NCBI RefSeq assembly: GCF_921293095.1
Contig: NC_060251.1
Span: 42,203,644-42,267,643, forward strand
DNA from: Ischnura elegans
Taxonomy: Eukaryota; Arthropoda; Insecta; Odonata; Coenagrionidae
Length of the DNA: 64,000 bases
Reading direction: 5' to 3'
Shown here: piece by piece, positions 1 to 64,000 of the stretch
Layout: each line of letters begins with the position of its first letter
How positions within the stretch are numbered: the first letter of the stretch is position 1
Notes under the pieces: model-generated
What the model was told of the DNA's origin: nothing
The model's input: the letters and a program-made list of their open reading frames with translations, nothing else
The model's database searches: none
Position numbers and translations under genes: made by a program

Positions 1-128
1 TGGGAAGTAAACCCTTTCCATGAAGTTAAAACAGTAAAAGTTGTAAGCCTGATTCGTAATTGCTTTTCTGCTACTCAATTTCCCACACTAAAGCGTCTTT
101 GTTATATTTTCAGAGTTATTTGGTCATT

Positions 129-3100
129 ATGAATCCTCAATATATGCCAATGCAACCCCAGTATGGAGCTCCAGACCAAGGCTACAATGCACCGAATAGT
201 TATGGCCAGCAAAATCCTCAGTCATATCCTCCACCACATGGAACAATGATGCCGCAAAATTATCCACCAAGCTACAGCAACGATGGTGGATCCATTGAAA
301 GACATCCAGGCATGTCTCCATTGGATAACCCAAATCAGGGTCAATCTGCACCGCCGCTTCCTGGAATGGCACCGGCACCCAACACTCAATTTCAGAGATT
401 TCCTCCTCCAGGAGCACCGCCTACTATGGCTAGTCAAGCCCCTGTGAGCTCCATGGGACCAGATAAATCTTCACATTTGGGAGGAGGCTCTGTATCAAAT
501 GGACCCATTTCATCTCCTAGAGGTAAAGCCATTTTATTTTGGTAATTGACGTTAGAGATGAATTTCTGTTAGCTATGTTTTTTGTTCCATGGAAAACATA
601 GGCATTAAATCCATCCATTTTTCGATGTAAATGTGTCCCACGTATGATACCGATATAATCTGTGGATCAGTATGTTGATATGTATGGTGACAATATGGTT
701 GAGTACGTGTTAATGATTGGTACTGGTGATACCATATGTATCATTTTCTGATATTTATAGATGATCAATTTCTTTAACCGCTCGAACTCCTCTCTTAAAT
801 TTGCTAGGATTTTAATAATTATGCTGTAATTGAGTGGCATTTTTTTTACCTGATTTCGTGATATATATCTAGGAAATTGAAATGATTTCACTGTGTATAC
901 TGCATGATTTTTTATGTAAAATTCAGTCTGAACTTTTTCCCTGTATGCTGAGGGCCCAGAATGTAATATTGAATGTATTTTTAGTGCATATTTGAAGTGT
1001 AGCACTTGTGGATTTTTGAGGAACTTCAGTGGTGTCTACATTATCAGCTGTGATTTATCTTTACTTAATTTTTTTTACCTCCACCCATTATGGAATTATT
1101 CAAGGAAATGACTTTGGACTAGCCAAGTTAGACAGTTTCACCTTTAAATGTGAAAATTCACTAAAGGATAAATCATGTGCCTTGACCTATATTCTAACTC
1201 GGATTGTCCAAGCTACTCTACCAAAGATTCCACAGAAGAAGATGCCTTTTTAGATTTAGTAGTTAGATAACTGGTGTGAATGTTGGGGGATCTGGGTTCA
1301 AATCCCAGTTGAGGCCAATGATTTTTTTCTCTGTGCAGTTTTTGTGCATTATCCAAATCTTATGTTATTCTTTCTGCATGCTTATCCTGTCTGATGCAGA
1401 TAGTCTTAGCTGTCAGTTGCCACCTTAAACAATATAACAACTAAGTCTAGTATGTGGGATAATTCCTTTTTGACGATACTTTGATACGGGTTGAACTAAT
1501 CATGACAGGTGCTTCATTGAAACAAAGCAAGTGCTATTTATGTGTACATGAATGTGCAAAAGGGGAATTGATCAATTCTGGAGAAATTTTTGTCATTGCA
1601 GAAACAGTGGGAGCCTTTCAAAATACCAAGCTGGTTATCCCTCAAATTAATGGAAAGCTAAGTTATCAAGTCCAAAGTAATACTCGAATCGTATTCTGAA
1701 GAGCATGGAAAATTCCAATACTAATCAGTGTCATATCTGGCAGTTACCCTCTTTTGACTCCCTTCTTCCATTGGGTTGACTCTGTCCCTGACCCTAAAAA
1801 GCTTTACCCAGTTTTGTCAGAAATCTTGACTTTTAAAATCCATATCCCTCTTTTATCTCACTCAATGCCAATGCCTTGAATTCAAGGTATCCCACTCAAG
1901 CCTAGGATGCACATTCCTTGAATTCAAGGCATCGGTCCCCTTATGTTTCTTAGCCCACCTTCTGTCTCCGCATCTTCTGCTGTACCATGCGACTGTGCCC
2001 AGCATCTCAGTGTGTCTTTCGCAGTGATCAGAAACACATCGTTTTCTAATGGGAGAATTTTTTCGTCCACAATTCAAATGATATTGTTGCAAAAAATTAG
2101 TTCCACATGGCGTATATTTTGATAATTTTTTTCAGCATCGAGTATGTGAATGTGGGAATATAAGAAGCGAAAATCCATTCTCAAAAATCATAAGCGAAGG
2201 TGGACGATTTTTTTTATCTGAAAATAAGAAAGGAGAAGGTTAGAGGGGCATCAGAAATAAGTAAGAATAAAATGCTAGGCATGGTGGATGAGGAGGTAAA
2301 CCATGGAGGTTATAAGGAGGAGACAGAGGGCTTGGAAGGAGCCAGTAGTATGCTGGGAGCGGATGCATAAACCTGTGCTTTAGGGAAGAATTTTAGAACT
2401 GGAAAATGCGGTTGTTCACTTCATTGGGCTACCAGCATGCAATTTTTTTTTATTGTAAAAATTTATTTCCATACCACCAAAACCAGCTCTATACGGCCTT
2501 TTACTTCGGGGCTATTAAAATGTTAATAATTTAATGTACTCAAACAACCATGCCTTGGATAGTAGCAGTAGTGGATCCAGGATAGGGACAAGGGGGGGCT
2601 AAGTATGGGGTAAAATCCCAGAAGCATTGAGGGTCTGAACAAAAATTACCATTCCATCTAGTGTAAATTGGATTACCAAGAAGGGGGCTACAGCCCCCCC
2701 TCCTCCCCATAGATCTGCCACTGGATAGGAGTAACTTAGAGTAACCAGGCAGGACTTGAACCTGTGACCTCCTGTTTGGTACACGGGACTTTACCCCGCC
2801 GCCACCAAGCAAGCATGGCAATGCCATCTCACTTGTTGAAATTTTCATTCCATCTTCTGCTGATTTCAAATTTTAACAGGACCACCTATGCCAACACCTG
2901 GAGGCATGGGTAATCCTGGGGAGGGTGCATCACCTGGTGCCTTTTCCATGCCGCCAATAGGGAACCAAAATGCTGTGAATCAGGGCCCAGTGGCAGCTGA
3001 CCAGCTTTCAACACAGATGTCTGGAATGTCCCTTCAGAATTCGAGACAGCCAGCGCCTGCAATGGTAAGATACATATTTGTTTTGTGATTTCATGTTCAT

Positions 3101-6100
3101 GAAACTAGTATTCAGAAATACATCCATATTGACCAATTGCATTCAATACATATTGCCCTTCTAAAAGTTTAGAAATGAATAAGTTTTCTTCTTATTTTCA
3201 GAAGAGGTAGTTAGAGAAAGTCATATAGTTGTATAGAGCGTTCCACATTTAGTTGACAGTACGGGCCTTATGGATAACAGTGTTGCCAAGCTTCCGCTCC
3301 GCCGGCAGGCATCCTAACAGTGTATGCAACCACACATAATAGAGCGCCAAAATGGTTTAGTTCAAAAAGGAGTTAGGGATCGCACGAAAGACGACTTAAA
3401 TTAAGGAATTTTTCAGCGTAAATTACAAAACCTATGCTACAATATAAAAGGAAAAGTCTTTTGTTATTTTATGCACGTACTTATTCAATGCACAAGCTGA
3501 ATAATGAATAATCTGTAATGTAAAAAATAACAATTAATAGAAGGATAATAAAAATTATCGCCACTCCTGAATTAGACAAAATTTCTATTCCTTCTATATT
3601 ATGCAATATTTTTTGGCTCTGGATAGTATTACATGAAAGACGATTTTGTGTAAGACATCATCAATCTTTAATTTTTCAAAATTTTCCCGTACTTGGTTTA
3701 TTGTAAATTAAAGATCTCTTTTCCAGCTGACATCTTCAAAGCTAATTTCCTTAATGTTCTCTTTCCTCCACCTTGTAGTAGGCAAGGATTCCAATTTCCT
3801 TGAGTAATAAGAGGCATTATCTTCCACTATAATTGATCCATCGGGTAAGTTTGCAAGAAGTGAGTGTTCAAACCATCTCTCGTAACACTCGCCAGCCACT
3901 TCTTCATGATCGTCCATTGAGTTCTATTTGTACAGAAACACATGCGATGCTCCTTTTATGAGCCCATTTTCTGTTCCTGCGTGTATAATTGCAAATCGTC
4001 CTCCTCGGGAAGTGGGGGCCAAACCCAGTATTTAGTTCAGCAGCGAAAGCTTGACGCGGATTTTCTAATTGTTTGTTTCGCAAACTAATGTTCACTATTT
4101 GTCTAACATTAATCCAACTTTCCCCTGTGAATACACTCGTCCTGTGTTCGCGACGATATTTTTTTAGCTCCCTTAAATAATTAATTGTGCCACCAACGAA
4201 TAATATCATCCCTTTCGATAAGGATGATTCTTTTCCCCTGCGTTCGTACACGAAGCCTATGTCCAAAAGAAGACGATATAGTGTTGTCCTTTTGTAATCT
4301 GGGAGAATACTATCCATATTTACCGAGTTTAAGATGGATTTTAAAGTCGGAGGAATATTTTTCACGAAGGATTCATGTACCTTCCTTCTAATTCCCGATC
4401 TCACCAAACCGTCAAAAATCACTGCTCTCGAATTTTTGTAAGGCTGTCTAATTTCTTTAGTTTTTGAAGGAGTTACCAATGGACCACGGGAGCTTTCCTT
4501 TCTCACTCTGTAAATAGTGAACTCCTAGCACCCAGTAAGCCTTCGAAGCTTCTCAGCAGGCCTAACTAATGCTGAGGGATTTCCTTAAGTACGAGAAGAC
4601 TTTGAGCACCAACTGTTTTTTGCTGCTTATGAGCTTCTCACCTTTTCTCCTCTTCTTTGTATCGGACATATTGATTGGGCGTGTTACAGCAAAGATAAGT
4701 GTAAAAAACACTTCACAATTCTCGAAATCAGCAGACCACACAACACTTGTTCACTCCAAAAAAATGCAATGACAAACTAAACGCCTTCGTAAATTCTTCC
4801 CTCGGCCCCTTCGGCTAGGGTCGCTTTTGGTGCAGGTTTTATGGTACCCTATGAAAGGAACTCAGAAAAAACCCAAGCCCCCTTTTGTAAAAGCCGTGCA
4901 CTGGATGGGGTAGTGTTTTGCACAGATTATGAGATATTCTTTTTCTTGGTTTCCGCAATGGGACCTAAACACCCAAGACGAAAGCGTCTTATTTCCAAGC
5001 CGCTTGCTTACTTTTGTGTATCAATGTATTCAGATAAAAGCACTGCTGTTACGACGTATGAGTATTCTCTGTTTAGGATATCAAACGAATAGATAAATAC
5101 ATTTCATAGTATGCATTGACAAAAAACTCCTTTTCTGCCCGAGAATTTTCCCTCTGCGCGCAAGAAAAAGCAAGAAGCCTGGCCCAGCGGCACCATAATA
5201 TTTTTTCTTAAGATCAAAACCTTGTAACTCGCTTCAGAATTGATGTAAGTTAATGATTTTTTCACCAAAAACAACCTTGTAGTTTTCTCCACATTTGATA
5301 CGCTCCATATAGGGACTTACGACGTAAGAAACGTAAGTTAGTAAGCGACTATTTTTTACCTTGCAAAAATCAAAATTTTCTTGTCCTAGAGGGTATTACG
5401 TCGGCATAACAACATTTTAACTCAATATTTGTACAAATGATGAAGACCTTCAAGGAGAAAATAGTGTGAAAATTTTTTTGCAGAAGATTCAATTCAATAC
5501 AGACAACGAGCAGGCAGAAATTGCGAGAAGAAGATAAAGTAAAAAAATACACATTTTTGACGGAAATTTAAGGAAATGTTTTTCATAGCATTTGTTTTAA
5601 TTTTTATCGAAAACTATTGGCACCAATGAATGCAGCATCTCTTTCTACATTAGAATGTAATTTTTAATCAGTGCATAACGCAACATCAATTTTCGTGCTG
5701 TTATTGACAACACCGCGCTCCCGGCCTTGTGGAGATTAACATGGGAAACGATTCTCCATAAGAGCCCATACTGTCTACTAAATGTGGAACGCTCTATAGA
5801 AAAATGTTTCTCCCACTTACAAGATGCAAAATCCTATTATTTAAATGAGGAGATGTGTAGGTAATAGGGATTTAGCGCGCATTCAAGCTAACCAAATTCA
5901 GCTGTAAGTGGTAAATCTAGTCAAGAATTGAAATATTAAAAGTGTTTTTAGTGAAGTGTGAAAATGTGGGAGTGGAAATTTGCTACTTTGTCTTTATTAG
6001 ATGCTGTCTGCGACTATTTATGGGATCATCATGTGGTAGAAATCACCAGCATATGGTGATGAAGTAAAATAAAAGTTTGGTAAGAACCTGAGTTTTTAGC

Positions 6101-9100
6101 AACTCCTTAAAGTTAGTTAAAGAGCTAGATCTTGTTCTCAATCATTGCTATGTAATGTCACAAAGTTACGCCTATATTTTTTTTATGCCAGCCAACAATA
6201 ATTATTTGCTATTGTTGCATAAAAGATTTTAAACTCATTCAGTACTGACCCTGGACGTTGACTGGTCAGTGTCCTATCTGAAGTATTCCCCTTGTCAATT
6301 GCCATGTTTGTTCCTTGGGGATTTTTAAAAATTTTTCTATTCCATTTGTCTATTAGCTCTCCCATATGCTTCTGACTACTTTTAAAGGATATTTGACCTT
6401 TTCTCAACTTATGCGTACTCCGATTCCGTAAGGCAAATGACAGCACTTTAAGTAGTTGTGAACGCGTAGATGTTCTTCTCAAGTGTTTAACTACATAGCT
6501 ATGCCTAATTAGGTTGATGGAAAAGGATAACATTTTGCCAATTTCACTGAAAAATGTTTATTTACGACCCTGATTTGGACTAATTATGTCATCTTTTTGT
6601 TGATGTTTTGTAGAATAATTTGTCAAAACCAGGTCATCAACAAACATTTTGGATTCCTTGGAAACAATCTGATGATAGCATTAGATGCTGAAACCCGGGT
6701 CGTGCTATTTAAAATAAAGTGTGGAATAGAACAAAGTAATCTTATTTTATTCTATGATGAAGCAATTCCACAAAGTAACGCCTGAGACCGTGTTTAATAT
6801 TAAACGTTTTGGAGTAAATTTTGCATAATTTCATCCTTTGCCATCACAAAAAAATGTTGGCTTGAGGGTCAATCCATTTCAAATCACCCAGGCAATGTTG
6901 CTCAACATTTTTAATTTTCTTGATTTTTTAATCATGAGTTCCCTATGGGTAGACAGTCACAAAACACTATTTAAAAAAAATTTAGAAGCCATATTTTTTT
7001 TTTTGGCAGCCATTTTTAAAAGGGCAGCTGGGCAAATTTTGATGAAAAACGTGGTTTGCATAAAGTTAAATTTCAAAGCTATTTTAAAAGATATCAGAAT
7101 AATTAAAAAACCAGTGAGTTTAGCATAAAATGAGCCATAGGAATTCATTGATTTAATTGCTCTATCATGAAAGAGAGTTAGTCAAACTCTTTCTGCAAAA
7201 ACTCGGGAAAAATTTGTCAATATTAACTTTTTAAGACCTAAAATTTTAATGAAGGAAATGAGACTCACTAATAAAATTTTATTTCTGTGTTAAATACTTA
7301 AATAACTATTTGCAGCATAAGTTTTAGTTCTGAGAAAGCACTCCTTTTTTTAATACGGGTTATCAAAAATAGCTGAAAACCTTTTAACATCAATTTTTGC
7401 AGGTCAATATCTAAAGAGGGACTGAGTGAAAACAAGCGAAAATTTTACAAAATGTTATTTAGACACATAAGAACATCTCCAAAAAAAATTATGACTGAGA
7501 CTCCACTACGTTTAGAGTAGTGGAGCAGTGAATTTCGGAAAAAAACGCTACCGTTCCATGCGCTGGTGCAGCGCAAATTAGCAAACAAGGGCATGATTAA
7601 ATAATTAAATTAGCAATAATTTTTATCTAAAACAATTACTTTACACATTAAAGTTTACTTATTTATGTAGGTCTGCCTTACATTAATAATAAAAATTGAT
7701 TTATAACTTTAAATATTTTGTATCAGCAAAAAAATACTGAATTATAACATAGCAAGAAGTTAATGCACTTATGTTTACAAAAAGTATTTATTTCATCTAT
7801 TGTACTAAAACACCATGCATATCAATATGTGTAGAATATAAAAATATGCTATAATGCATTTGCAAGATGAAATAAATACTAACTCTCTTTCATGATAGAG
7901 CAATTAAATCACTGAATTCCTATAGCTCATTTTATGCTAAACTCACTGGTTTTTGAATTATTCTGATATCTTTTAAAATAGCTTTGAAATTTAACTTTAT
8001 GCAAACCACGTTTTTCATCAAAATTTGCCCAGCCGCCCTTTTAAAAATGGCTGCCAAAAAAAAAATATGGCTTCTAAATTTTTTTAAAATAGTGTTTTGT
8101 GACTGTCTACCCATAGGGAACTCATGATTAAAAAATCAAGAAAATTAAAAATGTTGAGCGACAAATTTTATTTATATTGGGTGATTTGAAATGGATTGAC
8201 CCTTGATTGAAGTCGTTGCGAATGAGGACTTAGTTGTGGTTTTAATTATTTTCAGGGATTTCAGCCTCCTCCCGCTCTTCCTGCAAAATCGCCAGGTTAC
8301 ACTTCTTCACAACCCCCTAAGCCTCCAACTCCCTTTCAGAATGTTCCTGGGCCTAATGCTCCACCTTCCTCTGGTCCCATGCCGGGACCACCCCAACCTC
8401 CAATGCAGCAGCCAGGACCTCAACCTCCACCACCTTCAGGCCCAATGCCTGGACCTCCCTCTGTCTCCATGCAAGGTCCACAACCAGGCTCCATGCCGCA
8501 GCCAACTCAAACTTCAATGCCGGGACCCATGCGCGGAGCTATGCAATATCCACAACAGGGTTCCATGAAGCCTCCTAACCAAGGGCCAGGGGCTCCGATG
8601 GGATCAATGCAGCAGGGTCCTCCTCAAAGCTCAGGACAACCCCCTCAAATGTCCGGACCCCCACCGGGCTCAATGCAAGGCCCTCCTGGGACAATGCCTG
8701 GACCTCCACCAGGATCAATGCCAGGACCACAAGGTTCCATGCCAGGTCCTCCACAAGGATCAATGCCTGGACCCCCTCAAGGATCAATGCAAGGTCAACC
8801 TCCCATGGGTTCAATGCAGGGTAATCCCCCGAGACCAATGGCTCAGGGACCCATGCAAGGAGCGATGCAGGGCCCTCCACAAGGTCAAATGCCTGGGCCC
8901 CCGAAGGGCAACTTTCCTGGCGGCTACATGCAGTCCTCCATGATGCCAAAACAAGAAGCTCCGGTGAATGGGGGCTTCCAACAGATGCCCCCAGGCAACC
9001 AGATGCCCTACCCAGGAGGTCCTTCAATGGGTCAGCCCCCCCAACCACAGATGGCTGGACCTGGTGGTTATGTCAATGGAATGTCAGGAGGAGGACTTGC

Positions 9101-12100
9101 TCAACCTCTTCCCCAGCAGTCCTACCTCCAGAATCGGCAGATGCAGCAGCCAGGGTCCATGCCTCCCCCATCCATGGGTCACCAGATGTCAGGACCCTAT
9201 CCCACGTCCCAGCAACCACCCCAGGGGCAGCAGCCAGGGATGTACTCTGGTGGTGGGCAGATGCCTCCGATGCCTCATGCCCCAATGGGAATGCAGCCTC
9301 AGCCTATGCAACCACAACCTCAGCAAGCGAGACGCTTGGATCCAGATCATATGCCAAGCCCAGTGAGTATTGATCGATAAGTGCTCTACAGTGGACCCCT
9401 GATGTATGATATAGATGGATGATTTCTGCTATTGTGTGTCCTTTTTAGTTCATTTATGTTTCAGGTCTTGTTTGCACTTAATTTGGTCAGTTACTATTTT
9501 AAATGCTTTAATTTGGGGGCAAATCATATGGTTACTCCATATCTTCACCTGTATACATTGTTGTTGATACTATAAGGATGTTATGTCGTCAGAGAACATT
9601 TATGATGATTTACTTTTCTAGATTTGTGTTAAACTCAGTCCTGTAGAATAGTTTATTATGAGAAAGTGAGGGTGTAATGTCTTTTGATAGGTCTTGGTGT
9701 TAATTTGTAAAAAGGTGAAAATTCTTATCGTGTACCCTCAAAAATTCTAATTATTGGCTCATGGAACGTTTTGATTTTATTTTGTTTAATATCTTTGATG
9801 GTTAAACTTTTTTCTCCTTGCAATGGAATTATGTTATGTGTCAAATTACATTTTTCCTTTATTACTGTTCTAATGTTTCTTGAATCTGAAAGATACTCTG
9901 GGAAGTTATTGAAGCAACTTGTAAACATTGGGCACCAGAAATGGCATAAATTTTGGAACACTATTAAGTAGAGATGTGCGAATAGTATCCGCGAATACTC
10001 GAATACCTCGAATATTAGAAAGTATTCGATATTCGAGGTTTCGAATAGTTATGCGAAAAGTACCGCCTCGAATACCTCGAATACTTTGAATTTCGCGTCA
10101 TACACTGTCGCACGCACGTCGTTGGTAGTTGACTCGGAAAAATGTAGAGAACTGTAGTCATTTAGTGCTCGCAGCGTCGTTTTACGCAAGTTGACGAATT
10201 ACATCAAATTCGTGGATTTTAGCGGTGAAAAGAGTTCGACGAGGGGAACCGAAAATGGTCAGGTGAAAAAATCCGAAAATCCCCGATTCCCCCCACCAGG
10301 AGAACCTCAGTGCCGTGGGAGAGCAACCTTAGGGCATTTCCCACGATCCGCTATCCCCCTCCATTCAGCACTCGCCTCACCCACTCTGACGCTTTCCTCT
10401 TCTCCGAAATCAAACAAAAGGTCCCAGCTCGCGCAGGGATCGCATTACGAATACCCCTGCTTCGAAAAAAATATCGAGTTACGAGAACAATAAAAACGTG
10501 TTTCACGCCCTCCCCCCTTTTCTCACCTACTGACCTTTTTCTGGCTACCTGCTTCGAAGTTCCCCATTTCTGGAGGTCAACTGCTGTGTGAGTACCGTGG
10601 GATACTTACATTAGCGCATTTCCCAAGATCCGGTATCCCTTTCCATTCAGCACTAGCCCCCCCCTCTGAGGCTTTCCTCTCCTTCGAAATAAAAGAAAGG
10701 TCACAGCTCGCGCAGGGATCATATTACGAAGACCTTAGCTTCGAAAAAATACCAAGTTACACGAGAACAATAGAAACGTGTTTCCGGCCCTCCCTTTTCT
10801 CCCCCACTGACCTTTTTTTTCCTACCAGCTTCGAAGTTCCCCATTTCTGTGGAGGTCAACCACTGCATGAGTCATCTATTAGCACAAAAGGTGTCTAAGA
10901 GTGACTTTCGTCAATTGATGTTACACCTTTATTGAATTGAAATATTAGTTATTTGAGCGTAATTTCAAAAAGAATAAGACCAAACACGACGTATTTCTGA
11001 GTTTATTTAAGCATTTTACGCAAAGAAATAAATGTCAAAATACGACGGAGACTTAGCACTCTGGCGAAACTCGATATGAGCAGCAGAGCTTCTCGGAAGT
11101 TGATGCGGTATTTTTTTCCGAAAGCATATATCAAGTTACAATTAATGAGTGGTGCTATAAATCTTTATTGTTACAGTCCCAGACAAAGGGATATTTTCTC
11201 AGAATATTTGGTTTCTCCCTGATAGCAATTCCAATTCATCTTCTTATCTCGTGAGAACTCCCAAAGATGGACTGAAAATAATTGAAGAAAATACGGTGGA
11301 ATAGAGCTTGTATTTTGCAAAATGCCTCAGATTGTCAGCTAGCACTTGGCAGCAGAAGTGGGGGCAAAGCGATGTTAGTTGAATTAATGATATGCCCAAT
11401 TGTTTCCATAAAATTAAAATATTCATGAATCAGCTAAATTCCTGTTCGAATCATTTAAAGGAAATCAAAATTACTCCCCAAAATCTTGTGTTGCCTGCTG
11501 CATAGGCAACCGAGTCAAACATTCCAGCATTCATCATTTAGTATTCGAGGTATTCGAATATTCGAGCAATGATTTAATATTCGAATTCGATATTCGAATT
11601 CGAGAAATCTGCTATTCGACCCATCTCTACTATTAAGTGATATGATGGTACATTTAGGAAGGAGTAATTAATGCCTCTTGAGAGCATAGCCATAACATTA
11701 TCTTCTAATGCTAAATGAAAAAAATGTTACTGTGGAGCCTCATGATTTGTTACAGACCACACAAGTTTAAACATTATTACAATTTCTGCTAATGTTAATC
11801 TATTTTCATAAATAAAGTAATTTTTTATAGTGTTCTTACATGAGTATGATCTATGAACCATTTCATATGGATATTTCAGCTATTCTACTTGTTCTCTATG
11901 TACTTCTTATGGAGTTATCTCACAACTTACTCTCATTAACATGCCAATTTTTTTAAATTCCACCTGTAGATTCAAGTGATGCAAGAAGACCAACGTATCC
12001 ACTCAGGTATTTTCTATACGGATCAAAAGGGACAAGTCCCACCCCTTGTCACGACCAAGTTTCTCACCCAGGATCAGGGAAATGCCAGTCCCCGATTTAT

Positions 12101-15100
12101 TCGTGCCACCATGTACAGTGTTCCTGCCACAATCGACATGATGAAACAGGTAATTTTGATGGTTTGAATCTCCTAAGAATGGTTTTTAATTGTTTAAGTT
12201 ATGAGTTATCAATCTGCAAGTGGTTGATATCTGCATTCTAAATTTAAAACAGAGCTTACTTGTCTGATATGTATTTGTTGAATTTTTACCTTTGATAGGA
12301 ATGTTATTCTTTTGAGTGACATCAATTCTTCAATGTAATCAGATAATTCTTTGACATTTACTGTCTGTAAAAAAAAGCAAGATACTCGAGTTTGAGGAGC
12401 TCTAGCGTCTAAATGAAGCAATCGATTTCAATGCAATAAAAAGCATACGAAAGAGAATTTAGTTCTACGTTATATCATGTACTTTAAAAATTCTTCGGCT
12501 CAATAGTATTTCCTGTACTTAATTTTTTCTCGAAAAAGTACCCGTTTTTTGCGCGTAAAATCAAGATGCCCAACTTTGAGCGCTTGGCATTCCCGTAGTT
12601 TTTGTTCCTATAACTTGCAATTTTGATATAAAGAAGCCACATCTATTACTAGCAGTTTGCCGAAAACAAATTGTTTATACTACAAAAATTAACGGAGTTG
12701 TTGTAAACAACGCAAACCTCTGCTAACTTCGAAACAAGTGAGTCAATTGAAAATTGATTGGTACTGTTGTCTTCCGTAGAATGTTCGTAATGTATATACG
12801 TAGATCATAAACGTTAAATGTAAGCAGTATATTCAATATCTTTTTATAATTATTTTTGTTTTTAGCTCTTGTTGTCGCCTTCTCCCTGCCTGACGGGGAT
12901 GGGCTAAACAAAGCAACAGAAAAGAGAAAGTCTCTCGAAGTCGTGCGCAGTTGCCACATAGCGCATCGTGACTCACAGTACTCTAGCAGTTAATGAATCA
13001 TTCGCTGGTTGCTTTAAAATGTTTACCTTTAGGGATGATTCGACTATTGTTAGTGCAGATTCCCTCGGTGAATCAAGCGTCCAAGAACGGGTTTTTCGGA
13101 GACGGAAGTCCAAATGGTATTGAGTGCAATTTGCTTTTTTCGCTGCGAAGCAGAAAAAAAGTATGGACAAAAGATATCCTGTGTATCAAACAGTGTCTGA
13201 TTGTCTTGGTATCAGCTTGATATCAGTGAAAAGAGTCGCGGCTAAACAGAAGGATTATGAATTTTTACCATCCGATAAAATATACGCTATTATGGCTTAG
13301 AATTTACGTCGTAGAAAAGCATTTTGATGAAAGCTCAGCCCAACCTGACCAAGTTTACCTGAAGGGTGCAACGACGATACTTTCATCGTGCGAGTCGGTC
13401 ATTTAAAGGAAGTGCGCCCTCTGCTGAGTCGGTGGCAACCACGCGCCTCTTTTCGCCTCCCCCTCCCACGACGGAGCTGCCGGTACGCGCATAGATACAT
13501 CTAGATAAATAATAAGTGATATTGACGTTATTATTGATATTTAATATACATTTCATATGTGCTTGCATTACTGACATTCTACGGAAGACAACAGTACCAA
13601 ACAATTTTCAATTGACTCACTTGTTTCGAAGTTAGCAGAGGTTTGCGTTGTTTACAACAACTCCGTTAATTTTTGTAGTATAAACAATTTGTTTTTGGCA
13701 AACTGCTAGTAATATATGTGGCTTCTTTATATCAAAATTGCAAGTTATAGGAACAAAAACTACGGGAATGCCAAGCGCTCAAAGTTGGGCATCTTGATTT
13801 TACGCGCAAAAAACGGGTACTTTTTCGAGAAAAAATTAAGTACAGGAAATACTATTGAGCCGAAGAATTTTTAAAGTACATGATATAACGTAGAACTAAA
13901 TTCTCTTTCGTATGCTTTTTATTGCATTGAAATCAATTGCTTCATTTAGACGCTAGAGCTCCTCAAACTCGAGTATCTTGCTTTTTTCTACAGACAGTAA
14001 GCAGGAAGGTGTTCAGATGCCTGATCTTGTTGATTTGGTGTTTTAAGCTAATTATTATAATAATAACTAATAAGCTATTTAAAATAAATATGGTGTTAAT
14101 AGTGGTAAATAAATTAAAAACAGTAATAATTGATCTCGGTTTTAAATGTCTAAGCTGTAGTATGTGTTTTTGTCATTTTTTATAGCTCGTACAATTAATG
14201 GAACAGGGAAATGTATTGTAGAAGAGGTAATAGTCAACTGCTGTGTTGTAAACCCTATAAATTAATAGTTACTATCCTGACGAGTATTAATGTTTGCTAT
14301 AAATATTTAATTTTGATCCCATGGAAATCATGTGACTAAAAAATCAAGATTTATTTTTTGTGAATCGGCTTCACAGTGAAGATTTTGGACCAATAACTGA
14401 ATTTTTCTCTGCATCTTAACTGGAAGAGTTGGTGTAATATTTGATAAAATAATGATTTTAGAGGCCTACCTGAAGAACATGCTTAAGTAAATTTACTTTT
14501 TTCTTCCTGGAAAGACTGCGGTTCCATTTGGTCTGGTGATCAGTCCTTTGGCACGGCAAGCTGTGGAGGAGCCACCACCTCCTGTTGTTGACATGGGGGA
14601 GCTTGGTCCTGTGCGTTGTATTAGGTGCAAAGCATACATGTGTCCGTATATGCAGTTCATGGATGGTGGTCGCCGTTTCCATTGCAATTTCTGCAGAGCT
14701 ACCACTGAAGGTTAGGACATATTTTTCTTTAGTTTTTTCAACATTGATAGTACTGCTTGTGTTGAGGAACCAAATTGCATGTAATTTAAGTGAATGATAT
14801 AAGTGACAGATAAAAATACAGTAGAACTGCAATATGATGAACAGGTGAATCTAGTATACATTAACACCACCAATCCCTATATCTTGTCTCTTGTCCTTCA
14901 ATATTTGACTTTTGTTTAGCACTTTCAATTTCCTTGGGCTCAACTTTCAATCATCGTAAAGTAATTTGGAATGTAGAGACTGACCGGGGCACCCTGCATG
15001 TAGCAAAAGAAATGCTTGGTCACTGTCACCAGCTAATTCTATGGTCATTATGAAAGCCTGTTTGACACAAGTGAAATTTTTTTAATTTCTAAGTATGCTA

Positions 15101-18100
15101 CGAAAGGGTAGATTTGGCCTAAGAATAACATGCCATCGGTAAAGAAATCTGATTTTATATTATACCAATAATGGTAACATTTTGTCTAGTGACTCTTTTT
15201 CTCTCATTGCACCTCTTTGGGCATTAATGTAATATGCTCATTAATCGTAGTTAAAAAGTTAATGTTAATAATGGCCCAGATATTAATGAATATTGTGGGC
15301 ATTGTTGAAACTTAATTCACAAGCTACAACATCATTGAAATGTTTTGAAAACATTTTAGATTTCGACTGATGAATTTCAAAATTATGAGTTCAGTTTTGC
15401 TTGATTTATGAAACTTTATTATACTGCAGTATTGCAGTTCTACTGTAAACATATCGTCATCAGGACGATTACTGAATGGAATAGACTCCTTGTAGAACTG
15501 TATAAGCCCTACCCTAACAACATAAAGATTTTCAAGAAGAGGTGTTAATGATTTATATTGGAAAATTAATATTGTTGTACACCCATGTCTCGTATAGCGC
15601 AAGGGATGCGTTCCTTGGGGTCTTTGCGCTATACGAATTTGCGTTATACGAGAGCGTTTTAACATTGGGAAGATAGGGATGCGTTCCTGGTAGCATAGGT
15701 CTTGGGTATAGAATTTCCTCTAAAACATCTATATTCCCATAAAAAGCCTTAGAAAACATTACTTATATGAATGTCTATAGTTTAAAACATCTTTAAAGAT
15801 AGTATGCACACATTTGAAGACTTTTATTCACGTTTAAAAAAATTCTTACATGCTTTTGAAATTCCGTCCTGTCGTGCGGGTGGGCTAACATTTGCTATCT
15901 CAGGGGATCGTAATGCATTGCCGACAGTTGACGATTTTTCAAACCAGTCGAAAAACAACTGTTGTGTCACCCAGGCCCTTTTGTCGCTCATTGAAATGAC
16001 AGGCAAATGCTACTTTGAATGCCATTTCATAGCTAGCGGAGTTTATGAATGATAAATCATTTTAATTTGAAGTCCTCCGAGTCTTTAGCAGCTACGTGAA
16101 ACAGTCTTTAAATGCCTTGAAACCTGACCCAGGTTTTCCTTTCCTGAAAATGAATGAACGAGAATGCATTCTTTTCCAAAAGAATATCGTCTCGTCAACA
16201 CTAAAAACTAGTTGAGGGGGAAAGGAGCCACTTTCAATCACAGCTTGGAGTTCATAAGAAAATGTTGTGGTGACTGCGCTATCAACACTTGCAGATTCAC
16301 CTGATATCGCCGCATTGAAAATACCAGCTTGCCGTTTAAATTCTGGAACCAACCGGATCTTTCACTAAATGTCTCGGAGCGATTACCACTCTCGTCTTTT
16401 TGTACTAATTCTCTATGAACTTTCCGTATGTGTAGACCGCTTGGTTGAAGTTGGTGCGGCTGAGGTCACTGATGTTTTAACTTCGTCTTTAGTCAGAATA
16501 AGGCAACGTGCGTTTAAACTTCGTCTTTAGTCAGAATAAGGCAACGTGCGTTTAAACTTCCGTGCAATATCGCTTTGACGTTCTCCATTTTCAAAGCAAT
16601 TGACCTCTTTCAATTCCTCTTCTAGGTTTATAGTTTTTCTTGATAAATTCTTGATTTTTCTATACGCATTCCTATTTTTTGGCATATTCTCTTGGTTTTT
16701 ACTCTGTATGGCTCTATCTAAATCACCTTCCACTGCTGAACTGTATTCCTGAGAAGCAGAAGGCCTACGACTGCGGGGAGGGAACGAAGCCATTGTGTTT
16801 GAGACTCTATAGCGGACCCTTTTATGTGTTGATGCTATTCATGCGCAACTCGGCCCCCGCTCCATTTCTCCCCCGTGAATACCGATGACCTTGAAGGCTT
16901 TAGCGTAGACCCTCTACCTGGAAGTCAATCCCCCGATAACCTATGACGGCAAAAATACGTCTCAAACCGTATTGCTGAAAAATATCATTTCCACCAGCCC
17001 CATGCTTAATGAACGATCTAAATTATTTATTATCATTCTGTTAAGGAGACGAGATAAATTACTTCGGTAGGCCAGCTATCTGGACCCAATGACGAGTAAT
17101 ACTTTTGGCCATTGCACAGCAATGGATTTCGATCAATATGTAAACAAAAAAGAAGATTTGAGGCAAGCAATAATATTAATATGCGTAAAATGATAGAAAT
17201 TTCGTGTGTACTTAGCGCAAGTTCACGTTTTATCACAAGAGCGTTTAAGATTTTTGATTAGGCTACACTGCGTTGCAATGTTTCCCCGAGGAACGAATTT
17301 GCACTATATCGAAATTGCGCTAATCGAAATTGCGCTATACGAGACATGGGTGTATTTAAAATATTCGCTTTCTTGCTTCATTTTGGTGATGTATTTTTCA
17401 TTTACTATATTTTTTATATTTTATTTTACATAAACTGTTACCACCTGGCAAATAGCCAACTTTTAACTTGTACAATGATAATTTAATATAATCCAGAATT
17501 TGATGGTGGGAAATAATGGTCGCAAAAAAATAATGAAAGAGCTAAGTATTGTTTGGCCTTGGTCTAAAAGTAAGGGTTTTGATTTTTGGATGACTCACTC
17601 TCCTTTCCTATGGTGTTATTTGAAAGATAGACAGTGTTTTTTATTATTAAAATTTAGATTTTGATGTTGTTAATTTAGATGGTGTTCGATTTTTCTTCTG
17701 ACAGTGCCACCCGAGTATTTCCAGCATCTGGACCACACGGGTAATAGAGTGGATAGGTTTGAAAGGCCGGAGCTCATTTTAGGATCATATGAATTCGTGG
17801 CAACCAAGGATTACTGCAGGGTAGGTCAGCTTTTTTATGCTGTAACCACCTGAAGAATTTTTTTTTATTTTCCTGCTGTTATTTACATCTCAAGAATTTT
17901 TTCTTGTTCTCAACTTTTCCATTAGTTGACTTTAGTATAAAATTTTGATGCCTTTACATCAACTTAGTTCATTAAGTGGAGTTAAAATATTTGGAAGTTG
18001 ATTAAATTATCTGAACCATCCAGTTGGATAGGCATCTTTTTCATGCCTAATTATGTACACCATAAATTAAGATTATTTAACATTTTTTCTTAAATACTTA

Positions 18101-21100
18101 TATCTTAGCTAGGAATTTACTTTGAGATAAACAACACTATTATTCAATCCTTTCAATTTTTATTTGTTTCAAATTATTCCTTATTTACTGGGCATGCCAG
18201 CAGCATTAAACCTTCAAAATTATAAAGTTTGTTCTTTATCAAAGTGTTTTTCATCTCTCATCATATGAAAGATCTCTGTATAAAGTACTTACTATAGTAT
18301 TAAGAATTATTTGTACCTTAAATGCTTAGACGAATTAAACTGTATGAAAGTAGTCTTTGATGTCAGACTTAACGGTTGCATTATTTCTTTTTCAGAATAA
18401 TGTTTTTCCTCAGCCTCCTGCCTTCATTTTTCTCATTGATGTTTCTTATAACAACATAAAATCTGGAATGGTGCAGCGTCTTTGCCAGGAAATGAAAGGA
18501 ATTCTCAAACTTTTACCAAAGGAATATGGTGCTGAGAAGTCATCCATGAAAGTTGGCTTCATTACATACAACAACACAGTTCATTTCTATAATATTAAGG
18601 TAAGAATGGCTTTCCTTTCAAACGATGGCATATTAACTAAATTCATGGTCATATATATAGTTGCATGCTTAACTTAACTAATTCTTTAGGGAACTTGCAG
18701 AGAAATATTAGACAAAAAACCATTGTGTATCTAATTAAATGAAGGTTAGCTTAGATGTTCCGACGCACAAGTTTAAATGGTGGTTTCTTTTTCATTATAT
18801 ATGGTAAATATCTAGCTGGCTCTTTCGGAAATGGTTAAGAATTGGTACACCTCATAGAGTCACACAAGAGACTGAACTTATTTCATAATATGTATATGGT
18901 TAACTCTCGATAAGACGACGCAGGATACAGTAAAACTTTGATATTAAACAGTTGGAGGGACCTATATAAGGGCACTGTGTAAAATCAAGAGTGGCTATTG
19001 AGGAGGAGTATGCTTTTTAGGATAACACTTGCTCATTATTTTTAGAACGCTTCATCGTCCAATTTTGTATAGTTCTGATTTATGGGAATACAGTAGACCT
19101 CACTTATGAAACTTGGCGGTCCCGGCAAAAAGCCTATGTTAAATACATGGTGCTATTGGATAATACAAAGTTTTGAAAATACGAAATGTTTTGAAATTAT
19201 GAACATCGGGCTCGGTCCCCAGGGGCAAATGGAATTTGGTTATATGAACTGCGGCAAAAAATTTGTCAACAAAACTAGTTATGCCGGTGCAAGTAGCTAA
19301 AAGAAACAGCTCTTCTGACTGTGGTCCATCAAAAGTGTGAAATTGTAAATGATAACACAACTTTGGAGGATAAGGGTTTGCCTAAAAACTTATGGTGGGA
19401 ATCAAGGGGAAGTAGGAGTTCTGTAAATATGTTGTTGGCTTAAGGCCCTTTACCCACCCTTCTTTCTCGTGCTCTCTTCACCTCTCGTTATGCTTGACTA
19501 CAGGCTATCAGGTTATCATGCAGGCAGGTTATGCTTCCTCAAGGAATCCCCATCCTGCTCATATTTATCCTACCAACTGGGAACATTCTCCGACCTAAAT
19601 ACCTAAACGCCATTATGATGATAAAAAAATAGTCTCATGTCTATGCATGTCGCAATTAAAATTAATGAAAAAGTTGACGCCGTATGATCACAATGAAGAC
19701 AACAAAATATACAGCCATCACAAAGCCTCGAACCCTGGTCCCCCGGGTGGTAGCCTTAAACGCAACCACTACCCCACCTGGCCCATCTGCTGAGTGGTGC
19801 GATATCATGGAACTACAACCGGCTTGTGAAAAGTACCGCATGAAAATTAATTAATTACAGCCAAACTAAGGCCCATTCAACGGAACCACTACTAGTTCAG
19901 GGATGTGTTCACCATTCCTAAGGCCATAAAAAATACGGCATTGATAAAGGCAGAGCAAGTTTCGTGGTCTCCCCTTGTGAATCACAGTGAAAATAACTAA
20001 TTAAAAAGATTGTACTTTCACCTGACTATACGGAAGGAACTACAAATATTAATAAACGAAGGTTATTTTGGAAACAGGCGAAGACCCTTGTTTTTTTCTT
20101 TTTTTTCTTGTCACTGAGCGCTAGAGGGTGACATAAATGACAGTTAGGTCGGCTGCCATTTAAATTTCATAGGCATTGGAAACAAATACCTATCTTATGC
20201 GTAGATAATATGTAGTTGCTATTCACTACCGGCCACAAATTTCTTAGATTAAATTCGTTCACAAAAAGTTTCAATTCGTTATTTGATTGTTGTGTAATAT
20301 TTCCAAGCCTGCCGCGTGAACGGCGGTGAAATATACAACAATTGCCATGAGAAAAAATTCCCCTGGACCGGGAATCGAACCACGGACCTTTGGCTTTCCG
20401 GGCCACTGCGCAGACCACTACGCTATCCAGGTTCTTTAATTCTCATGGCAATTATACCGAGGCTCATGGCACTAGGTGTTACATGGCGAGGGCCTAACAC
20501 CTAGTGCCATGAGCCTCGGTATAATTGCCATGAGAATTAAAGAACCTGGATAGCGTAGTGGTCTGCGCAGTGGCCCGGAAAGCCAAAGGTCCGTGGTTCG
20601 ATTCCCGGTCCAGGGGAATTTTTTCTCATGGCAATTGTTGTATATTTCACCACCGTTCACGCGGCAGGCTTAGAAATATTACACATACCGCTTTGCGCGG
20701 CTTTAGCGCAGGTATGAGGCTCTCAACCGGTTGTGTCTTCTTGGAAGTCCTTTCTCCCTCGCGTTGCCATCCTTGATGGACCGCGAGGGCCTAACACCTA
20801 GTGCCATGAGCCTCGGTATAATTGCCATGAGAATTAAAGAACCTGGATAGCGTAGTGGTCTGCGCAGTGGCCCGGAAAGCCAAAGGTCCGTGGTTCGATT
20901 CCCGGTCCAGGGGAATTTTTTCTCATGGCAATTGTTGTATATTTGATTGTTATTTAAAATAGGTGGGAATTTATTTAGTGCTAAGATCGTTGGTTTTTTA
21001 CTATAAATACTCAGAATTTTAGAGTGGTATAATTATTTAATGATCTTTCACAGTGTAAAATCAATAATAAAAACAATTTTCTAAGATTTAGATCGTAAAT

Positions 21101-24100
21101 AACCACTGAAAACATTTAAAAAAAAGGCCACTTAAGACTAAAAGGGGTGGTGGTAACAATAGCAAAAATTTTTTCGTGACTTATTGAAAAGGTTTGAAAT
21201 GACAAAATTCGATTTATATTATGAAGTGCTAATTTTCCAGTTCTGCTGACTTTGTATAATCGAGAGTTTACTGTGCATACGTGTATGAAAATATAGGTTT
21301 TAATGATATTGAATGTATTGCTTTTCAGTCAATTTTAGCGCAGCCGCAAATGATGGTCGTCGGTGATGTTCAAGATATGTTTATGCCTCTTTTGGATGGA
21401 TTTTTGTGTGATCCAGAAGAATCAGCACATGTTATTGATAGCCTAATGGAGCAAATTCCAGCCATGTTTGCAGAAACTAGGGAAACTGAAACAGTTCTAG
21501 CCCCTGCTATCCAGGCAGGTTTGGAAGCATTAAAGGTAGGTAGTCTTAAAAAAGATTTGGTTTTCTGTGGTTAGATGATGGCAAGTGATATTGCTTAAAG
21601 GAAGAGCATTTTCAAACTAAAAAAAAAAACATCTGCATGATATTTTGAAAGGTTAGTACATATTTGTTCATTTGGATTTTTTTGGTGATGTCTTTCCATA
21701 TTTTCTTTCTGATGATACTATAGTATGAACCAATTCATCTCATCAGTTAAAGCTTCATAATACTAAGTCACTGCCATATTGTTTTTTAATGATCATTTTT
21801 TTCATAAAGAAATATCCTTTTCTAGAAATGACATGCACTACCCCTCTAATATTTCAATGCTCTTAACCATTATCTGTGTTGCAAAGAAGTGACTATTCAT
21901 GAATTGCTTGGAAGAATAATTTTATCTTATGTAGCTGCATATTTATATGTAACATGTTATTGGTTCATTGTATTAAATCATTTTTTCTTAGGCTGCAGAG
22001 TGCAACGGAAAATTACTCGTATTCCATTCTTCACTACCCATTGCTGAAGCTCCTGGAAAATTGAAGAATAGGGATGATAGGAAGGTATTGGGAACAGAGA
22101 AAGAAAAATCTGTGCTAGGTAAGCCATTGATTGCGAGCTGTTACGTTTTTGCTAAGCTCACTTGAGTGAGTATAGCACATTGCATAAATGTCATTATAAA
22201 CAGTGATTGGCTGTATGCTGGCATAAGGATATGATGGACATTTAAAAAAATATGGATATAGCGAGGCCAAGAAGTCAACCTTTATCAACCTTACATGAAT
22301 TTTAATTTTAGGTCCCCAGAACAACTACTACAATAATCTCGGACAAGATTGTGTGATGGCTGGGTGTTCTGTTGACTTGTTCATCTTCAACAACTCGTAC
22401 ATTGATTTAGCTACAATTGGCCAAGTGAGTAGGCTCACTGGTGGAGAAATCTTCAAGTACACATATTTTCAGGTAATTTACTTCTCTATTCTTGCTCATG
22501 GTTATATAATTATGGTTATAATTAGTAATTCTAAAAGATTTTTATGCCAATTGAATGAGAGTTTGGAAGTATTTACTCATTATGCCAGTCTAAATAGCTT
22601 TAAAATGAGTCATATTTTTAATCAATAATATTATTTTGTTGTGTTGTATCACCATCAATATTTTATCACGGTCTTAAAAACCCTTAGGCTGATTTGGATG
22701 GTGAGAGGCTCATAGCAGATATTAAACGTGATATTGAGAGGACTGTAGCTTTTGATACTGTGATGAGAGTCCGAACCTCCACTGGTGTCCGAGCAACAGA
22801 TTTCTTTGGTCACTTTTTCATGGCCAACACAACTGACATGGAAATTGCCAGCATTGATTGTGATAAGGTGAGTTACAAACCTAATTTTTTATAGCTTAGA
22901 AATGCATTCTGAATGTGATGAATGATTGTGTAGGTAATTGATCTGCCTGAATGCTAAGTTTTTATGTTGGTGTAAAGATGTCTTATAAGTGGGTAAATTC
23001 ATGCTTTGGGAGAATCAAGTTAGTATCTTAGTGGAGTGAATTTCAATATCCTTTGATGCAAGTATTATTCCTGAGCAGTTTAATTATACTCTATTTATTA
23101 TGTCATCACTCTCGCACAGTATTAGTTTAAGTATTTTTGAGGACTGTGAAGAATTTTCTGTATAACAATTGTATAATTTGCAGTACAGCTCCGATCATTT
23201 CTTTTTTTTTTAATTTTTTATTACATACATTATCTTCTTCAAATGAAGTCATATCACTTAATGCTGATACAATTTAACTATCATTATTGTTGATACTATG
23301 AGAGAATAGAAAATAGTTCATTTCAAGTAAGTTGCATTAAGGAAGGTTGGGCCAGCTTGAAGCTTGTCTGTAATTATCAGGTAATCATTGAGACCAAGGA
23401 TAATAGAATTTCTTCCTTCAGTACCAATTTTCCTCCGACGTTCATCACGGTAAGGTTTGCTCACTTCAATTGGGGTAAGTTTGAAATCACCCCACGCGTT
23501 TGAACAAATACAACCACTAGGGTATACTTTGTAATAACTGACGAAGTCCACATTTTGATTAAGGTGTTTAGGGGAAGGGATATTGAAAGGTTTTCTAATT
23601 TCATATTTTTTAATTGTAATTACGAAGTTTTGAGATGATTGATTGTGATTAGCGGTTGCTGAGATTGTGTCAGTTAGCTGCTATTTTGTACTGGTAAAAT
23701 AAATTGAACACCCACATTTTATGCAATTGATGAAAATCTTAAAATTTTATTCTCAGGGTGTTGCAGTTGAAATTAAACATGATGACAAGCTGACAGAAGA
23801 AGATGGTGTATATGTACAAGTTGCTCTTCTGTACACGTCATGTGGAGGACAAAGGCGGCTGCGAATATTAAACTTGTCTTTAAAAATCTGCACCCAGATG
23901 GCAGACCTCTATAGAAGCTGTGACTTGGATACCATGATTAACTTCTTTTCTAAGCAAAGTAGGTGCCAAGGAAGTTTTTTGCGGCCCATTTTTTGTTCTA
24001 AGTGCTTATTCTGGTTTACTATGTTTCATTTAGTAAATAACACTTTTTTGCCAATTCTGTGGTGTTTTAATATGTTGTTAGGCTGTAGTTGCATTGTATA

Positions 24101-27100
24101 TGTTAACACTTTTTAATGATATCTATTGATTACTCCTGCAAGTTGCCTGTTGAATAATTTTTCCTCTTTTATATTTCACAGTTAATGGAATTTGAGTTTT
24201 CAACTTTGTTTTTTCAACAGGTGTATTCAAACTTCTGGAGGGTACTCCCAAGACAGTGAAGGATGGCTTGGTGGCACGTTGTGCTCAAATTTTAGCTTGT
24301 TATCGTAAGAATTGTGCCACAGCATCATCATCTGGTCAGCTGATACTTCCAGAGTGTATGAAACTTCTCCCTCTCTATGCTAATTGCTTGATGAAAAGTG
24401 ATGCTATATCAGGAGGTATGTAATAAATTTTCATTAGACTTTTCTAATTTAGTGCCATAACCTTTTTAGTGATGCATAGCATATTGCATATCTGCATAGC
24501 TCTATAACATATTTACTGCGGTGCCATCAGTGTTTTTATTAGCTTTGTGTCATGGATGTATGGCCCATCAAATTGTTGTTTCATTCACTCAGTTATTCAA
24601 CCCAGAGGTTGGTTTGAATAGTCTAGGGTGGAGCTTATCCTAGACTTACCCACTGGTATTAGTAAAATTGGACATTGCAATATTTCCCTGAGTTTTATTT
24701 TGACATTACGCATTTCGTTGGTACAAACAACATTTTCAAGTGTGATAATGTTGATACACTAGATAATGTTGTTTGTAACTATGAAACACCTTGTATCAAA
24801 ATGAAACACAGTGGAAATATTGCAATGTCCAATTTTACTAATATTAGGAGCTTCCCCAACATCGTGCTTCACATCATAAAAGTTACCCACTGGTGTTTGT
24901 AGTTCACATTTTGAGGGTAAGAGAGCCAGTTCCTTTCTCTGAGCCATCTCACTTTTTTTATTTTGGGGTGTTTGAAGTCTTCACCCAGGATTCTATCTCT
25001 GGACTCATTGATTGATTGATCTTGCTGCCTAGCATTCCATTTACATGGCCACCAAGCTCCCCATCACTGCAAATGACTCTAAAATAAATTTTACCCTGTT
25101 TTGAAGTACTGCGGTCATAACGACTGGCCTTTTTGGCTGATGCCACACCAGTTATTGTGACTGGTCATGACTCAGTGGTGAAGATGAGAAAATTATAAAT
25201 ATTTGTTCAGGAATAGTTGAGAAGACAGAGCAACTGCCTGGAGTAACTAGCAGTCTGGATTCTGATTTTGGTTTGTCCTTGTTTTAGCTTTTGAATTTTT
25301 TGCATATTTTTCTCCCTTGTGACAACTTATGAAGAGTCAGATCATGAGTGGCATTGCAATTGTATCGAAAACAAGATTTCAGACTGGTTTTCAATGTGAA
25401 TTTCACTGTTTTTGCATTTACTAAGTCATTAGCAAAATATTGTGTAGGCTTTCATGGAGGGTTTAAATGTTTACTGTAGTTTTATGTGAAATTTGGTCGT
25501 GTGGTAAACTCTGTGAGCAGTGATCAATGATTTGAGTTTAGTGTTGAACTCCTTGGAGCCCATTCACAACATATCACAGCTATTGAGAAAATGTAAGAAC
25601 AAGTAAAAATAATTCCTTCCCAGCCATGTACTTGCTGATGTTATTAGCTTAGGTTGGTGGTAAAATAATTCTTATTGTAGAGCTCTCTGCATCAATGTGT
25701 AGTGGTATGATTGAATGTTGAAAAAACCTTTTGTAGTAATTTTTTGATATAAATATATTCATGCGGCATGTATGTCATGTATGTATATTGCAAAATTTTG
25801 AATCGCATTTTACTTTTTTATGGTTATTCTCTATTCAAATTTAAATTCTCTATCTAAGTGAAAATATTTAAATCACTCTCCTCATAGGATGGTCTACCAT
25901 TTCTTTGGAAACATTAAATTAGGTTTCGTTGCCCTAATGACGGCATTGGGATACTCAATCTCTTCGCTTCTGCCTCAATACCTATCCCTGATGGCATTAG
26001 TGAGCTCCTTATTGCAGCAGCACTTCCTTCCTTGTTTCTTCCTCTATCCTCCCCATCCTGAATGTCTGGGAATAAAAGTCTCAGACTTACAATGGGGAAT
26101 TCCACTGAAAATGGGTGCTGATGCAATAAAAAAGTATCCTCCAAGCAAAAAATTATAGTGAAAGCAGTTCTTTTCTAACATGCGTATTATTCGCATAATT
26201 CCACTTTGAAAATCGTATAGTAATCTTGCGCTTCAAACGACCCATCGCCATGTTGGCTGAGCGTGACGTCAGAGTTCAGTAAACAAAACGTTTACGTGGT
26301 GCCAGTAGACTGTTTGGCCTAGTTTTAGAAAAATCTATGTATCTCTGATAGCATATAAATATATGCATCTCAAAGCAATGTGTAAATGACAGTAGGTAAA
26401 TGAGATAAAAAACGAGGTCTAGATTACTATCGAACGAGATAGTTCATTTAATTTATTTTACGTTTCAATTTCCCGGCTTCTCAACTCCGCGAAATCTTCA
26501 TTGCCGGAGAAGAAATAAGCGACCTTCACGAAGTCGGATTCAGCCATCACGCAATGCGTGCATCGTAAAGTCTTTAAAACCATTCGCAACTGTTTTTGAC
26601 ACACCCTCAATGTTATGAATCAGTATCGTCGTAGCTGTGTTTGTTATGGTCGTTACTGTTTGTTATTGCCATGGAGCGAATCTGCTTACTTGCACTCTGA
26701 CGTCACAGGACGTTTTTGTAGCGCGAAATAATTTAGTGATTTTCGCCAACTTTAAAGCTCCGTAATAAAAAGAATATTGAGAATTATGAAGTAATATTTT
26801 GCAAACCTTAATGACTTCAACTTACTTATCGAAACATATAAAAAAATAGATATTTTAATTCTATGAGAGCACCTCATTCTGGCCCCTGGAGCTTATCCCC
26901 TCAGGCTACTATTTTGTTACTGTTGTATTCATTCATTTAGGGTTCCCACTCAACCGTGAATAAGCCGTGAATTTCGTCTACCGTGAAAAAACCCGGAAAT
27001 AGCCGTGAATTTCGTCATAAAACCTTGGAAATCTCTCAAACTTGATTGTAGAGCTAAGATTGAGAGATTAAAAGAATAATCGATACTTCGATCACGTTTC

Positions 27101-29460
27101 AAGGCCGAGTCACGTGCAGATACTGTCCACGTATTTATCTGCACACGTGTATTCGAAGCGAAATTATTAATTGGTCCGTGTGCCATGGCAGCAAATTGAC
27201 CTTAAGCCTGCGATTGGAAGACATTAACCCTGGCAAAAAATCAGGCACTTCTTCACTTCCCTGCCACCCTGCTCTCTCCATTTTCCCACTCACGCCCTTT
27301 AGCCGGACCTGAATTTTGCTAACTATAGGTGTTGTCATAAGAGATAGTAGTTTCATTGCTGCGTTTGCATTCACGGCGTTTGTCGCGTTTGTTACATTTT
27401 TAGTTAACGTGCGGCCGATGATTGTTACGTGATCAATATTTCTGCCTAAAATGTCTTATCTACAAACTGTGAATTTGATGACATTTAGACCGTGAAAACC
27501 TGGAAAAAACCGTGAATTTTATAATGTAGGTAGAGTGAGAACCCTATTCATTGTATGCCTTTCTTTCATCATTGCCAATAGGAACTTATGTTGGATGAAC
27601 CTTTTTGCTTTTCAGGTTCAGACCTTACAATTGATGATCGGTCTTTTGTGATGCAAGCTGTCATGACAATGGATGTTCCATCATCTGTTGTTTACTTCTA
27701 CCCACGACTCATACCATTGCATGATCTGATTTCGGACCCTGATGGTAAAGAACTGCCCCAACCAATGCGTTGCCTTGCCGAGAAAATGAGGGATGATGGT
27801 GTTTATGTACTAGGTAAGATAGGGTTGAGGAATGAATGGAATTCTTTGAAACTCTCATGCATATTACTTCCTTAATCAAGGAAAGATGTTAAGAAATTAC
27901 CAGTGAATTGAAAATTACAGTTAATTAGAATATTTAAATTTAAATTGAAGCCTTAGACTTGAAGTAACCTGCCATGTATTGCATGGTGTTTCTCATAAGA
28001 TGACAGCTACACCAGAATAATTTTCAAATGTGGATTATTGAAAATAGCTATAAAGGGAAAAGCATTCAGTCTAGTATTATCTGCTTTCAGGTAAAAAAAT
28101 ATGAAAAATGGTTGTGTACGGCCGTTAAAATTCAGGGTTTAATCTTTCTTGCAGAGAATGGAATTCACATGTTTTTGTGGATTGGTCTCAATGTTGGAGT
28201 GCAGTGGGTGAGAGATGTCTTTGGGGCCCAGTCTGCTGCTCAAATTGACATTGATCGAACTTCTCTACCTGAAATAGATAACCCTCTTTCTGAACGTATT
28301 CGTGCAGTTATAGAAGAAATCCGCCAACAGCGACATAGAAGGATGCGGGTATGGCTCAGAATATTTTCTTCTTGTTTTTTTCTTGAATAATTACCCATAA
28401 TTTCTCACTTTTTTGTAAGTTGGATGTCAATGGTAAGTGATGTCTTGGTAGTTTCCTGTCTGCTTATTGAATATAATTTCAGTTAAAAATTTACATTTTA
28501 GGTAAGGTTATTCTTCATATGAATTCCCGTGATTCTAAGGAGCAGTTTGAATGAAGTGTGTTGTGGTATTAATTGATGTAATTCATTGAAAAATGTGTTT
28601 TTTATTCCTTATTCTCCTGCCCCGTGGTTGAAATTCTTAATTTATTCCATGAAAAGCAAGAGCTAATCAAAACAGTGCTTGAATCATCATGTTCCATGAA
28701 GACTAATGTTATGGTGATTAAAATATCCCTGAATTGTGACTTTCATTAGAAATTTATTATATTCTACTTGATGTAATGGGGTAGGACTTCGTTTACAAAT
28801 GATTACATATCATTTATGCCTAGTATTTATTCCATTAATTGAAAGTTTCATGATTAAATAGTAACTGACATTGAGCTGTATGCTCCACCTCAAACCAAAT
28901 GGAGATACATTCGTGTATTTTCAAGTATGCATTGGTATTACAATATACGTACCTCAAGTTATGAACCAACAATACAATAGAAAAACAGAGTTAAGCACTT
29001 TGAAAAATAACAAAACTGTGTAAAAAAAACTATAAATCACTGATTATGCTAACTATCTCAAATATACTAAAAAACTTTCATTGCCAACATTCACTGTTGC
29101 CAAAATTTTGATGAGTACTTACTTATCATCTTCAGTACTAAACCAGCCCTGATGGCAATGAGTAACCGACTCCTGGAAATGGTTACAGTAGAAATGGTAG
29201 ACTTAAAAATTTTCAACGTAAACGTACACTAGGAACGATGTCTTTGTGTACATATTTTAATAGTTAACTCATGTGTGAATTACGCATTTTAATCTTCTCA
29301 TCATTTATTTCCCTTTCAGCTAACGCTAGTGAGGCAGAGAGACAAGTTAGAAATAGTTTTTAAGCACTTCTTGGTTGAGGACCGAGGTAATGACGGATCA
29401 CCGTCGTACGTCGACTTCCTCTGCCAAATGCACAAGGAGATACGTGAATTGCTCAGATAG
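129..29460 (+). CDS. Sec24CD: Sec24C/D-type COPII coat cargo-binding subunit, 16 coding exons
   Basis: Role (family knowledge): Sec24 pairs with Sec23 in the inner COPII coat and binds cargo at ER exit sites. Exons, all GT-AG and phase-consistent: 129-522, 2880-3064, 8256-9362, 11970-12149, 14515-14710, 17705-17820, 18396-18599, 21329-21535, 21992-22118, 22312-22472, 22688-22867, 23757-23958, 24221-24415, 27616-27813, 28155-28348, 29320-29460, giving about 1328 residues. Residues 1-562 are a Pro/Gln/Met/Gly-rich low-complexity region. The Sec23/24 zinc finger is intact (C657, C660, C679, C682, from CIRC and CNFC). The trunk starts near 733 ([14 protein letters not shown]). The beta-sandwich lies near 1010-1085 ([17 protein letters not shown]), then the helical domain, then the gelsolin-like domain near 1185-1282 ([21 protein letters not shown]). 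The start at 129 follows an acceptor at 112-113 and opens MNPQYMPMQ. The reading frame is open upstream within the exon, so a further 5' start is possible. Vertebrate Sec24C/D are about 1030-1100 residues; the excess here is in the linker. Confidence 0.95.
1255..1325 (+). repeat. tRNA-like SINE fragment
   Basis: A B-box-like GGGTTCAAATCCCAGT lies at about 1288-1303 in a short tRNA-like context. The A box is poor. It is probably the head of a decayed SINE, not a tRNA gene. Confidence 0.4.
2565..2735. repeat. Foldback-type repeat with G-rich and C-rich ends
   Basis: The block starts near GGATCCAGGATAGGGACAAG, with a G-run at 2591-2597, and ends with a C-run at about 2695-2705 followed by GATCTGCCACTGGAT. 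The two ends are roughly complementary. Related blocks occur at 32030-32280, 37755-38040 and 46215-46720. No ORF is present and the class is unknown. Confidence 0.45.
2735..2830 (-). repeat. tRNA-derived SINE head, antisense
   Basis: The minus strand reads a B box GGTTCAAGTCCTGCC (about 2750-2764) and an A-box-like TGGTGGCGGCGGGGT (about 2795-2809). The T-arm stem CAGG/CCTG pairs. It is followed directly by the foldback repeat at 2565-2735, so the two may be one element. Confidence 0.5.
3232..5799 (-). mobile_element. Tc1/mariner-superfamily DNA transposon relic in Sec24 intron 2
   Basis: Terminal inverted repeats match: left TATAGAGCGTTCCACATTTA at 3232 and the reverse complement of the right end at 5799, continuing into AGT(T/A)GACAGTA(C/T)GGGC. 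TA dinucleotides at the ends fit the TA target of this superfamily. The minus strand holds a broken transposase (3708-4506). Length is about 2.57 kb, long for Tc1, so secondary insertions or a related lineage are possible. Confidence 0.8.
3708..4506 (-). pseudogene. Broken Tc1/mariner-like DDE transposase
   Basis: Two minus-strand ORFs (4506-3904, 200 aa; 3917-3708, 69 aa) overlap in different frames and together resemble an IS630/Tc1-type transposase. Visible are a helix-turn-helix-like segment ([20 protein letters not shown]), the region before the first catalytic Asp ([17 protein letters not shown]) and the second Asp region ([11 protein letters not shown]). The family normally has TDE at the first site; here it reads TGES, so the Asp is a Gly. 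A frame shift near 3904-3917 separates the two catalytic halves. It is almost certainly inactive. Confidence 0.75.
6866..8202. mobile_element. Non-autonomous DNA transposon with ~320-bp terminal inverted repeats
   Basis: The left arm is about 6866-7182 and the right arm about 7878-8202. Both ends are GGGTCAATCCATTTCAAATC followed by ACCCA. Both are flanked by TTGA (6862-6865 and 8203-8206), a likely 4-bp target-site duplication. The arms are near-identical through an A-tract and an AAAATGGCTGCC motif. The 700-bp interior has no long ORF. The right end lies about 50 bp from the acceptor of Sec24 exon 3. A 4-bp target duplication occurs in the Chapaev and Sola groups, but I cannot assign a superfamily. 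Confidence 0.8.
8379..9330 (+). repeat. Degenerate Met-Pro-Gly-Pro-Pro tandem repeats inside the large Sec24 linker exon
   Basis: The 1107-nt exon 3 encodes many imperfect units of the kind MPGPPQGS and MQGPPPGS, densest at about 8640-8900. No stop or frame break interrupts them. The units are shared at both DNA and protein level, so slippage or unequal exchange can change their number. The N-terminus of Sec24 is disordered and Pro/Gln-rich in most animals; the heavy methionine content here is notable. Confidence 0.8.
9363..9968 (+). other. Sec24 intron 3, left part
   Basis: The donor GTGAGT is at 9363. This part is unremarkable AT-rich intron up to the hAT element at 9969. From 11638 to 11969 the intron resumes and ends at the acceptor TGTAG. 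Confidence 0.7.
9969..11629. mobile_element. Non-autonomous hAT-like DNA transposon
   Basis: The ends are TAGAGATGTGCGAATAG (left) and the reverse complement TAGAGATGGGTCGAATAG (right). They are flanked by a perfect 8-bp direct repeat CTATTAAG (9961-9968 and 11630-11637), diagnostic of hAT. The subterminal regions are dense in TCGAATA and its complement, probable transposase-binding repeats. The interior holds two diverged direct copies of a ~285-bp unit (about 10305-10575 and 10590-10865). No transposase is visible; the 100- and 93-aa ORFs here overlap in different frames and look non-coding. Confidence 0.88.
12361..13997. mobile_element. Long-TIR foldback DNA transposon at a TA site
   Basis: The arms of about 430 bp (12361-12795 and 13562-13997) are inverted copies with only a few differences. 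The ends are CTGTCTGTA...TACAGACAG, flanked by TA (12359-12360 and 13998-13999). The two arms give the same 21-residue spurious peptide in ORFs on opposite strands, which is how the symmetry shows. The interior (12796-13561) has no convincing ORF. It lies in Sec24 intron 4. Confidence 0.82.
15580..17352 (-). mobile_element. Tigger/pogo-type DNA transposon relic in Sec24 intron 5
   Basis: The inverted ends CACCCATGTCTCGTATAGCG are at 15580 and, reversed, at 17352. Flanking TA dinucleotides lie at 15578-15579 and 17353-17354. Subterminal GCGCTATACGA repeats are present. Remnants of a CENP-B/Tigger transposase are on the minus strand. A 37-bp tandem duplication sits at about 16484-16557 (unit ends in GTGCGTTTAAACTTC). 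Confidence 0.85.
16092..16793 (-). pseudogene. Tigger/CENP-B-like transposase remnants
   Basis: In minus-strand order, 16793-16527 encodes a CENP-B-type N-terminal helix-turn-helix ([20 protein letters not shown] then DIARKF). Then 16352-16092 encodes the first catalytic region ([16 protein letters not shown] followed by HSRSFI and GFKAFKD). The pattern of Asp-Glu-Thr followed by FFWKRM is typical of jerky/Tigger transposases. The parts are out of frame with each other and the C-terminal half of the catalytic domain is missing. Confidence 0.75.
19720..19988 (-). repeat. SINE-like repeat with 3' tRNA-like module, minus strand
   Basis: On the minus strand it reads a conserved ~130-bp body starting near CACAAGGGGAGACCACG, then GGCTGTAATTAATTAATTTT, a GCGGTACTTTTCACAAG segment, then a tRNA-like module with A box GTGGGGTAGTGGTTGCG and B box CAGGGTTCGAGGC at the 3' end. 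Two further copies are at 44807-47340 (interrupted) and 47812-48032. In classical tRNA-SINEs the tRNA-like part is 5'; here it follows the body. Confidence 0.65.
20365..20433 (-). repeat. tRNA-like sequence, copy 1 (antisense)
   Basis: On the minus strand: acceptor CCTGGAT pairs with GTCCAGG, the D arm is GCGT/GCGC, the anticodon stem TGGC/GCCA encloses the loop CCGGAAA, and the B box is GGTTCGATTCC. The outer T-stem pairs are broken. It is probably a SINE head and not a functional tRNA; a GGA anticodon would imply Ser, but the long variable arm of tRNA-Ser is absent. Confidence 0.6.
20545..20613 (+). repeat. tRNA-like sequence, copy 2
   Basis: Sequence is identical to copy 1 in the inverse orientation, including A box TAGCGTAGTGGTCTGCGC and B box GGTTCGATTCC. 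It forms the right arm of the palindrome. Confidence 0.6.
20843..20911 (+). repeat. tRNA-like sequence, copy 3
   Basis: A direct repeat of copy 2, about 298 bp downstream, with the same acceptor pairing and B box. Between copies 2 and 3 lies a segment (20690-20782) not seen elsewhere in the window. Confidence 0.6.
24657..24843. repeat. Hairpin repeat with perfect 31-bp inverted ends
   Basis: The left end TATTAGTAAAATTGGACATT (24657 on, 31 bp to 24687) is exactly inverted at 24813-24843. A second inverted pair, AACAACATT/AATGTTGTT, lies inside. It interrupts a repeat whose relatives (GGGTGGAGC..ATCCTAG and GCCAGTTCCTT) recur at 44190-44280. Confidence 0.6.
26150..26890. repeat. Candidate repeat element with two TGACGTCA palindromes
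   Basis: The block is richer in CpG than the surrounding intron. It carries TGACGTCA at 26264-26271 and 26698-26705 in loosely inverted surroundings (TGACGTCAGAGT versus ACTCTGACGTCA). I could not fix its ends, so the boundaries are approximate. Confidence 0.35.
26939..27545. mobile_element. hAT-type MITE
   Basis: The ends are AGGGTTCCCACTCAACC and, inverted, AGGGTTCTCACTCTACC. The flanks ATTCATTT (26931-26938) and ATTCATTG (27546-27553) match at 7 of 8 positions, as expected for an old hAT duplication. Internal CCGTGAATTT motifs recur near both ends. Confidence 0.75.
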
Positions 29461-30873
29461 GACACAGCCCCTGCTTCGTCCCCTTGCAGCCACCCCAAGC
29501 ACACAACGGCTGACAGGGGTGGCTCTAAGGAAATGAATGCAAGGGATTCCCTGCCACAGAAGTGGTGTCGACGACAGAGGGCTAAGTACCTCTGCACAGC
29601 ACCACCCGTGCGCAGTCCTGGTGCTCGAGGAAGGATGTGGTGGTGAAGTGTTTCTCGGGAAAAAGCAGATGTGCGTCGTGATTGTCAGAGAGTGGCGATG
29701 GAGTGGAGTTCACGTCAGGTTGAGGAGTGTGAAGCGACCATTCGAGTCCTTAAAAATGTGTCGCAAAATTGATATGTTCTTGGTTGTGATCGTTCCTTTA
29801 AGACCTTAAACACCCATGCTCATCCTTGCTATTACTTTTTTTTTCTCCCTTTCCCCTCTAAAGCTGGGTTCGTTCAGATCCTCGATGAAATTAAAGGATT
29901 TATTATGCTTTGTTACACATTCTGTTCCAAACTTCCCGAAAACAAGCAAAAGACCAGGAGATGGTAAAATATTTTGAAAGACTGCCTTCATTACATTGTT
30001 TAGTATATCTATTGTAAATATTTTGAGAAAATGAGGACCATGTGTTATAATGTTTTCATGCTTGCAAATGAGAATTGAATCCATTTGCGGCTGCTGTAAA
30101 TATTACGTATGTTATTGCCATGCTTTAAAATTTTATTTGGATGATGCATAATAGACATATAAATTGAGCATTCTTGTTTTGCTGGAAGTTGTTTGTACCA
30201 TTGATACTTTAGATTTTATTTAGCATGATGATGTTTGACTGCAGTGGTTGCCCTTCTCTCATCCAGGGTGATCTATGGTTATGGCCGTTAAGGTGAGGGT
30301 TACAATTATGTGGAATAATTCTGACCAACTACATATTAATGTTTGGTATTGCACTATGGTCTGCCTGGGATAAGGACTGTTGCCAAAGTTGAATGTAATC
30401 AATGTGAGGTTGAAGTGGTATAGGCCTTTTTATAAAAATGAAATGTTATTTGCAAGAAGGTGTTGTTGCTGAATGGTGATTTATCAAAGAAGACGAATGG
30501 ATGAAATTGACTGAAGGTTCAATTTTGTCAATGTGAAAGAATGAACAGCAAGCAAGATTCCTTTTATAACAATGGGCTCTTTTCCTGGAAGGAAAATTGT
30601 ATCACATTCATGCATTTCTGTTAGTGTGCGTGTATGTATGTGATCATTTATTAATAGAAGTATAAATTCCATTCTTTATCAAGTCTTTCAATCCTGATTC
30701 CAATTTTGGCCAAATTTTCAATCCCCCTATGAGAAAATTCGTGAAATTTCATCTTCATATTCCTGTACACGAAGTTTTCCTTTCAACTTCATTTTTTGTT
30801 TCGTTCGATTATGATCATACGTTACATATTTTGACTCTTTTTATAATACCTTAGCAGATGCAGAAACAGCTTG

Positions 30874-30933
30874 AATAAAAAAATGGTATAATATTGCTTG
30901 CCATTCCATTTTCCCATTAATTGTAGGAATAAA
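30874..30933 (+). terminator. Probable Sec24 poly(A) signals
   Basis: AATAAA lies at 30874-30879 and again at 30928-30933, about 1.4 kb after the stop at 29460. The interval 29461-30870 is then the 3' UTR. Which signal is used cannot be read from sequence. Confidence 0.4.
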
Positions 30934-33900
30934 TTTCTACATTGTTAAGTGTTGAATAAGAGTTAAATCCTACTATTACTAAAGCATAGTGATCATCTTG
31001 TTTGTTATCCCGTGGATTATCATGTTTTTATTCAGAGTGCTGTGAATTCTTGTTCAGAAGGACAATACTGTAATTTTATCTTAAAATACTTGGTGAGAAT
31101 GATTGGTTAGTGAGATTCATGAAAAAAAAATTTTAAATTGCTATTCCTCAGTCTCCTTTACCAAAATGCAAATCTATGAGAACACTCCCTGGACAAAGAT
31201 AAATACCTATCTGTTGAGGAAAATTTTATCATACCCATCCATTACTCTCATAGTGAAATCCATCAGTTTCGGTTTTGAACGCACAAATATTTGTATGTAC
31301 TACTTTAAGTATCATTACTCAACCATTCATATTTCCTAATTTAGATCCAGAATTAAGAACTGCATGTTGGTCTCAATATCTTAATTCAAGACATGTTTTC
31401 AATGATGTGTAAAAACGTTTTTGTTGTTCTAGAAGTTTCTCATGGTTCCAAAGCATTCTTACTCCTGTTCAAACTTCACATTCATCTCTTAATTTGTAAT
31501 TAGGTGTAAAAGACTGTTTCACATGACCATTTTCTGCAATGAATCCAAGGATGGGAATCGTATCGCATTTTCCATTGCTAAAACCACTGTTGGCTCTGTT
31601 TTTCATAAGGCATAGCTCCAGTTGTAAGTACAGAAAGTAATGGAAAAAGGGGTGGCAGAATGATTGGTAATTAAGGGTTCCCCACATTCCTTCTGATTAC
31701 AATCAACCTCCACTTGTTTTAAGAAAATCCTCTCATTCTTATGCATGATTTTTGGCATTGCTTGCCCTCTTTTTACTGCCAAACAACTCTTTTTATCTTG
31801 GCATACACCACACCTACATCTCCATTAAACTGCAACTTTTCAATCTCATTGAAATGTCCATTTTAACAGGTTTATTTGGCCTTACTAGTTTCCCAACACG
31901 TTTTTAACTTATATTTGCATTACTTAATCTTGACATGTTCAGTATACTTGCTCTGCCTTCTTATCTCTTCCATTTTTCAAATCATTTCTTCCATGTTCCA
32001 TGGTTTTCACTTACTACACACATTGACTGTGGAGCAGGGATGCAGAGTTATAAAAAATATTGGGGGGCCCATACTGATGGTCTTGCCCTGGGAAGTTTTA
32101 TAAATAGTGAGTTTTAAAGTTATTCAAAGCTTTTTAGAAGAGTCATATGATCAACATTAGATCACTAAAAGCTGACTCTCGATAACATGAAATTTTTCCT
32201 CACCCCCATAATGAATTTTCGAGGGGGCTTGGGCCCCCTCAGGCCCCATGGAGTTGGCACCACTACTGTGGAGCAAGTTTTCCCTAATGGTCATGACTTT
32301 AAGTAGTGAAGCATTTCATTCAAAGTGCTAATTAACTTCAATGTATCTAGCACATTGAGGTGAGGTGAAAAATTCTTTGAAATCAAGAGGTAGAAGAATT
32401 CATTCAGGGAAGTCATTCTCAATTAATGCCACATATTTTGAAGGGCAAGAGCAAGTTGAAATGTCCACACAATGGTCTTACGTAAGAAACGTTGTAATGG
32501 ATGTAAGAGCTGTAACTACTAGCTCTTCCCAAAAAAACATGAAATAAAATAATATGAGCTCCAAAAACTCATGCTTGACCTAGCCTCCTAGAGGGCAAGT
32601 GTCAATCACGGCAGTGGGGGTGGCATGGTAATTTTTTTTAGTACTACTGCATATATGAAAGACGCTGTGTAAGCGGAAAGCAGCAATGAATTTAGGAGTA
32701 TGGAATGACTGGACAATGATGAAGGCAGGGAAGCCATAAAAATCAAACAGAAAATATAGAAACAGAGGTAGGATGTTGAAATTGAAAGGCGAGAGAGCAG
32801 ATCACTGGATTCTGCAGGTACAGGGTGGCATTTAATACGGGGAAGGGAACAAAAGGCAGCCTAGGTTAAAAAAAGGGAAACTGAGAGAAAAGTAGGGAAT
32901 GAGCAAGGTGATAGGATTCCAATGCCGGAAACTGAAGGACATCCCACAAAAATTATGTTAATACAAGTGTACATGCTGATCCGCAACCATAGGGAAGAGA
33001 AAATAAATGAGGTTTTCATTTCGATGTAATTCAGCATGACAAGTGTGATGAACATCATAGGTAAAAATTGACAGTTGTGCAGGCAGAGAGTAATGATTCT
33101 ACCCACACACTAACAGTTCAAGAAAAATTGCATACTTATCACAGTGTTCAGTGCATTGCAGCTACACTGTGGATCATGCTTTTCAATAAGTAATGGCAAT
33201 AGATTAGGTCTACAATGAAAGGGTAGGCACTTTCACAGTAGTCAGCGCATTGTCATGCCGGGGAGACATTCAATGCCACATTATGTGATATAAGTAAGAA
33301 AATTGTTCTAAATTTCATAAATCTTTCAGTATTCTAGCATATCCATCCCTCACAATGCCCGTCACATACGATTTTCAGAGGATAATTGCCTTGCAGAAAA
33401 CTATCATCTACCTACTTTGTGCAAAGGGTCGATAATGTTTGGTCTTGTAACCCATTTCTAGCCATCAATTTTGACTAGGGACCCGATCCTGCGTCAAGTT
33501 TTATGCGCTCAAACATGTAAGCAAATAATTTACGTTTCCCGGAGAATCGCTTCCTCCATACTGAAAATGAGAATGGAATTGTATTGATTTTAGAACTTAC
33601 GACACACTGACTTCCATGAATAATTTCAAAATAATATAACCTCATATAGTGACATAAGTGACCATTAGGTAAACCGTTGAAGTATAGGAACCGCTCCTAA
33701 CAATCTACTGCTGAAATATTACATTAAAGCCACAGCTCACGTAGAACCGCGCGCATAAGCCGTATAAAATGTATCTTGCTATTGTACGGCACTACTTGAC
33801 TTGATAACACAGTATGACATCGTTATAATCATTTAGCAGATTGGCGTCAACGAAACCTATATCCCCTACAACAATTAGAAAAAACGAAGAAAAAAAACCG

Positions 33901-34060
33901 TTGAAAAGTCGGAGAAGGTTCGGCAGATGATTTGAGGCAACACCGAATGAAAAATCAGCTGCATTTTTTATGCAGGAATAAAAAAGCAGGTGAGGACTTA
34001 CCGAATAGTGCGACAAATACAAATCATAAGCAAAATATAAATAAACAAAATAAACAACCA
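30934..34060. other. Intergenic region between Sec24 and akirin
   Basis: No credible exon seen on either strand; ORFs are short and lack splice-compatible extensions. A G-rich/C-rich foldback repeat lies at about 32030-32280 (GGGGGGCCC and GGGCCCCCTC). A possible SINE tail is at 32580-32760. Confidence 0.5.
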
Positions 34061-34065
34061 AATAC

Positions 34066-34074
34066 GCGCATGCG
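34066..34074. promoter_or_regulatory. NRF1/Erect-wing-like palindrome upstream of akirin
   Basis: GCGCATGCG occurs at 34066-34074, about 510 bp upstream of the akirin start, in an otherwise AT-rich stretch. The NRF1 core is GCGCATGCGC; insects have the homologue Ewg. A single site is weak evidence. Confidence 0.3.
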
Positions 34075-34578
34075 AAATCACACAACAATCGCTTACAGTG
34101 CTGCCAACATCTTTTGTTAAATTATTAATAGTTTTGCTTTTTGATGTAAATTTTGACACCTCTCGGACAACAAAAGGTATTAAATACTTTCAAAAATCAT
34201 ACATTATACGGCTTAGAAGGACGCAATTTCATATATTACGCTATCTCCAGTATCGGCAAAAATTTAAAAGGTACATACCGCTGCGCGATCTACTGGCAAG
34301 TAAGCGAACTACATGGGCATTTAAACCGTTTAAACTTCGACCATTCTTGTGTACGATACGATTGGTTTGGTAGCCATATTGATTTGGGGTGTAGTGCGGT
34401 GGCAGAATTCACGGATGAAATCCGTAAACATCGGAATATTTCTCTATCTGACTAATAATTATTCCGCACAGAAGTGAAGCTTAATATCTTCGACGCATAA
34501 TATCATCTTCATATGTCAGTGATATCATCGTAGTTTGTCCACTGTTCTTGTAACGGTAGCTTCGTTCAATCTGAATCA

Positions 34579-35712
34579 ATGGCCTGTGCAACTCTGAAAC
34601 GAACCTTGGATTTCGATCCAGTACACAATGGAAGGCCTAGTAAAAGAAGGAGATGTGTTCCTATGTGTGTTTCTCCAAAAACTCCTCCAACTAAGCAACA
34701 TGAAATTAACCCCTCACCTTTTGGACAAGTATCACCTAAATTGACGCCAGGTAAGTAAATATAAATATTTAATAACTATTGAAAGCAGTTGTATTTCCGT
34801 TTTTTGCGAAGAAACTTCTTTATAAATCCTACTAAGATCGTCGGTAATTATTTTTGAGTGGATAGGTGTGCGAGTGATTGTCCTAAATTGATTTTGCAGA
34901 AAAAATGGCTGCAAATATCCGTGAAGAAATCAGGCGCCTTCATCGGCGAAAGCAATTGCATTTTTATCCACAATCGGAAGGAACTAGCAGTGATTCCTCA
35001 TCAATATCGCCCACTCATCAAATTGACGCCCCGAACCCAATGGAAGGTCTTTCTTGGTCACCGTCAACCAGCATATCAACTCTGTCAGCAACGCCTTCCA
35101 ACTCCAAGGAGAAGCCCCTATTCACCTTTAGAGAGGTTATTTATTTTCTTTTTTCATTATTGACCTAGTTTTCTTTAAATTATACGCCCCCTAGATTATC
35201 ATTCATGTATGTATATGGTTAGGTACGTTTTGAACCTGGTCACTGTCATGTAAATACCAACTGTGACGTGTTCGTCTCGGTCATGTATGATATTCCATCC
35301 AAGTTATATGCCTAGATTTTGATTTTCCTCTTAATCTGGGTCATCGCCAGCCTGAAATGGCTTTGTCTATTGATCGGTTTTCTTGTGTTTTGTAAGTTTT
35401 AGTAGCAATGTCAATTTACTCCTCAGGTGGGTCTGATATGTGAAAGAATGCTGAGAGAAAGAGAGATTCACATCCGCGAGGAGTATGATCGAGTTCTTAC
35501 ATTGAAATTGGCAGAACAATATGATGCTTTCGTGAAATTCACCTATGATCAACTTCAGAAGCGTTTTGAAACATCTGCGGCCCCTAGCTGTGAGTGGATT
35601 GCTTTTTATATTTTTTTAGCTGTGAATGATTCACTCTAAAAATCTTTCTTTGATTTACCTTGGTAATGTGATATCTAACTCCTTTTTGTTCTCATTTTCA
35701 GACCTCTCTTAA
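34579..35712 (+). CDS. akirin: Akirin, four exons
   Basis: Akirin (family knowledge) is a small nuclear cofactor that links NF-kB-type and other transcription factors to SWI/SNF remodelling; in insects it acts in the Imd immune response and in development. Exons: 34579-34750, 34900-35135, 35427-35589, 35702-35712, all GT-AG, giving 193 residues, close to the usual ~200. The N-terminus [14 protein letters not shown] and the basic nuclear signal RPSKRRRC (about residues 19-26) are typical. The middle is Ser/Pro-rich. The conserved C-terminal part reads [20 protein letters not shown], then [20 protein letters not shown]. The last exon adds only three residues, ending in the family's characteristic Tyr-x-Ser terminus. 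The ATG at 34579 matches the family start. Confidence 0.95.
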
Positions 35713-36358
35713 TTCTACGAACAATACTTCAGAACCAATAAGTTTTACTCGGATTTCTCTGTAGGTCATATTGCCTTGCCTGAGTGAGGAATCGACTTTT
35801 TTGCCCAGGCATTGTTCAAATGCGATTTGTTTTGAATGACATGTTCTGACAGCTGTTACTGTCAGGGATATTACCCTTCACTGGCGAATATGTGATGTGC
35901 ATGTCAAAGACTTATGGCTCCAGAAGTTGGGATTGGGTCTATTTAATAGGCATCCCATTTTTTTCTCTTTGCAAATTGTACAGATGTGCTGAATCCGGTC
36001 AAAATTAGTTGCTTCTTTGCTTACGACTTTTCTTTTTACCTTTGTAATCAAGGAATATTTAATGTATTCAACGACTGCTGGAGAAATTACTTTCCATGCT
36101 CCCAACTGCGTCATGTAAAATTAACGGTTTACTCTTAAGGGTGCGATGGAGAGTTAATTTAGTGATATGTGAATGACACCTTGTGACTGATGTTTCCTTT
36201 CTTATTTTTGTATGGATGCTCCGATGACAAATTGAGTTCATTCTGCCAACATTGAGTAAATTAAGCAAGTGTAGTATTTTAGGTAGACTCACTCATTCTG
36301 TTATTTCTTTTGTATTGAATAATTTAAGGTTGTATCTTAATCTCTATTTAAAGGACAA

Positions 36359-37174
36359 AATAAAATGTAATTAATGCAAGGATTAAGTTTTTTTGAAGTA
36401 TGCCTGTGTGTTAATTCAGGTTCTCTGATATTGTTTCCCATTTCTTGTGATTGGATTATTACTTGTGTTAATTATGATATCTTAGGCGCACAATTGAGGG
36501 ACTGGCGTATTCTTGTGTGCGCATAGTAATTTAGGTACCTTTGGTTGTGATTTTGATTTGAATGGCTGTATGTTAATGATAATTGAAGAATGCTGGTCTG
36601 CATGCTTGCTCCATCATTCAGAAACCAACTGCAAGGCTGCTGGTTGTCCTTATTTTGTACTGTTTTCATAAAATAGAAGGTACAGGGTGCTTTCCACTCA
36701 CATGATGCTGTGTTGAATTATATCTAGATGCTTTCAACTGTGATTTTAACACATGGATGGGAATGTGCTTGGAGGTGACTGTGTTGGTCATTACAACATG
36801 TAATCAGTGAATGGAAAGTAGTTACCTCATCCTTGAGAGCTTCAATTAATTGTTACACAGTTGATGCTTGAAAATTGAAAGTGTGCTATGTGAGGTTGCT
36901 CATGTGAGGCTTCAAATTTGTACCGAACCAAATATTTGTGTATTTGTCATGCATTGGAGAAATCTCCATCTTGCCTCAGTATAACTTGCCTATGGGGTGA
37001 TTCTTTTTACCAATACCAGTGAAATGAAGCAATGAACGTCTGGTTTTGTGGATTGACACAAGAGATGGAGTAGTTCATTGGCTTGTTATGTATATCTATG
37101 GTTGCAGAAATGATATGTAGTAATTATTAGGTTCCCATTTGAAATTGCTTTGTTTTTTTCATGACTAGAATAAA
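36359..37174 (+). terminator. Akirin poly(A) signal candidates
   Basis: AATAAA lies at 36359-36364 and 37169-37174, giving 3' UTRs of about 0.65 or 1.45 kb after the stop at 35712. Alternative polyadenylation is possible. Confidence 0.4.
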
Positions 37175-37462
37175 TTAAGTGAAGAGTATTATCTGGACGT
37201 TATATTTGTTGAACCTATTTTCATTTTGTCATTGTGTGTAACTTGTTGGAATGGTGAATTTGTGGTAGTTGCACATAAGGTGGAAGTTAGCTATCACAGG
37301 TATCCTGATGGGAGGAATTTTTCTCAAGTCTCAAACGAAAGTCCAGTCCATGGGAGGGATGTATTTCTCATGATGAAGAACTTCTTTACGTGATAGCTTG
37401 CAGACCTAGCTTTCTTTGTGTAGGATTCAGGTGTTACTATCAGGTATATGATCCACTCTTTA

Positions 37463-37662
37463 AGGCCTGGTTGCATGATACAGTAACATGTATGACTTAA
37501 TGAGTAAATGAATGAACATGAAGATGCACCGTGTGACCACCCACTTTGTGTGAATAGAAAATACAATGTTCAAATTAGGTTCATGCATTCGTACATGTTC
37601 TGTTCCAGTCCACCTAAATAGTTCATATTTTAACACATTAACTCATACATGTACACAGGCCT
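37463..37662. mobile_element. Harbinger-like MITE
   Basis: The ends are AGGCCTGGTTGCA and, inverted, AGGCCTGTGTACA. They are flanked by TTA (37460-37462 and 37663-37665), matching the 3-bp TWA duplication of PIF/Harbinger. A related copy with an insertion is at 46080-46756. Confidence 0.65.
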
Positions 37663-37749
37663 TTACTGGTGGAAAAGGTGTGGCAAAGGTCTTCTAGGAA
37701 ATGCAATCCCAGGTACTTTTTGTCCTTGGGCAGCCATAATCATGAGGAA

Positions 37750-38050
37750 TTGCTCTGGGCAACGGCGTACCCAGGATCAAAACTAGAGGGGTGGTTGTTC
37801 ATGTTGTAACAGAAAAGTTATGAAACCTAAGTTTCCAAAAAATTATAACCACGCTTTATCTGTTTTTTAAATTATTTGCCTGGAAAAAATGTTTTTATTT
37901 GTTAATTGTGTTAAATACTACATGCTATCACTTTTCTAGGATTCAAAGAAAATTTTTTCAAAAATTTTGATTTGAACTAAATTTACTGTTGCTTCTAGCA
38001 GCTGCCCCCTGCTGGGAATGCCCAGGGTTCTGGGGCAGATCTAGCCTGCT
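37750..38050. repeat. Foldback-type repeat related to 2565-2735
   Basis: It begins near ACGGCGTACCCAGGATC followed by a short G-tract and ends near GCTGCCCCCTGCTGGGAATG then CCCAGGGTTCTGGGGCAG. It shares the GATCCAGG/CCTGGATC-like ends and G/C tracts with the other members. No coding capacity. Confidence 0.35.
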
Positions 38051-38059
38051 ATTCCTGAA

Positions 38060-39600
38060 TCATGATCATAGTGTTGGATATTCCAAATTTCCCTATCCCT
38101 GGCTCTTCAGGGCTTCCCCTATGAAGAAAAGCCTAGATGTCTCAGGGGTTGCTTGTTTACATGGTCGCAATCATGGGTCAACGATACAGTTTGATGTAGC
38201 TATCCAATCAGTTTATTCTGTTCTTCCAACAGCTGATATTTGAATTTCAATGGTATCTTAAGTAATTCCATCTTTGAAGGCCATTGATGGAGAGATGAGA
38301 GGGATTCAAAACAATCATGTCATCTAAGGGTTCTGCCAAGGACTTGGGCCATTGAGCTTGAATCCCAATCCAGATGACTCACATTTTCATTGGTATTCCT
38401 TTGACATCAAGAGGGTATCTACACTCAACTGTTACTTAATGGCTAATTCACCGCTATGTTACTGATGGAGGAGAATGATCAGACTTTTCTCATGTAAGGA
38501 ATGCTGATGCAAGTTCATGGGCTAACCTAATGAATGGAATAGAGGACAGGCTAGTAAGTTGCTCAATTACTTTGTTTCCATTTTTCTTGCTTGGTGAAGT
38601 AGTAGAAAGCTGAAAGGCATTGTGGTAGCTTGCTAAAATTTTACAGTATTTATATTTTTCGTTTCCTTTAGCACACCACACAGACGAACAAATTTCTAAA
38701 CGTGATCGCCTTGCTTATCCAGTGAAAATTTTCAATTGAGTCAAAAAGTAACAAAATGAAATTTTCGTCACAAAGACCAGTGAGGGTTGAATTGATTGAA
38801 GTCCATTGTTTTTCAAGGATAAATTAAGAGAAACTGCAATAGGTCCTAGAATTCAAATTCTTGCCAGATGGAATAGAAAAACTGCGGATATTTTAAATGA
38901 AAATACTATTGCAAGAGATAGACTATGTTCAGAATCTATAGTGACAGGAAAGAGTTCATTAATTTTGTTGCAGCGCCTTAGTACTGATAAAACTACAGAA
39001 TACCATTTGTAGTACTGTTCATATCCATTACACCTAATAATCGCTGGGTTATAGGCGAGGTAAGATCTACCACGCAATGTTACTGACTATCGCCTACAGA
39101 GAAATTTGAACTACCGGCAAAGAATTAGTTCATGACATTAAAAGAGAAAACAGCATTAATATTTATCGAACAGGCAGGATATATTTTCGTTAACGATTTC
39201 TACCGCCGACTTATTAAACTTCAGTCGGGACGTCCTGCACCTACTATCTTCAATCCATCTTACGAGGCATTTCCAAGTACTTGGTATGGAAATGATACCT
39301 GACAAAAAGAATAACAACAAGTTATAATTGCGCTGAGGCGAGAAGTTGTCTTCTCACGAAACATAAGCGCCATGACATAAGCTTAAAACATGTAATGGTG
39401 AGTAATTATGCATGACCATTAACTATGGAAAAAGAGATGAAAGACAATAATTAAACAATGCAAAGTTCTGATCACAATGATTACGATGGCGATCAAGTAC
39501 AGCTATTGTAACACAATATCATTAATTGCAATGTAACTGGTGCATGACTACAGTGGAATTAATTAACTTGGCATTCCCATTTTCGATTACATCCCCTCCC
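38060..39600. other. Intergenic region upstream of the BTB gene
   Basis: No exon or repeat with definable ends was seen. A possible SINE remnant lies near 38320-38390. The block 39590-39760 is probably the BTB promoter and 5' UTR and is somewhat richer in GC (CCCTCCCCC, GCGGCCG). Confidence 0.4.
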
Positions 39601-39760
39601 CCTTCCTCTCACTGCGGCCGATAGGCTATTTGTTTTTGTTCCGAGTATCGTCGTTCGTTTGTTTCCCGTGTTTGTCTTCGGTGTTTGGATTTCCAAGAGT
39701 GTGCAGTTTGTTTTGTGTTTTTGTTGTGATATCCTATCACTCTAAGGATAAATAGTCAAT

Positions 39761-42700
39761 ATGGCTAGCGACCAGTTTTGTTTAAGGTGGAACAATTTTC
39801 AAAGCAGTATTATTACTAACTTGGAATGCTTGAAAAGCGACGAAGAACTTGTTGATGTTACCCTTTCCTGTGAAGGTAAGGCTATAAAGGCTCACAAACT
39901 TATTTTATCGGCCTGCAGCTCCTACTTTAAAGCTGTTTTCAAAGTAAGTGTTTCCTTTATGATTTTCGGTTGCTTATGTATGCTCCTCTATTCTGATTTA
40001 GCTTCTAAATACATGTAATCTTTGTGACAGGAAAACCCTTGTGCCCATCCTGTTGTAATTTTAAAAGGCGTTTCATTCACTGATATTACATCGGTGATTA
40101 GCTTTATGTATCAAGGAGAAGTTCATATTGCACAAGACAAGTTAGAATCATTTCTTCGAACTGCTGAGCTCCTGGAAGTCAGAGGTCTTGCAGACGTACC
40201 ATCTGCTAACATCTCTGTGAGTATGATATATCAATTTTATTTATTCAACTCTCGTAACTTTTTTGTAATTCGTACTCAATAGCCAAATTTGCAAGTCATA
40301 CATTGGCTGAGGGCCTTGTAATGATCACGCTTAAAGCCAACGCTTCATTGCAACGAATAAAAGATTCTCTATTTTATCTGGCCAGGTATTCATTTTGCTT
40401 AAGTTTCTGCTAAATTAAACAATTGTAGGTTGTGGGCCCATATGGGGTAAGTGCTGTAATTGCTCAGTTACCAGGTGAAGGATCTTTTTGTTTGAGGTCT
40501 TCCAGACTCGCCTATTACGATTTAAGTCGATAGATTATCAGTACCTGTAGGCTATTGAAAGCGCTTCATCTAATAGTGAATTTTTTTAAATAGAGGTGTG
40601 CTCAGGTGTATGTATGAATGTATGAAACACCTAAATGTATGAATCGCGGGGAAAAGAATGGAATCTGATGTCGCTTACTTGACTGAATGAAAGTGGCAAG
40701 AATGTAGCCATGAATAATTTCCGGGGTGGTTCATTCGGAAATGGGGTATATTTTAGGGGGGTTCATTTGGTGGAGGTACTCAAAAACGTTTTTCTCAAAC
40801 ATTTTGGGGCGATTTGAATGCCTTGAAACCCCCTGCTTGTTGCTGTATTGGTAATGGAAAGCATACTGGACCCACACTGGGGGATCCAGGATCACATCCC
40901 AGTCTAGTCTAATAATTTTATTCTTTGTAATCTCTCCCTTTCTTTACCATAGGATATTTTAACTTATCATGCTTCCAATTTTACTTTTTGAGAAACCAAA
41001 TTCTAAGGTTACAACTCTGCCCATGCATATTTTCAATCAACACTAGGAAGTTTTATTGACCCCTCTGATATATCTGCATTTTATTCTATTAGGACTTGAA
41101 AAGGAAAGAAAATGAGGATAGAATCTCTGCCGCAGATCACACTGACCCACCGAAATCACCAGATAACTTGCCGTCTTCTTCCTCACCAAATCATGAGCTT
41201 CCAAGTCAGTATGAAGGACAAGCTTCCCCATCTTGTGCCCCGTCCTCCAAACCCCCAACCTATTATGGACCACCACGTTCACCCACGCCCCCTGTGCCTT
41301 ACCAGGCCGAACCAAACATGGTTAAGAGTGGTGAGAGTGTTTCCGCCCCTGAGAGTGAGAGTGGGGAAGTTGATGAGATGGATTCGTGGTCAAGGGACGG
41401 GAAGCCATGGGAGATGGTCCCCAAACAAGAGCCAATGGAGAGTATGGGCAGTGAAACTTCAGTTTTGCCCTCAGGAGTTAGAAGTGAGGAAGGGACTCAA
41501 TCGTTCGAGTGGCACAATTTGTCTGCTTCTGGATCAGAGTCGTCGAATCAAAATATTGCCGCCCGTGACCAAGGATCTCATTTCCTGGAACATCTGAGCT
41601 CGCGGATGCCACATGCCTCTATTAATCAAGGTAATTCTGATTTATTTCCATGTGATGTATATTTATTAAGTTGCCAACAATGGAAATCTTACAGTTTCAA
41701 TAGCTTCACAAATTAGGGCATTAACTCAGGGTTGTTACAGGTCAGGCAATAAAAGAGAAGTCAGAGTAATTGAAATTGGTCAGGGAAAAATTTGGGAATC
41801 TTTTCCGTGCTAACGAGGAAAATTTGTAATGTTACATCAATCGAAAGAACAGCTTCTTTGATAGCTGGCTGATGGCGCTTACAAGTATATTTGACTTTCA
41901 TTAGACTGGAATTAGGTTTACAAGTTACTGTTTTCCTATGTTCACTGTAAATAAAAATAAATTTGAAAAAGAAATTAAATACATTCATAAAATATTTATT
42001 TATGTATTTTTTTTTACTCTCAAGTCTTCAAAAATTCTGAAAACGAAGGATTGAAAGGGATGTGTCAAAAAGTCTGGGGAAATGAAGATTTTTGTGTGAC
42101 AAAATTAAGAGAATTTGAGTCTGGAAATCTGGTAACAACCCTGTGGATGGTATATACTACCCTTTTCTGCTTATATATGGTGGAAATTCACTGCTTCATA
42201 TCATATTAGCTGCATATATCCATCCTAGGCCATTTTTTATTCTTCCATGGTTGGTTATAAATGCTTGAGGAACTCACTGTCGTAGAAAGAGGTTAGTTAA
42301 ATAAATAGTGATAATATAGTACATTTTGTTCAGTAATGTAGTACATTCAGATTTTATTAACTCTTATTGATTTTCCTTGATGTCTCCTAGATAATTTCTA
42401 TCTTCCTCCTTTAATTCATAATTGCTAATTTTCTCTATATACCTTGTTGAGCATAAAGCCCTTTTCACATGACATTACATCATGTTACAGATAAGTGATA
42501 TTTTAGCTTTCCAAAATCCCTTGAATAAACAATTGATGGTTACTTGTTGAGACTAATCATTACTAATTTTGATAAGTGGTTAAGGGGTAAACACACTTGT
42601 CTTTGTGTAGAAAAAGTTGCAAATTAAAATCTAGTAATTAATATTCATGATTCCCCTCCACATGTTTCTATGTTAGGCTAATTGGATTCTAGGATTTTTT

Positions 42701-45700
42701 CTTCGCTTTCTTGCTTTGAACTTCCAAAATGTATACAACACATCCTATTAAATCCATGACTAATAAGTACTTTTTGTACAGTAAATGGACCACTTTTCAC
42801 CTCTTATAGATAGTGTATTCCTTAAATTTTCACTCCGTAGTCTCCATTTTGTTGTTAGAATTTATATTTTAAGGGTCTTAAAAAATAAAAGGATTTTTAG
42901 GTAGCCACAGTATGTAAAATTTTAATAAGTCATACCAGCAAGCTATGATGACAATCTTTTAACACAATGTGGAAGGTACAAAATTCCTTGTAGTACATAT
43001 TATGATGGCCTCTTGTTAGGTGAGTACCCATGCAATCTCAGTGTAATATCACAGCAAAATTTTCTGGTTTTTGCAAGTTGTTAATCCTACTCGGTTATTA
43101 GAAGAGCATATATTACTGCAAATATAATTAGTCCGCAGCAGTGTGTAAATTTTTCAAAGAAGAATCACTAAACTATGAACAATTTCAAGTCAGAAAGTAG
43201 TTTTTGAAAAATGATTTTCATTTTATAAATCTTTTTACAGTTATCATTCACTCTCATTTTCTTCTGTGTTATGAATCAAATGTCATATTCACTAATCAAA
43301 TAGGTTTGTGTGTGGGAATGTTATTGTACTCAAATAGGGCAATGCTAGATGGAAATAAGCCACCAGCAAAATTTTTCAAGCCCTTCCCAAAACTTGGCAA
43401 GTAGGTATATATTTGCTGAGTTTAAGAGGGTAGATAGATGTAATTTGTGTATTTATAATTTTTTATTATGTTCGAGTGTTTTATCTCATTTTGCCTGTTC
43501 TTGTTAAGATAATTACCCACATATTAATTTTCTAATTATTTTTTTATAATAAAAGTTATTATTATTTGTAACTTGTTAATAATATCGTGATGGAAGCCCC
43601 TTATTTTCACTCCTCATATTGGCTTTGAAAATTTGGGATGAAGTCTTTTTGAGCTGTCATATTGCCGAATGATATTGAATAAATGCAACCTAGAGAATGA
43701 CTGTATTGTTGTAATTTTCACTTATGATATAATCCTGGAAATATGATCGTAGTAGTAGTGTTGTTGATTACATAATTGAATACATTTTATGGTGTGTTCA
43801 TGAGGGAAACAATATATTCTTGAAGATATTTTAGATCAGATATTACTTTTCTGAGCTCTAGGCAGTATCAAATTCTGTTTACCTGATGTAGCTTGGTTGA
43901 AAGTCGTGGTTAACTTTCAAGAGCCCATGTTCAAGCTAGATGAGTTATTCTGAAGCTGTTGGAAACTAGGGTTGCTGAATAGTGCATGACATCTTCTCTT
44001 GGATAATTTTAGAAAACTTCTAAGCAGTCAGCTAGGAATCATGTAGTCAAATACAGCTTCATATACTAAAGTTTGAAAAATAAGATTAATCAATAATTTG
44101 TCTTGACATGGGTTCAACTGCGGTCCCTCAATTTCAGACCTCACTACCATGCCCAGTGGTTCAACTTTAAGTGTGGTTTTGAAAGACGAGGGTGGAGCAT
44201 ATTCTAGGATTTCTTACAAAATAAAAAAAATAAATTGTTAAATTCAGGGTAGGAAGGCCAGTTCCTTCCAATAATTACTTAAACTGAGACATTCCTTCTG
44301 GTTATTTCACTATGCATTGGTAGTGAGAGAAAGTGAAAGTCTGGGGCTTTGTACAGACAAATATGGTTGTTGCTCTAATCTTAAATGATTCAGTAGCCAA
44401 TGAGTACACTTTGTGGAATCTTAGCGGGAAGCTAATGAGTATTATGGTTAATTCTTCACTTAACTTATTGACACACATGACTGGTGTCCACCTTCTCAGG
44501 TCATGTGATAGTAAATACTGCCATTTTAGCAATTCACTTCAAGCATTCACTTGAAAATTATGGGGTCTATTCTGTATTTAAGATCTGATCTGTTATAAAA
44601 TGATAACCACTGTGAAAATTTGTACTGCATTATTTGCACCATATAGCTACACTATCCAGCTGCTTCTCTACGTAATCACCATTCCGACTTAGATATTTGA
44701 AATGGAGTGGTAACAATTTTCCAGGTCCTCTGCCATAAAAAGTAATCTTGCTGAATTTTCTTTGCTGGTCTGCAGCTGATGTGTGGCAAAATTCTATTCT
44801 CTAACAAGGGAAGACCACGTACCTTGCTCCGCCTTTTTCAATGTTGTATTTTTTGTGGCATTCTGAATGGCGAACACATATCTGAACTGATAGTGGTTCC
44901 ATTGAATGGACCTTAGTTTGACTGTAATTACAGTAGAACCCCGTATTTGCGTTATCGGAATTTACGTTTTCCCGCAAATTGCAAGTTTTTTTCTGGGTCC
45001 CGTCATATTTCCTATCTCTCCAATGTAAATAGAACCCTGTATTTACGCCGTGTTTTTTTCGTTTTCCCGCCATGTGCACCACGACGTGCCGACTAAAAAA
45101 ACATTATTTGCGTACTAAAACAATTAATCGTGCATATCAGCCCATAAAAACTGTCTTTCGGCTTCCTTTCGCGCATTTTTATTTAAAAATCCAAGAGAGA
45201 GAGACGTAATGAGAATTATTTTCGGGAAGAATTTGAATGTGGCGGGACAGAACGCCACTAACGTCGAAAAGTTGAACTACGACATCTCGTTTTCTGTCAG
45301 CGGCGAAAAGATTCATGATACGAAAGTAGGTGTTTTGAGCAATCGAGCTATGTAATAATTATAATGCAAGAACTCCTGAAGGAATGTTGACAGTAATCAT
45401 GTAGTCGATAATTTGATACGCGAGTTTGAAAGGAAACCAGACGTGATGAAACGTGATAAATGCCGTAACTATAAAACTTGACCGACAACTGTGATCATTT
45501 GCGCTGACTTCATTCAACAGTTGCGTAGCAATTATGGGTTAATTAAATACTTAAAAAACTTATTTAAACTTGAATTATCCCATTCAAGTAGCAGTGTATC
45601 GCAAACTATTGTAAATTTCAAAAATTATGAAGTCGCAAGACAGTTTGTACTACGCACTTGATCGCCGAGGAGTAGTTCAGACACTCGTGTGTTGCCAAGT

Positions 45701-48700
45701 TACCCTCAATTCGTACAGGAAATAGAATTTATCCGGCTTGAAAATGGGAAATTCGAGGTGAAAAACGGACATTTTTAATTGACGAGAAAATGAAATTTTT
45801 AGAGCTAGTCGATTCCCACACCGGAACCCGCATCGATTCAAACGCTGGCGAAGCAACTCGAATGTTGGGACTGGCAATCCGATCGGATTCCCAGTCTCAA
45901 CATTCAATACCGTGGTGAAAAATCGCGATGCCATTGTAAAATATGCAAACCAGTGCGGCCATTTATCAAAAAAGAGAATATATGTGAAGAATTCCAGGTA
46001 AGAAGAAATAGAACGAATTCGAAAAGAATAGTTTTTAGGTGCAAGATCATCAAATGTCCCTGCAAATGGTGTTATCTAAAGGCCTGTTTACATAGTACAT
46101 TAACCCGTACAAGTTAATGTCTAAATTATGAACACGAAAATGCACCGTGTATTCACCCAACTTGTGCGTATGCATGAACAGAAAATAGAACCTGTTCAAA
46201 TTTGGTTCATGCATTCATAGTCGGATTTAGGATTTAGGGGCAGGGGACGTGCCCCCCCCCCCCCCAGATGCTTAAAAAAATAGACAAAATTTGCATACGG
46301 TTATCATAGGAGGCTCTATATTGGGGGGGGGGGGGGCACGTGTCCCCCCAGACACTTAAAAAATATGCAAGATTTTTAATACCGTCTGGTTATCATTGCG
46401 TTCCTTTTGTATGACGTGGTATCATTGTGCCCTCCCCCCCCCCCCCCCTCTAGAACAAAATCCTGGATATGGCACTGCTTGTGCCCCCCAGAAAGAAATC
46501 CCGGATCCGCCTGATGGTCATCATTACGTTTGCTTTGCTTTGTGTATTACTAAAGGAGGCTTAATCATTTAATTCAATAAGAATAACTTTGATATAAAAA
46601 TAAAGAGAATTGTTTAAAGTCATCGTTATATCTTGCTTTTAATCTCAATTATACAAGATCTTTTGCCTGTCAGGCCCTCTGTGCCCTTCCCAGAAAAAAA
46701 TCCTGGATCTGCCCCTGCCTACAATCGTATGTGCTAATGTATCGTGTAAACAGGCTCAAAGGCCCTTGAGAAAAAGTATTTCCCCACAAGATTGGGAATC
46801 GAAGATTCCATGGCATCTATAATAATGGTTGGTTGGATAGATTCAAAAATAGGTACAGTCTTGTATATAAGATGGTGAGTGGTGAAAGCAAAGATGTTAA
46901 CAAAGAGACAGCAACTCAGTGGAAAGAATCTGAATATATTAGAGTTCTGGAAGGGTCACAGCCCAAAAGATGTTTTCAATGCAGACAAAACAGGATTATT
47001 TTTCAATTTTTGCTGTCAGCAAAAACACTGTGCTTCTGAGGGAAACAATGTTATGGAATAATGCTTAGTGAACAATTAAAAAATTAACATTTCCAAAGCC
47101 AGTATATGAATAAAAGTGAAAATTCTCTATTTCCCGCTATTTGCATTTTCCCGCAATTTACACTTTTTTTCTTGGGTCCCTAGAAAAGTGTAAATAAGGG
47201 GTTTTACTGTATTTAATTTCCGAGCGGTATTTTTCACAAGCATTATATAATCCCAAAATACCGCTGCCACTCCAACAGGGTCCGTTGGCCTAGAGGTGAG
47301 CGCATCTGGCTCCCACCTGGGGGGGCCCGGGTTCGATACTTTGTCATGACAGTATATTTAGTAGTTTTCATTTTGATCATAGTTTTTCACTAATGTTAAT
47401 TGCAGCAAGCATAGGCATGAGAAAAAATTTTTATCATCACAACGGCGTATAGGTATTTAAAGCAGTGCCATTTCGAACACGGAAATATTAAGACTTCACT
47501 TGCTACCGTCCTCCAGAACATGCAGAAAAATGAACTATGGGCAATAACAGTGGCTTTTTTTTTTCGAAGAAATTACATTTGTAGGTGATCCTTTTGTTAT
47601 TATGCTTGATGGCTGCGGAAGATTTTGGGAAGCGGCGAGCACAAGACACATTTGACATAATTGTTGATTTTAAATAATCAACTTTTATTCCATTCTATTT
47701 TCTAATTGAAATTATATTTCAGAATGCCTCTTTTAGTATGTAGATACTTGAAGTTAACTTTGGTGTAATGTGAATTACAAGTGTTCGAGAGATTTCACTC
47801 TCTACGCTTCACGCTCACCTCTAGGCCAATGGACCCTGCTGGAGTGATGGCAGTATTTTGGGATTATGTAACGCTTGTGAAAAATACCGCTCGGAAATTA
47901 ATTAATTACAGCCAAACTAAGGCCCATTCAACGGAACCACTATCAGTTCAGAGATGTGTTCGCCATTCCGAATGTCATAAAAAATACGGCATTGAAAAAG
48001 GCGGAGCAAGGTACGTGGTCTCCCCTTGTAAGCCAACGTTTCATGTGAGGAAAGAGAATGAAAGTCTGTGGGAGTCAATTCCTCAATGCAGAAGTTGTGA
48101 ACCAATGATCTTATTGAATCATCTGATTCACTTGCTGAACAAGATTATTGAGTGACACTTGCATCCTTCCCATTACTGTCAATACAGTCTACTTCAAAGT
48201 TTTTGAATAATTGCCACATGTTGCTGTCACTTATGAAAGTTTGATTGTACACTTTACTCATTTGTGAGTAAATTTTGGCAGGACACCATTGTTGTAGGTA
48301 TGTATGTTTAAGTGCTCACTTTGCACCTAGAGAACTTACTAGTGATAATTCGTTATACACTTCTGCAGAACTGAATTCGATAGTCACTGTGTTTTTAATT
48401 TCTCGAGTGATCGATCGAAAAAAAAATAACCTTCATGTGTGGAAAGGTTGAAACCTGTTGTGTGTGTTAATAAATTATGGTATAAAATTAGCAGTGTGTT
48501 TCATAGCGTACTTAATAATCGTTACTATTTCATTTAGCATCTTAATTGTATTTTGCTCATTGATTGAAGACAAAATTTTTAGAATATAATATCAGGTATA
48601 GATTTTCCACATTCTGTGAAAGTTTAGATTTTTAGGGCTGTCATCTTGTGTGTGTGTGTGTGTGAGATGCATTAGGTATGGAAGCCTCATTTGAAATGTG

Positions 48701-49027
48701 CTTCCAGGTACATTGGACGATGAGAGAGTCGGGGAGGGTAGTGGGAATGAGGACATAGATGCTGTTCAGCTCGGAAACAAGTTCCAAGTGGTAGGCGGAG
48801 ACTACCGGAAACCACACAGGTGTCCCATCTGTCACCGGGTCTACTCCAACTACTTCAACATGAAGCAGCATAGCCTAAACGTACACTATCCTGGGAGAGT
48901 GAACTGTAATGTTTGTTCGCGGATATTTACAAACAAAATCTATTTGAGAAAGCACATGGTGCGTTGCCACGGTGCACCCCTAGTTCGAGAAGGACATTCA
49001 TTTACAGTAGGCTTTAAAAAAAGTTAA
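39761..49027 (+). CDS. BTB-C2H2 zinc-finger transcription factor, isoform A
   Basis: Likely a nuclear DNA-binding regulator of the arthropod lola/broad/fruitless/tramtrack type. Exons: 39761-39943, 40031-40216, 41093-41630, then the terminal zinc-finger exon 48708-49027; 408 residues. The BTB domain spans residues 1-120: FCLRWNNFQSSI, VDVTLSCEGKAIKAHKLILS, SYFKAVFKENPCAHPVV, FMYQGEVHI, FLRTAELLEVRGLAD. The linker exon encodes an acidic, Ser/Pro-rich region. The last exon encodes two C2H2 fingers, each C-x2-C-x12-H-x4-H (CPICHRVYSNYF then NMKQH; CNVCSRIFTNKI then YLRKH). The linker donor at 41631 leaves one base, matching the acceptor at 48706-48707. The ATG at 39761 is the only plausible start. 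I cannot choose between named paralogues. Confidence 0.88.
41727..42143. mobile_element. hAT-like MITE in the BTB intron
   Basis: The ends are CAGGGTTGTTACAG and, inverted, CAGGGTTGTTACCAG. It is 417 bp with no ORF. The 8-bp flanks (CATTAACT and TGGATGGT) do not match, so the assignment rests on the CAGGG-type ends only. Confidence 0.55.
42144..44806 (+). other. BTB gene intron, mostly featureless
   Basis: AT-rich sequence with no splice-compatible zinc-finger ORF. A degenerate antisense tRNA-like SINE lies at about 44105-44290 (minus-strand A box GGGCATGGTAGTGAGGTC and B box-like CAGTTGAACCC). A further tRNA-like fragment is upstream at about 40840-40910. Confidence 0.5.
45763..47061 (+). 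pseudogene. Decayed Tigger transposase
   Basis: N-terminal helix-turn-helix remnant at about 45763 (KRTFLIDEKMKFLELVD). At 46815-47000 follows the second DNA-binding segment (GWLDRFKNRYSL, then SGESKDVNKETATQW) and the first catalytic region (VFNADKTGLFFNF). Families read ADETGLFF here; the Glu is Lys. Two frames are used, and a MITE with a foldback repeat interrupts between the parts. It is inactive. Confidence 0.78.
46080..46756. mobile_element. Harbinger-like MITE carrying a G/C-tract foldback insertion
   Basis: The ends AGGCCTGTTTACAT and, inverted, AGCCTGTTTACACG match the MITE at 37463-37662, including internal AATGCACCGTGT and GTTCATGCATTC. Between about 46215 and 46720 a different repeat is inserted. 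It has runs of C (46252-46265), G (46323-46336) and C (46434-46448) and several TCCTGGAT motifs. Confidence 0.6.
47812..48032 (-). repeat. SINE-like repeat copy, inverse to 44807-47345
   Basis: On the minus strand it reads the conserved body (ACAAGGGGAGACCACGTACC onward), GGCTGTAATTAATTAATTTC, CGAGCGGTATTTTTCACAAG, and an A box TGGCCTAGAGGTGAGCGT. The B box is missing, so the tRNA-like end is truncated at its inner side. Confidence 0.7.
48647..48664 (+). repeat. (TG)9 tract upstream of zinc-finger exon A
   Basis: Nine TG units end 43 nt before the start of the exon at 48708, within the polypyrimidine and branch-point zone. UG repeats bind TDP-43/TBPH and CELF proteins, which can control splice-site choice; a role here is inference. 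Confidence 0.6.
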
Positions 49028-51795
49028 ACCACTTACACACTTTCATTATTTTTTACTCTTTGGCTGTTTTGGCTCACACTGGCTCAAGTGAAGCTGGTGC
49101 TGGCTGTATTGTTATCAAGTGGAAGTATTCTCTCGATGTCCAATCCAGCTACAGCAAGTGCAGCCGGCGATGAACTTTGTGAGTCGGATGATGATATCAG
49201 AACCTACTGCCAGTTTCAATGCTTTACAATGGGCTCATTCCCATGCTTACTGACTTTGCCAATGATAGATTTGATTTTCACAAAGCCTGTCTCTTATGCC
49301 ATGTCCAAAATCATATTGGCTTGTGGCATAGGCAATGCGGGTGTGTGTGTGAAAATATTCTACTGCTGGCACCGGCTTTTCTGGCGTGTTTGGAACCCAC
49401 TGTAAGGTTTTAAACCTGTGGAAACAAAATTGTGTATGCCTTAATATTCATTCCAGGGGTGTGACAGTGTTTTCTCAAATTTTGTGAGTGTTATCCTTGG
49501 TTGAGTGAGTGCTACAGATTACTTGACTTTTGGATTGTGCTGTATCGGCATTAATTAAGTTCTTTAGCATAACATGATGGTTTTTCTAAATGAGACCCTT
49601 TTCAGAGTGAGAGTTCATTTAACGCAAATTAGCATATTTGTGAAACGATGCTAGTCTTTTATGTGATCACATGGATTGCATTCTTTGGTCAACTCAAAAT
49701 TCTTCTCCTAATTCCAAAATGTTGCTCAAATTTTATCTATAATTGAGAGACTTCCTTAAGGACTAAGTCACGTTTCAACTTACTGGAAGTTGCATATTGA
49801 AGTTATTGCTGTTCAAGACCTGCAAAATCTAGAAATTGATGAGGAGAAATGAAGGTGATGCCTGTTTCTTAAAATTTTTATATATTTCATACTCTTCTAC
49901 TCTTCCATACTTCAACTGATAGCCAAAAAAATAGCTATCAAGTAATTGTGCTAGTGAACAAATTGACATATTATCAGAAATTAATGTATCCAGTGAATTT
50001 TTAGACATTGGTCTCTAAGCCCATTGCACATTAATGCAAATTAACTTGATGCCGCTCTGATTGTAATAGTATGGAATTTTATTTTTACTTGGTCTGCCAC
50101 ATTTATGATGTTAAATACCTGTGAAAGAAGCATTCAATTTTAATTTACTGTTAAATATATCCTCAATTTTCACAGTTGTTAATTCATTTATTGATGTCTG
50201 GTTAACCGACTTTATGAAGACTGGCCAGTTATCATAGCTGCCTTGAGGGCTGTCCTACTATAATGAAATAAAGTGATCTCTTGTTTGGAGGTTTTTTATT
50301 GCAGTTCAGCCGTATTTAACTTTCTCATAAAGGACTTAAGATTTTGCGGAAATGGTTCCAAAACTACCATGGGAAGACATACAAATCCCCTATCACCAAA
50401 AATTTTCACCATATTTGATAGCTGTTTCGGAGGGTCTATTTTGTGTTTGTGACCTTTTCTTGACAAGTAGTGGGCTCTTTAATTTATTTTTAATATCTAT
50501 CCAAGCAGGATCACCAACATAGGATTTAAAAATCCCTTTCAACCACCCTTTCTTTCCCCTTAACACATTCAATGCGGGCCTAATTTTCATGAAAGTCAGA
50601 ATCGGATGATAAAAAAAGGAAGAAAAATAGACAGGTTGCCGCGCCATAACTTCCGTTCAAATACTGCTATTTAAAAAATGGTGCACATGGGTCGAAAGAG
50701 GGAAGCTCAGTGAAGGCCATGCACACAAGCTTGTGAGTAATGCTTTACTTCAATGAAAGGTTCTGTCTGAAGGAGCACTTAAAACAGAACTTAAGTGATG
50801 TCACCAACACATGAGAAGAGGGCTGCAGCTATCATGTCCTCTTATTTTAAACTTGGGATAATGGCTGAATGTGGAGGATTTATTTGCTCTAGCTTCTCTT
50901 TCCCTTCCATTCGTAGAATTTTTTAGATGGAATGTTATTTTTGGTCTGAGCGAGCAACTCAATTAATTAGTGAATTTTATGGTGACAGCAGGAAATTTGT
51001 GGAACTTCATTTCAGGAAAGGATACTATACTTTAAAACCTCTTTAATGATTTTATTGAGACAGCATTTGTAACGACACTGCACAGTCTTCAGAGGTCTAT
51101 GCAGTTGCTGGCTTTGGCATACATTCCTTTGGCAAATTTTCTTTACGTAAAACCGGATACCTATGGTTTTCCTCTGCCATGCGTCCACCCTCCTTATTTT
51201 TGCAGTGGGCGACTTAATAGAATGATGCTTGTAGAATGCGTACTTTTTATATGAAGTACATTTTTAACAGTTCAGTTACTTTTGATTTTTTGTAAATATT
51301 TTTACAGCCTCTTTGGTTTAATTGGAATGAAACTTGAGTCCCAGAAAGTAAATTTATTAATGTATTTGTTTGCATATAACCTACCATCTGAATGTCTGTA
51401 AAAATCCTCAAGACTTATTTATAAGTACATAGTTAGTTAATTTAGAATTCTACCATGTAAGTATGAATGGTTAGTTTTCAGTCCTTTGAAATTTGAAAAT
51501 TTGCTGCGTGGTACTCAGAAAAAAAAGTTGAGAATGTTGAAAAGGTGTAAGGTTATCTGTAAAAGTGAATGTGCACTTAGATGAAGGTCAGTGAAATCAG
51601 TTGGAAGTTCCTGAGATGCTGAGTCCATCGTCTGGGTTACTCCCAAGTTACCGTTTATCAGGTGATAACAGTTTTGTGACCACTACTGAATCTTCAGGTG
51701 AAAGACAAATGTGCCTTATCACTGTTTTGGTCTTCATTGTGCATGGCCACCAATTTCAGGAGCTGATTACCTATTGGTGGACACTCCTCCAAGTC
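49028..51795 (+). other. 3' UTR of isoform A and following intron
   Basis: 49028-50290 is probably the 3' UTR. A 105-aa ORF at 49088 lacks family features and no acceptor of the right phase leads into it. 50300-51795 shows no feature. Confidence 0.45.
50267..50272 (+). terminator. Poly(A) signal candidate for isoform A
   Basis: AATAAA about 1.24 kb after the isoform A stop. It would end the transcript before exon B, as needed for mutually exclusive terminal exons. Confidence 0.4.
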
Positions 51796-52469
51796 CAATA
51801 GGGTAGTTTCCTTCATCAAAGAAAACGAAAGGCATTGATTGCGATTCGTTACCCACCATTACTGTATTCCATATATAGAAATTATTTCGTTTGAGAAATA
51901 CCGGTTTAGACGAATGGTAATGGTCCATTTTTATCCTCATTTGAAAAGGGCCAGATTGGCGCCCATGCGATGCCACTCCACGTGACGTCACAGGGACCTA
52001 GTTTCTATACGAGAAGATAGGAGTTATACATCGTCTGAGATTACCAATGCATGCATGAGGCGCAGAGCTCAGGGAAACATGTCTAAATAATCACTTATTA
52101 AAACTGGCTAAGGTCGGAAAGTTTTCTTCATTTGATAAGGTATTAATAATCCTTATTTAAGCCAATCAGTACTACCAGCTAGCAGGGTACTCGGCTACCC
52201 GCTAGCAGCCTGCGTCATATCAGCGCTCAAGCCTCCCTCAAGGTCACCTCAAAGGGTGGCAGCGGGAACGAAAAATACGTCACACGGAGAGGTTTCCCGG
52301 CATTCATACTTACGCGTCGCGTTTTCGCGCGCTTGAAAATTTTCACTTTTCATTTGATCGCGAGAAATAAATACGGTCATTTAAAAATCTAAATGCGTGA
52401 AATACGTACTCCAGGAGTTTTAATCTTTCGATTTAGGCAATAAAAAAATAATAGGAAACCACCCTATTG
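51796..52469. mobile_element. MITE with CAATAGGGTRGTTTCC ends
   Basis: The ends are CAATAGGGTAGTTTCC and, inverted, CAATAGGGTGGTTTCC. It is 674 bp, CpG-richer than its surroundings, with TGACGTCA at 51983-51990. No ORF and no clear target duplication, so the superfamily is unknown. Confidence 0.65.
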
Positions 52470-52559
52470 AGGTGGTATCCTCCGTCTCTGTTAAAGTTGT
52501 TTTTTGTTTGGTATATCTATTGCTTCTATTATTAAGCCTTGACCAACATTTGTCCTTCA

Positions 52560-52970
52560 CGGTTTTATCTAAGAAAATGTCATCTACTAGGGTCCCCGCA
52601 TGCTCTGCTGTTGCTGACAACTGGAATTGTCTATTTTTTGCTGCTCTTCAGTGTTCTTGGAGGTGCACCTTTAAGGATCTACAAGTCTCCCAATTGTAAC
52701 ACTTGCCACAGGAGCATAGCACATGATGAACTTCCTTTTTCTGGTCATGGTGGTGTATGTCGTTCATGGAGTTGGTCACTGATTTTTGTGGCACCATTGA
52801 ACCTGGTGATTATGTCATGTTTTTACTTGCTCATTGTTAAAAGTGTGACTGCAAAAACATTGAGGAGCGGCGACAAATAGACAAATCCAGTGGTCAGCAA
52901 TAGCAGAGCATGCGTGGACCCCAGTGCGTGACATTTTCTTCGACAAAACCAGGATTGAGGGTTGATGTTA
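52560..52970. repeat. Diverged ~110-bp inverted repeat
   Basis: The segment 52560-52660 (ATGTCATCTACTAGGGTCCC then GCATGCTCTGCTGTTGCTGA) recurs inverted at 52865-52960 (GCAATAGCAGAGCATGCGTG then GACCCCAGTGCGTGACAT) with roughly 80% identity by eye. Possible fragments of one older repeat; no protein recognised. Confidence 0.5.
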
Positions 52971-55764
52971 CCCAAGGCTGATAAGAGAAACCTTAGAGAT
53001 AACAATATATGACAACTTAAGAGAGATGGAGGCTACCACCTGGATGGTACTTAGATGAGTGTGTTGACCAATTGGTAAACTGCTTACAGAGTTGGCGGGA
53101 AAGGGACCCTTAAAATGAAGATCAAAACAGCGACTTGGCACATTTATCTTCCACCTGAAAATGCATGTAGCAGTGCTTATGAAGCTGTTGTAACCTGATA
53201 TACACAACGTGGGAGTAACCCATAAGATGGACTCAGCATTTGTACCCCGTGAAAGTCTTCATTGCTGCTTTACATATGCTTTTGCACACCTACTGATACT
53301 AAATGTGGTCCTGAAAAAAGGCTATGAAGAGTATTCAATTTATAAATATTTCTTACTGAAGCAAGAATTAGATTTCAATTTTTGTTAAATTTAATGAAAA
53401 ATACGCGCATAAAATGGGAATAACAGTTTACGAACACCTATTCACTTTTCACTTTACCAGGTAGTTCCACTCCTTAAAAAATTACTGTTGAACTGTGTCT
53501 ATATACACAAGTGATCAGAGTGATAAAGTCAATTCAACTATTGGAATACGTCTAATGAGATTTTATTGGTACTAATTCTTATCCTATATATATTAGTGGT
53601 ACATATTAGAGATATTTTAATTGTTATTTACTTCAATTCTCATTCTACAGTAAATGATAAAATTGGAAAGAGACCAAATATTCTGAAAAAAGAAAGTGTC
53701 AGCTTCAAATTCCAAAGGAAATAGAAATGTGGCAGAAGTTGGACACTATCCTACATGTGTATTTATGTACATAATAGCTTCAGTCTGACTGCATTCCAAA
53801 ATATCTGTTTCAGGTGTGAAAATGCCATTTTGGTCCTGATAGTGACTTTAAGTAACATTTTCTGTCTTCTAAAGTCATTCATCGTAAAAAAAATTTCTGT
53901 GGTAATTTTTTACCTCACCCTTAATTGTATTAAATACCATCAGTATACTTCCTTTTTTGCTATTATCTTCATGAAATTACAGGATAGGTCTCGAATGTCA
54001 GTATATGATACATTCGAACTTTAACGTTGTGTGGAGATTGCACGGTTTACCAATAGCCTTCATAATATGCTCTATTTGGCTCTACAAGGTGTGGCAAAAA
54101 AGTGACAGGCTAATATTTTGTATAATTTTAATTTAATTTTTCTATAAATTAAATCTCACACCTATCAATTAAATTGTCACTAAAATTTCAGTCTACCATC
54201 AAGTATGTATTTTACTTCCAACTACCCTACGCATACATGGATTATCCTCACTTGCTTCTTATTCCTTAGCAGAATATATTTCAGTGGTGAAAATAAACCT
54301 AGTTTTAGTAAGTATGTATACATAAAACAGTTCTGGTTTGAACATAACAAAAAAATATTTTCAATGCTTTACCCTTACTTTTGCTACACTTTACGTACCT
54401 TAGATTCTTTCTTGTAGATTATTACATCATGACTGCTTGTTGTGTGTTTTGTGACTATCAATATTTTTTGTTATAGGTTCCTTATAATACATTCATACGC
54501 ATAGATAAATATATTCCCTGAAATTCTTTTGAGCTGCTCTTCATTTTTGCCATTTATTTAGTTGATAGTAATGATGGAAACCTCTGACAGTAGCCTACAT
54601 TATCTCTTCTGTCATTCCCAGGAATACATTTTAAAAGTTCCTAATCTTTGTATAACCCCATAATTATTTATTCTGTCACGAAAAATGTCAAATGTCCAAG
54701 GCTAGACTTTTGTGAGGGATAGCCCAATGGCCAATTTTTTTTAGGTTTCATGCTTTTTGTCATGGTATGCATTATCAACCAATCCCTCCTAGCCAACAAA
54801 GCAAGCTTATTATAAAATATGTATGAAATATGTACCTTATCAGACTACCTGTTGCGCAATAGATGCATATTTTTACTTTAGTGCCACATCTTTAACACAA
54901 CTTCCACAGTGTGTTTAATTATTTTTATGATATGATTGCTGGTATTTAGGTAGATTTTGATAAAAGACTTGTAGATGCTACCAGGGAATAAATGTATGCA
55001 TAACGTATATTTCTATGTTTTTTAGCATGACAAGATAGCCTTCGATTTATACATATATGACTCCCATAGTGCATAAATCATAAAATCCATTGTTGTAATA
55101 GCTTAATCTAGTTCTTTACTAAACTAAATCTGACGAATGGTTGACATTCCATTCTATTTCATAATTTAGAAGAAAAAATTTCCCATTAGTTGATATTTTT
55201 TGGGGATATTAGATCGACTAAGAATATGATATGTGTAACTTGTGTTCTAAATCTAGTTTGTGATGTTAGTAGTTATGTATTGTATCGAGGGTGGCTTTAT
55301 TTTTCAAGCACAAGTATTTCCCCATAAAACGATAGTCAAAACTGGGGTTGAGGTTGTGAAAATGGAGTCAATAGATTGTCATGATAAACTACAGCAATTT
55401 TGGTAACATGTGTATGTACTTGGAAAAAAAATCTGCAAAAAAGCTTTTCTCAATCGTCGTATTTCGACAAATTAGTTTTAGAGATTTTTGCATGGAAAGT
55501 GATGAAAGCATTTTATCTCACATAATTCGCATCAGATGCATCATTTTGGTGCAGCATTTTGATTAATTCACATCCTGCAACCTTCACCTTATGTGTCTCT
55601 TTATAAGCATACATTTAACTAAGCGTCTCTGAACCATTTACATAAATCTTATTTTCTCTCCAACATTATATAATTAGTAAATTATTTAGTGTGTAAAATC
55701 ATTTTCCTTGTAAATTATTGTTTGGCTTACCTACAATTACTTTTACTTTCCATATTTCTTGCAG
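52971..55764 (+). other. BTB gene intron before exon B
   Basis: AT-rich intron; no zinc-finger or other exon of the required phase was found on the + strand and no repeat has definable ends. Confidence 0.45.
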
Positions 55765-55955
55765 ATCGTGGTAGCCATATTCCATGTTCTTTGTGTAACA
55801 AATTAATCTCAAACAGATCAAATCTACTTAAGCATATGAAGATTCGGCACAGCACTGGTGCTACAACAGAAAAGTGCCATCATTGTGGTAAAGTCTTCAA
55901 AAATATGTACAGCTTAAAGTATCACTGTTATATGTATCATAGACAGGTGCGTTAA
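55765..55955 (+). CDS. Alternative terminal zinc-finger exon B of the BTB gene
   Basis: A strong acceptor (TTTCTTGCAG, ending 55764) precedes an ORF with the same phase as exon A, so it can replace it after the linker donor at 41631; the isoform would be 365 residues. It encodes two C2H2 fingers: CSLCNKLISNRSNLLKH and CHHCGKVFKNMYSLKYH, both C-x2-C-x12-H-x4-H. The stop is at 55953-55955. A GTGCG sequence straddles the end (after CAG at 55945), so splicing onward to a further exon is possible but not needed. The fingers differ from those of exon A, so the isoforms should bind different DNA. Confidence 0.85.
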
Positions 55956-56303
55956 TTTCATAATTGTAAAAATTTATCCTTGTGTATATATTCACCTAAG
56001 AGTTGCTGCGATGATGGACTTGTCAATAATTTTTATTGCATTGTTTAAATTGCAACTCTTTGGAATTGAATGCCTTTCTTGTGCTAATGGTCTATAGTTT
56101 TATTGCGAGACACCTGTCCTGTGTGCTATGGACAGTCATTAAAGATAATCTGATTCCTATGCTAGTAGAATGTGAACAATTATTTGGGAGTTAACATTAT
56201 TTTGTGAAGCAGAAATCGGTTGTTATATTTTAGAAAATTTTTTAATGCATTGAGATGCTTTTTGAGAATCTGTTAATGCTAATTCAAGCATTCTCTGCTG
56301 TAA

Positions 56304-56306
<3 letters not shown>

Positions 56307-56336
<30 letters not shown>
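56307..56336. repeat. T30 homopolymer
   Basis: An uninterrupted run of 30 T, about 350 bp after the isoform B stop. It could be the tail of a minus-strand retroposed sequence, but no upstream body was recognised. Its length may be an assembly artefact. Confidence 0.7.
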
Positions 56337-56337
<1 letters not shown>

Positions 56338-59300
56338 AGGTTCAAATGATAGTTTCTGACACGAATCACATCATTATCATTTGTGGGTGGTTATTTCAGA
56401 ACAAAATGGAAATTGAATTTATTCATTACTCTTTGATATAATTTGGCAGATTTTCAATGCTGAACATTTTAAATTTTCTAACCCTGAAATATTTATATGT
56501 TGTGACATACTTGAAGTTTTGGTGGGACTCAAATGGTAAAAATTTAAATTATTAGTGGTACGTTAAAATAAATATGTAGAGGTAAATGATAAAATGGGTC
56601 ATACTTAAGTAAAGTATTTGATATAGACATACCATGTTTCTTTTTTTCATCACGATTGTGTTTAGTATTACTGCTTTACCAATTTTATTAATGGAAGTTA
56701 TCATGGTCATGAACTTTATTATTTTGCTAAGTATGTGTGTTAAGTATCTCTAAAAGGAAGAGTCAAAGTTATTTATTTCTCAGTATGTGCAAGATTATAG
56801 TAACAGTGGTTGAGTAAGTAATGAGAAACACTAGCATTATTCAGGCATGTATCGATTTACATCACATTTGTGCCTGAGGTTATCCTACTTTTTTAGAAAA
56901 GTGGCTTTACCATCTATTCCTTCAATTTTGTTATTATGGTTATTGTAATAACCTAGTACTACTTTCTATTTTATAACTTGTATAAAATTTTTGAAACAGT
57001 CTTCCTGCCAATTTCTCCTGCCCCTCACTCATCTTTCTCATCAGTGGTATAAGAGACAACATGAAAAGATCGGAGAACCACTGCTGTGTATGTATGTTGT
57101 AAGTGTGTATGGTGGTTGTACCTATCTTCATATCATATTTATATATACACTTGTCCCTCATACTTATTACATTTCTATGGTTTACATATTAGGCTGTCAC
57201 CCCTTTCAGGACATGCACTATGTGGAGAACCCAGTCAATTCAATATGTATACATTAATGAATTCTTTCTTCTGTTAATGAGACAAAAGCATTAATCATTG
57301 CATATCTCTTATAGATATACACTCACAAAAATAAGAGTTACTGAATTTGACATACATTGTTTATGTTCTTAACTTAGTTAGCTTCCTTGCTGAAAAATCT
57401 ACATATGTACCTAGTTTGTAGATCATGATTTATGTGAAATACGTTTTCATATGCATACCTGAGAAAGGCAGAAGCATTGGAGGTGGTGGGGAGGAATATT
57501 GCATCGAAATCAAGATATTTTAGGGTCCTTTTGCATTCATTCTTCTAATTTACAAGTTCCTTTGGATAAATACCAATACGTAGCATATTTATCATTCTAT
57601 GATATAATCTGTGAGCTCCTACCAATCACTTATTTGAGGCAGGTGATTATCATGTGACAATGTCTGCCAACAGCACTCATCATCCTGCAATTTGGAAGTT
57701 GAGGTGACCATAGCATTGAAAAAACATGCAAATATGAAGAAATAAACATTTACATAAGAGAATAATGTGAATACTTGTCCCTCAGAGTGTATTATCTTCT
57801 CAAGTAAGTAACTTGAGTTTGTGTGAAAATATATTTCCTGTTAGGTGATGGTTTAATGACTACTGCAACTAAAATTAAACCATATGAAGGTAGTTGTTAG
57901 ATTGACTTAGGTGCATCACCTTGAATGAATTGAATGATGTGAAATATTTGATATTAAGGAATATTTACTCTCATTGTTGGTACATATTAGATCTTTTCCT
58001 TTTTTTAGTAACTCTGGTTTGTTTTTATGTAGAGTAGAGAATAGTCTAGTCATGATTAGTGATAGTAATTTTTGTACTAATAAATGTAGAAAAAAAATTT
58101 TACTCACCTCCATCTTCTTTTTATTATTGTGAAGAAGGAGAGTAACTTTATCTTCTGATTATTCGGATTACCAAAGAGAATTGGAGTTTTATCATCAAAT
58201 AGAAAAGAATAACTTTTTTGTACAGCTTGCAGAGATTACATATACCACAGAATTTTATCATATCATGTGAAAGTTGAATCTGCTAATCTATGTACTTCAG
58301 TATTCTTATAATTATCCATCGGTCTTTCAAATGTGTTAAGAGATCTTACAGTAGAAAGCAGTTAGGCCACATCTATTTAGTGAAGCTTCTTTAAAAATGC
58401 TGGATGAAATTTGTGAGATATAATTTGAATGAATGCTTCAGTTAGTCTGTTCTAATTTATTTACCCATTTCACATCCAGAAATAATGGGAAGCATTACTC
58501 TTCATCAAGGATGTTTTTCTTTTGTTAGAAATACCCATGAAATTACCTTATTCTAAAAACTGACAACTTCTGCAGTTGTACACTCTTGATATCAGAAGTA
58601 GTGCCTGCTACATCCCTTGCGGCCAAATGCCATTGATAAAAAGTTAGGTATGTATGTACTTATACATTAACATATACAATGCCTGTTAAATTTCTGGTAT
58701 TTTTAGACATTCTGACTTACAAGGCTGTTTACTCATGCTTCTCAATTTTATTGAGGAACATGGTGAATCATCACTGTTTCTAGCGTAGATTAGGACTGCA
58801 TTTTATGATGCATCCTATAACTCACTGCCAAAAACCAAAGTAAATGTGGTGGGTATGTGCACAATTGTAATCTTTCGGAAACAATTAAGAGTGGTAGAGC
58901 CTTCTATGTTAGCTGGAGGCTCTGGTTCATTTTTCACTGGTAGGGAATGGTAATGCAAAAGTTAAGAAATTAAATAGATGAATTGTCCATATTGAACCTT
59001 TCATTCTTTTAGTAATGGTTGCACCTTGTCTTAACTTCTTTCAAGGGTTGAGATTGTCTACACTTGATGTTTACCTGATCTGCACAAATGCAACAAATTA
59101 CATTTGAATAAAGTCTGCGAGGTATTGGATTCTTCATTGATTTCCCATGCTATTTGCTGCTTCTCAAAGTTATGATTGAATGTTGAATTCAGGTTGTTAA
59201 TGAGATGTTTATGACCAAAGTAACTACCCAAATATATGTGTTTTAGTTAATTCTAGTGCTGGCTGAAACATACTTTTTATTTTTTGAGGGTATGTATGCT

Positions 59301-59756
59301 ATCACCTGTTAATTAAGCATTTTTCTTAACCTCCGAAGGAACTTATGAGCTGATTTTCTGCTCTTTAACAGAAGAATAATTTAGTTCTCATGAAACCATT
59401 ACATAAATTTAAAGAAGTTGACATGAGTTATCGTCAAAAATTGGTTTTATTTATTTCTTGTATAAGGCAATAATGGATGGAGCTGCCATTGTAAAAATAT
59501 CTCTATTTTTATAATGTTGATTATAGTTATCATTTTTCTTGCTTGTAAAAATGTAATGCTTCAAAGTATTTTCGTGTGAAATAAGGTTTATGATGTAGAT
59601 GTGCCAAATGTAACTTGTTAGGGAATTAATTGTGATCCATATTTTTATATTTCCAATAAAACAAAAAATAGCCATCTTTTACTAATTTTTTTCTCTGTGT
59701 TTTGTTCCTTCATATTGACTCAAAGTGTGTGCCAAAAATTTCTCTTCCTTCAATAG
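56337..59756. other. Featureless AT-rich stretch
   Basis: Several AATAAA motifs and short ORFs; no domain, repeat pair or splice-consistent exon detected. Confidence 0.4.
56567..56572 (+). terminator. Poly(A) signal candidate for isoform B
   Basis: AATAAA about 0.6 kb after the isoform B stop; other AATAAA motifs follow further downstream. Confidence 0.3.
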
Positions 59757-59944
59757 GAGAATTGAAGTTCATTGTCCTCTAAGAGAATGTTTAACAACCT
59801 GGAAGAAAAAGTCTAGACCTGCAGTTGATGACAATGTGACAGCTTACATTGATGTGAAAGAGCAAAGCGATTTGCCGTATGACCCAGGAATTTATTGTCT
59901 TTCAGAGGAAGGGTTGGATAGGAGGCGCCCATATTATAATGTAG
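59757..59944 (+). CDS. Orphan exon-like ORF of unknown function
   Basis: A strong pyrimidine tract and acceptor (TCTCTTCCTTCAATAG, ending 59756) precede 62 codons without a stop, followed by a good donor (GTAG then GTAAAT at 59945). The entry phase requires two bases from the previous exon, so it cannot join the BTB linker donor, which supplies one. The peptide (RIEVHCPLRECLTTWKKKS, later DLPYDPGIYCLSEEGLDRRR) has a gene-like mixed composition, but I do not recognise it. It may be an internal exon of an unknown + strand gene or an exon relic. Confidence 0.4.
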
Positions 59945-61278
59945 GTAAATAGTGATTAGCTCCTAAGGATTGTGGATTATTGTGGTCTCATGACCCTGTT
60001 GTGTTGTGATAAAAAATTGAAAGTATATTTTGGGTTCTCAAAGGCATCAGTATTTTATTTCTTATTGGTGAAGAAAGCAATAGTGCCCAGTTCTAATTCA
60101 CAGCTTTCGGGGTCACATTGTAGAAGTATTTTATTTTCAGAATTGTATTATTGTTATGACTTTATCATGTGTAATTATTTTTATAATCATGATGAGTTTT
60201 TCCAGCTAGAATAACAATATTTATTCAACTGTGAAGCTCAAATCAAAACATTTTTACATTCTATCAAGGGGTATTGTATCACTTAGGTAGTTTTGTTTTA
60301 AACATTTAAAAATCATTCTGACCAGTCCCCATTTCCATGTTGAATTTCCCTCCTAGTCCCGTCATTGAAGCTGTTCATCTCCAAGTTCTTTGAAATTAAA
60401 CCGATTGACAAGAAATTTTGTGCATAGTCAGAGAATGTGTCAACAAACATCAGTGACAAGATTTAGTCGACAAATATGAGGAGGTTTCTTCCTCTTCTTG
60501 GAGGTGTGAATTCTTTTTCTGAAAATAACCCCGCAAAGTATGTGAAGGCTTATAGGTACATATATGTTGATCTAGGCCTAACATTTATAGTATATTTTAT
60601 TAGCCTAATGAATGGGAAACTATACTTTTAAATCAAACTTAGTTTCCAGAATCTTCCATTAGTCGTTCTTGTATTTTAGGGTATAGAAATTATTGGCATA
60701 TGTAAGAACAAGTGTATAAAAGTCTGTTGATATTGAAACGTTATGTTATCGTTAGAATTAAGATTATTTAATACTTATGAAGATAATTATTACCATTATA
60801 ATAAAATCATAATAGTATCTGGTTTTGAGAATAATCAATGTCATCAAAATTTCCATTCTGTAAACACAAACTACCCGTATTATTACGGAGGCTTGTGATT
60901 AAAAATTTTTGTGTTAAGTAATGAAGAAAATGACTATTACCTAATAAACCTCAATCTCACTCATAGTGATTTTTGGTGAAATAATTATAAAAGCTACGAC
61001 TACTGTATACAAATTTAACTTTTTGGTATCACAGATGATCTCGTGTTACTTGTATGCCTTCAGTACTATACATATGTGAATGGTAGCATTCATTCCATCG
61101 TGCAATTTATGCAGGCATGAATGGTTTTATTATTAATAATGTAATATAAATATTATGTTAATAGCTATGTTTTTATAAGACAACAGAAAACTTAGCATAT
61201 GTGGACCACTGATGATGTATACCGGAATTGAATGCTTTAATTGTAGATATAATACAAATATGTACCTATGTATGTACT
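59945..61278. other. No gene detected
   Basis: AT-rich sequence; an 80-aa ORF at 59972 has no features. No continuation of the orphan exon was identified. Confidence 0.4.
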
Positions 61279-61280
61279 TA

Positions 61281-63330
61281 CCGTATTTGCACGAATCTAA
61301 AACGAACACGATTCTAAGACGACCCCCCCTTTTTTGGAACTCCACTATGGGAAAAAAATTTTCTAGGGGAAAACAGTCAATGCACGAATGTTTGGCTATG
61401 TTGCCTATGTCCCAGGAAACGCAGGATTTTTGGCGCGTAATGACAGGAATAGTGGTACTTAATCGAGACACTTAGGTCTTATTGTTGATTCGACTAATAG
61501 TTTCTTCGGAGGGGCCATGGTCCGAAGACGAATAAAATTAAACTAGTGAAAATGAAACCTGACTTTATTAAACCCACACGGAAAACACTCCGTGGTATGA
61601 AGGCAAGCCACCCTGGAAAGTATGTAACCACTCGTACGAGCAATGCTATCGCGTTCGGCGTACACAGAGCATACTGCAGGGGGTGAAGCATGACCATATG
61701 ACTGCGCCATAAAATTTTTTGTCCCAAAGATAGGGCAACTTACCCATTCTTCTCTAATTAGCGTAGCGTCAGATGGGCGGATGAATTCGGATTGTTAGTA
61801 GGGAGGAACAAAATATCCTGAGAAGATATCCCTTCCTCAGTAACTCTGACAAGTGAGACTTATGGTATAACTCGTAAATTGATAACTGATAATAACCTGA
61901 TATCCTGTTTTCGGAAAAAATGCCGCATTAACTGCCGAGAAGCTCAGCAACGAGGATATCGAGTTTCGCCAAAAATCACCATGGTATTCTTCCAACTAGT
62001 TCCTCGCTTAAAAATGCTTAAATAACGTTAGAAATACGTCGTGTTTGGTCTCGTTCTTTTTTGAATTACGAGCACATTGCAAATATTCCAGCGTAATAAA
62101 AGTATAATACCAATTGCCGAAATTCATAGTAAGTCACCTTTTGAGCTAATAGGTGATTGGATGCAGCGGTTGACCTCCAGAAACCGGAAACTTTAAGCAA
62201 GTAGGCTGAAAAAGGTCAGTGGGTGAGAAAATGGGGGCGTGAAACGCGTTTCTATTGTTCTCGTGTAACTTGATATGTTTTCGAAGCTAAGATCTTCGTA
62301 ATTCGATCCCTGCGCTAGCTGGGACCTTTTGCTTGATTTTGTAGAAGAGGAAAGCGTCAGAGGGGGGAGGCGAGAGATGTATGGAGGTGGATAGCGGATC
62401 TTGGGAAATGCGCTTATGCTACTACCCCAAGGCTTTTAGCTTCTCCCAATGGTAATTTCATTTCGTTGGGAATATTTAATGTATGTGCCTGTAGTTATTA
62501 GCCATAAATGACACATTGTATTTATTTCGTCTCATTTTCGGCAAAAAATTGATGTGGGAAAATTATACGTCGGGACCACGATCTTCAAACAATCAATGCG
62601 GAAAAACGACTCTTTTGAGATGCGGGAAAAAATTACATTGTCTATATGGAACCTTATTTGTGACCAGAAACGGCGAACGATGAATGCAGGAAAATGATCA
62701 ATACGGGTACGATAGATCGGAGTTCTACTGAATAACTTTTCTTTTGAAAGCGGCAGTGTAATAATTTCTTTTCTCTGCCATCGTAATACTCTGAAAGGCA
62801 CGGAATCACAACTAAATCGAATTCACTAATCAGAGGCAAATCATGTTGCCATCTTACCGTTGCTCTGATAAAAATGCGACGACTTTGTAGCAGTTTATCC
62901 CACTACGGCATTGAGGCTTTAACGTTACAATTTAGGTAAATTGTAACCAATCACACGAATATTTTGTGAGATAACCGAGCTTCAACTTGAATGGAGCCGA
63001 ACCCAGGGTAAGGCAGGCAATCTCGCGGACTCGGCAGAAGTGCACCCGGCGACTGATCGGCACGCGGCGAATCTTTGCCTGCTGCCCAAAAATGGAATTT
63101 TTTTACTTGAACGCAAAATTAAATATGCTAAATTACTGTTAAGCTATTTTTGACGTTGATTTTTCGTTGTATTGCTATCAGGTGGCAATCTCAGGTGTCC
63201 ATAATTTTTCCGACGTAAATTATGCAACCCGCGTGACGTCAAAAAATTTGCGTCCGATTCTAAGACGAACCCTCTTTTCCGCAGGAGTTGCGAGGGAAAA
63301 AAACCTCGTCTTAGATTCGTGCAAATACGG
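61281..63330. mobile_element. DNA transposon with CCGTATTTGCACGAATCTAA ends
   Basis: The inverted ends start CCGTATTTGCACGAATCTAA and continue AGACGA or AAACGA. Both are flanked by TA (61279-61280 and 63331-63332), which may be the target duplication or part of the TIR. GATTCTAAGACGA is repeated subterminally at both ends. The interior carries an inverted hAT-derived fragment (about 61870-62445). No intact transposase; a minus-strand ATG at about 61518 opens MAPPKK but stops after 19 codons. Confidence 0.75.
61870..62445 (-). repeat. Nested fragment homologous to the hAT element interior
   Basis: Read on the minus strand, 62445-61870 follows the order of about 10595-11140 in the hAT element: GCGCATTTCCCAAGATCCG, TTCGAAGCTAAGATC-type segments, GACCAAACACGACGTATTTC, GCGAAACTCGATAT and GAGCTTCTCGG. 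Only one of the two ~285-bp units is present. Confidence 0.75.
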
Positions 63331-63511
63331 TAGTTGACTAAATTTCTTTCCGATTCTGTTTAGCTTGGTTGTTACATGAATGAGTTGGTGAGAAATATTA
63401 AATCTAATGTTGACTCATTATATACTCACATAAAACATTTGAAAGAAGTTTGAACATAACATTTTAATTCAACTTCATTCTTTCAGAGGCCCTGGAATGA
63501 ATGCTTGTCAA

Positions 63512-63779
63512 TCAGATCCTTGGTGGTGCTTGATCCTTTAATGCAACTTTGTTCATTTTGTCTCTCAGGATTGTACGATTAAGATCCTCTGTGCAAGACC
63601 CTATGTTCCCCATATCTTCCAATGGAGTAAGTGCTTCTTGTATCATCAAGCGATTCCTTTTTGGTAACGGCAAGATGGGAAACTTTATGTTAAATCGAAT
63701 TCGCAGGTCACCTCTACGACGACTTCTGTCTCCATAAATTGGAAGTCCTTCTCCTGGGATTACCATTTGGTAAGAGGGC
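63512..63779 (-). CDS. Last exon of a type II DnaJ (Hsp40) protein, DNAJB13-like
   Basis: DnaJ type II proteins are Hsp70 co-chaperones; DNAJB13-type members occur in cilia and sperm flagella (family knowledge). Only the C-terminal exon is present; the gene runs off the right edge. On the minus strand an acceptor (TTTACTAG) leads into PSYQMVIPGEGLPIYGD, then SRRRGDLRIRFNIKFP and LPKRNRLMIQEAL. This is the end of the second peptide-binding subdomain with its G-E-G-x-P and GDL-x-F motifs. A further ~38 residues follow to the stop at 63512-63514, a longer tail than is usual for DNAJB1/B13. A possible ATTAAA poly(A) signal on this strand is at 63463-63468. Confidence 0.82.
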
Positions 63780-64000
63780 CTAGTAAACAATTTTTTTAAA
63801 CTAGCACATTAAAGAAGTAATACGTCATAGTCGTATACATCGTTGAGTAAAGCAGTGAGATAATTATAGCACCAAGCTGATACAACTATAACGGATAGTG
63901 GTGAGATGGTTGATTGCCTACCTCAGATGCTTTAGGACACTCTTTTCAGTTCACTCTGTCTCACCATTAGCTATCACAGCTGCTTTAGCTCAGTGTTATT

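What the first reader, a model, noticed from the sequence alone, without database searches (positions are those of the whole stretch)
20281..20951. Near-perfect 191-bp-arm palindrome with a tRNA-like sequence in each arm, plus a third copy, flanked by an 11-bp direct repeat
The arms 20291-20481 and 20495-20685 differ at about two sites. Each arm carries a tRNA-like core bounded by AATTGCCATGAGA and its inverse. A third copy follows, and ATTTGATTGTT brackets the whole. This suggests a composite tRNA-bearing unit that inserted as one piece, and the low divergence suggests recent origin. Its transcript would form a very long hairpin, a possible dsRNA/siRNA source.
Basis: partly seen in the sequence, partly recalled or inferred. 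Interest (0 to 1): 0.7.

Follow-up and report, generated by a model that had tools for sequence, protein, structure and literature searches.

The report
tRNA-bearing Penelope-type mobile elements
The palindrome is one insertion of a small jumping element, apparently of the blue-tailed damselfly, that carries a tRNA-like sequence and bears the insertion marks of Penelope-like retroelements, a combination I did not find described.

Summary
In detail: a 191-nt-arm palindrome with 2 mismatches, a third identical 162-nt copy and a flanking 12-bp repeat. The genome matches Ischnura elegans. The insert belongs to a dispersed family built from a 297-bp tandem unit with a tRNA-like core (1570 core matches). 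Of 43 sampled clusters, 31 have terminal duplications of 7 bp or more, mostly 12-13 bp (control 43 of 843). In two-sided copies one outer end lies at unit ~160 and the other at ~200 (24 of 28; none with two ends in the same class, though one divergent copy ends at 151/152). Penelope-like elements (PLEs) make such an optional tail, by starting reverse transcription at two adjacent RNA sites (PMC11167929). A resident PLE family shows it in 12 of 13 insertions. Two more tRNA-bearing families were read. The hammerhead core motif is in 28 of 30 PLE-type loci and 0 of 3 tRNA-bearing units. Best reading: a non-autonomous retroelement moved by PLE machinery, probably from circular or multimeric RNA. 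The role of the tRNA part is untested.

The parts
20280..20291 (.). left copy of the 12-bp target-site duplication TATTTGATTGTT
20940..20951 (.). right copy of the target-site duplication; its first bases overlap the last bases of the element (unit ...TATATTT)
20291..20481 (-). inverted partial unit, unit positions 200 to 10; outer end at the long (L, ~200) site
20482..20485 (.). short junction between the inverted and direct parts
   Evidence: sequence
20486..20782 (+). full 297-bp unit
20783..20944 (+). partial unit, positions 1-162; outer end at the short (S, ~160) site
20360..20432 (-). tRNA-like core, copy 1
20544..20616 (+). tRNA-like core, copy 2: Rfam tRNA 48 bits; A-box and B-box like motifs; anticodon loop CCGGAAA
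20841..20913 (+). tRNA-like core, copy 3
20523..20536 (+). 5' strand of the predicted 14-bp stalk that carries the tRNA-like fold (AATTGCCATGAGAA); also 20820-20833, and inverted 20440-20453
20623..20636 (+). 3' strand of the stalk (TTCTCATGGCAATT); also 20920-20933, and inverted 20340-20353
20619..20624 (+). run of six T just 3' of the tRNA-like core (Pol III terminator-like); also 20916-20921, and inverted 20352-20357
   Evidence: sequence
20646..20685 (+). 'tail' segment, unit 161-200, between the two alternative ends; forms most of a predicted hairpin (20638-20683)
20756..20789 (+). predicted hairpin CCCTCGCG...CGCGAGGG; 5' stops of sampled copies cluster beside its two bases (unit 263-270 and 6-15)

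Best explanation
The feature is one insertion of a non-autonomous, tRNA-bearing retroelement mobilised by the machinery of a Penelope-like element (PLE: reverse transcriptase plus GIY-YIG endonuclease). A PLE protein binds an RNA of repeated or circular 297-nt units and nicks both target strands about 12 bp apart. It starts cDNA synthesis from the two nicked strands at two neighbouring internal sites of the RNA (unit ~160 and ~200), one site per strand. Both cDNAs have the same sense and sit on opposite DNA strands, so joining them gives a head-to-head inverted repeat with a 40-nt tail on one end only, between target duplications. Shown here: the family, the tandem unit, the head-to-head rule, the two-site rule, the duplications, and the same marks in a resident PLE family. 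Inferred: use of a resident PLE protein in trans, one start site per strand in the same event, the joining of the two cDNAs, and a circular (or otherwise single-monomer) template. The tRNA-like part on its stalk most likely began as a Pol III promoter; its present role is unknown.
For: Two-site rule: of 28 clusters with an inverted and a direct outer end, 24 have one end at 155-165 (S) and the other at 195-206 (L): 13 S/L, 11 L/S, 0 S/S, 0 L/L, 4 other. By eye one of the 4 (C6:58700959) also reaches a diverged L end. Duplications >=7 bp in 31 of 43 clusters, mode 12-13 bp, against 43 of 843 with mismatched ends. All 28 two-sided clusters are head-to-head; opposite-strand neighbours within 1 kb are head-to-head in 10 of 10 (family 1) and 16 of 16 (family 2) of the places examined. 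Resident PLE family A, with RVT_1 and GIY-YIG in one reading frame, obeys the same rule in 12 of 13 insertions, with duplications of 10-14 bp in 12 of 13 (mismatched-end control >=7 bp: 19 of 156). Published PLE behaviour matches: two adjacent internal start sites, a 30-40-bp optional tail, both strands cleaved and extended (PMC11167929, parts 1-2 of 4); inverted pLTR, 31-bp tail, 8-10-bp duplications in several copies (PMC3846280 passages). Single-monomer origin: at four polymorphic sites 77 of 78 multi-unit observations are uniform within the insertion; shuffling gave about 7 to 14 uniform per site where 16 to 25 were seen. A variant seen in no other sampled insertion occurs in 8 of 8 covering units of C4:36700011.
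Against: No PLE sharing sequence with the 297-bp unit outside the tRNA part was found in 36 GIY-YIG loci or pieces (only weak matches, E 2.1 and 5.5), so the partner is not identified. The tail is about 40 nt here and about 60 nt in family 2, against 34-35 in resident PLEs. 4 of 28 clusters miss the end rule as scored: a divergent copy with nearly equal ends 151/152 (C1:29995550), two copies with one L end and one internal end, and C6:58700959. 12 of 43 clusters lack a duplication >=7 bp. In vitro, the lizard PLE showed no difference in start site between top and bottom strands, so one site per strand is my reading of the genomic pattern, not a published result. Authors of PMC3846280 explain head-to-head copies by self-priming on an antisense template instead. 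Uniform units could come from a homogeneous genomic array rather than an RNA circle. No RNA evidence.
Confidence: 0.86

Rival explanations
1. An ordinary tRNA-derived SINE moved by a LINE; the inverted 5' part is classical twin priming.
For: tRNA-like core with A- and B-box like motifs; duplications of 12-13 bp; head-to-head inversion is also what twin priming makes (recalled).
Against: In twin priming the outer end of the inverted part lies at variable internal sites (recalled); here it is nearly always the other of two fixed sites (24 of 28). A resident PLE family shares this rule. Units are tandem, and I see no poly-A or simple-repeat tail at the ends printed. LINEs of the genome were not searched.
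Confidence: 0.07
2. PLE-mobilised, but the inverted part arises by self-priming on an antisense RNA (as proposed for rotifer Penelope) or by template switching, not by two primers.
For: Proposed by the authors of PMC3846280 for head-to-head copies (passages).
Against: It does not by itself predict that the two outer ends use different start sites (24 of 28).
Confidence: 0.15
3. A DNA foldback or MITE-like element whose inverted arms are terminal inverted repeats.
For: Long inverted arms and target duplications.
Against: Arms are not constant; 15 of 43 clusters have no inverted part, and the point of inversion varies. Units range from under one to about eight. Duplication length is spread over 7-16 bp rather than fixed.
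Confidence: 0.02
4. Satellite-like or extrachromosomal DNA circles reintegrated without reverse transcription.
For: Tandem 297-bp units and uniformity within each insertion.
Against: Fixed outer ends, the two-site rule and regular 12-13-bp duplications point to an endonuclease and primed synthesis.
Confidence: 0.02
5. Assembly artefact (false palindrome).
For: Palindromes are a known assembly hazard (recalled).
Against: The same structure at many sites with different flanks and duplications; the assembly used PacBio long reads (passage).
Confidence: 0.01

Closest known systems
Penelope-like elements (Penelope/Poseidon type, GIY-YIG endonuclease)
   Same: Tandem units, head-to-head inverted 5' part, an optional 30-40-bp tail on one end, target duplications; the same marks in resident PLE family A.
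   Different: A 297-bp non-coding unit; carries a tRNA-like fold on a stalk; lacks the hammerhead core motif present in 28 of 30 PLE-type loci.
Animal (non-LTR) retrozymes
   Same: Non-coding tandem repeats of ~170-400 nt, longer target duplications when present, proposed RNA circle (PMC7229834 passages).
   Different: The defining type I hammerhead motif was not found in 3 of 3 tRNA-bearing units, both strands; a tRNA-like module is present.
tRNA-derived SINEs (SINE2)
   Same: tRNA-like head with internal Pol III promoter motifs; short, non-coding, high copy number.
   Different: Tandem/inverted architecture and two-site ends; T-run directly after the tRNA-like core; no LINE-like tail seen (LINEs not searched).
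Helenus (tRNA-bearing LTR-type TRIMs)
   Same: tRNA-like sequence in a non-autonomous element outside the SINE class (PMC10886601 abstract and passages).
   Different: Helenus has LTRs, PBS, PPT and 4-5-bp duplications; the duplications here are mostly 12-13 bp and the ends follow the PLE rule.

Membership tests
Non-autonomous element of the Penelope-like (EN+) type | two alternative ends ~30-40 bp apart, a tail on one outer end only | tested here: met
   24 of 28 two-sided clusters, 0 S/S or L/L, one divergent copy with ends 151/152; family 2: 5 of 5 chosen insertions, but with about 60 nt between the sites
Non-autonomous element of the Penelope-like (EN+) type | tandem and head-to-head inverted arrangement | tested here: met
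Non-autonomous element of the Penelope-like (EN+) type | target duplications like those of resident PLEs | tested here: met
   mode 12-13 bp against 10-14 bp in 12 of 13 PLE A insertions
Non-autonomous element of the Penelope-like (EN+) type | sequence shared with an autonomous PLE (pLTR or tail); helpful, not strictly defining | tested here: inconclusive
   no convincing match outside the tRNA part in 36 GIY-YIG loci or pieces, out of 2199 first-look candidates; a partner may have been missed
Non-autonomous element of the Penelope-like (EN+) type | mobilised by a PLE protein | not testable with these tools
   inferred from the insertion marks
Animal retrozyme | type I hammerhead ribozyme in each unit | tested here: not met
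   CTGANGA absent on both strands of 3 of 3 units, present with a following GAAA in 28 of 30 PLE-type loci (motif recalled). Rfam scans found none in the units, but they also reported none in the four PLE loci scanned, so Rfam is not a fair control
Animal retrozyme | circular RNA | not testable with these tools
   indirect only: units uniform within an insertion
tRNA-derived SINE | tRNA-like head with A and B boxes | tested here: met
   (box consensus recalled)
tRNA-derived SINE | LINE-like 3' end or simple-repeat tail, mobilised by a LINE | tested here: inconclusive
   no such tail seen at the ends printed; LINEs of the genome were not searched
Functional tRNA-Ser gene | decoding tRNA-Ser (long variable arm, U33) | tested here: not met
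   no long variable arm, and loop CCGGAAA has C at position 33 (alignment; the rules on U33 and the variable arm are recalled)

The most novel reading that the evidence does not exclude
A new class of circular-RNA retroelement in which a tRNA-like fold on a stalk replaced the hammerhead ribozyme of PLEs and retrozymes as the device for cutting or closing the RNA circle, using host tRNA enzymes, with insertion still done by PLE proteins. Three families with otherwise unrelated units keep a homologous tRNA module, the loop CCGGAAA, a following T-run and a paired stalk.
Probability: 0.12. Interest if true: 0.85.

Novelty: new variant of a known kind. Interest (0 to 1): 0.6.

Why it matters
tRNA-bearing parasites are known for LINEs (SINEs) and for LTR elements (Helenus); this would be the PLE counterpart, with thousands of core matches in one insect. 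The two-ended rule lets the unusual PLE start mechanism be read from many natural insertions of a short non-coding RNA, so the RNA signals that PLE proteins need can be tested directly. The absence of the hammerhead core where a tRNA fold is present makes it testable whether multimer or circle formation needs a ribozyme.

Tried and rejected
Hammerhead ribozyme in the unit: not found by motif; Rfam scans gave only tRNA above the gathering score. A twister-like reading of the GCGAGGGCCTAACACC stretch was considered from memory; Rfam gave no support at E<=10 on one locus. Functional tRNA gene: rejected on C33 and the missing variable arm. Shared sequence with resident PLEs: none convincing outside tRNA. 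Exact 33-nt core in viral contigs and genome contigs: 0; neither collection is meant to hold animal genomes. Solved-structure search with a piece of the PLE protein: 0. Literature searches that could have shown a tRNA-bearing Penelope-type element: none among the titles and abstract beginnings shown, which are capped lists; Repbase and most subscription journals are not covered. Passages of PMC8490949 gave nothing bearing on this.

Sampling and scoring limits. L001-L030 are best-scoring matches (40 of 1807 candidates scored) and L031-L060 the first exact matches on C1 in coordinate order, so the sample is not random. The 43 clusters include one 49-bp fragment at a locus edge (C15:8154596) and a few strongly divergent copies; all are kept in the counts. 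Ends are BLAST ends, good to a few bases. In one search I used 70 of the 100 listed family-1 places and 89 of the 100 listed family-2 places. Family 2 was read at 5 insertions chosen because they were two-sided, and their duplications (9-15 bp) have no control. The 13 PLE A insertions come from 15 loci with both ends inside 3.2 kb (two insertions seen twice); L077 is the exception in both calls. The windows 6-15 and 263-270 for 5' stops and the four polymorphic sites were chosen after seeing the data. Family 3 was found with a pattern that demands CCGGAAA and family 4 with one that demands the T-run, so only family 2, found through an Rfam tRNA hit, supports these shared features independently. 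The hammerhead motif count has no chance expectation, and the L069 match lies elsewhere than the others. The match of the genome to Ischnura elegans rests on span, scaffold number and chromosome sizes.

Full report
Observation. The palindrome, the third copy and the flanking repeat are all present as described. The arms differ at two positions, G against A. ARAGORN and Rfam call a tRNA in each of the three copies (48 bits each). The flanking repeat is 12 bp, TATTTGATTGTT. The feature lies, by inference, in an intron 5' of an exon that encodes part of a Sec23/Sec24 trunk domain (window 21329-21535, PF04811, E 5.7e-19; exon borders by eye).

Family. The genome behind the window (1.72 Gb, 110 contigs) matches Ischnura elegans ioIscEleg1.1 in span, scaffold number and chromosome sizes (abstract and passages of PMC9975421). 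A 29-nt piece of the core occurs 1570 times at <=2 mismatches, 0 in the reversed control. The sampled copies are built from a 297-bp unit, often head-to-tail and often with an inverted part on one side. The largest sampled insertion is 2385 bp (C4:36700011), with tandem units on both strands.

Ends. Outer ends lie at unit ~160 (S) or ~200 (L). Of 43 clusters, 28 have both an inverted and a direct part, all head-to-head. Of these, 13 are S/L, 11 L/S, 0 S/S and 0 L/L. Four miss the classes: C1:29995550, a divergent copy with ends at 151 and 152, the nearest thing to equal ends; C4:61288555 and C7:3215681, with one L end and one internal end; and C6:58700959, which by eye reaches a diverged L end and so would fit. 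Duplications of 7 bp or more are found in 31 of 43 clusters, mostly 12-13 bp, against 43 of 843 when left and right ends of different insertions are compared. The duplicated sequence differs from site to site, so it is target DNA. Among listed places with opposite-strand neighbours within 1 kb, 10 of 10 in family 1 and 16 of 16 in family 2 are head-to-head (70 and 89 places used).

Mechanism. A PLE protein from a lizard starts reverse transcription at two adjacent internal RNA sites, cleaves and extends both strands, and the sequence between the sites is the optional 30-40-bp tail of PLE copies (PMC11167929, parts 1-2 of 4 read). That study saw no difference in start site between the strands; that one event uses one site per strand is my reading of the genomic pattern. 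Rotifer Penelope copies carry an inverted pLTR and a 31-bp tail; some have 8-10-bp duplications and some none, and the authors favour self-priming for the inverted copies (PMC3846280, passages). This genome has 149 GIY-YIG matches among 150 scored of 2199 candidates. PLE family A has reverse transcriptase and GIY-YIG domains in one frame. It shows one outer end with and one without a ~35-bp tail in 12 of 13 insertions, with duplications of 10-14 bp in 12 of 13 (control 19 of 156 at >=7 bp). PLE family B shows a similar offset of ~34 bp in the comparison of L064 with L068. The tRNA-bearing family therefore carries the PLE insertion signature. That a resident PLE protein does the work is inference; no PLE with convincing shared sequence was found.

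Template. Within an insertion the units are alike: at four polymorphic positions 77 of 78 multi-unit observations are uniform (25/26, 17/17, 16/16, 19/19). In columns covered three or more times, 16 differ from the family in all units, 51 have a single deviating unit (many in two divergent copies) and 3 are mixed. Each multimer thus appears to derive from one monomer sequence, as copying round an RNA circle would give; a homogeneous genomic array is the alternative. The 5' stops cluster at unit 6-15 (14 of 71, expected 2.4) and 263-270 (9 of 71, expected 1.9), windows chosen after seeing the data, beside the two bases of a predicted stable hairpin. This fits a reverse-transcriptase stop or an RNA end there.

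More families. Family 2 (unit 312-324 bp; 5588 matches of a 22-nt core pattern at <=1 mismatch, control 0) shows the same ends rule in 5 of 5 chosen insertions, with about 60 nt between the sites, and duplications of 9-15 bp without a control. A third has a 476-bp spacing between copies; its ends were not read. A further T-arm type appears. In the three units read, the tRNA-like modules are homologous (80% over 99 nt and 67% over 91 nt against family 3; 73% over 64 nt between families 1 and 2). Each sits on a predicted long stalk whose outer sequence differs between families while pairing is kept; the inner GAGAA is shared by families 1 and 2. All three have the loop CCGGAAA and a T-run of 5-6 just after the core, but family 3 was found with a pattern that demands the loop. 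A T-run there should end a Pol III transcript early (recalled), so the tRNA promoter alone would not readily yield the whole unit.

Hammerhead. The motif CTGANGA...GAAA is present in the 3' part of 28 of 30 PLE-type loci and absent from both strands of the three tRNA-bearing units. Hence the family is not a retrozyme by the defining feature, though it looks and may work like one. In the lizard PLE, hammerhead mutations did not affect insertion in vitro, so losing it need not stop mobilisation.

Verdict. A real, probably recent insertion of a PLE-type, tRNA-bearing, non-autonomous retroelement; a new variant of a known kind as far as my searches show.

Noticed in passing
L098-L102, L068:2810-3216, L004:2722-2948: A second tRNA-bearing family (unit 312-324 bp, 5588 pattern matches) with the same two-ended rule in the 5 insertions read.
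   Followed up: partly
L103:1-551 (C1:50673660-50674210): A third tRNA-bearing family with a 476-bp tandem spacing and a different stalk sequence; its ends were not read.
   Followed up: partly
G000 C1:1060394, C1:21047503, C1:30074414: A further tRNA-like T-arm followed by GGATTTTTTTCTC, possibly a fourth family.
   Followed up: no
L061-L090: At least two PLE families with hammerhead-like core motifs and head-to-head inverted copies; some of the GIY-YIG matches lie in long open frames.
   Followed up: partly
window ~19700-19990 and L096 ~600-800: By eye, another dispersed repeat lies just upstream of the element and recurs at L096.
   Followed up: no
window 21329-21535: Exon with a Sec23/Sec24 trunk domain about 380 bp downstream of the insertion.
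   Followed up: partly
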